Assembly (NCBI GenBank): GCA_019750095.1 | Contig: JAIEOW010000112.1 | Span: 1 to 64,000, forward strand | Direction of reading: 5' to 3' | Source: Phycisphaerales bacterium | GTDB lineage: Bacteria; Planctomycetota; Phycisphaerae; Phycisphaerales; UBA1924 | Length of the DNA stretch: 64,000 bases | Shown here: positions 1 through 64,000 of the stretch, one piece after another | Layout of the letters: each line of letters begins with the position of its first letter | Numbering within the stretch: the first letter of the stretch is position 1 | The notes under the pieces: generated by a model | Told to the model about the DNA's origin: nothing | Databases searched by the model: none | The model's input: only the letters and a program-made list of their open reading frames with translations | Made by a program: the position numbers and the translations under genes

Positions 1-56
1 GCGCCACCCGCTCGCAAATCCTTGCGGCCAAGGCCTTCCGAGCATCCAATCGGGCC

Positions 57-1097
57 TCATAGTTCACGGCGTTGGATACCACCACCTCCTGAGGTGTTGC
101 TGAGCACGTGTCGCCCGATACGCATGGTGCGATGGGCGGGGAACTCTCCGCCCGCAGAGATGATTGGATTGATGCCATTGAACGGCGCGGCGTCCCGAAC
201 CGTGGTGATATCCACATCCAGGTCGCCAGACGCTTTGATGAAGCATGTCGTGAAGCCGCCGATGTTCGGGGGCACGATCCCGCCGGTGTTGATCGAGCCG
301 ACGATCGGCCCCGCCGTCGCCTCGACCTGCCCGATGTAGTCGTTGCCGTCTTGAGGTTGAGTCAGGATGTCGGCATATATCCGACGCCCGCGAATCGAAC
401 CGATGACTTTTGCGGTGAGCGATGCTGGCGTGGCTGCCGTGCCGATGTCGCCGCCAGGGGAATCGACTCCGTAGAACTCGAATCCGGCAAGTACCGTTCC
501 GTTGAATCGGCCGCTGGTACCTGGAACAATTCGTTCGGTTACGCTGCCGGAAAGGACGCCACCGCCGTGGGCGAGCACATCGACGAAAATGTCACCCGTG
601 TGCCCAGCGAGATTGACATTCGTGGTCGCCGTGATGTTCCCGAACTGTGCCGCAGTCAGAAATGCTGGCTGCGTGTCGCTTGTTCCGATTTGCCCTACAC
701 CAATGCACTCCACAACGACTGGGGCGCTCCCAGAAAGTTGCGTAATCTCGCCGACGCGACGAATGTACAAACTAGGATAGTTGGGCGTCTTAATAGCCAC
801 CACCGGCGCAACACCGCCAGAGGCAGCAGTGGCAGTCAACCGAAGATACCGAAGCACGCGTTCGCCCGTGCGACCAGAAACGTTGGCGGGAACGATCTCG
901 AGAATTTGGCCGGGTCCGGTGAACGTAAACGCGATGTTGACCCCGGATTCCGTGGGTCCGAAGTCCTCCTCAACATAGCCGGTGACAGTGATTCCGCCAG
1001 TTGGATTCGTGGATGTGAACAAGTTCTGCCCCCACGCAGGGATGCAGATGGTCATCGTAAGAATGGCACTCCGCACGAAGCTCATAACCTTTGCCAT
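57..1097 (-). CDS. secreted protein of unknown function
   Basis: I do not recognise a family. The 346-aa product starts with a signal peptide (MAKVMSF..., hydrophobic core, cleavage near AWGQ at about residue 24). The rest is Gly/Thr/Val-rich and looks like an extracellular beta-structured protein; there is no transmembrane segment and no PEP-CTERM tail. The start at 1097 is chosen because a strong Shine-Dalgarno (AAGGAGGA) lies 6-7 nt upstream; a longer in-frame start at 1256 would add a non-signal-like leader. Its first 128 nt overlap, in another frame, the 3' end of the upstream gene on the same strand, so the two are probably cotranscribed and translationally linked. Function unknown. Confidence 0.75.
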   Translation of the reverse strand: MAKVMSFVRSAILTMTICIPAWGQNLFTSTNPTGGITVTGYVEEDFGPTESGVNIAFTFTGPGQILEIVPANVSGRTGERVLRYLRLTATAASGGVAPVVAIKTPNYPSLYIRRVGEITQLSGSAPVVVECIGVGQIGTSDTQPAFLTAAQFGNITATTNVNLAGHTGDIFVDVLAHGGGVLSGSVTERIVPGTSGRFNGTVLAGFEFYGVDSPGGDIGTAATPASLTAKVIGSIRGRRIYADILTQPQDGNDYIGQVEATAGPIVGSINTGGIVPPNIGGFTTCFIKASGDLDVDITTVRDAAPFNGINPIISAGGEFPAHRTMRIGRHVLSNTSGGGGIQRREL

Positions 1098-2133
1098 GAC
1101 TGATCCTCCTTCGATATCGCCTGAAAAACACCAAGCCTGCGAACAGCAATCCACATGACGGCGCCGGAATGCTCGATCCCGCGATTCGCAATCCAGCGAC
1201 GCTGCCATTCGTAAACGCAGACACTTCTTGTCCGGAATCCAACAAGTCCCGCGCACCCCAAAGGGGTGAGCCGTACCGAGATCCGCGCATGTACCTCACT
1301 CCGTTGCCTTGAAACTCAATCGCCTCCGTCCACTCAGTTAGTCCGCCAGAACCATCAAAGAGCCCCCAGGGCGACTGAGAGCGCTCGTACGCCCCCACGT
1401 CAATCCACACCTGCGGACTCGGCACGTTCAGCCCCGCACTCGTCTGCCCGCTCAAGAATGGAAGCCCACTGATGGGCAGTTGATCGCTCCGAAGCGGATA
1501 CCGCCAATATCCCTCGACCCCCGGACCAGCCTTGTCGGGATCGAAATAGTTTGCCTTTACCCATTCATCGCGCGAGGGAATCCAGTATCGCGCTCCGGGA
1601 GACCGCGTGGCCTGATCGGATGAGACGCCGGTGGTCGGGTCAGTGATGAAGGTCGATGTGTCATACGCGCCGGATTCAAACGCCCACGGCGCGTCGGCTT
1701 TGTCGTTGTGCAGCCAGTTGCAATACCGGGCGGCCCATCGCCAGGTGATGGCGACTGCTCCGTTTGGATTCTGCACAGGTGACATGACCACGCCGAAACT
1801 GGGTGTGCCGAAAAGGGCACCGCCGAGGAAGTTTGTGTCGAGTGATTGCTGAGGATTCCAGCGGACATAGGCCTGGGCGAACTCAAGGTACTGATTCGCC
1901 GTGAGTTCTGTGCGCGCGATGCGATACTCATTCGCCACGCTTCCGATCGGGCGCGTGGGCGCTTCCTGCGGCGTAGTTGCCCGATTGCCGGGTGCACCGA
2001 TCGTCGAGAACTCGATCCCGTTGCTCGTGGTCACCTGCACACCCGAAGGCGGGGGGGCAAGAAATGGCTGGGCCAGCGTGGCGGGGCTGGTGAGCACAAT
2101 GGACGCGAGCGTCATGACGAGATGCGTACGCAT
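970..2133 (-). CDS. secreted FGE-sulfatase (SUMF1)-like protein with PEP-CTERM-like tail
   Basis: The 387-aa protein has a signal peptide (residues 1-22, ending LAQP), then a formylglycine-generating-enzyme-like fold: 'EYRIARTELTANQYLEF', 'ITWRWAARYCNWL' near 130-142, 'YWIPSRDEWVKANYFD', 'WGLFDGSGGLTEWTEA' and 'RYMRGSRYGSP'. Such domains in planctomycetes are often non-enzymatic surface modules; I see no evidence that it matures sulfatases. Near residue 330 there is a sorting-type tail (SIPAPS, hydrophobic stretch, FFRRYRRR). Unusually, it reads on for about 43 more residues past the Arg cluster through the start of the next gene. The start at 2133 has AAAGGAG upstream. Confidence 0.8.
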   Translation of the reverse strand: MRTHLVMTLASIVLTSPATLAQPFLAPPPSGVQVTTSNGIEFSTIGAPGNRATTPQEAPTRPIGSVANEYRIARTELTANQYLEFAQAYVRWNPQQSLDTNFLGGALFGTPSFGVVMSPVQNPNGAVAITWRWAARYCNWLHNDKADAPWAFESGAYDTSTFITDPTTGVSSDQATRSPGARYWIPSRDEWVKANYFDPDKAGPGVEGYWRYPLRSDQLPISGLPFLSGQTSAGLNVPSPQVWIDVGAYERSQSPWGLFDGSGGLTEWTEAIEFQGNGVRYMRGSRYGSPLWGARDLLDSGQEVSAFTNGSVAGLRIAGSSIPAPSCGLLFAGLVFFRRYRRRISHGKGYELRAECHSYDDHLHPCVGAELVHIHESNWRNHCHRLC

Positions 2134-2308
2134 GGGGACTCCTTTTGATACGACGATCGGTTGCGTGCGTTGCTTGCGCTTGAGCATTTCGTGTGATCTT
2201 TGCGCGGGCGAGAGGGGATGGCACAAGCGGTGGGGAATGCCACGTGCCAGCGGTCTCTCAACTCACCGACTTTGCAATGCCACAGTCAGTGGCACAATCC
2301 ACGCCGAT

Positions 2309-4024
2309 CTAGCGGTCGATTCGCGTCACACCCAACTCTTCCTCAGCAATCTCCGCCTCGGCCCGATCCCCAGCCCCCGTCACATTCGCATGCACAGGCC
2401 GCGTCCGCACCACGATTCGCGGCTTCGCTTCAGTCTCCGCCTTGACGGCCGGTCCGGCTTTCTGAGCCGCGCCACCCGTGCCCAGTTTCTTCTCCCCGCT
2501 CCCTGCGTGCGAGCTGCGCTCGTGCACCGCCGCATTGCGGCCGTCGTCGGTCACCTGATACACCATGCCGATCGTCGTCTCCGCTTCGCCGAGCAGCAGG
2601 CGATTCACAAGTTCCACACCTTGCATCAGCGTGTGGTCGGTGTTGCTCACCTCGTACTTCCACATGCCGAACCGGCCGCGGCTGTAGATATCCCGCTCTT
2701 CCAGCCACTGAATCACCTGGCTCAGAATCTCATCCCGCTCCACGCTCGGCGTCGGATAGCTGTAATCCGCGTAATAGCACCAGCGGCTCACGATGTTCGC
2801 TCGCTCGCCCTTCTCCAGCAGCCCCGCGTTCTCCAGGCCGGTGATGCAATCCTCCACCACCGCGTCGGGGTTCTTGCCCTCGTTGCCCGGCGTCGCCTTG
2901 TACGCGCTCTCGCTCACCTCGCACAACAGCGAGTAGTAGTTGTCCTTGTCCGGCGTCATGTTGGGCGAGTAGTTGCTCAGATACGTCACCCGATAGAACG
3001 GGCAGTTGTCCTCGGGGAAGTACATCCAGCTCTTGGTGTCCGGCGTCCCGCCACCCGGCGTGCGGCTCTTGAGTCCGATGCCCACCATGTACCCGGATGA
3101 ATGCTTGAGCTGCTGAGCCGTCGCTCGCAACGCTCCGGGCACCTCGCCCGAAAGGATGTCGCGATACAGCACGTCCAGCGGCATCGCGCTGATCAGCACG
3201 TCATACCGCTCTTCGCGCCCCGACGCGAATCGCACGACTTTCTCGTCCACGTCGATGCTCACCACGCGCTCGTTCAGGACGATGTGGCCGGGTGTCGGTC
3301 CAGCTTCTTGAGACCCGAGACCCGAAACCCGAGACCCGTCCTCATATCCAAGCGCCCGATCGAATCGCGCGTAAAACTCCCCCGTGCCCCCCTTGAGCGG
3401 GAACTTGAACTGGTTGTTGGGCCCCCACCCAAAGTCGTCGCTCCCCAGCAGGATGTTCTTGAGGGCTCGATCGATGTCGATCACCGCCACACGCTCGCCG
3501 ATCCACTGCTTGTTCATCATCTCCGGCGGGTGCGCCCAGACCTTGAAGTTGTACGGCCGCATGAAGTGCTTGGCGATCCCCTCGCCAAACACCGCATCGA
3601 TGAACTCGCCAAAGTTCTTCGCCATCGCCGGCGACGCGATCTTGCCCTTGCCCGACTGGGCCTTGATGAGCCCGCTCATGCACTCATACGCCGCCTGCTT
3701 GGGCAGATACCGGATGTTGTTCTGGAACGGATAGGGCACCCAGGTCTCGAACATCCGCACCCAGCTCTCGCGGTTGTTGAGGGTGAAGTCCTTGCCCATC
3801 AACGTGTCAAAGCACTGGTCGTAATAGGCATAGTGGCTGAACATCACGTGCCCGCCGATGTCCCACGTGAAGCCCTGCGGATCGACAAAGCTGTGCGCCA
3901 GCCCCCCGATGTACGGGTGGCGGTCAAAGATCTTGAAGTTGGTGTACCCGAGCTCCTTCAGCCGGTACGCGGCCCCCAGACCCGTCGGCCCCGCCCCGAT
4001 GATCACGATCTTCGGCTCAGACAT
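2309..4024 (-). CDS. FAD-dependent oxidoreductase, UDP-galactopyranose mutase / amine-oxidase-like
   Basis: 571 aa. The N-terminus is a dinucleotide-binding fold (IVIIGAGPTGLGAAYRL, residues 6-22) followed by 'DRHPYIGGLAHSF' and 'DIGGHVMFSHY', typical of the UDP-galactopyranose mutase / protoporphyrinogen-oxidase-like flavoproteins. 'YPFQNNIRYLP' and 'FPLKGGTGEFYARF' also fit that group, which is often tied to surface polysaccharide synthesis; the exact substrate cannot be read. Start 4024 places the FAD motif six residues in; a start at 4072 is possible. A stretch encoding 'EDGSRVSGLGSQEAG' (3311-3338) is a tandem heptanucleotide array, and the last ~80 residues are Ala/Glu/Gly-rich low complexity, both probably non-catalytic additions. 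Confidence 0.8.
   Translation of the reverse strand: MSEPKIVIIGAGPTGLGAAYRLKELGYTNFKIFDRHPYIGGLAHSFVDPQGFTWDIGGHVMFSHYAYYDQCFDTLMGKDFTLNNRESWVRMFETWVPYPFQNNIRYLPKQAAYECMSGLIKAQSGKGKIASPAMAKNFGEFIDAVFGEGIAKHFMRPYNFKVWAHPPEMMNKQWIGERVAVIDIDRALKNILLGSDDFGWGPNNQFKFPLKGGTGEFYARFDRALGYEDGSRVSGLGSQEAGPTPGHIVLNERVVSIDVDEKVVRFASGREERYDVLISAMPLDVLYRDILSGEVPGALRATAQQLKHSSGYMVGIGLKSRTPGGGTPDTKSWMYFPEDNCPFYRVTYLSNYSPNMTPDKDNYYSLLCEVSESAYKATPGNEGKNPDAVVEDCITGLENAGLLEKGERANIVSRWCYYADYSYPTPSVERDEILSQVIQWLEERDIYSRGRFGMWKYEVSNTDHTLMQGVELVNRLLLGEAETTIGMVYQVTDDGRNAAVHERSSHAGSGEKKLGTGGAAQKAGPAVKAETEAKPRIVVRTRPVHANVTGAGDRAEAEIAEEELGVTRIDR
3311..3338. repeat. heptanucleotide tandem repeat inside a coding region
   Basis: Four consecutive 7-nt units (AGACCCG, AGACCCG, AAACCCG, AGACCCG on the plus strand). 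It lies in the middle of the flavoprotein gene and encodes a Gly/Ser-rich loop, keeping the reading frame. Confidence 0.85.
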
Positions 4025-4501
4025 TCGCAGGCACACTCCAAACAACCAATCCCACACCCCCGACCAGGCCATGAAGAAGGCCAGAACAGTAGTCTGGCCG
4101 GGTCAATACGCACCCGGTTGGGGTATCCTTGCGGGTCGGCCCCGGATGAGACGATTTCTGCGCTCTGAGAAGAGGCTCCCCCATCAAGCCGGGAGAGGAC
4201 GACCAAGATTTACGCCCCTCTTTCAAGTGGATGACCTCAGAGGGTCGAATGACTCCCCCTGAGATCGGGCCCTGTTCGACAGAACTGGTCTGGCCAGCGA
4301 CGGCCAGGGTACCGAGGTGATCCAGGCCGCAAGGTTCAACAGGGAAAAGCAATCCCTGAGTCTGGCGGCCGAACTCACCACCGGTTGTGGGGCCTACTCT
4401 ACTTTGTGAGGCCCGCCCATCGTTCCTGATTGAGGATGTTGGACCGGTTGGATTGCACGCCACGTTGACCCCATGCGATGCAGACCGGAGGAAGCCACGC
4501 T
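4025..4501. other. long divergent intergenic region
   Basis: 477 bp between the divergent flavoprotein and LuxR-type genes. Open frames here are weak and lack family features. The LuxR-proximal half is dense in inverted repeats (see the entry at 4236-4414); the flavoprotein-proximal half has CCCGG near 4140 and CCGGG near 4190 that could pair. Promoters for both genes must lie here, but I could not assign clear -35/-10 pairs. Confidence 0.5.
4236..4414 (+). ncRNA. candidate structured RNA or leader (nested hairpins)
   Basis: Seen: CTCAG/CTGAG hairpin (4236-4263); CTGGCC/GGCCAG perfect 6-bp hairpin (4290-4307); a layered structure in which ACCGaGGTGA (4311-4320) pairs with TCACCaCCGGT (4375-4385), enclosing GGCCGC/GCGGCC (4325-4330, 4365-4370), which encloses CAGGGA/TCCCTG (4340-4345, 4353-4358); then GGGCCT/AGGCCC (4390-4414). 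It ends about 90 nt before the LuxR gene. I compared it by eye with common riboswitch and housekeeping RNA motifs and found no match. It could be a regulatory leader, an independent RNA, or DNA-level repeats; strand is an inference from proximity. Confidence 0.4.
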
Positions 4502-5428
4502 ATGCAGACATTGACGCGCGAAACCTTGCAGTCATTCCGAGCGGTCGCCAAGGCCTCAGAGAACATCTGCGCACTTCCTGCGGTTGCCACCCAGGATTGG
4601 TGTGATCGAGCGGCCCAAGCAATCCTGGCGATCGCCCAGCCGGCGGTCGCCGTGACGATGATCGCCCAGGTCGACGAGCGGGGCGTCGTGGTTCGCCAGG
4701 AAGCCACCGGGGTTGCGGGGGTGTACGTCGCCGATGTGACGATCAATGTTGGTCGCTCGCAGTCTTCCCCGGCATTGATTGCCATCGATCCAAATGATTC
4801 GAATCTGGTCCAGGTTCGCACGGCTCTTGCCCAGGCGCGAGACCTTGGCTGGCAGCCCGCCGGACTTGGTGGGTCGTACAAGGCCGCCCCGGCCGAGCGG
4901 TTTGGGGTGAACATCCTGGACGCCGGCAACTCGGTGGTGAAGCGGTGGAACGCGTATCGCCTGCAGGGACTTTTGCTGGCCGCGGTCAGCATCGGGCCGG
5001 GCGGGCGGATGCTGACGATCGAACTGGGCAGCTCGAACGTGGCCCTGGGCGAGGCCGAGGCGGCGGCGCTGGAATCGGTCCTGCCGCTCCTGGCCAAGCG
5101 GGCGACGCTGGCGCTCGGGACGGATGCGAGCGAGGCGTCGCACTGGCTGACCTCGCGTGAACAGATGATCCTGCAGCACCTTCTGCTGGGCAAGAGCGTG
5201 CGCGAGATCGCCGAGGAACTTGGTCGTAGCCCGCACACGGTGCACGACCATGTGAAGAGCCTGCACCGGAAGCTGAACGCGTCGAGCCGAGGCGAGCTGG
5301 TGGCCAAGGCGCTCGGATACACCGAGGTGAAGCCGGCCCAGTTTGAAGAGGGCGAGATCGCACCCGAGGGGCAGACGCCGACGATCCACGTTCGGCCGCA
5401 GGGCAAGGCGAGCGAGCCGACGGGGTGA
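4502..5428 (+). CDS. LuxR-type HTH transcriptional regulator
   Basis: 308 aa. The C-terminal part (about residues 215-285) is a LuxR/GerE DNA-binding domain: 'LTSREQMILQHLLLGKSVREIAEELGRSPHTVHDHVKSLHRKLNASSRGEL' in structure, with the recognition helix at 'SPHTVHDHVKSLHRKL'. The N-terminal ~210 residues have no motif I can name; the pattern resembles a GAF-like sensory fold, which is a guess. The start at 4502 is preferred over an in-frame ATG at 4478 because GGAGGAAG sits 7-8 nt before it. It stands alone behind a hairpin-rich leader. No receiver domain is visible, so it is not a classical NarL-type response regulator. Confidence 0.85.
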   Translation: MQTLTRETLQSFRAVAKASENICALPAVATQDWCDRAAQAILAIAQPAVAVTMIAQVDERGVVVRQEATGVAGVYVADVTINVGRSQSSPALIAIDPNDSNLVQVRTALAQARDLGWQPAGLGGSYKAAPAERFGVNILDAGNSVVKRWNAYRLQGLLLAAVSIGPGGRMLTIELGSSNVALGEAEAAALESVLPLLAKRATLALGTDASEASHWLTSREQMILQHLLLGKSVREIAEELGRSPHTVHDHVKSLHRKLNASSRGELVAKALGYTEVKPAQFEEGEIAPEGQTPTIHVRPQGKASEPTG

Positions 5429-5429
5429 G

Positions 5430-5490
5430 ACTCTTCTTTTCCGGGCTCGCACGGTGCCCGGGCTGGCGCCCGGGCCTCGGATTGAAGAGT
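5430..5490. repeat. dispersed hairpin element, copy A
   Basis: Outer arms ACTCTTC (5430-5436) and GAAGAGT (5484-5490) flank a core at 5453-5478 that is 23/26 identical to the arm of the elements at 36445 and 47464 (reverse orientation for those arms) and is followed by the shared CCTCGGATTGA. It lies just after the LuxR gene. Confidence 0.6.
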
Positions 5491-5494
5491 GAAC

Positions 5495-5500
5495 TATGCT
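5495..5500 (+). promoter_or_regulatory. -10 box of a likely leaderless transcript
   Basis: TATGCT ends 7 nt before the ATG at 5508; no Shine-Dalgarno precedes that start. No convincing -35 was found. Confidence 0.4.
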
Positions 5501-5507
5501 TGGGGCG

Positions 5508-5759
5508 ATGAGCTCACTCCTTGATCAGTATCGCGTGGGGCAGCGGGTGCGTGTGACGCAGCAGACGCCGCGGCTGTCCGGCGCGTTTATCACGACCGTC
5601 GAGGGCATCGTGCAGCGCTTCGGCGCGCAGAAGACCGGGTCGTGGTTCGCCCACAGCAAGGACGACAAGCTGTGGATGGATCGCCTGGAACTCCGCAAGG
5701 ACGACGGCGAGATCATCATTCTGAATCTAGATCGCTACAGCCACGTGGAGCCGCTGTGA
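5508..5759 (+). CDS. small conserved-looking protein of unknown function
   Basis: 83 aa, MSSLLDQYRVGQRV..., soluble, with a mixed beta-strand pattern ('VGQRVRVTQQTPRL', 'TTVEGIVQRFG', 'GSWFAHSKDDKLWMDRLELRKDDGEIIILNLD'), reminiscent of small SH3-like or RNA-binding barrels, though I cannot name the family. An in-frame ATG at 5496 would add four residues but falls inside the likely -10 box. Its stop codon overlaps the GTG start of the next gene (GTGA), indicating translational coupling with the M16-type protein. Confidence 0.7.
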   Translation: MSSLLDQYRVGQRVRVTQQTPRLSGAFITTVEGIVQRFGAQKTGSWFAHSKDDKLWMDRLELRKDDGEIIILNLDRYSHVEPL

Positions 5760-7036
5760 GCCGCGGGATCCACGTACGGATGCTCGCCTGCGGCATGCCG
5801 CTCATCATGGAGCACATGCCTGCGGTGCGCTCGGTCGGTGTCACGTGGCTCACTCCGGCGGGCTCAGCGACCGATCCTGATGATCGCCAGGGACTGTCGA
5901 CGATGTGGGCCGAGCTGGTGCTGCGCGGCGCGGGTGAGCTCGGCTCTCGCCAGCAGGCCGACGTGATGGACAAGCTGGGCATGAGCCGCTCGGCGGATGC
6001 GAGCACTCTGCACCTTCGGCTGAGCTTCACGCTGCTCGGAGAACGCCTGCCGCAGGCCTTGCCGCGGATCGTGGATATGGTCTGCCAGCCGCGGATGGAC
6101 GAAGACGCGATCGAACCGACGCGGGACCTTGCGCTGCAGGCACTCGAAGGGTTGAAGGATGATCCGCAGGAGCGGGCGATCCTGACGCTGCGAGATCGGC
6201 ACAATCCGCCGCCACTGAATCGCAGCGGCATGGGCACGGAGGAATCGCTCACCGCGATCACCCGACAAGACCTTGTTGATGGATGGTCTCGGCGCGTGCG
6301 GCCAACGATCTCGGGTGGGGTCGGCGGATCGATCCTGGCCATCGCCGGTGATCTTGAGAGCGCGGGCGGACCACACAGCATCGGCGTGCAGATCGATGAA
6401 CTGCTGCGATCCTGGACCGGCGCGGCGGAACCGATCCGAATCGGCACGAGCGCGACGCGCGGGTCGTATCACCATCTGAACGACAAATCTTCGCAGGTGC
6501 AGGTGGTGCTGATGCACGATGCGCCCGCCGAGCCGAGCGCGGAGAGCAAGCTGGAGCGGATCGTCGCCTCGGTGCTCTCGGGCGGCATGGCGTCACGGCT
6601 GTTTGCCGAGGTGCGCGAGAAGCGCGGGTTGTGCTACGCCGTGAGCGAGAGCTACGCCGCCGAACGCGATTACGGGCGATGCCTGGCGTATGTCGGCACG
6701 ACCCCCGAACGCGCCCAGGAATCGCTGGATGTGCTCATGGGCGAGCTTCGTCGGATCAACACGCCCGAGGGCAAGGTCACGGCGGAGGAACTGCAGCGGG
6801 CGCTCGTGGGGATTCGCTCATCACTGGTGTTCAGCGGCGAGTCCACCGGGGCGCGGGCCTCGGCGCTGGCCGGAGATCAGCACCGGCTCGGGCGACCCAG
6901 AACGCTGGATGAGATCATCGCCCAGTATGAGAAGATCACACTGGATGAGGTGAATGCGTATCTCGCTCGGCGGACGCTTGGGGCGGTGACGATTGTCACG
7001 CTGGGGCCGGGGGAGTTGAAGGCGCCCGGGGCGTAA
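5756..7036 (+). CDS. M16 (insulinase) family protein lacking the zinc-binding motif
   Basis: 426 aa. The N-terminal 'GMPLIMEHMPAVRSVGVTWLTPAGSATD' matches the M16 start (NGL...V...P...VSV...AGS), and the C-terminal half has the M16 signature 'GGMASRLFAEVREKRGLCYAVSESY'. The catalytic inverted zinc motif HxxEH should lie at residues 49-53, but the sequence there is T-M-W-A-E, so all three ligands are lost. Like the non-catalytic alpha-type M16 subunits, it may act as a partner of an active subunit elsewhere or in a pterin/quinone-type maturation complex; no active partner is nearby. The start is GTG 5756, overlapping the preceding stop; an ATG at 5780 is an alternative. Confidence 0.85.
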   Translation: MSRGIHVRMLACGMPLIMEHMPAVRSVGVTWLTPAGSATDPDDRQGLSTMWAELVLRGAGELGSRQQADVMDKLGMSRSADASTLHLRLSFTLLGERLPQALPRIVDMVCQPRMDEDAIEPTRDLALQALEGLKDDPQERAILTLRDRHNPPPLNRSGMGTEESLTAITRQDLVDGWSRRVRPTISGGVGGSILAIAGDLESAGGPHSIGVQIDELLRSWTGAAEPIRIGTSATRGSYHHLNDKSSQVQVVLMHDAPAEPSAESKLERIVASVLSGGMASRLFAEVREKRGLCYAVSESYAAERDYGRCLAYVGTTPERAQESLDVLMGELRRINTPEGKVTAEELQRALVGIRSSLVFSGESTGARASALAGDQHRLGRPRTLDEIIAQYEKITLDEVNAYLARRTLGAVTIVTLGPGELKAPGA

Positions 7037-7102
7037 GTGGGCAGACCATAGACATCGCCACGCGGAGCGTGGCGGTACCCGGGGACGTACACTCGATCCG
7101 CC

Positions 7103-8854
7103 ATGCCCAGCCCCGGTCGAAAGCTCGGTCAGATCCTCTCGGCATACTCCCTCTGGAGTGTGCTGATGGCCTTTCTGGTCGTGCTCCTGGTGTATCCGAT
7201 CTTTTTGACGGTGCAGGGGGCGCTCATCGAGCGGCGGGCCGACGGGTCGATCGGGTTCACGCTTCGGCACATCGCGCTCGCGCTCAGCGATCCGAGCATT
7301 CGTGAGTGCATCGTGAACTCGGTGGTGATGGCGGCGACCACAACGACGCTGTGCATCCTGCTGGCGATGCCGCTGGCGCTGCTGAGCGCGAAGTTCGTGT
7401 ATCCGCTGAAACCGGTGTTCAATGCGTTGATATTGGTGCCATTGATTTTGCCGCCGTTTGTGGGGGCGATCGGGATGCAGGCGCTGCTGGGGCGCGAGGG
7501 GGCGATCAACGCGCTGCTTGGTACGCAGTGGGACCTGCTGGGCACGAGCAAGTTCTGGGGGTGCGTGATCGTTGATGCGCTGCACCTGTATCCGATCATC
7601 TACCTGAATGCGACGGCGGCGCTCGCCAACCTTGATCCCGCGCTTGAAGAAGCGGCGGACAACCTGGGGTGCGGGCCGTGGCGGCGGCTGCTGACGATCA
7701 CGCTGCCGCTGATTCGGCCGGGGGTGTTTGCGGGGGCGACGATCGTGTTCATCTGGTCGCTGACGGAACTCGGCACGCCGGTGATCTTTGACTACACGCG
7801 GGTGATGCCGGTGCAGATCTTCACCAAGCTGAAAGAGGTGGAGTCGAGCCCAGAGCCGTACGCGCTCGTGATCATCATGCTGGTGCTGGCGGTGGGGCTG
7901 TATGTCATCGGGAAGTATCTTCTCGCCGGGCGGGCGTATGCGATGTACAGCAAGGCCAGCCGAGCGGCGACGGAGCGGAAGCTGACGGGCGTGGCCGGAT
8001 GGGCGGCGACTGGTGCCTTCTTGCTCGTGACGTGTGCCGCGCTCTTGCCGCATATCGGCGTGGTGCTGACGGCGATGGCCGCGCCGGGATCGTGGTATCA
8101 GAGCGTGCTGCCCAGATCGTTCACCGGCAACAACTTTGTGCAGGCGCTCAGCCATCCGGATGCGTTCGGATCGATCGTGAACTCGCTGAAGCTCGCGCTG
8201 GTCGCGGTGAGCATCGCGGTGGTGTTCGGGCTGCTGGCGGCGTACGTGATCGTGCGGACCAAGATCAAGGGTCGGCACGCGCTGGATGCGATGTGCATGC
8301 TGCCGCTGGCGGTGCCCGGCATCGTGGTGGCCTTCGGATATGTGGCCATGAGCCTGCAGTGGCCCTTTGGCAAGAACGCGGCGGGCGAGAACAACCCGCT
8401 GCACTTTGTCAGCGTGGTGGGAAACGATCCGAGCCCGATGCTGCTGATCGTCATCGCGTATGCGGTGCGAAGAATGCCGTACATCGTTCGGTCGGCCGTG
8501 GCGGGGCTGGAACAGACCTCGGGCGAGCTTGAAGAGGCGGCGATGAACCTGGGCGCGACGCGGTTCTACGCGGTGCGGAAGGTGATCCTGCCGTTGATCT
8601 CGGCGAACATCATCGCGGGGTGTTTGCTGGCATTCAGCTTTGCGATGCTGGCGGTGAGCGAGCCGCTGTTGATGGCCCAGCAGCAGGACGATCTGCCGAT
8701 TACCAAGGCGATCTTCAACTTCATGGGCCGCCTGGGCGACGGGCCGTATATCGCGGCGGCGATGGGCGTGTGGGGCATGGCGCTTTTGACGGTGACGCTG
8801 GTGGGGGCGAGCGTGCTGCTCGGGAAGAAGCTGGGGTCGATTTTCAGGGCGTGA
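7103..8854 (+). CDS. fused two-module ABC transporter permease (iron/Fbp type)
   Basis: 583 aa inner-membrane protein with about 12 transmembrane segments in two homologous halves. Each half has the ABC permease EAA loop: 'EEAADNLGCGPWRRLLTITLPLIRPG' region near residue 195 and 'EEAAMNLGATRFYAVRKVILPLI' near residue 490 (the loop that docks on the ATPase). This architecture is that of FbpB/ferric-iron and related permeases. No ATPase or binding-protein gene is adjacent, so the partners must be encoded elsewhere; substrate assignment to iron is by family only. TACACT lies 9 nt before the start. Confidence 0.85.
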   Translation: MPSPGRKLGQILSAYSLWSVLMAFLVVLLVYPIFLTVQGALIERRADGSIGFTLRHIALALSDPSIRECIVNSVVMAATTTTLCILLAMPLALLSAKFVYPLKPVFNALILVPLILPPFVGAIGMQALLGREGAINALLGTQWDLLGTSKFWGCVIVDALHLYPIIYLNATAALANLDPALEEAADNLGCGPWRRLLTITLPLIRPGVFAGATIVFIWSLTELGTPVIFDYTRVMPVQIFTKLKEVESSPEPYALVIIMLVLAVGLYVIGKYLLAGRAYAMYSKASRAATERKLTGVAGWAATGAFLLVTCAALLPHIGVVLTAMAAPGSWYQSVLPRSFTGNNFVQALSHPDAFGSIVNSLKLALVAVSIAVVFGLLAAYVIVRTKIKGRHALDAMCMLPLAVPGIVVAFGYVAMSLQWPFGKNAAGENNPLHFVSVVGNDPSPMLLIVIAYAVRRMPYIVRSAVAGLEQTSGELEEAAMNLGATRFYAVRKVILPLISANIIAGCLLAFSFAMLAVSEPLLMAQQQDDLPITKAIFNFMGRLGDGPYIAAAMGVWGMALLTVTLVGASVLLGKKLGSIFRA

Positions 8855-8862
8855 GCAGGATC

Positions 8863-8904
8863 GGCATTCGGCATTCGGCATTCGGGAATCGGGAATCGGG
8901 AATC
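8863..8904. repeat. heptanucleotide tandem repeat
   Basis: Six 7-nt units: three GGCATTC followed by three GGGAATC, immediately after the permease stop codon. Part of the 188-bp gap before phhA. Confidence 0.85.
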
Positions 8905-9042
8905 GGGGTGGGATTGGATTGTCGGAAATGGGGTGTCTCTGGGCAAGACAAACCCCGGTTTCGCGAACGGGCGGAGCACGGCGGGGTGGGGAAACGTAAA
9001 ATACTCTGGTGTCCGGCTTTGCTCTCTCTGGCAGGGTGATCC

Positions 9043-10014
9043 ATGCGCAGCGACATTCGGTACAACAACATCGTCGACTCGGACGAAGCTCGGCAGGCGC
9101 AAGCCGCGGCGGATGCGGCTCCGGAGCTGCCGTCCAGCGCTATCGACGCTCGCAAGTTCTACATCACCCAGCAATACGCCAAGTACACGCGCGAAGACCA
9201 TGACGTGTGGCGCGATCTGTTTGATCGGCGCTGGACGCTGCTGGAGCAGCAGGTGTCGAGCCAGTTCATCGAGGGCATGAAGATCCTGCGATTGACGCGG
9301 GACCGGCTTCCTCTGCTGGATGATCTGGTGCTCGATCGCGACATCGAGATCGCCGGCGGCGTGAAGGTGGCCAAGGGCACGAAGCTGGATGGGATCAACA
9401 AGTTCCTGCAGCAGCAATCAAGCTGGGCGAGCTATGGCGTGCCGGGATATCTGCCGGCGAAGAGCTTTTTCGCGTGCCTGGCGGCGCGGCAGTTTCCGAC
9501 CACGGTGCTGATCCGCCCGCGCGAGGTGATGGACTATCTGCCCGAGCCGGACATCTTCCACGATGTGTTCGGGCATGTGCCGCTGCACACGCTGCGGGTG
9601 TTTGCGGATTTCCTGCAGACCTATGGCAAGGCGGCAATGCAGTGCGACGACGCCGAGCACGTGAAGCGGCTGGGGCGGCTGTTCTGGTTCACCGTCGAGT
9701 TCGGGCTTATCCGCGAGAACGGCAAGATCAAGGTCTACGGCTCGGGCCTGGTGAGCAGCCACGGGGAGGCGGCGTATTCGCTGACCGGAGAGTGGGAGAA
9801 GGCCGGACGCGGCGTGGTTCCGGATTGCACGGCACGCCAGGTGCCGGAATATCGCCCGTTTGACATGGAACGGGTCTGCAATACCGACTTTGAGATCGAT
9901 CACTACCAGCCGATTTACTATGTGCTGGAGAGCTTTGAGCAGTTGCGGGATGCGATGAACCGGTATGCGGAGCAGGTGCTTGGGGAGGCGGGGCTGATGG
10001 CGGCGGGCCGATGA
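9043..10014 (+). CDS. phhA: phenylalanine 4-monooxygenase (aromatic amino acid hydroxylase)
   Basis: 323 aa. Catalyses tetrahydropterin- and iron-dependent hydroxylation of phenylalanine to tyrosine in the cytoplasm. The facial triad is visible: His173 and His178 in 'PDIFHDVFGHVPLH', and Glu219 in 'FWFTVEFGL'. 'YTREDHDVWRDLF' and 'GLVSSHGEAAYSL' are also typical. There is no N-terminal ACT domain, as in bacterial enzymes. No pterin carbinolamine dehydratase (phhB) is next to it, but a PTPS-family gene lies at 32968. The start has only a weak upstream GGTGA. It could hydroxylate tryptophan instead; phenylalanine is the more common bacterial activity. Confidence 0.9.
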   Translation: MRSDIRYNNIVDSDEARQAQAAADAAPELPSSAIDARKFYITQQYAKYTREDHDVWRDLFDRRWTLLEQQVSSQFIEGMKILRLTRDRLPLLDDLVLDRDIEIAGGVKVAKGTKLDGINKFLQQQSSWASYGVPGYLPAKSFFACLAARQFPTTVLIRPREVMDYLPEPDIFHDVFGHVPLHTLRVFADFLQTYGKAAMQCDDAEHVKRLGRLFWFTVEFGLIRENGKIKVYGSGLVSSHGEAAYSLTGEWEKAGRGVVPDCTARQVPEYRPFDMERVCNTDFEIDHYQPIYYVLESFEQLRDAMNRYAEQVLGEAGLMAAGR

Positions 10015-10061
10015 AGACCTAGAGATGACCTGATCGTGGCGGTCGGCTACTACGCTTGTTC

Positions 10062-10853
10062 ATGCCGACTGAACTTCAGAATTTGCTCAATGTCGCGATG
10101 GAAGCCGCCTATGCCGGCGGTCGACGCACGCTTGCGTACTTCAACGCCGGGGCCGGGTCTGCGGAGATTGAAGAAAAGGCTGATGAGACGCCGGTGACCC
10201 AGGCCGACAAGGAGGCCGAACTGGTCATCCGGGGCGTGATCGCCAAGGCGTTTCCGACGCACGCGATGCTGGGCGAAGAGCACGGCTTGTCTACGGGCGA
10301 TCCATCGCGAACGTGGGTCATCGATCCGATCGATGGGACCAAGAGCTTTGTGCATGGGGTGCCGTTGTATGGGTCGGTGGTCGGGTGCATGGTCAATGAT
10401 CAGCCGCTGGTGGGCGCGGTGTATCTGCCCGCGCTCGATGAGCTGTATGGGGCGGCGGTCGGGCACGGGGCGACGATGAACGGCAGGGCCTGCCGCGTGA
10501 GCAATGTGTCGCAGTTCAAGGATGCGACGCTGCTGGCGGGCAGCATCACGCGGGCGATCGATCGGTCGGATGCGTATATGACGCTTGCGAAACAGGTGAA
10601 GCTGAATCGCGGGTGGGGCGACGTGTTCGGCTACATGCTGGTGGCGAGCGGGCGAGCGGAGATGATGCTCGACCCGCGGATAAGTATCTGGGACATCTGC
10701 GGGATTGCGCCGATCATCAAAGAAGCGGGCGGATGGCTGGGGGACTGGTCGGGGGCCGAGACGGTGAAGGGGAAGGACTGTGTGGCGGTGAATGGGGCGT
10801 TGAAGGGGCCGCTGCTGGATGTGCTGAGGGGGGAGAAGCGGAACGTGCGGTGA
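10062..10853 (+). CDS. inositol monophosphatase-family phosphatase (HisN-like)
   Basis: 263 aa. Mg-dependent sugar/inositol/histidinol-phosphate phosphatase fold. Motifs: 'GEEHG' (71-75), 'WVIDPIDGTKSFVHGVP' with metal ligands Asp88 and Asp91, and 'WDICGIAPIIKEAGG' with the third Asp. Sequence style ('PLYGSVVGCMVNDQPLVGAVYLPALDELYGA') is closest to histidinol-phosphate phosphatases of the HisN group, but no his genes adjoin it, so the substrate is uncertain. ATG 10062 is preferred to an upstream TTG at 10056. Confidence 0.85.
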   Translation: MPTELQNLLNVAMEAAYAGGRRTLAYFNAGAGSAEIEEKADETPVTQADKEAELVIRGVIAKAFPTHAMLGEEHGLSTGDPSRTWVIDPIDGTKSFVHGVPLYGSVVGCMVNDQPLVGAVYLPALDELYGAAVGHGATMNGRACRVSNVSQFKDATLLAGSITRAIDRSDAYMTLAKQVKLNRGWGDVFGYMLVASGRAEMMLDPRISIWDICGIAPIIKEAGGWLGDWSGAETVKGKDCVAVNGALKGPLLDVLRGEKRNVR

Positions 10854-10874
10854 GTCGCGCGGCCATGGCCGCCA

Positions 10875-10901
10875 ATGGCAGAGATTGGCATTCTCTGCCA
10901 T
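10875..10901. promoter_or_regulatory. palindromic operator of the ParD/ParE module
   Basis: Perfect 10-bp inverted repeat ATGGCAGAGA (10875-10884) / TCTCTGCCAT (10892-10901) with a 7-bp spacer. The spacer contains the -35 hexamer of the promoter below, as expected for autorepression by an RHH antitoxin. Confidence 0.75.
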
Positions 10902-10913
10902 GTCTCGTATACT
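10885..10913 (+). promoter_or_regulatory. sigma70-type promoter of the ParD gene
   Basis: TTGGCA (10885-10890), 17-bp spacer, TATACT (10908-10913). The predicted transcript would begin at or next to the ATG at 10920, so it would be leaderless. Confidence 0.75.
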
Positions 10914-10919
10914 TGGTGC

Positions 10920-11207
10920 ATGGCCGAATCGAGCACCATCAGCATGAACATCTCGCTGCCCGAGCCGCTGAAGCGATTCGTGGACGGCAAGGTCGCCACC
11001 GGAATGTACGGGTCGGCGAGTGAGTTTGTGCGCGAGGCGATCCGCGAAAAACTCGGGCGAGACCAGGCCCGTGCCGAGGCGAGCGCGGCACTCACTGCGA
11101 ATCTGATCGAAGGGCTTGACAGCGGCAAGGGCCGACGTGTCACCGCGGCATACATCGAGCACAAGAAGCGAAAGATCCGGACCGGGGCTGGCAAGTCAAG
11201 CCGATGA
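10920..11207 (+). CDS. type II antitoxin, ParD/CC2985 family
   Basis: 95 aa. 'STISMNISLPEPLKRFVDGKVATGMYGSASEFVREAIREKL' is the ribbon-helix-helix DNA-binding domain of ParD-type antitoxins (strand then two helices), and the C-terminal half is the toxin-binding tail. It should neutralise the ParE-type product of the next frame and repress its own promoter through the 10875-10901 palindrome. ATG 10920 sits 6 nt after TATACT. The stop overlaps the next start (ATGA). The antitoxin appears intact although the toxin does not. Confidence 0.85.
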   Translation: MAESSTISMNISLPEPLKRFVDGKVATGMYGSASEFVREAIREKLGRDQARAEASAALTANLIEGLDSGKGRRVTAAYIEHKKRKIRTGAGKSSR

Positions 11208-11554
11208 AACGCCGCCTCTCGATCCGCCCGCGAGCCGACGCCGACATCGATGAGGCCACGGCGTTTCTCGCGCATCAGAGCACCGTGTTGGCAGAGCGAT
11301 TTCTTGATCGGGTGGGCGACACGTTGGAGCTCATCCGCGATCGACCGCTGCTCTGACCGACGTGCGGATTCATCGACCATCCGCGACTGATCAGCCTGCG
11401 ACGGCGTTCGGTGGTCACGTTTCCGAATCACATCTTCTTCTACCTTACCAGTGCGGACGGGATAGACATCGTCCGGCTGCTTCATGGAGCCAGAGACATC
11501 ACAACGCTACTTGGCGGCGAGCCCGGGGATGAGCATGGCCGAGATGATGATTGA
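11204..11554 (+). pseudogene. ParE/RelE-type toxin interrupted by an in-frame TGA
   Basis: Reading from ATG 11204: 'MKRRLSIRPRADADIDEATA', then 'FLDRVGDTLELIRDRPLL', then TGA at 11354-11356, and the same frame continues 'GFIDHPRLISLRRRSV' and 'IFFYLTSADGIDIVRLLHGARDITTLL' to a stop at 11552. The post-stop half carries the conserved ParE ending (strand, HGARD), so this is a single nonsense mutation in an otherwise full-length toxin. The position usually holds Gly (GGA to TGA is one base). Probably inactivated; readthrough or alternative decoding is not supported by anything I can see. Confidence 0.8.
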
Positions 11555-11690
11555 GTCGGATGTGCCGTGCGTGAAGTGCGGGTACAACCTGCGGGGGCTC
11601 TCGACTTTGAGCAAGTGCCCGGACTGTGCTCGACCGATTGTCAGGACTATGCCCGCGGGAGAGCCGTTGTTACAACGGCAGATCGGCTAG
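11529..11690 (+). CDS. short zinc-ribbon protein, possibly a truncated gene
   Basis: 53 aa with 'VPCVKCGYNLRGLSTLSKCPDCARPI', a four-cysteine zinc ribbon (CxxC...CxxC) of the kind that begins many planctomycete membrane proteins. Here the frame stops about 15 residues after the ribbon, so the membrane part is missing: likely a remnant or a very small protein. An upstream ATG at 11484 is possible but overlaps the toxin frame. The next gene has the same ribbon plus membrane helices. Confidence 0.5.
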   Translation: MSMAEMMIESDVPCVKCGYNLRGLSTLSKCPDCARPIVRTMPAGEPLLQRQIG

Positions 11691-11725
11691 ATCCCGGAGG
11701 CGTTCCTGATCACTCTGGTTCCGTC

Positions 11726-11731
11726 TATGCT
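11726..11731 (+). promoter_or_regulatory. -10 box of a likely leaderless transcript
   Basis: TATGCT ends 8 nt before the ATG at 11740; no Shine-Dalgarno is present. Confidence 0.4.
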
Positions 11732-11739
11732 GCGTTGCG

Positions 11740-12501
11740 ATGCTGCGCCGCACGTTCCCACCATTGGTGCCTGAGCCGAAATGCCTGAACTGTCAGTATG
11801 ACCTGCGCGATGACGTGCAGTGCCCGGAATGCGGGCTGGAGGTGCGGGTGTCGCTGCAGGGCGACGGCCTGACGGGTCAGTTGCTCATTAATACCTCTCG
11901 CAGCATTGCCAAGCTCTTGTGCATCTCGTTCGGCCGCTCGATCGCTGCTGTCGGTCTCGTCGCAGGCCTTGCATTCCAAAGTACCTTCATCGTCCACATC
12001 GCCGTTGCGGCGTTTGTTGTCCTCACTCTCACCCGGGTGTGGATCGCGGCGCGCCTCTGCGTCCAGTTGGTTCCGAAATCGAAGTTGCGCGTACACCGTC
12101 GGCACTGCCGGGTGATGTTGGCGGCAGAGATCGTTCGAGGTCTTGTAGCCACTCTCACCGGACTTGCACTGTTGACATCAGTCTTCAGCGCGGACCCGAA
12201 TGCTCTTGAGGCAGTCCTCAACGGACCACTGATCATCATTGTGCCTGCAACGGAGGCGATATGCCACTTGCCGAGTGAGGCGCTTTTCATGTCGCTCGCG
12301 CAACGGATTGGAGCAGATCGATACTCCAGAAACCGATTGCTGTGTGTGATGGCCGAAGGGGTGCTCGTGATAGTTCTCTGTCTGCTGTTCGGCGTCGGCC
12401 CGCTCGTGGCGATGCTGCTGCATCTGTCGATTTCGTTCGATCTCGCACTGAAGTTTGATCGACGAGCGACACGCGAGCGTTCCGCTTCAGCATCTCGATA
12501 G
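11740..12501 (+). CDS. zinc-ribbon integral membrane protein of unknown function
   Basis: 253 aa. The N-terminus has a zinc ribbon ('KCLNCQYDLRDDVQCPECG', four Cys within residues 14-33). This is followed by about five hydrophobic segments (around residues 63-85, 86-105, 130-150, 160-178 and 207-235). The arrangement is common among uncharacterised planctomycete inner-membrane proteins; no enzymatic motif is visible. It follows a shorter ribbon-only frame, suggesting a duplication with one copy truncated. Confidence 0.7.
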   Translation: MLRRTFPPLVPEPKCLNCQYDLRDDVQCPECGLEVRVSLQGDGLTGQLLINTSRSIAKLLCISFGRSIAAVGLVAGLAFQSTFIVHIAVAAFVVLTLTRVWIAARLCVQLVPKSKLRVHRRHCRVMLAAEIVRGLVATLTGLALLTSVFSADPNALEAVLNGPLIIIVPATEAICHLPSEALFMSLAQRIGADRYSRNRLLCVMAEGVLVIVLCLLFGVGPLVAMLLHLSISFDLALKFDRRATRERSASASR

Positions 12502-12516
12502 CGCTGCGCAGTTGCG

Positions 12517-12522
12517 TATCCT
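12517..12522 (+). promoter_or_regulatory. -10 box of a likely leaderless transcript
   Basis: TATCCT ends 6 nt before the OsmC ATG at 12529, with no Shine-Dalgarno. Confidence 0.4.
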
Positions 12523-12528
12523 CACCCC

Positions 12529-12942
12529 ATGCTCACCATCCACGTCCGCTACTCCGGCCACAAAAAGTGCGATCTCACCCACCCCGAGGGCGCAACCATC
12601 CGAACCGACGCCCCCAAGGACATCGGCGGCGACGCCAGCGCGTTCAGCCCCACCGATCTTGTCGCCTCGGGGCTCGCCTCGTGCATCCTCACCACCATCG
12701 CCATGTGGGGCGAGCGGAACGGGCTGGATATCACCGGGGCCTCGGCGAGCGTTGAGAAGCACATGTCCACCCCCCCATCGCCGCGGCGGATCGCTCGGCT
12801 GCCGGTGATCGTGAACATCCCGGCGGGTGCCGTGCCGGCGGACATGCGTGAGCGGATGGAGAAGATCGGGCACTCCTGCCCGGTGCACGCGACGCTGCAT
12901 CCGGATGTGGATGCGCCGATTGAGTATCGGTATGTGCCCTGA
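12529..12942 (+). CDS. OsmC/Ohr-family peroxide-reducing protein
   Basis: 137 aa, the usual length for the family. OsmC/Ohr proteins reduce organic hydroperoxides with a pair of cysteines. Here Cys52 lies in 'LVASGLASCILTTIAMWGERNGL' and Cys117 in 'KIGHSCPVHATLHPDV', the two redox positions. 'GGDASAFSPTDLVASGLASC' is the conserved core around the first Cys. It appears to be transcribed alone and convergent with the SDR gene. Confidence 0.88.
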   Translation: MLTIHVRYSGHKKCDLTHPEGATIRTDAPKDIGGDASAFSPTDLVASGLASCILTTIAMWGERNGLDITGASASVEKHMSTPPSPRRIARLPVIVNIPAGAVPADMRERMEKIGHSCPVHATLHPDVDAPIEYRYVP

Positions 12943-12975
12943 TCGTTTGGGCAAGCATGTGTGCCGCCGCGTGAG

Positions 12976-13788
12976 CTAACTCCGCCCCTGCGGCTGCGCT
13001 TCCCACCCTGCAAGAATCCCCCCATCCAGCGTCAGTTCGCTTCCCGTCATGTATCCCGACTCGTCGCTCGCGAGATACACGACCAGGTGGGCGACGTCTT
13101 CGGGTTTGCCCATTCTGCCAAGCGGCACGCCCTCGGCAATCTCAGCGATCGCCTCGGCACGCTCGGGGCCGTCGCCGAGCATCGCGTCCCACATGGGTGT
13201 GAGGATCGCGCCGGGGTGGATGGAGTTGCAGCGGATGCCATAGTGCTGCTGGGCACAGTAGAGGGCGACGCTCTTGGTGTGATTGCGGATGGCGGCTTTG
13301 CTTGATGCGTATGCCGCGGCACCGGCGATGCCGACGAGCCCGGAGCGTGACGAGACGTTGATGATCGACCCGCCGCGGCCGGTTGGGGGCTTCATCACCC
13401 GAATGGCGTGCTTGCAGCCGAGAAACGTCCCGTCGGAGTTCACGGCGTGGACTTGTCGCCAGGAGTCGAGTGAGGCGTGCTCCGGATCTTGGGGGCCGTC
13501 GGGTGGGTCGAAACCGGTCACTCCGGCGTTGTTCAGCAGGACGTCCAGCCCCCCAGACGCGCTCGTGATGCGATCAATGACGCTGCTCCACTGCGTTTCA
13601 TCGCGCACGTCCAGATGGGCGTGCCGAGCCGACGGGCCGATCTCTCGGGCGACGGCGGCGGCCAGGTCATCGAGAATGTCGGTCACCCAGACACTCGCGC
13701 CTTCGCTCGCCAGAGCGCGAGCGCAGGCGGCTCCGATGCCGCGTGCGGCACCGGTGACGAGTGCGACTTTACCCCTGAGCCGTTGCAT
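12976..13788 (-). CDS. short-chain dehydrogenase/reductase
   Basis: 270 aa NAD(P)-dependent oxidoreductase. Glycine-rich cofactor motif '[10 protein letters not shown]' (12-21), 'NNAG' (86-89), catalytic Ser147 in 'NVSSRSG', Tyr160 and Lys164 in 'YASSK'. Asp at the end of the second strand ('VTDILDD') favours NAD. The substrate is unknown. The start is placed at ATG 13788, where TATCCT lies 5 nt upstream; longer starts reach 13977 without SDR-like sequence. Confidence 0.88.
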
Positions 13789-14112
13789 GCACGAGGATAT
13801 GAAGCGTTGCAGCCTGGCGCACGAGCAACAGGTTCGGAAAACCCGGCCCGGACGGAAAACGCGTGATACACTTGAACAACTCTCGGCACGAGCGCGCACC
13901 GTGTACAGCCCACGGGGTAGGTGACAGCGGCGGCGCGTCGCACCGGTCGGAGCGTTTGGGAAGCTTTTCCGGTCCACGACCCGGACATTTCACCCTCGCC
14001 GTTCTGCACTCCGCACCGCTTGCGCGTCAGCCGACGCTTTGTTCCACTTGTCCGCAAGGCCTGCCTTGTCCGCACCGCGCCCTCACGGCGCTCTTTGGGC
14101 ATATCCACACAC
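13789..14112. other. divergent intergenic region, SDR / speA
   Basis: 324 bp. It holds TATCCT (13794-13799, minus strand) for the SDR gene and TATCCA (14102-14107, plus strand) 5 nt before the speA ATG. I see no convincing structured leader or conserved small frame. Confidence 0.4.
13794..13799 (-). promoter_or_regulatory. -10 box of a likely leaderless transcript
   Basis: On the minus strand TATCCT ends 5 nt before the SDR ATG at 13788. Confidence 0.4.
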
Positions 14113-16095
<1,983 letters not shown>

Positions 16096-16123
16096 CCATC
16101 ACACTCTGAAACCAATCGCCACC

Positions 16124-16152
16124 CGCGACGCGTCGATCATCGGCGCGTCGCG
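16124..16152. terminator. hairpin between convergent genes
   Basis: CGCGACGCG (16124-16132) pairs perfectly with CGCGTCGCG (16144-16152), then TCGTTTCT on the plus strand. Likely terminator for speA; it overlaps the last codons of the esterase gene. Confidence 0.5.
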
Positions 16153-16991
16153 TCGTTTCTGGACCGCAGCAGAAACGTCGGCAACTCGGGCTCGGCATAG
16201 GCCCGATCCCACGCGTTGTGATTCACGCCCGGATACACCGTGAACCGCGGCTCGGGTGCCGCCCCGGCGCGCCGCAGCGCATCGATCACCTTCTGCGTCT
16301 GACCGACCGGCACCACATCGTCCGCGTCGCCGTGAAAGGCCCAGATCGGGAGTCCCTTCATCCCCGTGGCCAGCGCGTCCGTGTCGTCGGTCGCGCGATT
16401 CGAATCCACGAATCCACAGACTGGCGCGAGCGCCGACCACACGTCCGGGTGCTTGGCGCCGAACCAGAACGTGCCGTGACCACCCTGAGACATGCCCGTG
16501 AGCGAAACCCGATCCCGATCCACGCTGTATCGCTCAAGCACCTCGGCGAGCACGCCCATCACCATGCCCTCATAGTTCGGCCACAGCTTTCCATGGTCCG
16601 GCTTCTGTGGCATCAGGATCAAGCACGGCCAGCGATCGGCATTCCACAGCACGTTGCTGCCAAGCCCCTGGATCGCCTGCTTCTGGCCATCTCTCCCGCT
16701 CTCGCCCGAGCCATGCAGGAACACGATCAGCGGCCACTTCGTCTGCGGCGAATACGCCCGCGGCACGTACAGCACATACGGATAGGTCACGCCCTCGTGC
16801 GTGAACGCATCGAACACCATCCCCCGTGCCGGCCGCTGGTCGCTCGTCACACTCGCCTCCTTGACGGGCACATCTCGCGCCACGCCAGACCCGCAGCCCG
16901 CAAGCGCTCCGGCACACACAAGAACCAGCATCGCCCAGAGCAGGCTTCCGCAACGCCAGCAATCCTGATTCGCCAACTGAATGCGTCTCAT
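16137..16991 (-). CDS. lipoprotein alpha/beta-hydrolase (feruloyl-esterase/peptidase-like)
   Basis: 284 aa. The signal peptide ends in a lipobox (L-A-G-Cys33), so it should be lipid-anchored outside the cytoplasm. The fold is an alpha/beta-hydrolase of the poorly characterised 'predicted peptidase/esterase' group: 'PLIVFLHGSGESGRDG' (oxyanion region), nucleophile Ser168 in 'LTGMSQGGHG', acid in 'HGDADDVVP' (about 220-228), His258 in 'VYPGVNHNAW'. Its start overlaps the stop of the TolC-like gene (ATGA), making it the last gene of the export operon. That link suggests a role on an exported compound or the envelope, but this is inference. Confidence 0.85.
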   Translation of the reverse strand: MRRIQLANQDCWRCGSLLWAMLVLVCAGALAGCGSGVARDVPVKEASVTSDQRPARGMVFDAFTHEGVTYPYVLYVPRAYSPQTKWPLIVFLHGSGESGRDGQKQAIQGLGSNVLWNADRWPCLILMPQKPDHGKLWPNYEGMVMGVLAEVLERYSVDRDRVSLTGMSQGGHGTFWFGAKHPDVWSALAPVCGFVDSNRATDDTDALATGMKGLPIWAFHGDADDVVPVGQTQKVIDALRRAGAAPEPRFTVYPGVNHNAWDRAYAEPELPTFLLRSRNDATRR

Positions 16992-18844
16992 TTCGACAGC
17001 GTATCAGGCGGCGGCTCGGCGGGGGTGGCTGTGGCGGGTGGCGCGGCACGCTCGATCTCGGCCTGGGCCGGCGTCCGCGCCTTGGCCGGATCGCCATACA
17101 GCGGGAAGTTGAACGGCGTCGGGTCGCCCCCAGCGGGCTGGCCCAGCCGCGGGTCAAGCGGCGTCCAATCCACCTTTGCAGCACCCACCAGCGTGCCGGT
17201 GGCGAAGGCCAGATCAATCTGGGCGATCTGATAGTCCGCCAACGCCCGCACCTCGCTCGTTTGAGCGTCGGCCAGTCGAGCCGCGGCGTCGAGCACGTCG
17301 GTGCTCGTCCGCGCTCCGGCGTCAAACTGCCGCTGCTCACCCTCGAGCGTTCTCGCCGCGAGGATCGATGACTGCTGAGCCGCGAGAATCCGCTGCCAGC
17401 TCGCCTCGATCTGGTCGACGGCTGCGAGCACCTCGCTGCGGATCGCCGACGCTCGGGCTTCCTTGCTGCTCAATCGCTGCAAACGCCGGACGATCGATTG
17501 CTGCACGCGCGCCTTCGCTGCCTCGTTGCCGATGGGAATCTCACCGGTCAACCCGACGCGCCAATCGTGAAAGTCGTTGCCAGCGAGCTGGTCGTTTGCA
17601 TCTGTGAACGAGCCGCCGAGACCGGGAATGCGATACGAGAAATCGAGCGCCATCAGCGGCAGCGCCTGGTTCTTGTTGAACTCGATCGTTGAAAAGTCTT
17701 GCGCGAGGCGAAGCTCAAGCTCCAGCATCTCCATGCGATTCGCCACGCCCTGGGCGGCCAGGTCTGCGCCATCAAACGCGTAGTGCACAGGATCGGGCGC
17801 GCTCGTCGGCATCACGAGTGTCTTGGACTCCATCTCAAGACCAGCGATGTTCAAGAGCCGCTTGATCTCGCGCTGCTGATCCAGCACGGCTTTCTCGGCC
17901 AGAATGATCTGTTCAAGCTGCGACGCCGCCCCGCTCTGAGCTCGCGTCACTTCCAGTTCCGGGGCATCGCCCGCCGCGAAGCGGCGCCGGGCACGATCGA
18001 GCTGCGCCTGTGCCACCTCATACTGCTTCTGGCGAACCTCAAGCGCCTGGCGTGCCGCATACAACCGCCAATACGCCCGATCGGCCGCGGCCACCTGCCG
18101 AATCACCTCCAGCTTCGTTCGGCTCTCGGCGATGCTCAGATCAAGCCCGGCGATGCGGATGCTGTACGTGTTCGCCCTTCTCCCCGCGCCACGCAACAGC
18201 GGCTGGCTCAAGGAGAAGTCGACGTTCGAGGAATAGGACTCGGGAAAGGCGAAGAAGGCGTTGTCCGTTTCGCTGCGCGAGAGCGCATAGTTCACGCCCA
18301 CCCGCCCGCCAGAACGCAGCGGCACCTCGACCTCGGCACCCACAGCGGTCGAACGCTGCTGATTCGCCGATGTCACATTCAGCGTGGGATTGTTCGCGTT
18401 GCGAAAGTTCACGAACGGCTTGAAGACCGCCTCAAACTTCGCCTCTTCCTGGCGCAGTGCCTCGCCCTGAATCGTCGGATCAACGAGCGCAACGCGAAGG
18501 TCAAGATTGTTCTGAAGCACCGCCGCCCGCGCGTCCTCCAGCCGAAGCTCGAATCGCTCCATCCTCGCGAAGGGACTCACACGCGCCGCACCGCTCTCAC
18601 CGCTGGCCACCGGCAGCGGCGCCTGCTCGCTCGCCGGGCGCGCGTAGCGATCACGATCCAGCCGATCGATCTGCCGCAGCCGCTCCATCGCGGGCGGTCG
18701 ATCTCTGTCATACGCCTCCGACCCAAGCGGATTCCCGCACCCTGCGGCGACCCCAGCGAAGATCGCCACCATCGCGCAGAGATGCAATGAGGATTTCTGG
18801 AGAGGACGCCCGGCAGTGTGTCGCGTGTGCTGCTTCTGATTCAT
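16988..18844 (-). CDS. TolC-like outer-membrane efflux lipoprotein
   Basis: 618 aa. Two long repeats typical of outer-membrane efflux proteins: 'LRLEDARAAVLQNNLDLRVA' near 90 and 'ELRLAQDFSTIEFNKNQALPLMALDFSY' in the middle, each followed by long amphipathic helices ('YEVAQAQLDRARRRFAAGDAPELEVTRAQ', 'EGEQRQFDAGARTSTDVLDAAARLADAQ'). A lipobox-like 'AAGCGN' at about residue 34 suggests lipid anchoring. It should form the outer-membrane channel for the MacA/MacB-like proteins encoded just upstream. Start 18844 (ATG) is chosen over GTG 18889. The C-terminus is Pro/Ala-rich. Confidence 0.9.
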   Translation of the reverse strand: MNQKQHTRHTAGRPLQKSSLHLCAMVAIFAGVAAGCGNPLGSEAYDRDRPPAMERLRQIDRLDRDRYARPASEQAPLPVASGESGAARVSPFARMERFELRLEDARAAVLQNNLDLRVALVDPTIQGEALRQEEAKFEAVFKPFVNFRNANNPTLNVTSANQQRSTAVGAEVEVPLRSGGRVGVNYALSRSETDNAFFAFPESYSSNVDFSLSQPLLRGAGRRANTYSIRIAGLDLSIAESRTKLEVIRQVAAADRAYWRLYAARQALEVRQKQYEVAQAQLDRARRRFAAGDAPELEVTRAQSGAASQLEQIILAEKAVLDQQREIKRLLNIAGLEMESKTLVMPTSAPDPVHYAFDGADLAAQGVANRMEMLELELRLAQDFSTIEFNKNQALPLMALDFSYRIPGLGGSFTDANDQLAGNDFHDWRVGLTGEIPIGNEAAKARVQQSIVRRLQRLSSKEARASAIRSEVLAAVDQIEASWQRILAAQQSSILAARTLEGEQRQFDAGARTSTDVLDAAARLADAQTSEVRALADYQIAQIDLAFATGTLVGAAKVDWTPLDPRLGQPAGGDPTPFNFPLYGDPAKARTPAQAEIERAAPPATATPAEPPPDTLSK

Positions 18845-18904
18845 CGGATCCCATCGCTCCACCCACACCCCACTCCGCCACTCGACCACTCCGTCACGAC
18901 TCTC

Positions 18905-20143
18905 CTACTCATGTCGCAGCGCGTCGATCGGGTCCAGACGCGCCGCCTTCATCGCGGGCAGCATCCCGAAGATCACACCCACACCCGCGCAGAAGACCAG
19001 CGCCAGCATCGCCGCCCACGTCGGCACCGCCGACTCAGGAAGCGGGCTGTTTGGGATCATCTTGAGCCCAAGCACCACCGAGTATCCAAACGCCAAGCCC
19101 ACCGCCGCCCCGACCAGACACAGCACCACCGCCTCCACCAGAAACTGCATCAGGATCGTTCCCGGCTTTGCCCCCACGGCTTTGCGCAACCCGATCTCTC
19201 GCGTCCGCTCCGTCACGCTCACCAGCATGATCACCATGATCGCGATCCCGCCCACGATCAGCGCGACCATCGTCAACCCGCCCGCAAACACCTGGATCAT
19301 CGTCGTGATCCGCTTGATCTGCGCGATGTACTGCTCGATCGCCTCGACGCCGAACGTGTTCGGATCATCCGCTTTCAGGTTCCGGATCTTGCGCATGTAG
19401 AACGTGATCTCGGCCTTGGCATCCTCAAACAGTTCCGGTCGGCGGGTCTGCGCCACGACGAAAATGCCCCAGTCGGGCTTCATCGCCATCGCCGTATTGA
19501 ACGGGATATACACCTCGCTCTGCGCGTCGTTCTGCCCGAACATCGGCGAGACGCTCTTGGTCTCCACCACGCCCACGATCAGAAATCGCCGCCCGCCCAC
19601 CAATATGTAGTTCCCCGGCCCGCCTCCGGGCAAACCGAGCTCCTCGATCGCCTTGTCATTCACCATGCACACATTGCGCACGGCTTCCAGATCGATCTCG
19701 CTGAAGGGCCGCCCTGCCGTGACAAATCGCTGCTCGATCTCATGCCAGATCGGGCGGATGCCCTGTACCTTCACGACCGGTCGGCGACGATCGCCGAACT
19801 GCGCGTCGGCGGTGAACTCCAGCACCGGAGTCAATCGCTCCAGCGACGGACACTTGGCCAGCATCCCGTCGGCTTCCTTCACGTTCATACGGATCTGACG
19901 CCAACTGAACCGATCTCTCGCCTCGGGTGGCCGGCGTGGGAAGACCCACACCTTGTTCGCGCCGACCGACGAGAACTCTTTCAGGATGTTCTTCTTGAAC
20001 CCTTCAAAGCCGCCCGTCACCAGCACCAGCGACCCCGCGCCCACGGCGATCAGCAGCATCGCCAGCACCGCACGCACCTTGTTCGTCCAGATCTGGGCGA
20101 GGGCGAGAATCACCGTCTGCATGATCAGCCGCACGATGATCAT
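18905..20143 (-). CDS. MacB/FtsX-type ABC transporter permease
   Basis: 412 aa. One TM near the N-terminus ('[20 protein letters not shown]', about 24-43), a large extracytoplasmic MacB-PCD domain (about 45-270), then three TMs with the FtsX ending ('[23 protein letters not shown]...[20 protein letters not shown]...[13 protein letters not shown]'). MacB-type mechanotransmission couples cytoplasmic ATP hydrolysis to periplasmic conformational change, usually with a MacA adaptor and a TolC channel, all present here. The ATPase is a separate gene overlapping by ATGA (20140-20143). Confidence 0.92.
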
Positions 20144-21030
20144 GCCGCACCTCCCGTGTTGCCGGTCTTTGCACCAACTGGCTGTGGGGCGGCTGTCGTC
20201 GCGACCGTTACCTTGGCTTCGCCATGTCCGCGCACCTCCGGAGCCACCGCCAACGGCGCACCGTTGCTCGCCGCGCTCACAGCGTCATGCTTGGCCATAT
20301 CCGCCGCGGCGACAGCCATGCGATCAAGATACTCGCGGTGGATCGGGTCCTCGGTCGTCTTGCGATCCGACATCACCCGACCATCCTTCAATCGCACGAT
20401 CCGCTCGGCGTGCCCGGCAATGTCCTCTTCGTGCGTCACGATCACGATCGTCTGACCGTCGGCGTGCAGTTGCTTGAACAGCGCGATGATCTCTTCGCTC
20501 GTCTTGCTGTCCAGATTTCCCGTCGGCTCATCCGCAAGCAGGATGCTCGGTTCATTCACCAGCGCCCGCGCGATCGCCACACGCTGGCGCTGCCCGCCTG
20601 AGAGCTGGTTGGGCCGGTGCTTCACACGCTCACCCAGCCCCACGCGATCCAGAGCGCCCCGTGCTCGCTTTCGCGCGCCCATCCACCGCTTCGGTGAATA
20701 GATCAACGGCAGCATCACGTTCTGGAGCGCCGTCGATCTCGGCAGAAGCTCGAACGACTGGAAGACAAACCCGATCTCCTGATTCCGAACCTCCGCGAGC
20801 GCCGCCGCCCCCATCTTGGCCACCGGCTTGCCGTTGAGCACGTACTCGCCCTTGCTCGGGCGATCCAGGCACCCCAGGATGTTCATGAGCGTGCTCTTGC
20901 CCGAACCGCTCGAACCCATGATCGCGACAAACTCGCCCTTGCTGATCGACAGATCCACGCCGCGCAGCGCGTGCACGCGCTCCACGCCCACCTTGTAGAT
21001 CTTCTGAATGGACGAAAGTCGAATCGTCAT
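20140..21030 (-). CDS. MacB/LolD-type ABC transporter ATPase
   Basis: 296 aa. Walker A 'GSSGSGKST' (39-47), Q-loop '[10 protein letters not shown]', signature '[15 protein letters not shown]', Walker B '[13 protein letters not shown]', switch His in 'VIVTHEED'. It belongs to the macrolide/lipoprotein export class that energises FtsX-type permeases. After about residue 235 there is an Ala/Val/Thr-rich tail of unknown role. Start 21030 places Walker A at the usual distance. Overlaps the permease start. Confidence 0.93.
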
Positions 21031-21107
21031 GCGTAGAACACCAGCCGACCTATCCCCCGACCACCACACTCCGCACCATCATCGAAATCGCACCAACACC
21101 ATCCCAC

Positions 21108-22487
21108 TCAGCTCTTTGCCGCTGTCGCCGGTTCAGCGGGTTTGCCGCTGGGGGTCTCGACCGGAGCCGCCTTCTCCGCGCTCTCTTCGATCACCTCTTG
21201 ATCATGCCGCAACGACTGCAGCGCCTTGAACGGCCCCGTCACCACTAGATCTCCTTCCTTGAGCCCGGCGATGATCGCGGTGCGGGTCAGGTCGCTCGTG
21301 CCAATCTGCACCGGTGTGGCGATGACCTTCTTGATCTTCTTTCCATCGTTCGTGGTCTTGTCCGAGTCTTCGACGCGATAGACCACGCGTGCGTAGGTGT
21401 TCGCGCGGTTGATGTTCGCGTTGCCGTCGGTCACTTTCTTGGGCAGGTCATCGACCTTGCGATCCACCACGGCCTGGCTGGGCAGCACCAGCACATCGCG
21501 CACCGTCTCGACCATGATGTCGGTGTTCGCTGTGAGACCCGACCGCAGCGTCTCGCCTTTATCCAGCGCGATCGGCACCCAGACCTCGAAGTATCCCGTG
21601 TTGTCGCGATCAACCTTGCGCTGCAGTTCCACTCGCTCCACCACGCCGTTGAAGACGCGCTCGCCATAGGCGTTGATGAACACCTTCGCGAGCTGATTCT
21701 CCTTCACAGGCACGATGTTGCTCTCGTCCACGCGTGCCTTCAGCACCATGTTCGCCAGGTCGGCGATCTCCATGATCACCGAGCCCGCGTTGTTCAGCGT
21801 TCCGACCACCACCAGCTCGCCCACCTCGGCATCCAGCCGCGTGATCGTGCCGTCCATCGGGCTCGTGATCGTGGTGTTGTCCAGATCCTTCTCCGCACGC
21901 ACGATCTGCGCCCGCGCCTGCTCGATGGCGTGCTCCGCCGCTCGCAATGAACTTTGGGCGCGAAGATAGTTCGCGTCGGCCTGCTCCACCGCGCTCGGGG
22001 CCACGTCGCCCGTCGCCGCGAGCTTGCGCACCCGGTCGCGCTCCTGCTGCGACTGCTGCAGCGCGGCCTGCGCACCCTCCAGCCGCGCCTCATCGCCCTT
22101 GAGTGCGGCCCGTGCCGAATCAAGCTGGGCGGCCACATCCCGCGAATCCAGCCGAACGATCACGTCGCCCTTTTTGACGACCTCGTTTTCCCGGAATGGC
22201 AAGGCCACAATCCGGGCCGAAACCTGGGCACTGATTTTCACGCTGGTCTTCGGCTCAATCTGTCCGGGAGCCGAAATCGTCCGCGTGAGCTCGCCCTTGA
22301 TGACCTTCTCAAGCCGAACTTCCGTCGGCTTGTTGCCCGGCATGTACTGCTCAATCTGCTTGCGGATGTCCTTGTTGGTCCAGACGTAATACCCGCTCCC
22401 GGCACAGAGGAGCACGCAGAAGAGAAAAAGCCCGAGCATCCATTTCCACACGCGCCGCTGCCTCCGATGCCACCTGCCGCCCCTCAT
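21108..22487 (-). CDS. MacA/HlyD-family periplasmic adaptor protein
   Basis: 459 aa. One N-terminal TM (about 15-36), lipoyl-type half-motifs ('SAPGQIEPKTSVKISAQVSARIVALP' and 'TTITSPMDGTITRLDAEVGELVV'), separated by a long coiled-coil hairpin (about 115-205, 'ARAALKGDEARLEGAQAALQQ' onward), then beta-barrel and membrane-proximal domains. It should bridge the MacB-like permease and the TolC-like channel. First gene of a five-gene minus-strand operon (adaptor, ATPase, permease, channel, esterase). Confidence 0.93.
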   Translation of the reverse strand: MRGGRWHRRQRRVWKWMLGLFLFCVLLCAGSGYYVWTNKDIRKQIEQYMPGNKPTEVRLEKVIKGELTRTISAPGQIEPKTSVKISAQVSARIVALPFRENEVVKKGDVIVRLDSRDVAAQLDSARAALKGDEARLEGAQAALQQSQQERDRVRKLAATGDVAPSAVEQADANYLRAQSSLRAAEHAIEQARAQIVRAEKDLDNTTITSPMDGTITRLDAEVGELVVVGTLNNAGSVIMEIADLANMVLKARVDESNIVPVKENQLAKVFINAYGERVFNGVVERVELQRKVDRDNTGYFEVWVPIALDKGETLRSGLTANTDIMVETVRDVLVLPSQAVVDRKVDDLPKKVTDGNANINRANTYARVVYRVEDSDKTTNDGKKIKKVIATPVQIGTSDLTRTAIIAGLKEGDLVVTGPFKALQSLRHDQEVIEESAEKAAPVETPSGKPAEPATAAKS

Positions 22488-22700
22488 TCACCCTACCGGG
22501 CCGACATTCCAAGATCGCCGAAACGCGCCGCAACCCGCGCCCGGACAAAAACTTGGCCGACTTTTTCTCCCACCGATGGGAGGAAGATGGTAGGGAATCC
22601 GTGCCCCTCTGTTTCATGCTCGTTCCACAACCCGTGAACCGAAAACGCTTCAGCACGTCACACTCGAAGGTCGAATTCGGTCGAAATAGCCGCCTTGAGC

Positions 22701-22728
22701 TTGACACACCACATAGATCTGCTAGGTT
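22701..22728 (+). promoter_or_regulatory. promoter of the TetR gene
   Basis: TTGACA (22701-22706), 16-bp spacer, TAGGTT (22723-22728). The palindromic operator starts inside the -10 element, so bound repressor should block RNA polymerase. Confidence 0.5.
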
Positions 22729-22762
22729 GAATGATCAATCAAGCAGTTGATTGATCATTCAA
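22727..22762. promoter_or_regulatory. perfect palindromic operator upstream of tetR-type gene
   Basis: Two 16-nt arms, TTGAATGATCAATCAA (22727-22742) and TTGATTGATCATTCAA (22747-22762), are exact reverse complements separated by GCAG. The element ends 2 nt before the regulator's ATG. It is AT-rich in a GC-rich setting and fits an autoregulatory TetR site; it also faces the divergent export operon, whose start is 240 nt away. Confidence 0.8.
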
Positions 22763-22764
22763 TC

Positions 22765-23412
22765 ATGTCCACTCCAGACCCCACCACTCGCGATCGCATC
22801 CTCGAAACCGCCCGTCGGCTTTTTCACGAGCAGGGTTTTCATGCCACGGGGATCTCAACCATCCTCCGCGAGGCCGACGTGCACTCTGGGTCGCTGTACC
22901 ACTTCTTTCCATCCAAGGACGCGCTGCTGATCGGGGTGCTGGAGTTGTACATCCAACTGCTCAGGCCCGCTGTCATGGACCACGCCGAGCAGGCGGCGAC
23001 GGACCCGATCGAGCGGGTGTTCGCGCTGCTCAATCTGTACCGCAGCGGGCTGGAGCATCTGGACTTCAAGATGGGTTGCCCGATCGGGAATCTCGCGCTG
23101 GAGGTCGCCGACGACCAGCCCGAGGCGCGTCGGCTGATCGATCAGAACTTTCGCAACTGGGCGGCTGTTGTCCGCTCGTGGCTGGACGAGGCAAGTGATC
23201 GATTTTCGCCCGAAGCCGATCGCGAGCAGATCGCCCTGTTTGTCCTGACCGTGATGGAGGGAGCCATGATGCAGGCACGGGCGGCACGATCCCTCGTCCC
23301 GTTCGACGCCTCCGTGACCCAGCTCCGCGCCTATTTCGATGCCCTGTCGTTCGCCGCCCGTACGAACGCACACGCCCACACGCCCCCCGCTTCTCACACC
23401 CCGGAGATCTGA
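22765..23412 (+). CDS. TetR/AcrR-family transcriptional regulator
   Basis: 215 aa. N-terminal HTH: 'RDRILETARRLFHEQGFHATGISTILREADVHSGSLYHFFPSKDALL' in pattern, with recognition helix 'SGSLYHFFPSK'. The C-terminal ligand domain ('GCPIGNLALEVADDQPEARRLID...') resembles the TetR_C subfamily of YcdC/AcrR-like repressors responding to small hydrophobic compounds. ATG 22765 is chosen; an in-frame TTG at 22747 falls inside the operator. No Shine-Dalgarno is visible. It is followed 2 nt later by the SRPBCC gene and diverges from the export operon, so either or both are candidate targets. Confidence 0.9.
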   Translation: MSTPDPTTRDRILETARRLFHEQGFHATGISTILREADVHSGSLYHFFPSKDALLIGVLELYIQLLRPAVMDHAEQAATDPIERVFALLNLYRSGLEHLDFKMGCPIGNLALEVADDQPEARRLIDQNFRNWAAVVRSWLDEASDRFSPEADREQIALFVLTVMEGAMMQARAARSLVPFDASVTQLRAYFDALSFAARTNAHAHTPPASHTPEI

Positions 23413-23414
23413 CC

Positions 23415-24599
23415 ATGTCCAGACCCCGCCTCAACCTGACCATCGCATCGACCGTGCTCGCTCTGCCTACGGCACTGCTTGCGATCGGCAACGATCCGCC
23501 CAAGGAGCCGATGATCGGCCTGGTGAAAGCGGCCGAGGCATCACGCACCACGAAGCCAGCGTCCGGCGCAGAGCCGATGGAGATCGACATCTCGCCGCTG
23601 GTGGTCGAAGGCATCGTGAACACAACCCCGGCGGAGCTGTGGAAGGTCTTCTCCACCGCCGAGGGTTTCAAGGCATTCGGCGTGGCTCAATGCGAGTTCG
23701 ATCTCCGCGTGGGCGGGCTGATCCGCTCGCACTACAACCCCAAGGGCGTTCTCGGCGACGCGGGGACGATCCACAACACCATTCTCGCCTATGAGCCCGA
23801 GCGCATGATGGCGTTCCGCATCAGCAAGCCGCCCAGTGATTTCCCGTTTCCAGAAGCTGCATGGAGCACAACGTGGTCGGTGGCGACGCTGACCGATCTG
23901 GGCGACGGGCGGACGCACCTGCGATTGACCGGCATGGGGTACACCGCCGAGGCGGAGTCGCAGAAGATGCGGGCGTTCTTCAAGGCGGGGAATGCGTACT
24001 CCATGAAGCGGCTGCAAAGCGTGTATGACAAGGCCGTTCCCGCCCCGAAGGGCTCTGCACACGCCGCCGGACCGTTGGATCCCGTTGTCACCTCCGCCAT
24101 GGTCGCCGCACCGGCGTCAGAGATCTACCGCACGCTGACGACCAGCGCGGGCTGGAAGGCGTTTCTGGGTGCCGAGACCAAGATCGATCCCACGCCGGGC
24201 GGGCCGTTCGAGGTCTATTTCGCAATGGCAGCACCCGCAGGGAACCGCGGCAGCGAGGGGTGCACGGTGCAGAGCGTGCTGCCGGATCGCATGCTTTCCT
24301 TCACGTGGAACGCCCCGCCGGCGTTTCCGTTCGCGAGAGAGCAACGTACAAGCGTGATCATCATGCTGGAATCCGTCTCACCGGCGCGGACCAGGGTCAC
24401 ACTCACGAATCTCGGCTATGCAGAGCTGGCCAAGGCACATCCCGATCATGCAGGGGAGTTTGAGCAGACCCGAGAGTACTTCGCGACGGCCTGGCCGCCC
24501 GTGTTGAGTGAGCTGGAAAAGCACTTTGGCGCACGCACCGCCCCGGCAAACGCAAGCCCGGCGGCGGATTCAGGATCAAAGAGCAAGTCGGCGGGCTGA
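23415..24599 (+). CDS. secreted protein with two SRPBCC (AHSA1-like) domains
   Basis: 394 aa. A signal-like N-terminus (residues 1-23, ending LLAIG) precedes two START/SRPBCC-type domains at about 58-200 ('VEGIVNTTPAELWKVFSTAEGFKAFGVAQ') and 220-372 ('TSAMVAAPASEIYRTLTTSAGWKAFLGAE'). These folds bind hydrophobic ligands in a deep cavity. AHSA1-like domains are usually cytoplasmic, so export is unusual and rests on the signal prediction by eye. The start is 2 nt after the TetR stop, indicating one operon; the regulator could sense the same ligand. Confidence 0.82.
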   Translation: MSRPRLNLTIASTVLALPTALLAIGNDPPKEPMIGLVKAAEASRTTKPASGAEPMEIDISPLVVEGIVNTTPAELWKVFSTAEGFKAFGVAQCEFDLRVGGLIRSHYNPKGVLGDAGTIHNTILAYEPERMMAFRISKPPSDFPFPEAAWSTTWSVATLTDLGDGRTHLRLTGMGYTAEAESQKMRAFFKAGNAYSMKRLQSVYDKAVPAPKGSAHAAGPLDPVVTSAMVAAPASEIYRTLTTSAGWKAFLGAETKIDPTPGGPFEVYFAMAAPAGNRGSEGCTVQSVLPDRMLSFTWNAPPAFPFAREQRTSVIIMLESVSPARTRVTLTNLGYAELAKAHPDHAGEFEQTREYFATAWPPVLSELEKHFGARTAPANASPAADSGSKSKSAG

Positions 24600-24600
24600 C

Positions 24601-24633
24601 CCGGGGGCGGGGGGGGGGCGGGGGGAGGGCGGG
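24601..24633. repeat. guanine-rich tract
   Basis: A run with at least four clusters of three or more G (uninterrupted runs up to about ten), directly after the SRPBCC gene stop. It could form a G-quadruplex and is a likely assembly/slippage site. Confidence 0.6.
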
Positions 24634-24662
24634 AATCACCGGATCCGGCGACTGTCATTCAC

Positions 24663-24688
24663 CCGCCACGGTCTGTGTGCCGTGGCGG
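24663..24688. terminator. GC-rich hairpin after the TetR/SRPBCC operon
   Basis: CCGCCACGG (24663-24671) and CCGTGGCGG (24680-24688) pair perfectly around an 8-nt loop. No U-tract follows, so it may be an inefficient terminator or mRNA-stabilising hairpin. Confidence 0.45.
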
Positions 24689-24757
24689 CGTGATTCGTCG
24701 ATACACCCGCTCTTGCCGCTCGCTGGAATCCGCACCCGCTCCGCTCGCCAAGGGACC

Positions 24758-25444
24758 ATGTCGTCAGTTCGTTTCTGGATACTCCTGCTCGTGCTGGCGT
24801 GTGCGCTCTTCGGGGGGCTGGCGATGGTCATGCGCCGCGCCCAGGTGGAGGTCCTGCGCGTCGCGAGCGAATCCAGCCGTGCCGACTCCGCCGACGAAGT
24901 TCCCGCACTCGCCCAGACGCTGCGAGCACTTAAGCTGATCACCGTCGAGATCAACACCACGGTCGCCACCGAGAGCACCGATGCCTCATGGCGCGGCGAC
25001 GTCATGGCCAGCGTCCGGGCACCCGTCACGCTCTACTACGGCGTCGATCTCGCGGCGCTCACATCCAGCGACCTCTCGCGCAGCCCGCTCTCGGGAGAGT
25101 GGACGATCCGCCTTCCCGCGCCCCGCCGACTCGCGACCGAAGTCCACGCCGGGAGCGAAGAGCCGCAGGTAAAGGTCACGGGGCTGCGTCTCCGCGATGT
25201 CGCGGGCGAGTATCACCTCGGCCTCGCTCGTGTGCGCCTGCACGAGCGAGCCGAGCGCATGACGCTCTCTCCGGAAGATCGCTCACGTCTCTCTCGCACC
25301 ACGCAGCAGCAGATTGAGACCCTCGTCCGCGTGCTCACGGGCACCCAATCGCCCGTGAATGTCGAGTTTTCAATCAGCGAGATCGAGCGTCCATCGCCTG
25401 TGATCTCCGCACCGGACGTGCGCACCGGCGGAGCCCAGCCGTGA
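24758..25444 (+). CDS. membrane-anchored protein of unknown function
   Basis: 228 aa. One N-terminal hydrophobic segment (residues 6-25, 'WILLLVLACALFGGLAMVM') then an extracytoplasmic domain with alternating strands ('LKLITVEINTTVATESTDASWRGDVMASVRAPVTLYYGVDLAAL', 'GEWTIRLPAPRRLATEV'). The layout (single TM, conserved 'tyGvDl', strand-rich domain, C-terminal helix) resembles the DUF4230-type proteins, but I am not certain. ATG 24758 has AAGGGA just upstream. Stop overlaps the next start (GTGA), so the two genes are coupled. Confidence 0.65.
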   Translation: MSSVRFWILLLVLACALFGGLAMVMRRAQVEVLRVASESSRADSADEVPALAQTLRALKLITVEINTTVATESTDASWRGDVMASVRAPVTLYYGVDLAALTSSDLSRSPLSGEWTIRLPAPRRLATEVHAGSEEPQVKVTGLRLRDVAGEYHLGLARVRLHERAERMTLSPEDRSRLSRTTQQQIETLVRVLTGTQSPVNVEFSISEIERPSPVISAPDVRTGGAQP

Positions 25445-26625
25445 TCCGCCTTCTTCGTGGCTGCTGGCGCGCTCGCTGGAATGTCCTTCGACTGCTCATC
25501 GCCGCGTTCTTGCTGTGGTGCGTCACCATCGACACGGGCGCAAGACTCGCTCGCCTGCAGTTCGCCGCGATGCCGGAAGTGGATCCGATTCCCGAGATCG
25601 CCCGTCTTCGAAACGCCGGACGCTTCGGCGAATCGCTCATGCTCATCGACGCGGCGATCGACACTCAGCCACCCGCTGTGCAGCGCGATCGCTTGATCGC
25701 TGAACGCGAGAAGACCACGCGGGAACAGGAGAGTTGGCTCCGTCGCCTCCGCGATGTCGGGATCGGTGCCGCCACCGGCGGCGCAGGTTCCGAGCCCGGC
25801 GCAATGTCCTTGGAGATGCTTGTCGGCGCAATCGCGACCGACATGCTCATCGTCGGCGATATCCGCGACCTCGTGATCCAGTCCGCACGCTTCGTCGCTG
25901 GCGATGACGTCGATCCGCTCATCGTCGCGCTCTCGGGCGTGGGCCTGGCGACCACGCTCGCACCCGCCGCCGATTGGGCCCCGGCCGTGCTGAAGGCGGC
26001 TCGGCGCATGGGCGCCATGTCCGCATCGCTCGCAGAGACGATCACCAAAGCCGCCAAAAGCGGGAGCACGGCCACGATCACTCGCGTGTGCGAAGATGCG
26101 GGCGCACTGGCCAAGTCCTCAAGCCCCGGCGCGGCAGCGCGACTGATCCGACTTGCTGACACTCCTGAAGACCTCGCGCGACTCAGCCGCTTTGTCGCGC
26201 GAGAAGGCAAGGCCGGAGCCGCCGCCCTGCACGCAACGCAGGAAGCCGGTGCCGCGGCGATCAAACACGCCGATGAGCTGCGCACGCTCGGCCGACTCGA
26301 TGAGGCCGCGTCCCTGGACGCACTTGTCATCAAAGCCGCGGCCAAGGGCGAGCGCGGGCGATCGTGGCTGCGAGCCGGCGCATATCGCACACTCATCAAG
26401 CCGCATCCGATCGTGGGCCTGATCAAGAGCGTCTACAAGGGCCACGCCGCGGCGGTGGTGCAGCAACTCCTCGAACGGCTGGACCCGCGGGCGTGGTGGC
26501 TCATTCCGCTGCTTGCCGCATGGACGCTGGTTGAGACTGGTCTCTTGCTTCGTCGATTGGTGACTTCCGGCGCACATCCGGGGAACCCGGATCAGGTGCG
26601 TGCCACGCGTCTGCACGCCGCGTAA
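25441..26625 (+). CDS. membrane protein of unknown function, Ala-rich
   Basis: 394 aa starting with GTG at 25441. Hydrophobic segments at about 15-32 ('VLRLLIAAFLLWCVTIDTG') and near the C-terminus (about 345-368, 'WWLIPLLAAWTLVETGLLLRRLV'), with weaker ones at 115-180. Between them lie short Ala-rich helices. I recognise no family. Coupled to the preceding gene by a 4-nt overlap, and it ends 7 bp before a convergent gene. Confidence 0.65.
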   Translation: MIRLLRGCWRARWNVLRLLIAAFLLWCVTIDTGARLARLQFAAMPEVDPIPEIARLRNAGRFGESLMLIDAAIDTQPPAVQRDRLIAEREKTTREQESWLRRLRDVGIGAATGGAGSEPGAMSLEMLVGAIATDMLIVGDIRDLVIQSARFVAGDDVDPLIVALSGVGLATTLAPAADWAPAVLKAARRMGAMSASLAETITKAAKSGSTATITRVCEDAGALAKSSSPGAAARLIRLADTPEDLARLSRFVAREGKAGAAALHATQEAGAAAIKHADELRTLGRLDEAASLDALVIKAAAKGERGRSWLRAGAYRTLIKPHPIVGLIKSVYKGHAAAVVQQLLERLDPRAWWLIPLLAAWTLVETGLLLRRLVTSGAHPGNPDQVRATRLHAA

Positions 26626-26632
26626 TCCCCGT

Positions 26633-29392
26633 TCAGCACCCGCCGACAAACCACGCGTTGATGAACTCAAACAGATCGGCGACCACGGGCGCCTGTGTGC
26701 CGTCGCCGCCAAACTTGGCAAACGGCGAGCTCGTGAACCATGCGTTGAGATACTCAAACAGGTCCAGAGACGTGATCGACGAACTCTTGTTGAAGTCCGC
26801 GTGACAGCACGGGAACGTCGTCACACCCGGCAGATTGCAACTGGTCACGGCACCCACGAACCGCGTGCGAATCTCGGCCGTCGCCGCTGAGGCACATGCC
26901 GCCGGCGTGGCAAACTGGGTCGTGCACGTTGCGCCCCGGCAGCAGATCCCCGCCTGATTCACTTCAAGTGCAAACCGCCCCGCGGCCTGGTTGAACCCGC
27001 TCACACGAATGTAATACGGCGTGCCCGCGTTCAGCACGAGCGCGGGCACACGCGACGCGAGATCGTTCCCCGAGCACGCCGGCGACGCGTCATCCGAGCA
27101 CGCCAGGCGATTCAGCAGCGTCGTCGGGCACCCGCTGTGCACGCCCAGCACCGTGTCAAAGTCGCTCCCGCAGAGCGAGAACTGATAGGTGGTCGTGGAT
27201 GGAGGAACGAACAGAAAGAACACGTCGTTGCCATCTGATCCGTTCACGGTGCCGCACTGAAACGTGTTGATCGACACGCTGGTCGTCACGCCGGCCGTGG
27301 AACCGAACGTCTGCACGTCAACACCAATCGGAATCGCGCCCGGACATTCGTCGTTGTTGCGCACGCAGATCAGCGGCGTGCACGATGAGTTCTGGCCCAG
27401 GAACGTCAGGCCCGAGGCGCATGATCCGCTGGTCGTGATCGTGCACGCGCCCGACACAAAGTTGCAGCACGCGCCGGTGATCATCGCCGGTTGGCAGTTC
27501 GTGGGGGTGCAGACCGTGTCCGGACCGAGATACGTGAGGCCCGAGGCGCACGCGCCTGTCGACGTGATCGTGCACGCACCGTTGGTCAGATTGCAGCACG
27601 CGCCGGTCACGATGCGTGTGACCAGCAGGCGAAACGCCCCGCCCAGCGGCGTGCCCGCGCTCGACACCCGCAGGTGATACGTCACGCCCGCCGTCAGAGA
27701 CACGCTCGAGATTTCCCCCGCCAGGACCGAACCAAGCCCCGGCCCCGGCCCGGGCTCGCCGCCCAGACACCCGGCCGTCGCACACGCCCCGGCGACGCTC
27801 GCGAGCACCGGCGCACCCGGACACCCGCTCAACGTGAACAACGCAAGATCGATATCGATCGGCGAGCCGCACGACGAGAGTCTGTACAGCCCCGTCACGC
27901 TCGGCGTGAATGTGTACCACACACTCTGCGTCGCCGCGATCGGCACCGTGGAACAGCTCACCAGCGGGCCGTCGTTCGCGTCGGTGGCGTCAACATTGCT
28001 GCCCTGCTGCACCTGCCCAAGCACAAGCGCAAACGCCTGGCACGGCTGATCATTTGGCGCGATCGTTGAGAAGCTGAATCTCACGCTCAGCGCGGGCGCG
28101 AGCGCGGGTGTGGCCCCGTCGCGCACCACGAGAATCCGATATGAAATCCCGGGGCCGACGTTCAGCGAGAGTTGTCCGTTGCCTGCACACGCCACGCTCG
28201 AGAGCGCGGCACAGTCGCCCGTGAACACGCCGATCGCCGCGAGCTGCGCACCGATCTGCTCGATCCGCAGCACACCGCCCGCGCTGGGCGTGAAGGAATA
28301 CCAGATTCCGAAGTCACCGACCGTAGACGCGGTGCAGATCCCGACATCCACGTCGGGCTGGGCGGCGTCGTTGTTCATGTTCAGCGTGACAGGGAGCGAT
28401 GCGGGCGTCACCACGATCGGGGCTGTGCACTCGTCGTTGGGCGGTCGCACCAGGAGCGTCACCTTGCCCGTCCCGCGCTCACTCGTTCGGCTCGCGCTTG
28501 CGGATATGTTGATCGTGTAGGCACCCGGAGCAAGATTCCCCGCCGTCGGCACACTCAGCGAATAGGTGTTCCCACTCTGCAGCGCGAGAGCTGCGGTCGC
28601 AGAGCCACCGATCGGCGACAGATTCGCCGTCACCCCCGTGACAACCCCCGCGCACGGGCTCACGGTCACCTGCGCCGAGATCACCGCCGACTGACCCGCG
28701 AAGATGCTTACGATCGGATTCGGCGTCGCCAGCACGATGTCGGCAAGCGTGTTCGCCGGAGACGCGCTGTTCCGGGGCTGCGGCGCGCGAAGCTCAAACG
28801 TCTCGTTGTTTCCGCCGACGTCCGCGATGCCCTCACACTTGCGAAACAGCGCGGTCGTGAACGACGCCGCCGGCGCATTCGATGCCGTCGCGGCGGCCAC
28901 CCCGCACGGCGTCCGCTGATCCGCAGTGCCATATCCCACAAAGTCCACCACATTGGATGGAAACGGACAGACCGGCCGACCCGAAAGCCCGACGGTGCTC
29001 TGCACCAGCGCAACCTTGCCCCCAAGCTCGTTCAGATTCACGCCCCCCGGCCCCACATCGATCGCAGGCAGATTCGTCCCCACGATCCCGCTGGGCGACA
29101 TCTGCACCAGCAGGTACTTCCGCGGACCGATCGTCCCGCTGAGCGGCACCACCGACCACACCTGGGCCGTCGGTTGCGCCGCCTGCACCGACCAGCCAGT
29201 CAGCGTGACGGATGTCGAGCCCGCGTTGTAGAGCTCGACATAGTCTGCCCGCGGCTGGCCCGCCAGCGATGCTCCATGAGCAAAGATCTGGCTGATGCGA
29301 ACCTGGGGCGTCTGGGCAAAGGCGGCGGAACAGCTCGCCATCACGGCGATCACAGTCAGCAGCGCGCGTCGAACAAACTCGCAACTCTTCAC
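26633..29392 (-). CDS. large secreted protein with lamin-tail domain, Cys repeats and GC-type dockerin-like tail
   Basis: 919 aa. Signal peptide (cleavage after AAFA), then a lamin-tail-like domain (about 12-165: 'VRISQIFAHGASLAGQPRADYVELYNAGSTSVTLTGWSV'). Next come an Ig-like segment and three 'NDxC...WYSFTPS' beta modules, two near-identical Cys repeats ('GACCNLTNGACTITSTGACA', 'GACCNFVSGACTITTSGSCA'), and 'GICCRGATC'. It ends in 'CCHADFNKSSSITSLDLFEYLNAW ...' plus 'VADLFEFINAWFVGGC', two Ca-binding-like helices. Such tails are abundant in Phycisphaerae and probably anchor or sort surface proteins. GTG 29392 gives a good signal peptide; GTG 29431 is an alternative. Confidence 0.85.
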   Translation of the reverse strand: MKSCEFVRRALLTVIAVMASCSAAFAQTPQVRISQIFAHGASLAGQPRADYVELYNAGSTSVTLTGWSVQAAQPTAQVWSVVPLSGTIGPRKYLLVQMSPSGIVGTNLPAIDVGPGGVNLNELGGKVALVQSTVGLSGRPVCPFPSNVVDFVGYGTADQRTPCGVAAATASNAPAASFTTALFRKCEGIADVGGNNETFELRAPQPRNSASPANTLADIVLATPNPIVSIFAGQSAVISAQVTVSPCAGVVTGVTANLSPIGGSATAALALQSGNTYSLSVPTAGNLAPGAYTINISASASRTSERGTGKVTLLVRPPNDECTAPIVVTPASLPVTLNMNNDAAQPDVDVGICTASTVGDFGIWYSFTPSAGGVLRIEQIGAQLAAIGVFTGDCAALSSVACAGNGQLSLNVGPGISYRILVVRDGATPALAPALSVRFSFSTIAPNDQPCQAFALVLGQVQQGSNVDATDANDGPLVSCSTVPIAATQSVWYTFTPSVTGLYRLSSCGSPIDIDLALFTLSGCPGAPVLASVAGACATAGCLGGEPGPGPGLGSVLAGEISSVSLTAGVTYHLRVSSAGTPLGGAFRLLVTRIVTGACCNLTNGACTITSTGACASGLTYLGPDTVCTPTNCQPAMITGACCNFVSGACTITTSGSCASGLTFLGQNSSCTPLICVRNNDECPGAIPIGVDVQTFGSTAGVTTSVSINTFQCGTVNGSDGNDVFFLFVPPSTTTYQFSLCGSDFDTVLGVHSGCPTTLLNRLACSDDASPACSGNDLASRVPALVLNAGTPYYIRVSGFNQAAGRFALEVNQAGICCRGATCTTQFATPAACASAATAEIRTRFVGAVTSCNLPGVTTFPCCHADFNKSSSITSLDLFEYLNAWFTSSPFAKFGGDGTQAPVVADLFEFINAWFVGGC

Positions 29393-29559
29393 GGGTGCAC
29401 TCTCACAGATTCGGTTTGTAAACTCACGCACCGCTCGGGCAACGTGGGCCGGCGGACCGTCCGGGAACTCTACACAAGCATGGCCGATAACCGCCCCTTA
29501 TGCAAGGGGTTAGGCCGCATTTTCCCTCGGTCTCTGGTTGCCCCTTGGTCGAGGTGGTC

Positions 29560-30483
29560 TCAGCACCCGCCGACGAACCAAGCGTTCAAGTACGCAAAAA
29601 GGTCCGCCACCACCGGCGTGCCCGTGCCGTCGCCGCCATATCGGGCGGCCGGTGCACTGGCGAACCACTCGTTCAGATAGTCAAAGATGTCCGCAACGGT
29701 GGTGCCACCGGTCTTGTTGAAATCGGAGTAGCAGCAGGGCGTGGTGTCGCTTCCGCTGTTGCAGGTCGCCGAGCTGCTCACCCAGACCGCGCCCGCGCCG
29801 CCGATCGCCGTGCAGTTGGCCTGCGCCACGGTCGTTGAGCAGGATGCGCCGCGGCAGCAGATCCCCGCCGGGGGCGGAGCGCAGGGCGAGGGCGAGCAGG
29901 TCGCCCCGACGCCGATGAACGTCGCCGAGCAGGTCCCCGCGGCCTGCACCGTGCAGGTCGTCCCGGAGCAGCAAGCGCCGGTCACGCTCGCGCCGGTGGG
30001 GCCGATGATGGTGATCTGATAGTTGCCGAAATCGTTCTGAAATCCTGAAATGCGCACACGGATTTCCGTGCCGGCGCTGATGTTCACGCCGGGGATCCAG
30101 GATGTGAGGATCCCGAAGTCCAGGTCCTCGTCGTCATTGCACGCCAGGGCGGTGCCTGGCGAGAACAGGGCACAATCGCCTTGCCAGACGCTCAACGTGG
30201 TGTCAAAGTTGGTGCCGAGGAAAAGGTCGAAGCTGTAACTGCCGGTGGTTGGGGCGATGAAGCGAAACCAGACGTCATTGGCGTCCTGGTCCGAGCATCC
30301 GGATTCAGAAAGATCGCTCGTGGCACTGGCGGTCGAACCGGTGCGGGTGTAGCTGCCGCCACTCGGCATGGAGATGAACGTCGCCGAGGTGCAGAGGTCG
30401 TTGACCGGCTGCGCCAACGCCGCGCTGCCAGCGAGCACCATCCCGATGGACAACGACGCGACACGCGTGAGCAAACGACTCAT
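29560..30483 (-). CDS. secreted protein with Cys repeats and GC-type dockerin-like tail
   Basis: 307 aa. Signal peptide (1-25, ending ALAQP), one 'NDLC...DVWFRFIAPTTGSYSF...FDTTLSVW...C' module, Cys repeats ('GACCSGTTCTVQAAGTCSA', 'GICCRGASCSTTVAQANCTA'), then the tail 'CCYSDFNKTGGTTVADIFDYL' region ending '...VADLFAYLNAWFVGGC'. It is clearly related in modules to the 919-aa neighbour upstream in sequence coordinates and is transcribed the same way, but separated by its own start with GGAGG 9 nt upstream. Probably exported and surface-attached; ligand unknown. Confidence 0.88.
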   Translation of the reverse strand: MSRLLTRVASLSIGMVLAGSAALAQPVNDLCTSATFISMPSGGSYTRTGSTASATSDLSESGCSDQDANDVWFRFIAPTTGSYSFDLFLGTNFDTTLSVWQGDCALFSPGTALACNDDEDLDFGILTSWIPGVNISAGTEIRVRISGFQNDFGNYQITIIGPTGASVTGACCSGTTCTVQAAGTCSATFIGVGATCSPSPCAPPPAGICCRGASCSTTVAQANCTAIGGAGAVWVSSSATCNSGSDTTPCCYSDFNKTGGTTVADIFDYLNEWFASAPAARYGGDGTGTPVVADLFAYLNAWFVGGC

Positions 30484-30618
30484 GATGAACGCCTCCGCAG
30501 CGACCCCGCAACCCCGAAGAATCGACGGAGGAATAGTACCTGCCCGATGGCCAATGCACAAGAGTTGCCGCGGATTCACACGAGTTTGACAGGCGAGCCA
30601 CCAAGTCGCCTCGCCCGA

Positions 30619-32889
30619 TCAGGAGCGAGCTTCGCGCATGAGCGTCTCGAACGTGCCGAGGAGCTCTGGCGAGTCGGAATCCACGCCCGCTGCGGAGACC
30701 AGCTTGTCATACCGCCCGTCGGGGCGCAGTTCCCACGCGCCCCGGCGGTCCATCGCCATGACCTGCAGAATGCGGAGCAGCTTGGCCCGCGCCGAGCGTC
30801 CGATAACCGGCGTACCCGCCTCCACCCGGTTATTGAGGTTGCGGTACATCCAGTCCGCGCTGGAGATGAACCAGTCGCCATCGAGGGGGTCGGCCTTGCC
30901 GCAGCCGAAGTGGAAAATCCGGCTGTGTTCCAGGAATCGACCCAGCACGCTCACGATGCGGATGTTCTCGCTCAGCCCCGGAACACCCGGGCGCAGGCAG
31001 CAGAAGCCGCGGACAAAGAGCGTGATCTGCACACCGGCCTGAGCCGCGGCGTAGAGGTGTTCCGAAAGATCGCTGTCGGCAAACGCGTTCATCTTGGCGA
31101 CGATCCGCCCGCCGACCGGGTGCTCGCCCTTGGCGAAGGCCTTGGCGAAGCCGATCTCGCGCTGGATCATCGCGATGAAGCGGCGCTTCATGTTGATGGG
31201 TGCGACCAGCAGCGTCTCATAGGTATCCAGCCGAGATCGGCCAGTGAGGAAGTTGAACAGTTCCGTGAGATCGTCGACGATGCTTGGATCGCAGGTAAAG
31301 AGCCCGAGGTCGGTGTAGAGCTGCGCGGTGCGTGGGTGATAGTTGCCCGTGCCCAGGTGCGCGTAAGTCCGCACGCCGCCATCCTCGCGACGAACCACCA
31401 TCGCGGCCTTGCAGTGGGTCTTGTACCCGAGCACGCCGTAGGCGACGTGCGCTCCGGCCTTTTCCAGCGCGCTTGCGATGCGCACGTTGGCCTGTTCATC
31501 AAAGCGAGCGCGAAGCTCGACCAGCACCGCGACCTGCTTGCCGCTCTCTGCGGCGCGGATCAGCGACTGCACAAACGGCGAGTCCTTGCTCGTGCGATAG
31601 ATGGTCTGCTTGATGGCCAGAACATCCGGGTCTTTGGCGGCTTCCTGAATAAATCGCGTCGCCGAGGCCTCGAAACTCTCAAACGGGTGATGCACCAGCA
31701 CGTCGCCCTGGCGAATGACGTCAAAGATGCTCTGGTCGCGGTCGCGCAGGCGTGCGGGCGTGACCGCGGTCCATCGGCGGAACTTCAGCTCGGGGCGATC
31801 AAGGTCGGCAAGCTCGAACAGCGTCGTGTAATCCAGAAGTCCGACGCGCTCGTCGGTGTCCGCTGGCTTCAGCCCCAGCTCTTCCAGAAGGTGCCCGACG
31901 ATCTGCGGCGAGGGGCTCGGACCGGTCTCCAGACGAACCGGGTGCGCGAATCGCCGCTGCTTGAGCTGCGCCTGCACGAGTTCCAGAAGGTTGTCTGCGT
32001 CTTCATCCCCCTGCTCGCCGGGATTCTCCGAATCGCGATACACCCGGAACGGAACCACTTCCTGGATGTTCATCCCCGGAAAGAGATCATCCAGGTTGGC
32101 GGCGATGATCGCCGACACGGGCACGAAACGGCCCTTGGGCGCGGTCTTGAGATTCGCGACTTCACCAAGCTCGTGCTGTTCGGGCAGTCGCACCCACTGC
32201 GTGATCACGCTCGGAATCTTCAGCCGAGCAAAGAGCGCGGGCGCCGGACCATCGCCCTCGTTGCCCTTGGCTCCGGGCTCGTTGAGCAAAACACCGAAGT
32301 TGCGGCTGAGGTTCGAGATGAACGGAAACCGGTGCCCGGGATCGACCGCCAGCGGAGTGAGCACCGGAAACGCACAGCGCCGGAACCACAGCCGAAGCCA
32401 CCGCTTTTCCTCAGCGGTCAACTCTGGATAATCCGTCAGCACGATGCCCTCTTTGGCAAGGGCGGGCTTCACCGACAGCTCAAAGCACTCGGCCTGCTGT
32501 AACTGCAAATCACGGATCACCGCACGCATGGTGCGGAGCAGCTCGGCGGGTTGCAACCCGTCAAGTTCTGGCGCTTTCACTCCATCGACAATCCGCCGAT
32601 GCAGGAGCCCGATCCGCTTCTGAACAAACTCATCCAGGTTATTCGAGAAGATCCCCAGAAACCGCACCCGCTCAAGCAACGGCGTACGCGTGTCCTGAGC
32701 AAGTTGCAGCACGCGGCTGTTAAACTCCAGCCACGACAGATCGCGATTGAACATCCGCGACTGCTCGTGCACATCCGGACGCGACGACGCCGACGCGGGA
32801 CTGGCTCCCGCGGAAATGCGCAGCGCGGGCGCGGACGTCTCCTCGTGCGAACCGGTGGAAGCGGTGGACGTGGCCCTGTCTGCGTGCAT
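30619..32889 (-). CDS. ppk: polyphosphate kinase 1
   Basis: 756 aa. Reversibly polymerises the gamma-phosphate of ATP into polyphosphate. Domains in order: N-terminal ('FNRDLSWLEFNSRVLQLA'), head, and two catalytic phospholipase-D-like domains. The phosphorylated histidine is His492 in 'GYKTHCKAAMVV', followed by 'YAHLGTGNYHPRTAQLYTD'; the second HxK-type site is in the C1/C2 region ('RGFCCLRPG', 'DWMYRNLNNRVE'). The first ~45 residues are Ser/Ala-rich and poorly conserved; start could also be TTG 32916. No exopolyphosphatase gene is adjacent. Confidence 0.95.
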   Translation of the reverse strand: MHADRATSTASTGSHEETSAPALRISAGASPASASSRPDVHEQSRMFNRDLSWLEFNSRVLQLAQDTRTPLLERVRFLGIFSNNLDEFVQKRIGLLHRRIVDGVKAPELDGLQPAELLRTMRAVIRDLQLQQAECFELSVKPALAKEGIVLTDYPELTAEEKRWLRLWFRRCAFPVLTPLAVDPGHRFPFISNLSRNFGVLLNEPGAKGNEGDGPAPALFARLKIPSVITQWVRLPEQHELGEVANLKTAPKGRFVPVSAIIAANLDDLFPGMNIQEVVPFRVYRDSENPGEQGDEDADNLLELVQAQLKQRRFAHPVRLETGPSPSPQIVGHLLEELGLKPADTDERVGLLDYTTLFELADLDRPELKFRRWTAVTPARLRDRDQSIFDVIRQGDVLVHHPFESFEASATRFIQEAAKDPDVLAIKQTIYRTSKDSPFVQSLIRAAESGKQVAVLVELRARFDEQANVRIASALEKAGAHVAYGVLGYKTHCKAAMVVRREDGGVRTYAHLGTGNYHPRTAQLYTDLGLFTCDPSIVDDLTELFNFLTGRSRLDTYETLLVAPINMKRRFIAMIQREIGFAKAFAKGEHPVGGRIVAKMNAFADSDLSEHLYAAAQAGVQITLFVRGFCCLRPGVPGLSENIRIVSVLGRFLEHSRIFHFGCGKADPLDGDWFISSADWMYRNLNNRVEAGTPVIGRSARAKLLRILQVMAMDRRGAWELRPDGRYDKLVSAAGVDSDSPELLGTFETLMREARS

Positions 32890-32967
32890 GCTGGTTTTCG
32901 TCGTCTTTCTTGGCAAGCCGAGAGATATCGGCCGTTTGGAGGAAGGTCTTCGGGGCGCCCCATGCTC

Positions 32968-33366
32968 TCAGTCGCGGCCATCGGGCAGATACAGCACCGC
33001 ACACCCGGGCGCTTCGGTCAGTCGCACACTCGCCAGCCGAACGCCCGCCGGGGCACCAACAAGAAGCCCTGGCAAGCCACTCCGGACACGATTGGCGATA
33101 TGCCGGGCGATTTCTTCTGCCGAGGGGTTCAAGCCACCAGAAAAGGGTGGGATCTCGTTCAGATTGCCATTGCGCATCGGGGCGATGATGTGGTCTACAA
33201 GGGTCTCCAAGGCGTGAAAATCAAGCAATAAGCCGTCCGCATCGAGGGCGGGGCCTTCCAGCGTGACGACGAGTTTGAAGTTGTGCCCGTGCGTGGCTTC
33301 GCGCGTTTGGCGGATACGCAGGGCATGGGCGGCACAAAACTCCCGCTCCACGCTGATCTGGAACAT
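32968..33366 (-). CDS. 6-pyruvoyl-tetrahydropterin synthase family protein, PTPS-III-like
   Basis: 132 aa. Zinc ligands His14, His26 and His28 are present ('FCAAHAL', 'THGHNFKL'), and the overall fold matches PTPS/QueD. The catalytic Cys normally found just before HGH is absent; instead the sequence is 'TREATHGHN', with Glu23 three residues before the first His. This Glu-for-Cys pattern is that of PTPS-III enzymes, which make 6-hydroxymethyl-dihydropterin for folate and replace FolB. A role in queuosine or in the PhhA cofactor is therefore less certain. ATG 33366 has TATACT 5 nt upstream and no Shine-Dalgarno. Confidence 0.85.
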   Translation of the reverse strand: MFQISVEREFCAAHALRIRQTREATHGHNFKLVVTLEGPALDADGLLLDFHALETLVDHIIAPMRNGNLNEIPPFSGGLNPSAEEIARHIANRVRSGLPGLLVGAPAGVRLASVRLTEAPGCAVLYLPDGRD

Positions 33367-33371
33367 GGTCG

Positions 33372-33377
33372 AGTATA
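33372..33377 (-). promoter_or_regulatory. -10 box of a likely leaderless transcript
   Basis: On the minus strand TATACT ends 5 nt before the ATG at 33366. Confidence 0.45.
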
Positions 33378-33443
33378 CCGGGTCGGTCCGCCCGAACGTG
33401 GGTTGGGCTTGAGTCGTCCGAGAAGTCGGCCGATGGTGGGGTT

Positions 33444-34775
33444 ATGCGCACCATTGCCACCGCCACACTCACCGTTGGGAGCGTGTTTGCCCATGACCTT
33501 GTCGATCCACGGAACGAGAATGGTGTGATCGCGCGGGTGGTGCTGCGGGCGGGGGAACCGGTGGGGGCCGAGCTGATCGCTGAACTCGCCGCCTCTGGGG
33601 TGACCACGCTGGGGTTGAACCGGCCTGACACGAGCGGGGGCGAAAGTGGTACATCCTCGGAAGAACGCGCGACGGATCGTCGCATGCGGGAGCTGGATCG
33701 CGATCGGTCGCGGGCTCGGGCGGTGTTGCGATCGGCGGCCGACGGTGTCATCGCCCATCGAACCAAGCGTTGGCGCATGCTGTCGCGTCGAGTGAAGATC
33801 GAGCAGCATGAAGGCGATCTGAGCGTGATGCCTGCGCCCATCGCCGAGCTCGATGCCTCGGCGATGGCGATCGAGCGTCGCGATCGGGTATCGCTGGTGC
33901 GTCGGTTGCTGCTGCGACTGGGCGACGGGCTGGCCGTGGGCTCGGGCGCGCCGATCGCGCTGGTGGAAGAACTGACCCACGACGCGATCGCGCGGCCGGA
34001 TCAGGTGGCGAGTGCGGCGCTCGGGACTCATGCATCTGAAGATGGCGACGAACCGGCGCTTGGGGCATTGGCGGATCAGGCGTATTCCGCGGCCGCTCTC
34101 TGTGTTCTCAGTGCCTCGCGCATGGGCTGGAGCTCGCTGGACGTGCGCTCGGCGGGGCTCACGGGTTTGCTTGCGGATGTGGGGATGATGCTCCTGCCGC
34201 ACGACGTTCGGCATGCGACGCGCGAGCTGACGGATGTGGAAGTGAACACGCTGCATCGGCACCCTGCATATTCGGCCGCGCTCCTGGAGTTGATCAAGGC
34301 GAGCCGGGCCGAGGATGCACTGCCCGAGTGCGTGCAGCTTGCGGTGTTCCAGCATCACGAGCGAGCCGACGGCAGCGGATATCCGCATCGGGAGCGTGGC
34401 GCAGGGATTCATGATCTCGCGCTCCTTGCAGGCGTGGTGGACACGTTTCTGGCGCTTGCTTCGCCGCGGGCGCATCGGCCCGCGCTCTCGACGCATGCCG
34501 CGCTGCGTGAGATTGCGCGGCTGGCCTCGGCCGGCGTGCTGAGCGCGGATCACGCCCGAGGACTGGTGCGTGCGGTGGGTGTGTATCCGCCGGGAACGCG
34601 CGTGCGACTGACGACCGGGCACGTTGCCGAGGTGGTCGGGCTCGCGCCCGCGAGCGCGCCGGATCGGCCCGTGGTGCGCGTGGTGGCGGGTCGCGGGGAA
34701 CGGGAGCCGGGTGAGCCGATCAATCTGAGCTGGTGGAGCAAGCGTGAGATCGCGGTGGATGCGGTCGCGGCGTAG
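33444..34775 (+). CDS. HD-GYP-type protein with degenerate active site
   Basis: 443 aa. The N-terminal ~140 residues resemble the DUF3391-like lead domain of HD-GYP proteins ('VFAHDLVDPRNENGVIARVVLRAGEPV'). The HD-GYP half keeps 'FQHHERADGSGYPHR' (304-316; His304, His305, GYP 312-314) and 'HRHPAYSAALL' (271-281). The HD dyad itself, normally 'HD.GK', reads 'ADVGM' at 244-248, so the metal-binding His and the Lys are lost. HD-GYP enzymes hydrolyse cyclic-di-GMP; this one may only bind it. C-terminal ~100 residues are beta-rich. Confidence 0.85.
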   Translation: MRTIATATLTVGSVFAHDLVDPRNENGVIARVVLRAGEPVGAELIAELAASGVTTLGLNRPDTSGGESGTSSEERATDRRMRELDRDRSRARAVLRSAADGVIAHRTKRWRMLSRRVKIEQHEGDLSVMPAPIAELDASAMAIERRDRVSLVRRLLLRLGDGLAVGSGAPIALVEELTHDAIARPDQVASAALGTHASEDGDEPALGALADQAYSAAALCVLSASRMGWSSLDVRSAGLTGLLADVGMMLLPHDVRHATRELTDVEVNTLHRHPAYSAALLELIKASRAEDALPECVQLAVFQHHERADGSGYPHRERGAGIHDLALLAGVVDTFLALASPRAHRPALSTHAALREIARLASAGVLSADHARGLVRAVGVYPPGTRVRLTTGHVAEVVGLAPASAPDRPVVRVVAGRGEREPGEPINLSWWSKREIAVDAVAA

Positions 34776-34780
34776 AGGTG

Positions 34781-34829
34781 GGCGAAGAACTGAAAGCGAA
34801 GAACGAAAAGTGAAAAACGAAACGTGAGG
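34781..34829. repeat. heptanucleotide tandem repeat
   Basis: Seven degenerate 7-nt units (GGCGAAG, AACTGAA, AGCGAAG, AACGAAA, AGTGAAA, AACGAAA, CGTGAGG) beginning 5 nt after the HD-GYP stop codon. Confidence 0.75.
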
Positions 34830-34914
34830 GCCAAGAAGTGGGCGGTGTTGCTGGAGCTTTGGGGTGCTTGGGGTCGTTTCTGACATCGCGGTTTCGAATC
34901 GCCGTGAAGCTGGC

Positions 34915-34920
34915 AATAAT
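34915..34920 (+). promoter_or_regulatory. -10-like box before the phosphohexomutase gene
   Basis: AATAAT ends 8 nt before the ATG at 34929; no Shine-Dalgarno, so the transcript may be leaderless. Confidence 0.35.
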
Positions 34921-34928
34921 CCGCCCAT

Positions 34929-36437
34929 ATGGCCAGCCCCCCCACCGCCGACGCTCCCGCTCCGTTCATGCTCTCGGTGTCCGGATGTCGCGGCATCTTT
35001 GGGCAGAGCATGACGCCGGAGACCGCGGCCCGATTTGCACTGGTTGCGGGCAAGTTCTTTCGAGATCGCTGGGCTGGCGCGGGGCGTTCCGGGCGGCCGC
35101 TGATCGTGCTGGGGCGCGATGGACGCCTCGCGGGCGAGCTGCTGACCCGTGCGGCGAGCGCGGGGCTCGCGGCGGCGGGGTGCGATGTGCTGGACTGCGG
35201 CGTGGCGATGACACCCACGATCGGCGCGATGGTCGATATCCGCGGGGCGTGCGCCGGGCTGGTGCTTACCGCGAGCCACAACCCGCAGCAGTGGAACGGG
35301 CTGAAGCCCATGATTCGGGAGATGACCGGTGAACGCTCGAACCTTGGCGTGACCAGCGCGAGCGCGCCGAGCAAGGCCACCGCCGACGCGCTGATCGCCG
35401 AGTATCGTGCGGCGGAGAAGGCGGGCGCGCGGGGTGTGCATGTCGAGGACGTCGGCACGATCACCACCGGAGCAAGCGGGGCCGCGATCGGATTGCCCAA
35501 CGAAGCGACCTTCGCTCACGTGCAGCGCGTCCGCGAGGCGTTGCAGGCCATCGGCATCATCGAGGATCGGCGCTGGCTCTCGATGCGCTGCGTCGTTGAT
35601 TCGGTGAACTCATCAGGCGTGAGCGGGGCCAAGGCCCTGCTCGGCGAACGGATCGTGCATCACCTGGGCAGTTCTGACAGCGGCGTCTTTCCACACACGC
35701 CCGAGCCCACGCGCGAAAACCTGACGCAACTCGCGCGATTCACCGCCGAGAAACGAGCCCACGTGGGCTTTGCCCAGGACCCCGACGCCGATCGCCTCGC
35801 GATCGTCGATGAGCACGGCTCATACATCGGCGAGGAGTACACGCTGGTGCTCGCGGCGGAGGCAATTCTCGGCGCGCCGGGTGCGCCGGCAAACGGCGCG
35901 ACCATCTGCGTGAATCTCTCGACCAGCCGGATGATCGAAGACGTTGCGGCTCGATACGGCGCGCGCGTGATTCGGACGGCCGTGGGCGAGGCGAATGTGG
36001 TCGAAGCGATGAAGAGCAACGGCTCGATCATGGGCGGCGAGGGCAATGGCGGAGTGATCTGGCCGCGGGTGACGTACATCCGAGACTCGCTGGGAGGGAT
36101 GGGGCTCGTGCTCGGGCTCATGGCACGCACGGGCAAGAGCATCAGCCAGCTTGTGAGCGACATTCCGAGTTACGCGATCGTCAAGCGCAAGGTGGACCTG
36201 CCCCCGGGTGATCTGTCGGCGGCCAAGGCGGCCGTGAACGCGATCGCCAAAACCCACTCGGGGCTGAAACCGGACCTGCAAGACGGCGTGTGGGTGAACT
36301 TTCCAGCGGAGCGGGCGTGGCTGCACGTCCGCGGATCAAACACCGAGCCGATCATGCGATTGATCGCCGAGGCACCGACGGAAGCCGTGGCGAAGCAGAT
36401 TCTGGACCACGCGGCGGGGGTGATTGCGCGGGGGTAG
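34929..36437 (+). CDS. alpha-D-phosphohexomutase (phosphoglucosamine/phosphomannomutase)
   Basis: 502 aa. Moves phosphate between C1 and C6 of a hexose. All four family motifs are visible: catalytic phosphoserine in 'TASHNPQQWNGLK' (about 115), metal site 'DPDADRL', sugar-binding 'GEGNGGV', and phosphate-binding 'RGSNTEPIMR'. The 'GEGNGGV' sugar loop and 'RGSNTEP' are shared by phosphoglucosamine and phosphomannomutase types, so I leave the substrate open; either would feed cell-envelope or glycan precursors. The protein is slightly longer than GlmM (about 445) because of loops around 135-185. Confidence 0.9.
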   Translation: MASPPTADAPAPFMLSVSGCRGIFGQSMTPETAARFALVAGKFFRDRWAGAGRSGRPLIVLGRDGRLAGELLTRAASAGLAAAGCDVLDCGVAMTPTIGAMVDIRGACAGLVLTASHNPQQWNGLKPMIREMTGERSNLGVTSASAPSKATADALIAEYRAAEKAGARGVHVEDVGTITTGASGAAIGLPNEATFAHVQRVREALQAIGIIEDRRWLSMRCVVDSVNSSGVSGAKALLGERIVHHLGSSDSGVFPHTPEPTRENLTQLARFTAEKRAHVGFAQDPDADRLAIVDEHGSYIGEEYTLVLAAEAILGAPGAPANGATICVNLSTSRMIEDVAARYGARVIRTAVGEANVVEAMKSNGSIMGGEGNGGVIWPRVTYIRDSLGGMGLVLGLMARTGKSISQLVSDIPSYAIVKRKVDLPPGDLSAAKAAVNAIAKTHSGLKPDLQDGVWVNFPAERAWLHVRGSNTEPIMRLIAEAPTEAVAKQILDHAAGVIARG

Positions 36438-36444
36438 TTTTTCA

Positions 36445-36517
36445 GAGGCCTGGGCGCAAGCCCTGGCACCTTGGACGTGCCGACGCCAGAGGTGCCAGGG
36501 CTTGCGCCGCTGGCCTC
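36445..36517. repeat. dispersed hairpin element, copy B
   Basis: GGTGCCAGGGCTTGCGCC (36491-36508) is exactly complementary to the inner part of the arm at 36453-36470; the outer GAGGCC/GGCCTC also pair. The left arm (36445-36469) is identical over 25 nt to the arm at 47464-47488. It starts 8 nt after the mutase stop and could act as a terminator. Confidence 0.8.
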
Positions 36518-36604
36518 GGATTGAGTGCCTTGGATTGAGGCCCACGTCAGGTCTTCGTACGGCCTATCCTTCGCTCTTATCGACTTTTCATGGAGTTTGA
36601 ACGC

Positions 36605-37537
36605 ATGACCAGCGCTCTGGACATGGTGATCGGAGCTGGGGAAGCCCAGCGGAACGCCAAGCTTGCCAACGAACACGCCAAGAAGGGCGAGGAACTGTTC
36701 GCCATCGGGAACAAGGAAGGCGCTATCGCCGAGCTGCGCAAGGCGGCGGCGGCGGACCCGACCAACTCGCACGTCTTCTTCCGGCTCGGGTACCTCCTGG
36801 ACCTGGTCGGCGAAGAGGACGAGGCGATCTCGATGTACGAGCGGTCGTGCGAGAATCCGCCCGCGCCGATCAACGCGCTGATCAATCTCTCGATCCTGCT
36901 CGAGGATCGCGGCGACTTTGTCCGTGCCGAGCGGGCACTGAAGCAGATCCTCGAGACCAACCCGAACCACCCACGCGCGATCCTCTACATGAAGGACGTG
37001 GCGGCATCCAAGAGCATGGTCATCGACGACGACGGCGACAAGGACCGCCTCAAGCGCAACGCGCTGCTCGATGTGCCCGTCACCGACTTTGAGCTTTCGG
37101 TGCGTGCCCGCACGTGCCTGAAGAAGATGAACATCCGCACGCTGGGCGATCTGCTTCGCACGACCGAGGCCGAGCTGATGGCGTACAAGAACTTCGGCGA
37201 GAGCTCGCTCGTCGAGATCAAGCAGATGCTCGCGGGCAAGGGCCTGCGGCTTGGTCAGGGCGTCGAGGACGCGCACCGTGCGGCACGCCGCAAGCTGCTG
37301 GACCAGCTCAAGGGCTCGGGCAACGAGCAGATGCTGGCCAAGCCGGTGAGCGACCTGAACCTGAGCGTGCGAGCCCGCAAGGCGCTGCAGCTTCTGAATA
37401 TTCAGTCGCTGGGAGATTTGGTGGCGCACACCGAGGCCGAGCTGATGGGTGTGAAGAACTTCGGCGCGACTTCGCTGAGCGAGGTGAAGGCGAAGCTGGT
37501 GGAGTATGGGCTGGCGCTGCGTGAGTTGGACAAGTAG
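36605..37537 (+). CDS. TPR protein with two RNA-polymerase alpha C-terminal domains
   Basis: 310 aa from ATG 36605, which has GGAG 9 nt upstream; ATG 36590 would add five residues. N-terminal TPR-like helices (about 28-130: 'AKKGEELFAIGNKEGAIAELRKAAAADPTN', 'ALKQILETNPNHPRAILY'). Then two copies of the RNAP alpha-CTD fold: first at about 156-215 ('FELSVRARTCLKKMNIRTL', 'YKNFGESSLVEIK'), second at about 246-305 ('LNLSVRARKALQLLNIQSL', 'VKNFGATSLSEVK'). Compared with E. coli alpha, Arg265 is retained in both copies but Asn268 and Lys298 are not. It may bind DNA, RNA polymerase or a regulator; function is not established. A strong terminator follows. Confidence 0.9.
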   Translation: MTSALDMVIGAGEAQRNAKLANEHAKKGEELFAIGNKEGAIAELRKAAAADPTNSHVFFRLGYLLDLVGEEDEAISMYERSCENPPAPINALINLSILLEDRGDFVRAERALKQILETNPNHPRAILYMKDVAASKSMVIDDDGDKDRLKRNALLDVPVTDFELSVRARTCLKKMNIRTLGDLLRTTEAELMAYKNFGESSLVEIKQMLAGKGLRLGQGVEDAHRAARRKLLDQLKGSGNEQMLAKPVSDLNLSVRARKALQLLNIQSLGDLVAHTEAELMGVKNFGATSLSEVKAKLVEYGLALRELDK

Positions 37538-37564
37538 TCGGGCGTTCTGACATAGACGACTCTC

Positions 37565-37599
37565 CAACGGCGTGCCAAGGCACGCCGTTGTTCGTTTTT
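37565..37599 (+). terminator. intrinsic terminator of the TPR/alpha-CTD gene
   Basis: CAACGGCGTGCC (37565-37576) and GGCACGCCGTTG (37579-37590) form a perfect 12-bp stem, followed by TTCGTTTTT. Confidence 0.9.
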
Positions 37600-37675
37600 C
37601 TGCCGGTTTCATGCTGATTCCAAGTGCAATCCGGACACTCCGACGATCCGCGGCACACAGAACGCGATCCGTGTT

Positions 37676-37932
37676 CAGCCCGTAGGGCTGGTCGTCAGTA
37701 GACGGGCGTGGAGCGGAGCGACACGCCCGGAACAAGTCGCCTCGGCCGCATCGGTGATGCGATCCAAGGCACTCTGAAGGAGTGCTCGCTGTACAGCGCG
37801 GCGCCATCGCAAAGAGCACGCCTTCGGCGTGCGATCACCGATGAACAGCAAGGTGCTTCGTGACACGCTTTCCGGGGGTGGCTCGCAAAGCCTCGCTCAC
37901 CCCCGGCTACTGACCTCCAGCCCTTCGGGCTG
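37676..37932. repeat. cluster of eight short hairpins (REP/BIME-like)
   Basis: In order: CAGCCC-GTA-GGGCTG (37676), CGGGCGTG/CACGCCCG (37703-37729), CGCATC-GGT-GATGCG (37747), GCACTC/GAGTGC (37769-37785), GCTGTACAGC (37788), GCACGCC-TTC-GGCGTGC (37816), CCGGGGGTG/CACCCCCGG (37872-37906), CAGCCC-TTC-GGGCTG (37918). CATCGGTGAT (37749-37758) also pairs long-range with ATCACCGATG (37834-37843). The two ends carry the same CAGCCC/GGGCTG hairpin. This resembles transposase-associated REP-type repeat clusters; no transposase gene is present. Confidence 0.75.
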
Positions 37933-38026
37933 AAGACCGAGCTCAGCCGGGACCATATGAACAATCACTCTGGGTCCCATGCACGGATCGCAACTGGAAA
38001 CCGGATCTCATGGTGGCACAGATCGA

Positions 38027-38323
38027 CTACGGCGGCGATTCTCCGGCATCTCGAACGACATCCACGTCGCGCTCGCCGGTCTTGTGGAAGTCCAGCCGGG
38101 CCTCGACATAGCGCTCCGGCGAGATCTTCAGATCGGGTTCCTGGCCCTGCGTATGCATGGCGTGCAGGTGCTTCAGGAATGGCACGCACCATTGGCAGCC
38201 GGTGCCGGCGCCGAGGCATTCGGAGATGAGCGACGCGACCGGGGGGTTTTCACGCTTCAGGTAGCCGCGGATTTTTCGCAGCGAGACGTGGAAGCAGAGG
38301 CAGACGTGGTCGTCAGGGTGCAT
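38027..38323 (-). CDS. BFD-like [2Fe-2S] protein
   Basis: 98 aa. 'VCLCFHVSLRKIRGYLK' gives Cys8 and Cys10, and 'LGAGTGCQWCVPFL' gives Cys43 and Cys46: the CxC...CxxC spacing of bacterioferritin-associated-ferredoxin (Fer2_BFD) domains, which bind a [2Fe-2S] cluster and shuttle electrons. There is an extra Cys36. The C-terminal half ('RYVEARLDFHKTGERDVDVV') is not part of the domain. ATG 38323 is adjacent to the heptanucleotide array; no clear ribosome-binding site is seen. No bacterioferritin gene is nearby. Confidence 0.75.
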   Translation of the reverse strand: MHPDDHVCLCFHVSLRKIRGYLKRENPPVASLISECLGAGTGCQWCVPFLKHLHAMHTQGQEPDLKISPERYVEARLDFHKTGERDVDVVRDAGESPP

Positions 38324-38327
38324 GGGA

Positions 38328-38457
38328 GGAGGCGAGAGGCAAGAGGCAAGAGGAAGCGTACTCCGTGGACTTGGTGCTCCTGCCTCCTGCCTCATGCCTT
38401 TTGTCTTATGTCTTATGCCTTATGCCTCATGCCTCATGCCTGATGCCTCTTGCCTCT
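38328..38457. repeat. inverted heptanucleotide arrays
   Basis: Four 7-nt units of AGAGGCA type (38328-38355) face eleven units of the complementary TGCCTCA type (38381-38457). GAGAGGCAAGAGGC (38334-38347) and GCCTCTTGCCTCTC (38445-38458) are exact reverse complements, so the whole array can fold back on itself. It lies between two minus-strand genes. Confidence 0.85.
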
Positions 38458-38461
38458 CTTA

Positions 38462-39022
38462 TCACATATGCTGCACCAGCATCGCATGCCCCACCTTCAA
38501 CGCATTGGGCGCACCGGTCAGCAGCTCGGCGAGCTTGAGTGAGAACTCCATCGCTGTGCCCGGGCCGCGGCTGGTGATGAACTTGCCATCGACGCACACC
38601 GTCGTGTCGCACGCTTTGACATCCGGGCCGAAACGCCGTTCCAGGCCGGGGTAGCACGTGGCGTGTTTGCCATTGAGCACGCCCAGCGGCGCGAGCACCA
38701 CGGCGGGGGCGGCGCAGATTGCCGCGATGATCTTGCCCTGCTCGGCGTGGTGGCGGATCAGGTGGTTCACGGCCTCGGACTTGTGCAGATTTTCTGAGCC
38801 CTTGCCGCCGCCGGGCACGATCACGGCGTCAAAGAGGATCTCGCCCAGCTCTTCCACGGTGCAGTCCGCCCGCAGCGGGACGTGATGCCCGCCGATGAGC
38901 TCGGTGGAGCCGACACCGGCATAGGTGACATCGATGCCGCAGCGGTTGAGGACATCCCCCGGGGTGATGGCCTCAATCTCTTCGGTGCCATCGGCGATGA
39001 GAATCACGGCGGTCTTGCTCAT
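38462..39022 (-). CDS. DJ-1/PfpI-family protein
   Basis: 186 aa. Typical DJ-1 sequence: 'AVILIADGTEEIEAITPGDVL' (acidic residue near Glu15-18), 'FDAVIVPGGGKGSENL', the nucleophile-elbow Cys103 in 'IAAICAAPAVVLAPLGVL', and 'GKHATCYPG'. Family members act as glyoxalases, deglycases or redox chaperones; the activity cannot be read from sequence. The start at 39022 has GGAGGG upstream. Confidence 0.92.
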   Translation of the reverse strand: MSKTAVILIADGTEEIEAITPGDVLNRCGIDVTYAGVGSTELIGGHHVPLRADCTVEELGEILFDAVIVPGGGKGSENLHKSEAVNHLIRHHAEQGKIIAAICAAPAVVLAPLGVLNGKHATCYPGLERRFGPDVKACDTTVCVDGKFITSRGPGTAMEFSLKLAELLTGAPNALKVGHAMLVQHM

Positions 39023-39124
39023 GAAAGCAGCCCTCCAGGACACCTGTCCAAGACAAGTGTACGGGATCGCGATTCAGAGCGTTGTTCCGAAACTTCTGGC
39101 GGGGGGACGCTACACGATGCGTGC

Positions 39125-39478
39125 TCAGCCCTTGACGGTTTCGACGGCTTCTTCCAGCGTCGGGGCGATGGCGACGACTGTGCCGAAGCGCGACTGCACG
39201 AGCACGCTCTTGACATAGTCGTTGGGGCTGCAGACGACGACCTTGCCGCCGGCGGCCTTCTTGGACTTGTGCAGCGCGATCATCTCGCCGATGGCCAAGC
39301 TGGTGATGAACGAGAGCCCGCGCAGATCGATCACGACGCGGAGTTGCGGCGACGAGGCGACCTTGGCCATCTGGGCCTTGAGCGCGTCGTGGTTGGCGAT
39401 GTCGGCCGATCCGCGCAACCAGATTGCGCATGTGCCGCCATCGAGGATTTCGGTGTCAAACTCAAGAGGGGTGCTCAT
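39125..39478 (-). CDS. STAS-domain protein (anti-sigma-factor antagonist type)
   Basis: 117 aa single STAS domain ('TCAIWLRGSADIANHDALKAQM', 'VVIDLRGLSFITSLAIGEMIALH'). Ser60 in 'FITSLAIG' sits where SpoIIAA/RsbV-type antagonists are phosphorylated. In partner switching it would bind an RsbW/SpoIIAB-like kinase when dephosphorylated. No such kinase is adjacent; a SpoIIE-type phosphatase is encoded at 56980-58827. The GGAG upstream is 13 nt from the ATG, so the ribosome site is weak. Confidence 0.85.
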   Translation of the reverse strand: MSTPLEFDTEILDGGTCAIWLRGSADIANHDALKAQMAKVASSPQLRVVIDLRGLSFITSLAIGEMIALHKSKKAAGGKVVVCSPNDYVKSVLVQSRFGTVVAIAPTLEEAVETVKG

Positions 39479-39690
39479 GGTCGCTCGGCTCCGTGTGTGA
39501 TCCCAGAGCGTATCGCATCCACGTGCGACGCCAAAGAGCTGATTTCTTTTCTGAGAATCCCTCGCTCCAAGCGTCCATTTTGGCTGTTTTTAGGCGGACG
39601 GGCGGGGGCAGGACCTGGTTCGCTCTCGCCGGGTTCTTCTTGAGGGGGCGACTGCGGGGCGCAGGGTACGATGAATCAAGAGGTGCCCCC

Positions 39691-40998
39691 ATGCCCTTGA
39701 AGCCCACCAAACGCGGCCCCGTTGGGCCCCCCGCCCATTCCTCAGGACGTCAGGAGATTCTGACGCCCGACGGAAAAGTGATCGAGAGCGTGCCGAAGAA
39801 GACGAGGGGCCGACAGGGCCTTTTTGGTCGTATCCGCGACGCCAAAGCCGATTCGAGCCCAGCGACGAGCGCGGGCACCAAAGCCAAGAAGGCGGCCAAG
39901 GGCTTGGACCCGGATCTTGATGCTGTCGATCCGAACAGTCCTTGGCACATTGATGAGCGTCGGTTCCCGAGGTATGAGCCGATCGCGTCGCAGCTTCGAT
40001 TCTGTTTGAAGTATGCGGTGCTTGCGCCGTCGAGTCACAACAGCCAGCCGTGGAAGTTCCATGTGGACGCGAGCGGCGGCGAGGGCGTGGCTGGGTGCGT
40101 GGAGGTGTTCGCCGACCGAACGCGTGCGATTCCGGTGGCGGACCCGCACGATCGGGAGCTGGCGATTTCGGTCGGGTGCGCGATCGGCCATCTGACGGCT
40201 GCGTTGCGGCATTACAAGCTCGCCGAGCGTGTGGCGGTGATGCCGGATGCCAAGCGTCACGACCTTCTGGCGCACGTCTTCGCCGAGCCGGGCGCGGGTG
40301 AGACGAATGTTCGGGACGCGCTGCTATTTGCAGGCATGCTCAAACGCCGAACGGTGCGGCATGCGTTTGAGAATCGCCCCGTCCCGGAACGGCTGGCAAA
40401 CGAACTGATTGAGATCGCCAAGACCCACGGGGTGGATTGTGCGATGGTCGCGGGGGCTCGCCCCCGGCAGATGCTGGGCAAACTGGTGGCCGAGGCCGAC
40501 GAGGTGCAACTCGCCTCTCGCTCGTTTCGACGCGAGCTTGCGCTCTGGATGCACCACAATCGATCGAAGGCCCACGACGGCATTCCTGGATATGCGATGG
40601 GCATGAACGAGCTGATGTCGCTGGTTGCGCCGCTGGTTGTGCGGACGTTTGATGTGGGTCACGGGCGAGCTGCGCAGGACGAGCAGCTTGTTGAGCACTC
40701 GCCGCTGCTGCTGATCCTGGGTACGAAAGATGACTCACAGGCGTCGTGGGTGCGCACGGGCATGGCCCTGTCGCACATTCTGCTGCGAGCCGCGGCGGAG
40801 GGCGTGGGCGCTTCGTATCTCAATCAGCCGATCGAGGTCGATGCGCTGCGGCCGCGCGTGGCGAAGGTGATGGCCGGGATCGAGCACGCCCAGATCGTGC
40901 TGCGCATGGGCTTTGGCCCACCGGTGGCGCACACGCCGCGAAGACCCGTGGATGAGGTGCTAATGCAGGCGGAGTTGCCCAAGCCGAAGCGCAAATGA
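39691..40998 (+). CDS. nitroreductase-family protein
   Basis: 435 aa. A basic, disordered N-terminus of about 75 residues (multiple Lys/Arg, including 'KAKKAAKG') is followed by a nitroreductase-like FMN domain: 'FCLKYAVLAPSSHNSQPWKFHV' (FMN contacts), 'AISVGCAIGHLTAAL', 'MALSHILLRAAAEGVGASYLNQPIEV'. The divergence suggests the Acg-like or large planctomycete subgroup rather than a classical NfsB. ATG 39691 has AAGAGGTG 5 nt upstream. The frame continues upstream to 39424, but that part is not convincing. Confidence 0.8.
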   Translation: MPLKPTKRGPVGPPAHSSGRQEILTPDGKVIESVPKKTRGRQGLFGRIRDAKADSSPATSAGTKAKKAAKGLDPDLDAVDPNSPWHIDERRFPRYEPIASQLRFCLKYAVLAPSSHNSQPWKFHVDASGGEGVAGCVEVFADRTRAIPVADPHDRELAISVGCAIGHLTAALRHYKLAERVAVMPDAKRHDLLAHVFAEPGAGETNVRDALLFAGMLKRRTVRHAFENRPVPERLANELIEIAKTHGVDCAMVAGARPRQMLGKLVAEADEVQLASRSFRRELALWMHHNRSKAHDGIPGYAMGMNELMSLVAPLVVRTFDVGHGRAAQDEQLVEHSPLLLILGTKDDSQASWVRTGMALSHILLRAAAEGVGASYLNQPIEVDALRPRVAKVMAGIEHAQIVLRMGFGPPVAHTPRRPVDEVLMQAELPKPKRK

Positions 40999-41024
40999 AC
41001 GGGCAGGTCAGGGTGACGGACGTT

Positions 41025-44000
41025 TCACGCCTTCTCCGCGGCGGCTTTTTTCCACAAGGCGTCGAGGTCGGCAGTGGTGATCGCGGGCTTTGCCGAGAGT
41101 TCGGGAACAAAGAGCGTCAGCCGCAGTTCTTCAAGTGCCCATCGATAGGCCTCGACCGCGGGCGAGAGTGCGCCGGGAAGCATCGCCCACTCTCCAGCGT
41201 CGAGATTCACCGTCGGAGCGGCACGGCGGGCCTGCGGCAGCGGGGCCTTGGTCTTGGTCGCTGGCGCGGCCGGGGCCTGGATGGCGGCGTCGGCGCGGGC
41301 TCGCTCGGCGGACATCTGAGTGGCGACCCAGCCGGTGAATCGCTTCCAGTACGGGCCGAACTTCTCGAGCGCGGGCTTCTCGGTGCCGGACCCTTCCTCG
41401 CGGAGCGCGAACAGTCGCTGACGCATGCCCTCGACATATCTCGGATACTGCCTCAGTTTGTCGGCGGGCGCACTCAGCATGAACCCCTTGGGCATGAGAT
41501 ATGCGGCGTGCTCGCGGATCTCGGCGATCGAAGCCGCCCACAATCGCGGCGTGCCCCCGCTCAGCCGATGAGCGACGCGAGCACGCGGTTCGAGCATGCG
41601 CGAGATCAGGTCGCAGGTCTCACGAGCTTGCGCCGGCAGCTTGCCTCTGCAGGTGGCGAGCCGCTGTTCAAACTCGGTGCTCGTGCGGATCGGCGCCTGG
41701 CCGGTCATGAAGACCCGCTCGGCAACCACGCAGCACACGTCGCCTTCAAGCTGCTCCGCCGTACCGAAGGAAGCGAACTGGCGAGACATCTCCGCCCACT
41801 TCGGAAACGCCCGCAGATGGTGCACGAGCTCATCCTGCACCGCGAGGGTGAGCAGACGACGGACTCCTAAGGGCGACCGTGCCGCGGCCTCACGCGGCGA
41901 GCCCACCAGCGTGAGCATCACGGCGTCGCCACAATCCACGAGCGCGGGGTATGCGGGCACACTCGAAATGTCCGAATCGACCTGCTTCGGTTCAGGAAGC
42001 TCGCCGAAGTCCCAGGTCATGATCCCCGTGCGCCCGAACTGCGCTCGCGCCGCATCAGCCCGGTGCTTACGCAGCTTTGGCTCAAGCCGCTTGAGCAGCG
42101 CGGCAGGATCCCGATCGTCATCGATAATCTTTCCGGCTTCGTCGATCACGCACACGCGAGCCCGCAGGTGCGCCGGCAACCCCTTGAACGACCATGCCTC
42201 CGACTCGACCTCGACGCCAAAGAGCACGCCGAGCGTTTCGGAAAGCTGTACCGGCAAACGTCCCTGGGCAAATGACAACACCTCAGCGCACGAAGCGCCG
42301 ATGCTCGCCGCGTCCGCCCCACCGGCTTGCTCGATCCGCGCCCGGAGCGGCTTCGGCAGGTTCTTGATCAGCGCACCGACAAGCTCGGCAAGCATGCCGG
42401 GCACGAGCCACTCTGCACGCTCAGCGATCTGTGGCAACACATCCAAAGGCACACGCATCGTTACGCCGTCTTCGTCCTTGCCAGGTGCGAGTGCATAGGC
42501 CACGCCCACTCGTGCATCTCCCCCAGTGCCGGCGATCGCGATCGTGTCGGGATACCGCGATGAATCAGCGGCCACTCGCGCTGCGGGCGTGAGCGCGACC
42601 TCCAGTGGAAGCTGCAGGTTCGACGCGGCGGTCGGTTCGGCGTTCAACCACGCGCGCAGCTCGCTCGGACCACACACCTGGCGAGGCAGTCGCTCATCGA
42701 ACCACGACGCGAGTACGGACTCGTCGGCAATCACGCCGCGCGTGCGCAACTTGGCCTCGGCGGAGCGTGCGGCCTCCATCGTGCTTGCGATGCCATCCAG
42801 CACCTTCGCGGCCACATCGCCGATGCCTTCGCTCGCGTCCGGTACTTTCCACTTTCGGCGCACAAGCCCATCGAGAATGAAGACCGCTCGTGCGCGAGCT
42901 GAGTCGATGGGCGCGAGCGCGGTCCGCTTGCGGGGCACGACGACGATGCCGCTCATGCTCACGCGTTCCCAAATACCCGGCGTGCCCGTCTCCGGGTCCA
43001 GATGCGGATCGCTCAGTGCACGCTGGAACATGTGCCCCGCGAGTTCCTCGATCCACTCGGGCTCAACACGCGTTACCGTGCGTGCAAACAGCCGCGTGGT
43101 CTGCACGAGTTCGGCGGCCATGATCCACTTCGGGCCTTTCTTGAACAGAGTCGAACCGGGAAAGATCTGCACCGTGCCGCCCCGGACCGAGCGATAGTCA
43201 AACGATCCGTCGCCCTCGCGACATGCCACGTTGGTGATCAACCCCGTAAGCAGCGCGCGGTGGATGGCCTGCGGACTCGCGGTCTCGCGATTGAAGTTCA
43301 GCCGCAGTTCGTCGGCAACTCGCCGCAGTTGCCGCACCATCTCACCCCACTCGCGCATGCGGGCCGACGACACGAAGTGGTCTCGACACCAGCGTTCGGC
43401 GGCCGACGCCCCGTACTCATCAAGCTGAAAGCGATGCTGGTCGTGCAACTTCAGCAGCGTGAGCAAGTCGCTCGCTTCATGGCGAAAGACGGCGTGGGCG
43501 CGATCAGCGTCATCCTGGCGGCCCATCGGGCGCTGGCGCGGGTCCTGGATCTCGAGCGCGGCCGCAAGGGTGATCACTTCGTGCAGGCACCCTTCATCGC
43601 TCGCCGCCAGGATCATGCGGCCGATGCGTGGGTCGAGCGGGATATCGGCGAGCGCACGGCCAATGCGCGTGAGCGGCGCGGCCAGATCGCGCGACTCGGT
43701 GGCCCCAAGCTCAAAGAGCGTCTCTGAAGCGTCGGTGATCGACGCTGCGTCGGGTGGATCAAGAAAACCGAACTCCGCGAGCGAACCAAGCACGAGCGAT
43801 TTGAACCGCAGCAGCACGCTCGCAAGATTGGTCCGTCGCACTTCGGGATCGGTGAAGGCGGGGCGAGCATCGAAGCTCTCGCGACTGAACAGCCGTATGC
43901 AGATCCCCGGCGCGACGCGCCCGCAACGCCCAGCCCGCTGCTCGCAGCTCGCTCGGCTGATCGGCTCGATCGGCAGCCGCTGCACTTTTCGCTGCGGGTC

Positions 44001-44945
44001 ATAGCGGCTAAGCCGGGCCAGCCCCGTGTCGATCACGTGGCGAATGCCCGGCACGGTCAGCGAGGTCTCGGCGACGTTGGTTGCGAGGATGATCCGTCGA
44101 CGGCCACTGGGCGACGGATGAAAGATCCGATCCTGATCCGCGCTCGACAATCGCGAGAAAAGCGGCAGAATGTCGGCATCCAGCCCACGACGCTTCAGCA
44201 CGCCCTCGGCCTGCGTGATCTCGCGCTCACCCGGGACAAACAGCAGCACATCGCCCGGATCGACCCCCGGGCGAAAGAGCTCTTCCGCGGCGTCTCCGAG
44301 CGATTCGAGATCGATCTCGTGATCGTCGTCATCCCGCGACGATCGATAGCGCATCTCGACTGGGTAAGTGCGGCCGGAAACCTCGATCACGGGCGCGCGG
44401 CTCGGCCCGCCGAACGCGTCGGAGAATCGCTTCGGATCGATCGTTGCGGAGGTGATGATCACCTTCAGCTCCGGCCGGCGCGGCAGCAGCGTGCGCAGGT
44501 ATCCGATCAAGAAGTCGATGTTCAGCGATCGTTCGTGCGCCTCGTCGATGATGATCGCCGCGTAGCGACTGAGTTGCGGGTCGTTGGATAACTCCGCGAG
44601 CAGCACGCCGTCGGTCATGACCTTGATCTGGGTCTCGCGGCTGGTCTGATCCTCAAATCGCACGGCGTAGCCAACCAGCCCGCCGAGGCGAACCCCCCGT
44701 TCTTCGGCGATGCGTGCCGCGACGCTGCGGGCGGCGAGGCGGCGCGGCTGCGTGTGGCCGATGATGCCCTTTGGGGCGAGCGCGATGCGCCCCTGAGCCG
44801 CGGCGTCGAGCATGATCTGCGGGAGCTGCGTGGTCTTGCCCGAGCCGGTCGCGCCGCAGATCACGACGACCTGATGCCCGGCGATCGCCGAGACGATGTC
44901 GTCGCGACGCTGGAGAACGGGGAGGATGGGGTCGGCAGGGGGCAT
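41025..44945 (-). CDS. hrpA: ATP-dependent RNA helicase HrpA
   Basis: 1306 aa, the full length of HrpA. DEAH-box helicase core: Walker A 'GATGSGKTTQ' (31-40), 'IIIDEAHERSLNIDFL' (131-146), 'TSATID', 'NVAETSLTVPGI', 'EQRAGRCGR'. These are followed by the HA2/OB region and the long C-terminal DUF3418-type extension (about 650-1290) characteristic of bacterial HrpA. In E. coli it acts on stalled ribosomes/mRNA; the same is likely here. Start 44945 is an ATG with no strong Shine-Dalgarno. Convergent with the nitroreductase gene (26-bp gap). Confidence 0.95.
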   Translation of the reverse strand: MPPADPILPVLQRRDDIVSAIAGHQVVVICGATGSGKTTQLPQIMLDAAAQGRIALAPKGIIGHTQPRRLAARSVAARIAEERGVRLGGLVGYAVRFEDQTSRETQIKVMTDGVLLAELSNDPQLSRYAAIIIDEAHERSLNIDFLIGYLRTLLPRRPELKVIITSATIDPKRFSDAFGGPSRAPVIEVSGRTYPVEMRYRSSRDDDDHEIDLESLGDAAEELFRPGVDPGDVLLFVPGEREITQAEGVLKRRGLDADILPLFSRLSSADQDRIFHPSPSGRRRIILATNVAETSLTVPGIRHVIDTGLARLSRYDPQRKVQRLPIEPISRASCEQRAGRCGRVAPGICIRLFSRESFDARPAFTDPEVRRTNLASVLLRFKSLVLGSLAEFGFLDPPDAASITDASETLFELGATESRDLAAPLTRIGRALADIPLDPRIGRMILAASDEGCLHEVITLAAALEIQDPRQRPMGRQDDADRAHAVFRHEASDLLTLLKLHDQHRFQLDEYGASAAERWCRDHFVSSARMREWGEMVRQLRRVADELRLNFNRETASPQAIHRALLTGLITNVACREGDGSFDYRSVRGGTVQIFPGSTLFKKGPKWIMAAELVQTTRLFARTVTRVEPEWIEELAGHMFQRALSDPHLDPETGTPGIWERVSMSGIVVVPRKRTALAPIDSARARAVFILDGLVRRKWKVPDASEGIGDVAAKVLDGIASTMEAARSAEAKLRTRGVIADESVLASWFDERLPRQVCGPSELRAWLNAEPTAASNLQLPLEVALTPAARVAADSSRYPDTIAIAGTGGDARVGVAYALAPGKDEDGVTMRVPLDVLPQIAERAEWLVPGMLAELVGALIKNLPKPLRARIEQAGGADAASIGASCAEVLSFAQGRLPVQLSETLGVLFGVEVESEAWSFKGLPAHLRARVCVIDEAGKIIDDDRDPAALLKRLEPKLRKHRADAARAQFGRTGIMTWDFGELPEPKQVDSDISSVPAYPALVDCGDAVMLTLVGSPREAAARSPLGVRRLLTLAVQDELVHHLRAFPKWAEMSRQFASFGTAEQLEGDVCCVVAERVFMTGQAPIRTSTEFEQRLATCRGKLPAQARETCDLISRMLEPRARVAHRLSGGTPRLWAASIAEIREHAAYLMPKGFMLSAPADKLRQYPRYVEGMRQRLFALREEGSGTEKPALEKFGPYWKRFTGWVATQMSAERARADAAIQAPAAPATKTKAPLPQARRAAPTVNLDAGEWAMLPGALSPAVEAYRWALEELRLTLFVPELSAKPAITTADLDALWKKAAAEKA

Positions 44946-45026
44946 GCGATGACGGCAAGTGCGTTGAGCATCATACCGGGCGGGATGGAACGATCAGCCG
45001 CAACACACGTATCGAACACGGCTTCC

Positions 45027-45032
45027 TATACT
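45027..45032 (+). promoter_or_regulatory. -10 box of a likely leaderless transcript
   Basis: TATACT ends 8 nt before the ATG at 45041; no Shine-Dalgarno and no clear -35. Confidence 0.45.
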
Positions 45033-45040
45033 CTCTCATC

Positions 45041-45298
45041 ATGGAACTGCGTGGCACCATCAACGCCGGCCGAATCGTCCTCGACGATGGACGCGAGCTG
45101 CCGGAGGGAACCCGCATCACGCTGCGTGTCATTGAGCGGGCCGATGCCAAGCGCTCGAAAGCCAAGCAGAAACTGATCGCTAGGGTCCGGGCGACCGCGG
45201 TCAAGACCGGCATTCCAGACCTTGCCGATCGGCATGATGAGTTCTTGACCGGTGCAAAGCCAGTGCGGAGCGCCAGGAAGCGAAAGGGTCGACGTTGA
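45041..45298 (+). CDS. putative antitoxin for a PIN toxin
   Basis: 85 aa. 'MELRGTINAGRIVLDDGRELPEGTRITLRVIE' is a short SpoVT/AbrB-like or DUF-type beta domain often found upstream of VapC-like toxins ('G.I.nG.I.ld....LPEGt.V.v'), followed by a basic helix-rich tail (many Lys/Arg after residue 35). Its position, overlapping the start of a PIN-domain gene, supports an antitoxin role. The family could not be named more precisely. Confidence 0.7.
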   Translation: MELRGTINAGRIVLDDGRELPEGTRITLRVIERADAKRSKAKQKLIARVRATAVKTGIPDLADRHDEFLTGAKPVRSARKRKGRR

Positions 45299-45729
45299 GC
45301 ACGCGAATGGGCCAAGCGGACCTCGCTCGCGTGTTTGTCGATACCCACGCTCTGATCGCGCTGGTGAATAGCGACGATTCGAAGCACGAAGCAGCATCAT
45401 TGTTGTTCGAGCGATTGGTGCACGATGACTGCGAGTTCGTTCTCAGCGAGTGGGTGCTCGCCGAGTTCTTGACGGTGTGCTCGCGGCGTCGATTGCGTTC
45501 CGCGGGCCTGCGCCTCGTGAGCACGGTGCTGAGCGATGTTGCAGAGATCATCTATCCCGCCGACCACGCGACGTTCGAGGCGTCCTTCGCGTTGTTTCGG
45601 CAACGATCCGACAAGGAATGGTCGCTCATTGACTGCACGAGCATCGTGCTGTGCAGGCAGCGGCGCATCACCGCCGTGTTCACCGGCGACAAGCACTTTT
45701 CACAGGCGGGGCTGAACATCCTGCTCTGA
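45295..45729 (+). CDS. PIN-domain (VapC-like) toxin
   Basis: 144 aa. PIN ribonuclease acidic residues are all present: Asp in 'VFVDTHALIALVNSDD', Glu in 'LSEWVLAEFL', Asp in 'WSLIDCTSIVL', and Asp in 'AVFTGDKHF'. VapC-type enzymes cut tRNA or other RNA. The TTG start at 45295 is chosen because AAAGGG lies 6 nt before it and it overlaps the antitoxin stop (TTGA); ATG 45307 is an alternative. Unlike the ParE module at 11204 this toxin frame is intact. Confidence 0.85.
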   Translation: MSTRMGQADLARVFVDTHALIALVNSDDSKHEAASLLFERLVHDDCEFVLSEWVLAEFLTVCSRRRLRSAGLRLVSTVLSDVAEIIYPADHATFEASFALFRQRSDKEWSLIDCTSIVLCRQRRITAVFTGDKHFSQAGLNILL

Positions 45730-45738
45730 ACGCTGACC

Positions 45739-47451
45739 ATGACCAACCCATACGACACCTACACCAGCCCACTCGCCACACGCAACGCCAGCCCGGAGAT
45801 GCTGCGGCTGTGGTCGGCTCGGCACAAGTTCAACACGTGGCGGAAGATCTGGCTGGCGGTCGCCGAGGCGCAGCATGAGATCACCAAGGATCAAACAAAG
45901 CCGCTGGTGACGAGCGAGCAGGTTGAAGAGTTGCGGGCCGTCGTGAATCGGCCGGGCGGGATCACGGATGAGGAGATGAAGCTTGCCGAGAGGTACGAGC
46001 GTGAGCTTCGGCATGATGTGATGGCGCATGTGCATGCGCTGGGTGACTGGTGTCCGAAGGCGAAGGGAATCATCCATCTGGGGATGACGAGTCAAGATGT
46101 GGTGTGCAATGCAGATTTGATGACACTTGCGGACGCGACACATATCATTGAACTCAAAGTTGCCAGAGTGGTGAGCGAACTGGCCTCGAAGGCAGAATAC
46201 ACACGCTCGATTCCATCTCTCGCGTTCACCCACTATCAACCTGCCCAACCAACGACGGTTGGTCGCCGTATTGCGCAGTGGTCGGCGGAGGTTGAGTTGT
46301 CCCGAGATCGAATCAGCAGCACTTGGATGGACCTCTACGGTCAACTGAAAGGCATGCGCGGCGCGACGGGAACGCAGGCTTCCTATCTCGCCCTATTCGG
46401 CGAGCAAGGCGCAAAGGTTGATGAACTTGAAGCTCGCATGGTGTACTCGTTATCAGAACGCTTTGATCCAAACAACGCTTTTACAAACGACTTCGCTACT
46501 CAACTTGTGGCAGATGAAATTCACCAGAATCGAAAGTGGTCAGTCATCTGGTCAGCAGGAGGTGACGCAGAGACTTCAATGCGAAGTGCGGCGGAGGCTG
46601 ATCGCCTGGTTGCACTCTCGAAGAGCGAGGTTCGGGCGTTCTTTGCAGACAAGGTGCGTCGCGGGCAAACTTTCTCGCTCGTCACCCAAACCTACCCCCG
46701 CGTCATCGACACCTTCATCCTCGCCGATCTCGCCTCCGTCGCCGCCGTCCTCCACAAAATCGCCACCGACATCCGCCTCCTCTGCAACCGCAAAGAACTC
46801 GACGAGCCGTTCGAAGACAAGCAGATCGGTTCCAGTGCCATGCCCTATAAGCGCAACCCGATGCGGTGCGAGCGGATCTGCGGCCTCACCCGCTTTGTCA
46901 TGAACCTCGTCGGCAATGCCTACGACACCGCCGCCACGCAGTGGCTGGAGCGCACGCTCGACGATTCCTCCAACCGTCGGCTGTCGCTTCCCGAGGCCTT
47001 TCTCGCGCTCGATGGCGCGCTCGATCTGATGCACAACGTCGCCAGCGGCCTGGTCGTCTACGAAGCCACGATCCGCAAGAATCTCATGGCCGAGCTGCCG
47101 TTCATGGCGACCGAGAACATCCTCATGGCCTGCGTCAAGCTCGGCGGGGATCGCCAGGAGTATCACGAGCTCATCCGCCAGCACGCCCAGGCCGCGGGCA
47201 ATCGCGTCAAGCAGGAGGGGCTCGACAACGACCTGCTCGATCGGCTGAAGAACGACAAAGCGTTCTGGTCCAAAGCCCGCGGCGGAGCGCTGGACGCCGA
47301 ACTCGACTGGGACGGCGTTATGGACCCCATGAAGTACATCGGCCGAAGCGTCGAGCAGACCGAGCGGTTCATCCGCGAGGTGGTCGAGCCGCTGCGCGAG
47401 CAGTATGGCGAGGCGATCGCCAAGCTTGGATCAACCGGCCCCAAGGTGTGA
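45739..47451 (+). CDS. purB: adenylosuccinate lyase with an unusual internal insert
   Basis: 570 aa. Acts twice in purine synthesis (SAICAR to AICAR, adenylosuccinate to AMP). It aligns with the eukaryote-like PurB type: 'HDVMAHVHALGDWCPKAKGIIHLGMTSQDV', 'FTHYQPAQPTTVGRR', 'MRGATGTQASYLALF', signature 'GSSAMPYKRNP', 'WLERTLDDSSNRR'. Between 'EARMVYSL' (about 238) and 'FSLVTQTYPRVID' (about 312) there are roughly 65 residues absent from typical members ('ERFDPNNAFTNDFATQLVAD...'). The DNA there is about 44% G+C (46441-46560, counted) against about 63% at 46861-46920, so this segment may be acquired. Confidence 0.92.
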   Translation: MTNPYDTYTSPLATRNASPEMLRLWSARHKFNTWRKIWLAVAEAQHEITKDQTKPLVTSEQVEELRAVVNRPGGITDEEMKLAERYERELRHDVMAHVHALGDWCPKAKGIIHLGMTSQDVVCNADLMTLADATHIIELKVARVVSELASKAEYTRSIPSLAFTHYQPAQPTTVGRRIAQWSAEVELSRDRISSTWMDLYGQLKGMRGATGTQASYLALFGEQGAKVDELEARMVYSLSERFDPNNAFTNDFATQLVADEIHQNRKWSVIWSAGGDAETSMRSAAEADRLVALSKSEVRAFFADKVRRGQTFSLVTQTYPRVIDTFILADLASVAAVLHKIATDIRLLCNRKELDEPFEDKQIGSSAMPYKRNPMRCERICGLTRFVMNLVGNAYDTAATQWLERTLDDSSNRRLSLPEAFLALDGALDLMHNVASGLVVYEATIRKNLMAELPFMATENILMACVKLGGDRQEYHELIRQHAQAAGNRVKQEGLDNDLLDRLKNDKAFWSKARGGALDAELDWDGVMDPMKYIGRSVEQTERFIREVVEPLREQYGEAIAKLGSTGPKV

Positions 47452-47463
47452 TCTGTTCAATCC

Positions 47464-47570
47464 GAGGCCTGGGCGCAAGCCCTGGCACGCGCGATGTGGG
47501 ACGCAATTCAAGTTCGGCACGTCAAGGGTTCATGCGGTGCAGAGGGTGCATGGGCTTGCGCCCACGCCTC
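47464..47570. repeat. dispersed hairpin element, copy C
   Basis: Left arm 47464-47488 is identical over 25 nt to the left arm of copy B (36445-36469). The right arm 47546-47570 is complementary to it at 22 of 25 positions. It lies 12 nt after the purB stop codon and may act as its terminator. Confidence 0.75.
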
Positions 47571-47592
47571 TGATGAAGCCGTGAAACAAACA

Positions 47593-47621
47593 CACCCCGG
47601 CGGGACCATCCCACCGGGGTG
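47593..47621 (-). terminator. intrinsic terminator of the first lectin-like gene
   Basis: Stem CACCCCGGCGGGA (47593-47605) / TCCCACCGGGGTG (47609-47621), one mismatch; on the minus strand it is followed by TGTTTGTTT. Confidence 0.8.
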
Positions 47622-47636
47622 CGCGGAGAATCAGAC

Positions 47637-47658
47637 ATTTGTGTGTGTGTGTGTGTGC
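47637..47658. repeat. (TG)n microsatellite
   Basis: About ten TG dinucleotides between the terminator and the stop of the first lectin-like gene. Likely length-variable; no coding role. Confidence 0.8.
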
Positions 47659-47667
47659 GAGCTCGGC

Positions 47668-48507
47668 TTAGCGGCGGCGACGCGCACCCATCAGCAGCGC
47701 GGGCACCAGCAGGCCAGCCGCGGCCGGGGTCGGGATCGGGGGCGTGCCCTCGAAGCGCCACGACTCCAGCACGTGGGCCTGGCGATCCGGGTTGCCGCCG
47801 GTGGCGGCGGTGATGCCCACCCACGCCTGACCCACGCCGTCGGCAGAGTCGGGGTTGAGCGCGAGCAGCCCGGCGAGATTCACGCTGGTCTGCAAGGTGA
47901 GGTTGCCATCGATGAAGATCGACATCACGCCGCCGACGTACCGGACGCGAAGCGTGTGCGATGAGCCGTCGGAGAGATCGCCCGTTGCCGCGGCACCGAG
48001 GGAGTAGGCCGCGTCGGGGTTGTTCTGCAGCGTGCCGCGAGACTGGATGCTGACGTGGTTGTTCCCCGGATCGCTCCAGTCCTTGGGTGAGTTGTTCCAC
48101 ATGTCAAACTCGACGGCGAGCGAGTTGGCGATGCCGGGCGTGCCGAACACGGGGTTCTCGCCGTAACCGATGCCGCCGCCGCCGGCACCGATGGGTGTCG
48201 GGGCCGAGTTCTGGATGACCAGCGCCATGCCGTCGGCGCCGCCGCCGAACTTGTCCTCGATCTTGATGACCATGGTGGTGTCGAAGCCGCCGCTGACGCG
48301 TTGCTGCATCCCGTGCCAGACCGCGCCGGCGGAGGATCGCACGCTGGGCGTGACAAGCAGGCGATTGGAGCTCTGCGTCGCGACGCCGACGAGGTTCAGC
48401 CCCGAGGTCGACGAGAAGTCGACATAGTTGAAATCTGCGAGAGCCGAGCTGGAAACACCGGCGGCGGCCGCGACGACGATCATCATGCTGCGAGTGACGT
48501 TCTTCAT
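47668..48507 (-). CDS. secreted L-type-lectin-like protein with PEP-CTERM-like tail
   Basis: 279 aa. Signal peptide (1-24, SSSALA), then a legume/L-type-lectin-like beta-sandwich: 'DGMALVIQNSAPTPIGAGGGGIGYG', 'IANSLAVEFDMWNNS', 'HTLRVRYVGGVMSIFIDG', 'AWVGITAATGG' and 'HVLESWRFEG'. It ends 'PIPTPAAAGLLVPALLMGARRRR', a PEP-CTERM-like signal for exosortase-type sorting. Probably exported and carbohydrate-binding, though the ligand is unknown. The start has CGGAGAAC upstream. Paralogue of the next gene; clear terminator downstream. Confidence 0.9.
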   Translation of the reverse strand: MKNVTRSMMIVVAAAAGVSSSALADFNYVDFSSTSGLNLVGVATQSSNRLLVTPSVRSSAGAVWHGMQQRVSGGFDTTMVIKIEDKFGGGADGMALVIQNSAPTPIGAGGGGIGYGENPVFGTPGIANSLAVEFDMWNNSPKDWSDPGNNHVSIQSRGTLQNNPDAAYSLGAAATGDLSDGSSHTLRVRYVGGVMSIFIDGNLTLQTSVNLAGLLALNPDSADGVGQAWVGITAATGGNPDRQAHVLESWRFEGTPPIPTPAAAGLLVPALLMGARRRR

Positions 48508-49072
48508 GGTCTGTTCTCCGGTCTTTGCAAGTGCGAGAGAGTGAGGTCGAGTGCTCGGTGATCCCGATGGGTCATGGGACGCTCCGATGCGTCGCTCGAC
48601 GTGTGCCCTCATGGGCTCTTCGAATAGACCATGCGTGCGGGGTGGTCGCCAGTATCGGGGGTGGGTGGTGTTGCTTACCGGTCGTCACACGCGGCGCGGC
48701 CTATCGAGATTCACACGCGTCGCGCCCTATGGGACACCGCATGGTCCGAGATGCGCCGCACAAGTTCATCGGTTTCAGAACACCACGATTGGCCAGGGCT
48801 GACCAGCACGAACTACTCAAGGGCACGCCGCCGCACGCCGAACACGCGTTGGGGCGGTTTCAAGGCCGGAGTCCGGGTGTGTCGGCGAAGGCCCCGACTG
48901 ATATCGAGTGCACTTCGAATCACGTTGGACCCAAAAGCAACAAGGCCCGGCGCAGAGATCTGCGCCGGGCCGTGCTCTTCTTGCTCTGGAGCGCTCCGCT
49001 GCGGACAGCGATGAGCGCAAGGTCTCGATCACTCCAGCGGGACATTCGTCAAGGCCGTGGACGACCGCTTCA
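48508..49072. other. intergenic region between lectin-like genes
   Basis: 565 bp. It holds the terminator of the upstream gene (48944-48971), two 20-nt direct repeats (48685-48704 and 48711-48730, 17/20 identical), and TATTCG (48621-48626, minus strand) preceded by TGGTC, shared with the promoter region of the second lectin-like gene. No convincing gene. Confidence 0.5.
48944..48971 (-). terminator. intrinsic terminator of the second lectin-like gene
   Basis: Perfect 13-bp stem GGCCCGGCGCAGA / TCTGCGCCGGGCC (48944-48956, 48959-48971); the minus strand then reads TTGTTGCTTTTGG. Confidence 0.8.
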
Positions 49073-49975
49073 TCAGCGACGGCGACGCATCGCCACCAGG
49101 CCACCAAGGCCAAGCAACGCGGCGGACGCCGGTGCGGGAACCACACTGGAGAACTGCCAAGAGAGGATCTCGTGACGCTGGGCGTTCACGCGGGCGCCGG
49201 TCGCGGCCGTGAAGCCGACGAACGCATCCGTGCCGTTCTCAAGCGAGAGCGTGTTGCTCAGGTTGACCGAGACATTGAGGATCGGCTGAGCGAGGTTGTC
49301 GTAGAAGATCTGCATCAGCCCGGGCGTATAGCTGATGCGCACGGTGTGGACCACCTGGTCGTTGAACGCGCCGTTCACGGCGGTGCCGTTCAAAGAGTTC
49401 ACGCTCGACGGCGTGTTGGGCAGGAGCCCGTTGGTCTGCACGCTCAGCACCGCGGCACCGGGAATCGTGGGCCAGTTGGCGCTGTTGTCCCAGGTATCCA
49501 GAACGATGGCGAGTGAGTTGCTGATCCCCTGGCCGACGGTGGGGAAGGCGAGATTGGTGCCAAAGCCCAGTGCGCCGCCGCCGGCGCCCATGGCGTTGAC
49601 ACCCTGATTCTGGATGATGAACGTCATGCCGTCGGCACCCACGCCGCTGCGGTCTCGCATGCGGAACGTGAACTCGCTGACGAAGCCGAGGTCCACGCGC
49701 TGGCGATTCTGGTGGTACATCGTGCCCACCTGCGAACCGCCGGTGGTGGCGGTGGCGGGCTGTGTGAGCGAGAGCGTGCTCTGCTCGCCAGCCAAGCCCG
49801 CGGTCTGGGCCGTGGTGCCGTTGAGTTGAAGCTGCGACACGTTGTTGAAGTCGGCCAGATTGATGGTCTGGACGAACTGGGCGTGGGCACTGGAAGCCCC
49901 ACCCGCGGCCGCGGCGACCGCCACGATCGAAAACGATCGGGCCAAAGAGGGACGCATTCCTTGCTGAGTAAACAT
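49073..49975 (-). CDS. secreted L-type-lectin-like protein with PEP-CTERM tail
   Basis: 300 aa, paralogous to the 279-aa neighbour. Signal peptide (about 1-33, ending SAHAQ), a lectin-like sandwich ('GADGMTFIIQNQGVNAMGAGGGALGFG', 'ISNSLAIVLDTWDNS', 'VHTVRISYTPGLMQIFYDN', 'AFVGFTAATGA', 'EILSWQFS') and a clean tail 'VVPAPASAALLGLGGLVAMRRRR'. Start ATG 49975 has GGAG 9 nt upstream; ATG 49957 is possible. A promoter at 50465-50494 would give a long leader. Confidence 0.9.
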   Translation of the reverse strand: MFTQQGMRPSLARSFSIVAVAAAAGGASSAHAQFVQTINLADFNNVSQLQLNGTTAQTAGLAGEQSTLSLTQPATATTGGSQVGTMYHQNRQRVDLGFVSEFTFRMRDRSGVGADGMTFIIQNQGVNAMGAGGGALGFGTNLAFPTVGQGISNSLAIVLDTWDNSANWPTIPGAAVLSVQTNGLLPNTPSSVNSLNGTAVNGAFNDQVVHTVRISYTPGLMQIFYDNLAQPILNVSVNLSNTLSLENGTDAFVGFTAATGARVNAQRHEILSWQFSSVVPAPASAALLGLGGLVAMRRRR

Positions 49976-50660
49976 GACCGTGAACTCCAGGCGAGAGAGA
50001 GTGATGGGCAGACCGGGCGATGCACCTCGAGCGCGCACGGATGGCGCGGGGGATTCGTCATCCCCTTCAACACCCAGCGCGAGGGCCGCCCTGGGTGCTC
50101 GTGCATCCATGCACTTCACGCCCGGCCCAAAGAGAGCCGAGCGCGCATCCGATTTCGAGCGGCGTTGACCTTTGCCGCGCGAGAGAGAAGCCATCCCGTG
50201 GCGCCCAAGCGCCATCGAGGCAGCGGTTCCAGTCTTCCGGTGATCACGGGCAGGCCAATGGACGCCGGAGAGGAATGCCAGACATCTCGCACGAGATCAA
50301 CGTGCGAAGGGCGATCTCTCTCAACTCGTGTGGCGACTCAGCGTCGAATCTTCGACGCGTACGCGAGAGCAGTGCCCTCGCCGGAGGTAATACCTTACCA
50401 CCGCCCTCTCTTCCCCGCTCCCCGGCTCGCGGGGTGCTCATGCTGGATCTTGCGCCAGCATGAAAGAATAGACCACATGAACGCGAAAGTGCAAGAAACA
50501 ACGACGCTACAAGACGCGATACGGCGCTCTCCCCCGTACAGGTTGCCCATATCCCACAATCATCCGAATTCCGCGTTCAGAACCCGTCATCGCGTGCATT
50601 ATCAGACGCTGTGAGCACCCTCCTCTCACGTGGTCGATTCCCCGATCCTGGGGGCCGTTT
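49976..50660. other. long intergenic region upstream of the second lectin-like gene
   Basis: 685 bp with no supported gene. It contains the minus-strand promoter (50465-50494), an 8-bp perfect hairpin CATGCTGG/CCAGCATG (50439-50462) just downstream of it, and a GGGG/CCCC pair after the kinase stop. The long 5' leader could be regulatory. Confidence 0.45.
50465..50494 (-). promoter_or_regulatory. promoter of the second lectin-like gene
   Basis: On the minus strand TTGCAC, 18-bp spacer, TATTCT. TGGTCTATTC around the -10 is also present upstream of the first lectin-like gene (48622-48631, minus strand). Confidence 0.5.
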
Positions 50661-53600
50661 TTATAGGTGCATCCCTTCGCCGCTGGATGGCGTTTCGATG
50701 CTCAACACCGGCTCGCTTCGCAGTGGGAAGCTCATCTCACACATCACGCCCTCGGGTGGAAAGCGAAGCTGAACCTTTCCGCGCAGTTCGTGCGCGATCG
50801 CGCCCTCAATCAGCTCCGAACCAAAGCCGCGCGGGGGCGCGGTGGCGACAGGCGGCCCGTCGGATTCGACCCATTGGAGTTCTACCCGCGGCTCGTCCGC
50901 ACGCGGACGCATGAGCGACCAGCGCACCGACACGCGACCCTCGGGCCCGGAGAGCGCACCATACTTCGCCGCGTTGGTTGCCAGCTCGTTGAGCGCCATC
51001 GTCAGCGCCTGAGCCGCACGCGGCGGAACCATGACCTCGGGCCCCTCAAGCACCAGACGATCAGACTCACCGGGGCTGAACGCTTCCAGCGTCTGAGAAA
51101 CGACCAACCGAAGCTCCGCACCCTTCCAGCGTGTTCTTGCAAGAGCACTGTGCATTCGGGCCATGGCATTCAACCGGCCGACGAATCGCTGAGAGAACTC
51201 CGGGTAGGTCGACACGCTCCTGCCCGTCTGTTCGGCGAGCGAGATCACGGCGGCCAGATTGTTCTTCACGCGATGATCGAGCTCACGCAGGATGAGGTCG
51301 TGCCTCCGCTCGGCGAGTCGCCGCTCGGTGACATCCTCCACGATGCTCGCTACGCCGATGACGCGCCCCTGACCGTCGACCAGCGGGGTGTTGTACCACT
51401 CACAACTGATCACACGCCCATCGGCGCGCATGTTCTCGTTGCTCCCGCGAACGCCGCCGGTGCGCTGGATCAGACTCCGCCACAACTCGTCGACATACTG
51501 CTTGGACGCTTCGGGCACGATGAATGACCCGTGGCGGCCGATCGCCTGCTGAGCCGTGAAGCCGAAGATGCGCTCCGCGGCGGGGTTCCACGCGCTCACG
51601 GTGAAATCGGTGTTCCAGGAGATGACGCCGACCGGCGCAGAGTTCACCAGCATGCTCAGTCGCGCCTCGCTCTGACGCAGCTTGCGCTCATTGTCCCGCT
51701 CGATCGTGACATCGCGCACGAGCAGCAGCGCTTCGTCGTCAGCGCTGCGGGTCATGCGCACCTCCCAGCGCGTCCGCTGGCGATGCTCACGCCGAATGTC
51801 GTACTCGTAGGTCTGCGGCTCTCCGGTCTTGAAGAGCTGTTCCAGGTGGTGCACACACTGCTCGGCAAGCGGCTTGGGAAGCACGTCCCCCGGCGTTCGA
51901 CCGAGAAACTGCTCGGGCGGCACGATCAATCGCTCGGGCGTGTTGGTGTGACACGTCAGATACCGCCCATCTCGGTGCATGCGAAAGATCAAGTCGGGCA
52001 GGGCCGCGATGAGCGCGCGGTTGGTCCGCTCGGACTCCCGCAGGCGATCCTCGGCAACTCGCCGCTCGGTGACATCAATGGCATACCCGACAAAGTACCT
52101 CGGCAGACCCGACTCATCCAGATCAACCAGCGTGTGATCCGCGAGTGTTCGCCATCGTCCGTCCTTCGTTCGAACGCGATACTCCTGCTCGAACACGTGC
52201 CGATGATTCTGGAGATGGTCGCGGATCTCTGCAGCAACGCGATCGAGGTCATCCGGGTGCACGATCGAGGCATAGGGGAGTCCACCCGACATGAACTCCA
52301 ACGCCGTGTAGCCCAGAGTCGAGACGTTCTCGCTGACATACTCCACCGGCCAGCCATCGACCGCACGCCAGCGCCAGGCGATCGCCGGTCCGGAGAGGAA
52401 CACCCGGCGCTCCATCCGGAGCGCGTCTTCCATCGCGCGGCGGTCGGTGATGTCGGTGACCATTGCCAGAGCGCCGTCAAACTCACGATTGCCACGACGA
52501 ATCGGGTTCGTCGCCACGATCGCCCAGAGCGGGCGCCCGTCGGCACGGATGAACTTGAACTCGTGCGTCTCGCTCTGCCCGCGCTCGCGTCTGCTCCGGT
52601 AATCCTCGGCCAGCCGAATGCCCTCCTCGTCCATGAACTCGGTGATCGCACGACCAAGCATGGTCGAGGCCTCGACGCCGAGCATTCTCCCCATGGCGTC
52701 GTTGGCCAGTTCGGTGCGCCACTGGCTGTCCACAACCCAGATGCCCTCCTGTGCGGTCTCGAAGATCTGGCGGAACTTCGCCTCGCTGATCCGCATCGCC
52801 GCCTGTGCGTGATCGCGTTCGATTGCGATTCCCGCCATGTGCGACGCGCTCGAGATCACATCAAGCTCGCTTGGCCCCGGTTCACGAACAATCCTCGCGT
52901 ACATCGCCAGCGAGCCGATCACGGTGCCGTCACTCGTGCGAATCGGGTCCGACCAGCACGCGCGCAGACCGTGCCCGATGGCAAAGTCGCGAAAGGCAGC
53001 CCACTTCGCATCGGTCGCGATGTCGGACACGATCACACGCTGAGCTGTGTACATCGCCCTGCCGCACGAACCGACCGACGGACCGATCTCCATCCCGTCG
53101 ATGCCCTTGGAGTATGCCGCCGGCAGATCTGGGGCCGCGGCGGTGTGCACGGTGCGGCCATCGTCGTTGAGAAGAAGCACCGACGCGATCACGCCGGGCG
53201 ACTGCTCCTGCACCTGCTTCGCGATCGACTCCAGGATCGTCTGCAGCGGCGCGCCACTCGCCACACGTTCCATGATCTCACGCTGGCGAGACTGCCACCG
53301 TTCCGCGGCGATCTTCTCGGTCTGGTCGATCATTGTCGCCACTCTCGCGCGCCAACCCGGCTTCCACGGAATCGCGTGCGTGGACACCCGCACATCAAGG
53401 ATGCGCCCATCCTTCGTTCGGTGCACCCACATGCCGATATTCGGATCTGCCGGATCACGCGATCGCACAAAGTCGCGAACCCGCTCACGCTCTGCTTCGG
53501 GTCGCACGTCCAGAATGCTCATCTGCAGGAACTCGTCACGCGTCCACCCATACTTGTCGATCGCGGCCTGATTCACCTCCAGAAACCGCAGCGAGTCCAC

Positions 53601-55664
53601 GTCATAGACCCACATCGGATATGGATGCCGCGCGAACATCGCCGAGTATCGCTCCTCGGCCTCGCGTATCGCTTTCTCGGCCTGCTTGCGTTCCGTGATA
53701 TCCCGCGCGTAGCACACATACGTGTCCACGGATCCATCCGACTCGATCACCGGCGACACCTGCATGTCCATCCAACGCAGGCGATCGTCCGCGTCGATCG
53801 CACGCATCTCGAATCGACAGTGTTGACCGCTCAGGACTTTCTGCCGAACCTCCTCGAGGTTTCTGCGATCGTCCGGGTGCACGCGGGCCCCGTGGTCGTT
53901 CGTCCGCCGCTGATCCTCGGAGAGCGGGAACACACGTTCAGACACCGGACTTCTGTAGAGCCGACGCCCGTCGCGATGGAAGTGCACGATGAAGTCCTGA
54001 GAGTGGTCCGCGATCAGGCGATACCGCGCCTCGCTCTCGCGCAGCCGCGTCTCTGCCTGCACCAGCGCATCGATGTCCACCAGCGTCCCGCACATCCGGG
54101 TCGGCTTGCCCGACTCATTCCGAATCGCCACCCCGCGCGATCGAAACCATCGATAACTGCCGTCGCGAACACGCAGGCGATACTCCACCGCGTACACCGC
54201 GCCGGTTTCCAGGTGCACTCGCAGTGCGCGCTCGGTCCGCTCCCGATCCTCGGGATGCAGCAACCGATTCCAAAGGCCCGTCGCCGTCACCGCACCATCA
54301 TCCGAAAGCCCGAGCAGCTTGCACGCCGGCGGTGACCAATAGGTCCGATCATTCACCACATCCCATTCCCACATCCCGTCGGTCGAACCTTCGAGAGTCG
54401 CACGAAACCGGTCGCGCTCCCGCTGCGTCTCCGACTCCGCACGCCTCGCACACGATCGCATCATCAATAGACCCACGATCGCCAGCGATTGCAGCACCGC
54501 GATACCCGTGCCGATCGCAAGCACATTGCCCCAGCGCTCCACCCACGGCGTGGGCATCGCCACCACCATGGCCCCCTTGGGCACACGATCCAGCATCCCC
54601 CACCGCTGCAGGTTGTCGTGCCGCAGGATCACCCGACGTGCTGAAGTCTCATCAAGCGCGATATCCACCACCGGCTGACCGGCCAGCACCCCGGAGGCCA
54701 TCTCCCCAGCGCGCCGACCTTGCGACGCTCCGCTCACCACAAGCCCCCCCACCAGGCCGTCGGCGATGTTGCTCTCAAACACCGCATACGCCGGCACCGG
54801 CCAGCGCGCCCATGTTCCGCCGGCATCTCGGCCCGGCGTTTCGTCATAGTGCGCCAGGTACAGCGCCGCGCCGCCCTCACCAAGGTTCGCCGCCTCATCA
54901 TCGATCACATCCCGGATGTCCGGCGACTTGGCCCAGACCAGCTCGATACCCGGAGAGAACGCTTCAAGCTGTCGGCGAGTCTCCTCTCGGAGCGATGCAG
55001 ACCGCTCGTTTACGCCCCCGACCAGCAGCAGCTTCTTTAGATCCGGCTGCAGGATCCGCATCAACGCAACCGACTCCTTGAGGTCCAGCCGCTCCAGCAC
55101 ACCGGTCGCGCCGCCAGGGTCTGCGGCGATCCGCTCCCGAACCCGTGTCGCATCCCACGTCACCCCCGAAAAGACCAGCGGCACATCCGGAAACACCTCT
55201 TGACCCGATGGCCCAGTCATCAGGTCAAACGCCAGCGTGTCGATTGTCACGATGACATTCGGCCGCAGATCACGCCACTTCTCCAGCACCTCCGTCGCGA
55301 GCTTTGCCCGAAGCTCGGGCGTCAACTCGGGCGTCGGCATCACTCCACTGATCAAGTAATCGGCCCGGATCTGGGCGCATGGATACGCCTCCATCATCTC
55401 CTGGCGGGCCGCGTCTTCCTGCAGCGATGTTGATCTCGCAAACCGCTCATAACTCGCAATGATCAGCACCCGAGGACAATCCGACGGCCCGTGACCTCTT
55501 CCCTGCGTCGTCTCCGCCGAGGCCTTGCCCGGGCCGGCTGGCCCAGTCGATTCGTCGCCGTTCCCGGCAAGAGCGCTCGGCCCAACAAGCCCGATCGCCG
55601 GCATCATCAACAGCATCGACCAGATCCACACACTCCCCATTCGCCGCCGATTTTGTCTGATCAT
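50661..55664 (-). CDS. multi-PAS/GAF sensor histidine kinase of the HWE class
   Basis: 1667 aa membrane sensor. Signal/anchor (1-33), an extracytoplasmic ABC-substrate-binding-like domain (about 64-370), one TM (about 378-402), then PAS/PAC modules near 410-535, 540-660 and 665-785, a GAF domain at 790-950, and PAS modules at 955-1075, 1085-1205, 1210-1325 and 1328-1450. The kinase region has His1464 in '[13 protein letters not shown]' and the N-box '[15 protein letters not shown]' (Asn1559, Asn1564), plus 'GFGSELIEG': the HWE/HisKA_2 type. No response regulator is adjacent, so its partner is elsewhere. GGGGAGAG upstream supports the start. Confidence 0.93.
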
Positions 55665-55791
55665 CCGCGGACTCTCCCCAACTCTTGGCTCGCCCCCACT
55701 GCGGATATCATTGGGCGCACGCGGGCACCGCGCTCAGCGCGTCCGGCCGCCCGCTGTTTCCGTCCCGTTTTCCCCTGCAAAGGCCCCCACC

Positions 55792-56898
55792 ATGCCCATT
55801 GACATCGCCTCCATCCTCGGCCCAGAAGCCAAGGCCCTCCTCGGCTACGAATCCAAGACCCTCTCCAAAAGCCGCATCCACCTCCCCGGCCCCGACTTCG
55901 TCGATCGCGTCTTCAGCCAGACCGACCGCTCGCCCGTCGTGCTCCGCAACTTTCAGACCATCCTGAACACCGGGCGCCTCGCCGGCACCGGCTTTGTCAG
56001 CATCCTCCCCGTTGATCAGGGCATCGAGCACTCGGCCGGAGCCAGCTTCGCCCCGAACCCCGAGTACTTCGACCCCGAGAACATCTGCAAACTCGCCATC
56101 GAGGGCGGCTGCAACGCCGTCGCCAGCACCATCGGCGTCCTCGCCTCCGTCAGCCGAAAGTACGCCCACAAGATCCCCTTCCTCGTCAAGTTCAACCACA
56201 ACGAGATGCTGACCTATCCCAACGTGCACAAGCAGAGCTACTTCGGCTCCATCCGCCAGTGCTACGAGATGGGCGCGGTCGCCGTCGGAGCCACCATCTA
56301 CTTCGGCAACGACTCCGCCCGCGACGAGATCGCCTATGTCAGCGATATGTTCGAAGAAGCCCACGCCCTGGGCATGGTCACCGTCCTCTGGTGCTACACC
56401 CGCAGCAACGGCTTCAAGGTCAAGGGTGCCGACGGCAAGAGCACCGACTACCACTCCTCCGCCGACCTGACCGGCCAGGCCAACCACCTCGGCGCGACGA
56501 TCAAGGCCGACATCATCAAGCAGAAACTCCCCACCAACAACGGCGGCTATGCCGCCCTCAACTCCGGCGGCTCCAGCTACGGCAAGTGGGACAAGCGCGT
56601 CTACACCGACCTCTGCGGCTCCGACGCCGAGGGCAAGGGCGGCCACCCCATCGACCTCTGCCGCTACCAGATCCTCAACAACTACATGGGCCGCGTGCCA
56701 CTGATCAACTCCGGCGGCGAATCCAAGGGCGCCAGCGACATGCACGACGCGATTGTGACAGCGGTCGTGAACAAGCGCGCCGGCGGGATGGGCCTGATCT
56801 CCGGCCGCAAGGCCTTCCAGCGCCCGATGAAGGAAGGCGCCGCACTGCTGCAGGCGATTCAGCATGTGTATCTGGACAAGAGTGTGACGGTGGCGTAA
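55792..56898 (+). CDS. fbaB: class I fructose-bisphosphate aldolase (DhnA/FbaB type)
   Basis: 368 aa. Cleaves fructose-1,6-bisphosphate in glycolysis/gluconeogenesis through a Schiff-base lysine. Family motifs: '[19 protein letters not shown]', '[15 protein letters not shown]', '[14 protein letters not shown]', '[14 protein letters not shown]' (likely Schiff-base Lys) and 'INSGGESKG'. The sequence is longer than archaeal FBPA, as in bacterial FbaB. ATG 55792 starts right at family homology with AAAGG upstream. Codon use is strongly biased toward C-ending codons, consistent with high expression. Confidence 0.92.
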
Positions 56899-56926
56899 TC
56901 CCACGACGATCATCTTGCGAACCCAC

Positions 56927-56957
56927 GCGGGCGTTTCGGGCAAGCCGAGACGCCCGC
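56927..56957 (+). terminator. intrinsic terminator between aldolase and SpoIIE genes
   Basis: 13-bp stem GCGGGCGTTTCGG / CCGAGACGCCCGC (one G-U pair), then CTGCATTTATG. Lies between convergent genes and may serve both. Confidence 0.65.
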
Positions 56958-56979
56958 CTGCATTTATGCCTGTATTGAC

Positions 56980-58827
56980 CTATCGCTCCCCAACCTTCAA
57001 AACCACCACCGTAATGTCATCGATCCGCGGCGTCATCCCCGTGTGCTGACGCACCTGCGCCATCACATACTCCACAATCCGCGCCGCGCTCGCCTTGGGC
57101 TCCTTGGCCAGAAGCTCGACCAGCGCCTTCCGCAGCCGCGTCCCGCCGAACTTTCGACCCTCAAAGTCCGTCGCATCGTGCAGGCCATCGGTGAACGCCA
57201 CCAGCACGTCCCGCGGCTGCAGCATCATCGTGCCCACCGGATACTTCTGCAGCGGATCGATCCCCAGCGCCATGCCGTCGGCGGTCAATCGTTGAATGTC
57301 CCGGTCTTCCAGCGGCCTGTCGGCGGGCACGTGCGCCAGCAACGGCCAGTCGTGCCCCGCGCCGCAATACGTGAGCTTCAACGACACCGGATCCACCACG
57401 CCGTACCACAGCGTCGCAAACTCATGATCCAGCGTGTCGCGACAGAGCGCGCGATTCGCTCGGCTGAGCACCTCGTCGATGTGATACAGGTCCTGCGCAT
57501 GCGCCCGGATCGCCGACCGCACCGCGCTCATCAACAGCGCAGCCGCCACGCCTTTTCCCGCCACATCTCCAATCAGAACGCCCAGGTGCCCGCCCAGCTC
57601 CAGAAAGTCGTAGAAATCCCCGCCAAGCTCAAAGCTCGGCGCATAGTGCGCCGCCACATCAAACGGCTTGATCTGCGGCAGGTGCCTTGGCAGCATCCGC
57701 CGCTGCACATCCGCCGCCAGGCGAACCTGACGCTGGATGCGTTCATCTTCCGTCCGAAGCTCGCGCAACTGCGCCTTGCTCACACCGCTCGCCAGATGCT
57801 CCGCGATCGCCTTGAGCAAGTCCCCCTCGGCCTCGCTAAACGCCCGCGGCGCACGCGTGAACAGCCGAATCACCCCGATCGGTCGCCCCTGATCGAGCAG
57901 CCCCGTCGCCAGCAATCCGTGCAACCCTTCCGATGTCACGCGCTCGGGATCAGCGATCCGTCCATCTTCCGCCATGTCCCCGATCGCCACCACATCGCCC
58001 TTGAGCGCCTGCTTCCGCAGCACCGCTCCGAGCGTCAGCGGCCGCGAATCACCCACCCACTCCGGCGACAACCCGCGGAACACCCGCACCACCGGCGTCT
58101 CGCCCCGCAGGTAGCCGTCGGGATGCGCATACACCGCGATCGACCCCGCGTCGGCCCCGATCACCTGCATCGCCAGATCGAGCGCGACCTGCAACACATG
58201 ATCCACGCTCCCCGCCGCGTTCAACAGCGAGCCGAGCCGATACAGCGCCTCCAGTTCGCGCACGCGCTTGCGCAGCGCCACCTGCGCCTCGCACACATCG
58301 CACACGCTCGAGGCCAGCAGCACGATCGACCGCCGGATTGATTGCAGCCGCAGCGCCTCAGGCGAATCCACCTTCGCCGACAGAATGTGCCTCGGCAGAC
58401 AACAGACAATCGCCCCCAGCATCCCCATCGAGATCCGCAGCGGCACCGCATACGACTCATGCGTCCCGTCGTCAGCAACCCCAAGTTGTTCAAACGCCCG
58501 GCGTCGCGCCACGGCCTCAGAGACAAACGACCACGGGTGCCCGCTCCCGATCGCCCCCGCACCCTCCCCAGTGGCCGCCCCGGGGTCTTCCTCGCTCCAC
58601 ACCGGGATGATCACCTCACCCGATTGGTCGCGCAACCAAATCGGCACATGTGTCAGCCGAGCCATCTCATCACACAGCGCGGCGACCGACCCATCGGTCA
58701 AAAAGTCGCGCATGCGCGTCCCCCAAGCCACCCGCGCATCTCCTTTGGCGGGTGGCTCGACCGTCTGGGCCGATGACGGCATCGCCATCACCGGAGCGTG
58801 TTGATCAGGGAGGTGTTCGGTGGGCAT
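56980..58827 (-). CDS. GAF-domain SpoIIE/RsbU-type protein phosphatase
   Basis: 615 aa cytoplasmic protein. N-terminal ~150 residues ('LCDEMARLTHVPIWLRDQSGEVIIP', 'SYAVPLRISMGMLGAIVCCLP') resemble a PocR-like sensory domain; a GAF domain follows (about 195-345); then a PP2C-SpoIIE domain with metal-site Asp residues in 'ELGGDFYDF' (403-407), 'DVAGKG' (421-426), 'DGLHD' (547-551) and 'IDDITVV' (602-608). Such enzymes dephosphorylate STAS antagonists in partner-switching; a STAS protein is encoded at 39125-39478. Substrate assignment is inference. Confidence 0.92.
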   Translation of the reverse strand: MPTEHLPDQHAPVMAMPSSAQTVEPPAKGDARVAWGTRMRDFLTDGSVAALCDEMARLTHVPIWLRDQSGEVIIPVWSEEDPGAATGEGAGAIGSGHPWSFVSEAVARRRAFEQLGVADDGTHESYAVPLRISMGMLGAIVCCLPRHILSAKVDSPEALRLQSIRRSIVLLASSVCDVCEAQVALRKRVRELEALYRLGSLLNAAGSVDHVLQVALDLAMQVIGADAGSIAVYAHPDGYLRGETPVVRVFRGLSPEWVGDSRPLTLGAVLRKQALKGDVVAIGDMAEDGRIADPERVTSEGLHGLLATGLLDQGRPIGVIRLFTRAPRAFSEAEGDLLKAIAEHLASGVSKAQLRELRTEDERIQRQVRLAADVQRRMLPRHLPQIKPFDVAAHYAPSFELGGDFYDFLELGGHLGVLIGDVAGKGVAAALLMSAVRSAIRAHAQDLYHIDEVLSRANRALCRDTLDHEFATLWYGVVDPVSLKLTYCGAGHDWPLLAHVPADRPLEDRDIQRLTADGMALGIDPLQKYPVGTMMLQPRDVLVAFTDGLHDATDFEGRKFGGTRLRKALVELLAKEPKASAARIVEYVMAQVRQHTGMTPRIDDITVVVLKVGER

Positions 58828-58910
58828 GGGGCTCTAGACGCGTCCAAATGCGTCTGGCCCATTGTAGGGACGCTCGCCGCCCCAACCCGACCTCACGCCC
58901 CGCGAAGGGA

Positions 58911-60701
58911 CTACTTTGCCGGAGCCTGATTCTGGGGGGTAGTCGGCTGCGGGGCCTTTTCCGGGACCGCCGCGGGCACCCAATCGCCAAGCCACGCCAG
59001 CCGCAGGGTCTCGTGCAGGGCCCGGTCGGTCTTCCCGGCGTCTTCCGGAGCGATCCGTTCCAGGAACCCGTCGAGCCCGAAGCTCACGAGCGTCGGCATG
59101 CCGCGCTGATACCCCAAATAGGCGATCAACAGCCCCGACTCGCGCCCGAGCGATCCGGTGCTGCTCTCCATCTCCAGCCGAAGCTGCTCGATGATCCGGT
59201 CCATGCGCTCGGGCTTGGGCAAGAGCGCGTCGCCGTAGCGCTGCGCGAGCATCTCCGGATGCTGCGCCAGCAGCGATCGCAGATTCGCCGACGCGGAGAG
59301 GTACAAGCCGGCCCCGATCTGCGCATGGGTCCGTCCGACGCGAGCCAGCGGATCTCGGCTCATCGCCCCGAGTGCGCGGTTGAACTGATCCTCAGCGACA
59401 AAGAACCGGCTTTTCGCGAGCGCCTCTTCACCGGCCTTCATGAACCCGGCATACACCGCGGGCTCGTTGGTATTGAGCTCCGATGCCTTGCCCACCGCCA
59501 TCAGCGTCTCCATCCGCATATCCGCGTTGGAACGCAGCGACTTCACGAGTGCGACGACCGCCGGGTCTTTGAACTCTTCCAGCGTGTCGGTCGGCTTTGC
59601 CGCGTTCTCATCGGGCTTCGAATCGCTCTTCTCACTTGGCCGATCGGTGGGGTTGTCCGTTGGCCTGTCGGTGGCGCGTGGCGTCGTCTTGGAATCAGCA
59701 GCCGCCGGTTCCTGGCCCAAGAGTCGCCGCAGGCGCACCAGCGCCTCATTCACCGGCGGGGCCTTGGGCTGCTCGGGGGCCTTCTTGGCCTCCAGTGCTT
59801 CGTAGCTTGTCGTCAACCGATCCATCACGCGCGTGTACGCGATGCTCTCGGTCCGCACATTCGTCGGCTCAAGCCGACTGCTCGGCACCATCGCCGCGGG
59901 AGGTGGGGTCGGCTTCTGGTCCTGCACCGCCGGAGTGGTCGGGGAAGTCGGCGTTCCCGAACCGGGCACCGGCACCGCCTGTGGGGTCACACCCGTTGGC
60001 CCCGCTGTGTTCGGCGCTGGCGTTGCACCGGGCGTGAGCGCCGTCGGTCCAACGGGCGTCGCCGGCCCAAGCGGGCTGTCGGCCACCTTGACCCACCGAA
60101 TCCCCGTGAGCGGCGAGGCCTTGGCAAGATACTGCGCCCCCAGCTCATCCTGTCGCGAGCCGATCACCACCGGACGCAGCGTCGCCGCCGTCGCCCAATC
60201 TGATGTGCTCCGCATCGACGTCGGCCCACCTTGAATGCCGCCGCCACCGGTGGCCACCGGGGTCTGCGGCACGATCGTCCCGAACCCCGCCGACGCCCCC
60301 CCACTCCCCGCACCACCCGAAGTCATGCCAAACTGATACCGCAGCGCGTCGCTCGTGCGCAGCCCCAGACCGCTGAACGAGCTGCCCACCGAATCGCGCC
60401 GAAACGCGTAGGTCGAGTCGGTTGAACTGGTCCCACCGAACTGATCCGTCGCTCGATATCCCACCGATCCCCGGAAGGAACGGCCTGCGCCCGCCTGGCC
60501 AGTGATGATCGCGTTGTTCAGCCGAAGCTGATCATCCAGCGTGCTGGCGCGGGCATTGATCCGACCCTCGGTTCGGCTGAGATTCGCATCAAGAATCCGC
60601 CCCCCGCCGCTGACGTTCTGTTGCGCAAGCGAAGTGCCAGCCAGGGCGACCATCGCCGACGCGGTGACGAACATCGAGCGAGACTTGGAGCGATTCATCA
60701 T
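58911..60701 (-). CDS. secreted protein of unknown function with Pro-rich linker
   Basis: 596 aa. Signal peptide (1-26, SLAQQ), a Gly/Ser-rich region (30-200), a Pro/Thr-rich linker (about 205-275), a charged stretch (about 340-400), and a helical C-terminal domain (about 405-575: 'FMKAGEEALAKSRFFVAEDQFNRALGAMSRDPLA' suggests TPR-like repeats). I cannot name a family. The start has CGGAGAAC 8 nt upstream. It diverges from metG. Confidence 0.7.
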   Translation of the reverse strand: MMNRSKSRSMFVTASAMVALAGTSLAQQNVSGGGRILDANLSRTEGRINARASTLDDQLRLNNAIITGQAGAGRSFRGSVGYRATDQFGGTSSTDSTYAFRRDSVGSSFSGLGLRTSDALRYQFGMTSGGAGSGGASAGFGTIVPQTPVATGGGGIQGGPTSMRSTSDWATAATLRPVVIGSRQDELGAQYLAKASPLTGIRWVKVADSPLGPATPVGPTALTPGATPAPNTAGPTGVTPQAVPVPGSGTPTSPTTPAVQDQKPTPPPAAMVPSSRLEPTNVRTESIAYTRVMDRLTTSYEALEAKKAPEQPKAPPVNEALVRLRRLLGQEPAAADSKTTPRATDRPTDNPTDRPSEKSDSKPDENAAKPTDTLEEFKDPAVVALVKSLRSNADMRMETLMAVGKASELNTNEPAVYAGFMKAGEEALAKSRFFVAEDQFNRALGAMSRDPLARVGRTHAQIGAGLYLSASANLRSLLAQHPEMLAQRYGDALLPKPERMDRIIEQLRLEMESSTGSLGRESGLLIAYLGYQRGMPTLVSFGLDGFLERIAPEDAGKTDRALHETLRLAWLGDWVPAAVPEKAPQPTTPQNQAPAK

Positions 60702-60865
60702 GAGCAGTTCTCCGATCTGAATCCCTTATCGGCCCGCCTCGCCGCCACTGCTACCTTGCAGGGTGCCAATCGGCCACCAACCCGGCCTTGCCGGTCAGCA
60801 ACCCTGCTACGCACGTCCGATACCGCTCGTTCGCAGCGACCCTCGGGCCGCCCGGCAATGGATCA

Positions 60866-60871
60866 TATAGT
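60866..60871 (+). promoter_or_regulatory. -10 box of a likely leaderless metG transcript
   Basis: TATAGT ends 5 nt before the metG ATG at 60877; no Shine-Dalgarno. Confidence 0.45.
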
Positions 60872-60876
60872 GGCCC

Positions 60877-62583
60877 ATGGCCAACTACTACATCACCACG
60901 CCCATCTACTACGTGAACGACCGCCCCCACATCGGGCATTGCTACACCACCACTCTTGCCGACTGTGCCGCCCGATTCGCTCGGCTGATGGGTCATGACA
61001 CCTTCTTCCTCACCGGCACCGACGAGCACGGCCAGAAGGTGGAGAAATCCGCCCAGGCCAAGGGGCTCACCCCGCAACAGCTCGCCGACGAGAACGCCGC
61101 CCACTTTGAGGCCGCCATGCGCCTCATCGGCTCAAGCCACGACGATTTCATCCGCACCACGCAGAAGCGCCACACCCGCCAGGTCCAGGCCGCGTTCAAG
61201 AAACTCCTTGCCAGCGGCGACGTCTATCTCGGCACCTTCGAGGGCTGGTACGACGAGGGCCAGGAGGAATACGTCACCGACAACCAGGCCCGTGAGAAGA
61301 ACTTCGTCGGGTTCAACGGCAAGCCGTTGATCCGTGCCACCGAAGAGAACTACTACTTCAAACTCTCCAAGTGGCAGCCCGCCCTCGAGAAGCTCTTAAA
61401 GGATCGTCCCGACTTTGTTCGTCCGTCGGCCCGCATGAACGAAGTGCTGGGCCGCCTGCGCGACGGCTTGCAGGACGTCCCCATCAGCCGCACGAGCTTT
61501 TCATGGGGCATCCCGCTGCCGGACACCAATGGTCACGTCGCCTGGGTCTGGATCGATGCACTGCTGAACTATGCCACCGCCATCGGCGCCGTTGACGCCG
61601 AGATTGCCCGTGAAGAGGGCGTGCCCGCCGACCGGGCCCGATTCTGGCCCACGCAGGTGCACGCGATCGGCAAAGAGATCCTGTGGTTTCACGCGGTGAT
61701 CTGGCCGGCGCAGCTCATGGCTCTGGGCCTGCCGCTGCCCGAGTGCATCTACGCGCACAGCTTCTGGATCAGCGAGGGCAAGAAGATGTCCAAGACGCTG
61801 GGCAACTTCATCGATCTCGCCGCGCTGCAGGCGTATGTGGATCGCTACTCGCTTGACGCACTGCGCTGGTACATGCTGACCCAGGGCCCGCTGCGTGAGA
61901 CCGACGCCGATTTCAGCTATGCGAAGTTCGTCGAGGTCTACAACGCCGATCTGGCCAACGGCATCGGCAACTGCGCCAGCCGCGTGGCGAACATGATCGA
62001 GAAGTACTTTGGCGGCGCACTCCCGGATGTCGATCTCTCCGGCTCGGTCGTGTGGTCGCGCTTTGCACCGGCCACCACTGCTGACTTTGACTTCCGCGCG
62101 CTCACGAGCAACGCCTTTCAGGCCGCCCGCATCGCGCACGAGCGCATGTCGCTCGACGAGGCACTCATGCAGGGCACGTCGCTCGTGGGCCAGATCGACC
62201 TCTTCATCGCGCACGCCCGGCCATTCTCCATCGCCAAGGAGATCGACAAGAATCCGGAGAACAGCACGGCCCAGCGCGAGCAGCTCGCCGCCTCGCTCGT
62301 GCTGTGCGCCGAGGCCATCCGCATCGCCTCGCTCTTCCTCTATCCCGCCATGCCCGCCAAGATGGCCCAGCTCTGGCGCACGTGGAACTGCTCACCCCTG
62401 GTCGATCCCAACAACCCGAACTCGGCCTTCAAAGCCCCGCTCGCCGAACTCGCGCTCTTCGCCGGTCCCCACGGCTTGAAGCCCGGCCACAAACTCGCCA
62501 AAGGCGACGCCCTCTTCATGCGCGCCGACCCCACCCAGCCCGCGCCAACTCCTCTATCACCCGTCACCGCCCCCTCGGCCTGA
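60877..62583 (+). CDS. metG: methionyl-tRNA synthetase
   Basis: 568 aa. Class I synthetase charging tRNA-Met. 'ITTPIYYVNDRPHIGH' gives the HIGH motif (18-21) and 'KMSKT' is at 303-307. The connective region 'GWYDEGQEEYVTDNQARE' lacks the Cys knuckles, so this is the zinc-free type. There is no C-terminal tRNA-binding EMAP-like domain. An anticodon-binding alpha-helical domain follows KMSK (about 340-500). A small tautomerase gene begins 8 nt after its stop. Confidence 0.95.
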   Translation: MANYYITTPIYYVNDRPHIGHCYTTTLADCAARFARLMGHDTFFLTGTDEHGQKVEKSAQAKGLTPQQLADENAAHFEAAMRLIGSSHDDFIRTTQKRHTRQVQAAFKKLLASGDVYLGTFEGWYDEGQEEYVTDNQAREKNFVGFNGKPLIRATEENYYFKLSKWQPALEKLLKDRPDFVRPSARMNEVLGRLRDGLQDVPISRTSFSWGIPLPDTNGHVAWVWIDALLNYATAIGAVDAEIAREEGVPADRARFWPTQVHAIGKEILWFHAVIWPAQLMALGLPLPECIYAHSFWISEGKKMSKTLGNFIDLAALQAYVDRYSLDALRWYMLTQGPLRETDADFSYAKFVEVYNADLANGIGNCASRVANMIEKYFGGALPDVDLSGSVVWSRFAPATTADFDFRALTSNAFQAARIAHERMSLDEALMQGTSLVGQIDLFIAHARPFSIAKEIDKNPENSTAQREQLAASLVLCAEAIRIASLFLYPAMPAKMAQLWRTWNCSPLVDPNNPNSAFKAPLAELALFAGPHGLKPGHKLAKGDALFMRADPTQPAPTPLSPVTAPSA

Positions 62584-62591
62584 GCGCAAAC

Positions 62592-62804
62592 ATGCCCTAC
62601 GTCAACGTCCGCATCACCCGCACCGGCGTCACCCGCGAACAGAAAGCCCGCATCATCGCCGAGATCACCCAAACCCTCGTCAATGTGCTCGGCAAGAAAC
62701 CCGAGCACACCCACGTCGTCATCGACGAGATCGACACCGACAACTGGGGCTTTGCCGGCGAGCTGACCTCTGAACTGATCGCACGGACACACCCCAAGAA
62801 GTAG
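62592..62804 (+). CDS. 4-oxalocrotonate-tautomerase-family protein
   Basis: 70 aa. The N-terminal Pro2 ('MPYVNVRIT') is the catalytic base, and 'REQKARIIAEITQTLVNVLGKKPEHTHVVIDEIDTDNWGFAGE' is typical of 4-OT/DmpI-like enzymes, which act as small homohexamers. The in-vivo substrate is not determinable. Located 8 nt after metG and probably cotranscribed with it. Confidence 0.9.
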   Translation: MPYVNVRITRTGVTREQKARIIAEITQTLVNVLGKKPEHTHVVIDEIDTDNWGFAGELTSELIARTHPKK

Positions 62805-62816
62805 CCGGCCCCGGCA

Positions 62817-63593
62817 TCAGTCCAGCGCATTCGCCACCATCCACCGCACCAGCGCCCGCGTCGACGGACTCACCACGCCCGCCTCGCGCTCCACCCATCC
62901 GACCACCTCGCCCATCGGCGACCACGCCGCCATCGTGTACTCCCCGATGCCGCACTCCTGATCCTGACACGCGATCACACGCGAGGTGACTTCGGCGTCC
63001 AGTTCGACCTGCACCACCACGTCCACCGTCCGCGCGATCGCATCATCAACCAGCGCGACACAGCGCGCGCTCCCCGCGTGCAGATCAATGCCCACCTCCT
63101 CATCACCCTCTTCCGCGAGCGCGGCGAGCAGTTCCGGCACGCCGATGGTCGAGCCACGCGTCGGCTCCACCGTGCCGCTTGGCGCATTTTCCCAAAGACC
63201 CGGATAGATCCGCACATCCCCACCGCGCTTCCCCAGCAGTAAGCACGCATCACCCGACCGCTCGCGGGCCATCACCAGCCCCTGCACCCCAAGCGCCCGA
63301 ACATCCTCTCGACCCAGCCCCGCCGCCGTTGCCAGCGTCTTGTAGGTCCCGCGGCACGCGCGCAACTCGCGCTTCTCGAGGAGCGAGTCCAGATCAACAA
63401 GCAGCACCGGCCCATCAAACAGCCGCGGATTGCTCGCACGCAGCTCTCCCCACACCCGGTCCACATCCGGGCGACACTCCGCGGCAAACACCCCAAGATC
63501 CCCCACGAGCACCCGCGGCTCACGCCCATCACCAAACACCTCTGCCCCAGCCCAGATCGTGATCCCGGGAATGTCCGAATAGGTCACAGGCAT
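62817..63593 (-). CDS. Nudix-like hydrolase, divergent
   Basis: 258 aa. 'GLWENAPSGTVEP' (about 132-144) and 'LLAALAEEGDEEVGID' (about 154-169) resemble a Nudix box, but it is stretched and has Glu where the box normally has Arg (EEGDEEVG versus REuxEExG). The N-terminal ~120 residues contain 'FDGPVLLVDLDSLL' and do not belong to the box. This layout recalls the ADP-sugar/NUDT-like or unclassified Nudix proteins; activity is uncertain. Start ATG 63593 has a weak ribosome-binding site. Confidence 0.65.
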   Translation of the reverse strand: MPVTYSDIPGITIWAGAEVFGDGREPRVLVGDLGVFAAECRPDVDRVWGELRASNPRLFDGPVLLVDLDSLLEKRELRACRGTYKTLATAAGLGREDVRALGVQGLVMARERSGDACLLLGKRGGDVRIYPGLWENAPSGTVEPTRGSTIGVPELLAALAEEGDEEVGIDLHAGSARCVALVDDAIARTVDVVVQVELDAEVTSRVIACQDQECGIGEYTMAAWSPMGEVVGWVEREAGVVSPSTRALVRWMVANALD

Positions 63594-63600
63594 AATGGAA

Positions 63601-63642
63601 GGGAAGAAGGCATCAGACAGGAGGCGAGAGGTCCAAGGCAAA
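63601..63642. repeat. degenerate heptanucleotide repeat
   Basis: Five to six irregular 7-nt units beginning AGG or AGA (AGGCATC, AGACAGG, AGGCGAG, AGGTCCA, AGGCAAA) just upstream of the Nudix-like start. Confidence 0.5.
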
Positions 63643-63663
63643 CACCCAACATCCCAAGCCGAA

Positions 63664-63722
63664 GTGTCACCGTGTCACCGTGTCACCGCGTCACCCCCTC
63701 ACCCCCTCACCCCCTCACCCCA
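63664..63722. repeat. octanucleotide tandem repeat containing a stop codon
   Basis: On the minus strand: GGGGTGA, three GGGGGTGA, CGCGGTGA, two CACGGTGA. The first TGA is the stop codon of the YbaB-like gene. Confidence 0.85.
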
Positions 63723-64000
63723 GCAACCCTTCCATCCCCGGCATGTTCGGCAGCCCCATCGCCTCCGCCTCCTTCGCGATCTCTCGCTGCGCCATGCCCT
63801 TGGCAATATCCATCGCGTTGTTCACCGCCTCCACGATCAACTGCTGCACCTGCTCGCGGTCGGCGTCGCGTCCGCTGGTCAGTCCCATGCACACCGCCGG
63901 CTCAAGCGTCACACTCACGACCCGCATGTCGCCGCTCACCGTCGCACGCACCGCGCCCCCGCCCGACCCGCCCGCGGCTCGGATCTCGCTCAGCCGCTGA
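63715..64000 (-). CDS. YbaB/EbfC-type nucleoid-associated protein, 5' end outside window
   Basis: C-terminal ~95 residues only; the start is beyond the window edge. 'EIRAAGGSGGGAVRATVSGDMRVVSVTLEP' and 'EQVQQLIVEAVNNAMDIAKGMAQREIAKEAEAMGLPNMPGMEGLLG' match the YbaB family (DNA-binding dimer often encoded next to dnaX/recR). Those neighbours would lie beyond the edge. Confidence 0.88.
   Translation of the reverse strand, partial: QRLSEIRAAGGSGGGAVRATVSGDMRVVSVTLEPAVCMGLTSGRDADREQVQQLIVEAVNNAMDIAKGMAQREIAKEAEAMGLPNMPGMEGLLG

Follow-up and report, generated by a model that had tools for sequence, protein, structure and literature searches.

The window analysed here, a 64,000-nucleotide stretch of planctomycete DNA, contains a gene whose product seems to combine TPR repeats with two RNA polymerase α-CTD domains. 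This raises the question of whether these are true α-CTDs on a protein separate from RpoA and, if so, what such a protein could do in the cell.

A TPR protein with two α-CTD domains, separate from RpoA

An earlier note on this DNA had described an open reading frame at 36590-37537, coding for a TPR-like N-terminus and two α-CTDs, and had called for a Pfam domain search and a phylogeny against RpoA. The ORF was found on the forward strand at these coordinates (315 aa, the longest frame for the TPR-αCTD-αCTD protein), though the true start is probably the ATG at 36605 (M6; 310 aa), because a GGAG lies 9 nt upstream and the N-termini of homologues align at residues 6-10. The open frame around the ORF spans just 332 codons, and the short N-terminus of the protein is therefore real. 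The features of the gene and its flanks are as follows.

36453-36508, no strand: REP-like inverted repeat (arms of 19 bp) in the interval that separates the TPR-αCTD-αCTD gene from the phosphoglucomutase gene
36605-37537, forward: probable coding region of the TPR-αCTD-αCTD protein (GGAG, homologue N-termini, ORF, dN/dS)
36665-36988, forward: three TPR repeats, aa ~26-133 (Pfam TPR_14/TPR_2/TPR_8, AlphaFold helices, VIA-align)
36989-37063, forward: TPR-D1 connector with a conserved LKD...S..M..DE motif, aa ~134-158 (phylum alignment; locally low pLDDT at aa 141-150)
37052-37234, forward: α-CTD domain D1, aa 155-215 (PF03118, 73.6 bits; fold match to α-CTD-DNA structures)
37235-37321, forward: D1-D2 linker, aa ~216-244, weakly conserved, with a predicted helix at 225-241 (AlphaFold, alignment)
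37322-37501, forward: α-CTD domain D2, aa ~245-304 (PF03118, 67.8 bits)
37565-37600, forward: intrinsic-terminator-like hairpin, an 11 bp stem then TTCGTTTTTC, directly 3' of the gene

The Pfam search bore out the domain reading. PF03118 (RNA_pol_A_CTD) matched two stretches of the protein (E = 1.2e-39, 134.3 bits), each domain scoring above the cut-off of 23.8 bits, and TPR_14, TPR_2, TPR_19 and TPR_8 were all above their cut-offs in the N-terminal part. The earlier note had named generic helix-hairpin-helix domains as the result that would speak against it; this identity was rejected, since HHH_5 reached 17.9 bits against a cut-off of 27 while PF03118 was far above its own. D1 and D2 are true RNA polymerase α-CTD domains.

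Structure prediction agreed with the profiles. The full-length AlphaFold2 model (pLDDT 92, pTM 0.49) has well-folded domains whose mutual placement is uncertain, and the helices at aa 42-144 of the TPR part have a pLDDT of ~95 or more over most of that stretch. Since TPR matches dominated the full-length structure search, a separate model and search were made for the C-terminal half; the D1-D2 fragment alone gave a pLDDT of 84.7. Modelled D1 and the Caulobacter α-CTD in complex with AT-rich DNA (9zum) share 52% identity and superimpose to within 0.7 Å over 65-66 columns; for E. coli RpoA the fit was 0.8 Å over 67 residues (Z 13.7), and RpoA CTD chains in general matched at Z 13.1-13.7. This list of fold matches covers D1, and the fold of D2 rests on its sequence profile and AlphaFold2 confidence. 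The TPR part matched peptide-binding TPR domains at Z 16-18 in VIA-align, and residues E105 and D106 of TPR3 are each 96% conserved among 101 proteins; these would be TPR positions 12-13, which usually face the groove.

The genome contains three PF03118 domains, two in the TPR protein and one in RpoA. The latter is a 340-aa protein with its own CTD, encoded on contig C198 beside secY in the ribosomal-protein region (L082:6363-7385), so the two proteins are distinct, as had been proposed. Unlike true rpoA, the window gene lies outside such a region. Furthermore, the best-scoring NCBIfam RpoA model, at 140 bits, fell short of its cut-off of 302, the RpoA models matching mainly the C-terminal part, and the α-NTD, which dimerises and holds β/β', is absent, the N-terminus being occupied by TPR. 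A duplicate or pseudogene of RpoA was rejected in view of the missing α-NTD, a dN/dS of 0.064 and conservation across the phylum. NCBIfam has no dedicated family for the TPR-αCTD-αCTD protein; only RpoA models match it, below cut-off, and its homologues risk being mislabelled as RpoA.

In the window, the gene adjoins that for phosphoglucomutase, directly upstream of which an HD_5 (HD-GYP type) domain protein is encoded at 33444-34775. The REP-like palindrome at 36453-36508 (AGGTGCCAGGGCTTGCGCC arms) has a second copy at 47472-47562, and genome-wide we counted 105 such half-sites at ≤2 mismatches versus 2 for the reversed control. Across the phylum, the gene neighbourhood showed no phylum-wide partner and none tied to transcription. 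Conserved neighbours were restricted to lineages (PdxA, a MATE transporter, phosphoglucomutase, SpoIID-like, Tgt/YajC/SecD; beyond the Pfam-scanned genes, these names are our own reading of the sequences), and we therefore rejected any function or operon inferred from them.

Distribution and constraint across Planctomycetota

A full-length ortholog was found in 40 of the 41 genomes of the window's order, the sole exception being G003. At a threshold of E ≤ 1e-15, not reached by RpoA matches in the order-level search, 279 of 294 phylum genomes had a match, normally in single copy, a few of these matches being fragments at contig edges. Good assemblies had it in 153 of 155 cases, and of the two that seem to lack it, G181 has domains cut by a contig end. 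What the earlier note offered as a possibility, that such proteins may exist in other planctomycetes, thus holds for practically the whole phylum. Named carriers include Rhodopirellula baltica, Lacipirellula limnantheis, Neorhodopirellula pilleata and Roseiconus nitratireducens, and in a contig scan every named carrier among the matches listed (at least 80 loci) was a planctomycete. In plasmid and phage collections, none of the matches spanned 80% of the query, and those with an annotation were RpoA. A literature search found no paper on the TPR-αCTD-αCTD protein. Two unannotated 'Bacteriophage sp.' records (MT836419.1:6006-6263 and MT839982.1:452-679) encode an α-CTD-like stretch, ~37% identical, and one genome has, in addition to RpoA and the TPR protein, a further α-CTD in a 155-aa open frame (G205:C1:4088706-4088888, L267).

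In other orders of the phylum the protein mostly reaches ~430-490 aa and has a longer TPR array, compared with which the set in the window's lineage is reduced to three repeats. In two genomes of one family, which we take to be perhaps Brocadiales, TPR and D1 are present and D2 is undetectable (G127, C1:1874111-1874725, L125; G308, C3:212908-213438, L127). D1 is therefore the constant part, and D2 is dispensable in some lineages.

This constancy is also seen in sequence conservation. Among the 29 genomes with all three domains, mean pairwise identity was 0.681 for D1, 0.551 for RpoA-CTD and 0.525 for D2, and 25 columns of D1 were conserved at 95% or more versus 10 of RpoA-CTD. D1 is also closer to the E. 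coli α-CTD than the planctomycete RpoA-CTD is (identity 0.507 vs 0.456). Relative to the nearest sister genome, dN/dS was 0.064 for the whole gene, 0.029 for D1 and 0.014 for D2; purifying selection on the window gene is strong. In the maximum-likelihood tree against RpoA, D1, D2 and RpoA-CTD formed three distinct clades (support 100, 99 and 48), in an alignment of 62 residues that resolves these groups and not the deeper branching order. The three separate clades place the duplication before the radiation of the phylum, and judged from their sequences D1, D2 and the RpoA CTD are all ancient paralogues.

Contact residues and the predicted role

We then compared the key residues (E. coli numbering) across the phylum. 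The retention of Arg265 reported in the earlier note was confirmed: R265 is kept in 98% of D1, 100% of D2 and 100% of RpoA, and likewise G296 (100%, 94%, 100%), E302 (98%, 100%, 100%) and the S299 equivalent. The same note had taken loss of Asn268 and Lys298 as a sign of altered DNA contacts. Asn268 is indeed replaced by Thr in the window's lineage, but across the phylum N is retained in 72% of D1 and Thr occurs in 24%; in D2 the position is K/R in ~89%, and in RpoA N in 96%. The argument from Lys298 fell, since Thr occupies this position not only in 64% of D1 and 90% of D2 but also in 96% of phylum RpoA CTDs, and we rejected it as a special feature of the protein. Thr298 in 96% of the sampled RpoA CTDs (L132-L161) suggests altered UP-element reading phylum-wide.

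One explanation is that the protein acts as a decoy, an α-CTD mimic that sequesters activators or σ region 4 and thereby reduces transcription that depends on the RpoA-CTD, the TPR domain receiving the regulatory signal. D1 does retain the α1 helix and the 261-type surface (D259 91%, E261 86%), which in E. coli forms the contact with σ, and two domains per chain would give avidity. However, R265, G296 and E302 vary hardly more than in RpoA, and a pure protein decoy would need none of them; their retention favours DNA binding over an inert decoy. Near-universality also fits a core role better than a modulatory one, and we consider a decoy unlikely. R265 and G296 align with R261 and G292 of the B. 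subtilis α-CTD, where replacement by Ala was impossible (PMC4495994).

DNA binding could also serve a scaffold without RNAP contact, the α-CTDs reading A/T-rich DNA and tethering a TPR-bound partner to the nucleoid. The retained DNA-face residues of both domains would fit, as would a basic residue at position 267 (Arg/Lys in 100% of D1, 92% of D2 and 3% of RpoA) and the charge of D2, which is more basic than RpoA-CTD: the net charge from DNA-face basic residues was +1.5 for D1, +2.5 for D2, +5 for E. coli and +0.8 for phylum RpoA. On the contrary, D1 preserves its non-DNA surfaces better than RpoA-CTD does, as the 25 versus 10 conserved columns indicate, and such a scaffold seems to us quite improbable. 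Position 267 aligns with Y263 of the B. subtilis α-CTD, a contact of Spx (PMC2801614).

A post-initiation factor, in which the α-CTDs serve as protein-protein modules, like α-CTD with NusA, and link a TPR client to elongation or translation, is the least credible of these explanations. Foldseek matches include NusA/NusG-containing complexes, yet the matched chains were only RpoA; nothing specific favours this explanation, and it leaves the conservation of the DNA face unexplained.

We therefore favour, with a probability of about 0.6, a stand-alone protein that is associated with transcription, belongs to the core set of Planctomycetota, makes α-CTD contacts in trans and docks a partner through its TPR domain. 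The two α-CTDs sit as beads on linkers behind the TPR domain. In this model, D1, with D2 as a helper, would bind A/T-rich DNA upstream of promoters and/or contact σ region 4 and RNAP in α-CTD fashion, while the TPR groove would bind a conserved partner, which the protein would recruit to promoters or RNAP as it supplies α-CTD contacts in trans. DNA binding, σ/RNAP contact and partner docking are what we infer; the architecture, the folds, the distribution, the distinctness from RpoA and the retained contact residues are what the analysis showed. Support for the predicted role in trans comes from the two PF03118 domains, the D1 fold, the kept R265/G296/E302 together with D259 and E261 of D1, the failure of Ala replacement at the B. 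subtilis equivalents of R265 and G296, the high conservation of D1 and its closeness to the E. coli domain, the near-universal orthologs, the three clades and the conserved E105/D106; it is weakened by fewer basic DNA-face residues than in E. coli (though the phylum's RpoA has a lower net charge still), by the lack of a transcription-linked neighbourhood and by the D1-only lineages. A bolder version, which we put forward tentatively and think less probable, is that this second α-CTD pair in trans is a phylum-defining, possibly essential RNAP-associated factor, its D1 constrained beyond the RpoA CTD and its TPR domain bringing a planctomycete-specific partner to promoters.

Overall, a DNA- and σ-contacting module duplicated outside RNAP and present nearly phylum-wide suggests a level of transcription control that has gone unrecognised, and a transcription factor common to all of Planctomycetota, a phylum known for its unusual cell biology, may have been overlooked. 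Planctopirus limnophila is genetically tractable and offers direct targets.

Comparison with known systems

The α-CTDs of RpoA from E. coli, B. subtilis and Caulobacter have the same fold and belong to the same HMM family, PF03118. The window-type protein shares with them the equivalents of R265, N268 (in D1), G296, S299 and E302, and the identity between D1 and the domain from E. coli is ~51%. It differs in having two copies per chain, with TPR replacing the α-NTD, and in Thr298 (also in the phylum's RpoA), Arg/Lys267 and K/R268 of D2. With the RpoA of Planctomycetota it has a homologous CTD and Thr298 in common; the RpoA gene, in contrast, lies in the ribosomal-protein/secY region, and the RpoA CTD forms its own clade and is less conserved than D1. 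The small α-CTD protein NF005841/PRK07758 likewise represents an α-CTD outside RpoA, but that family is ~95 aa long with one domain and without TPR, and the window protein scored 39.8 against its equivalog cut-off of 115. Finally, Spx and ComA-type partners of firmicutes act through the α1 helix of the α-CTD, and the Y263 contact of Spx in B. subtilis is the position of the family-specific Arg267; those partners, however, bind an α-CTD, whereas the window protein contains it.
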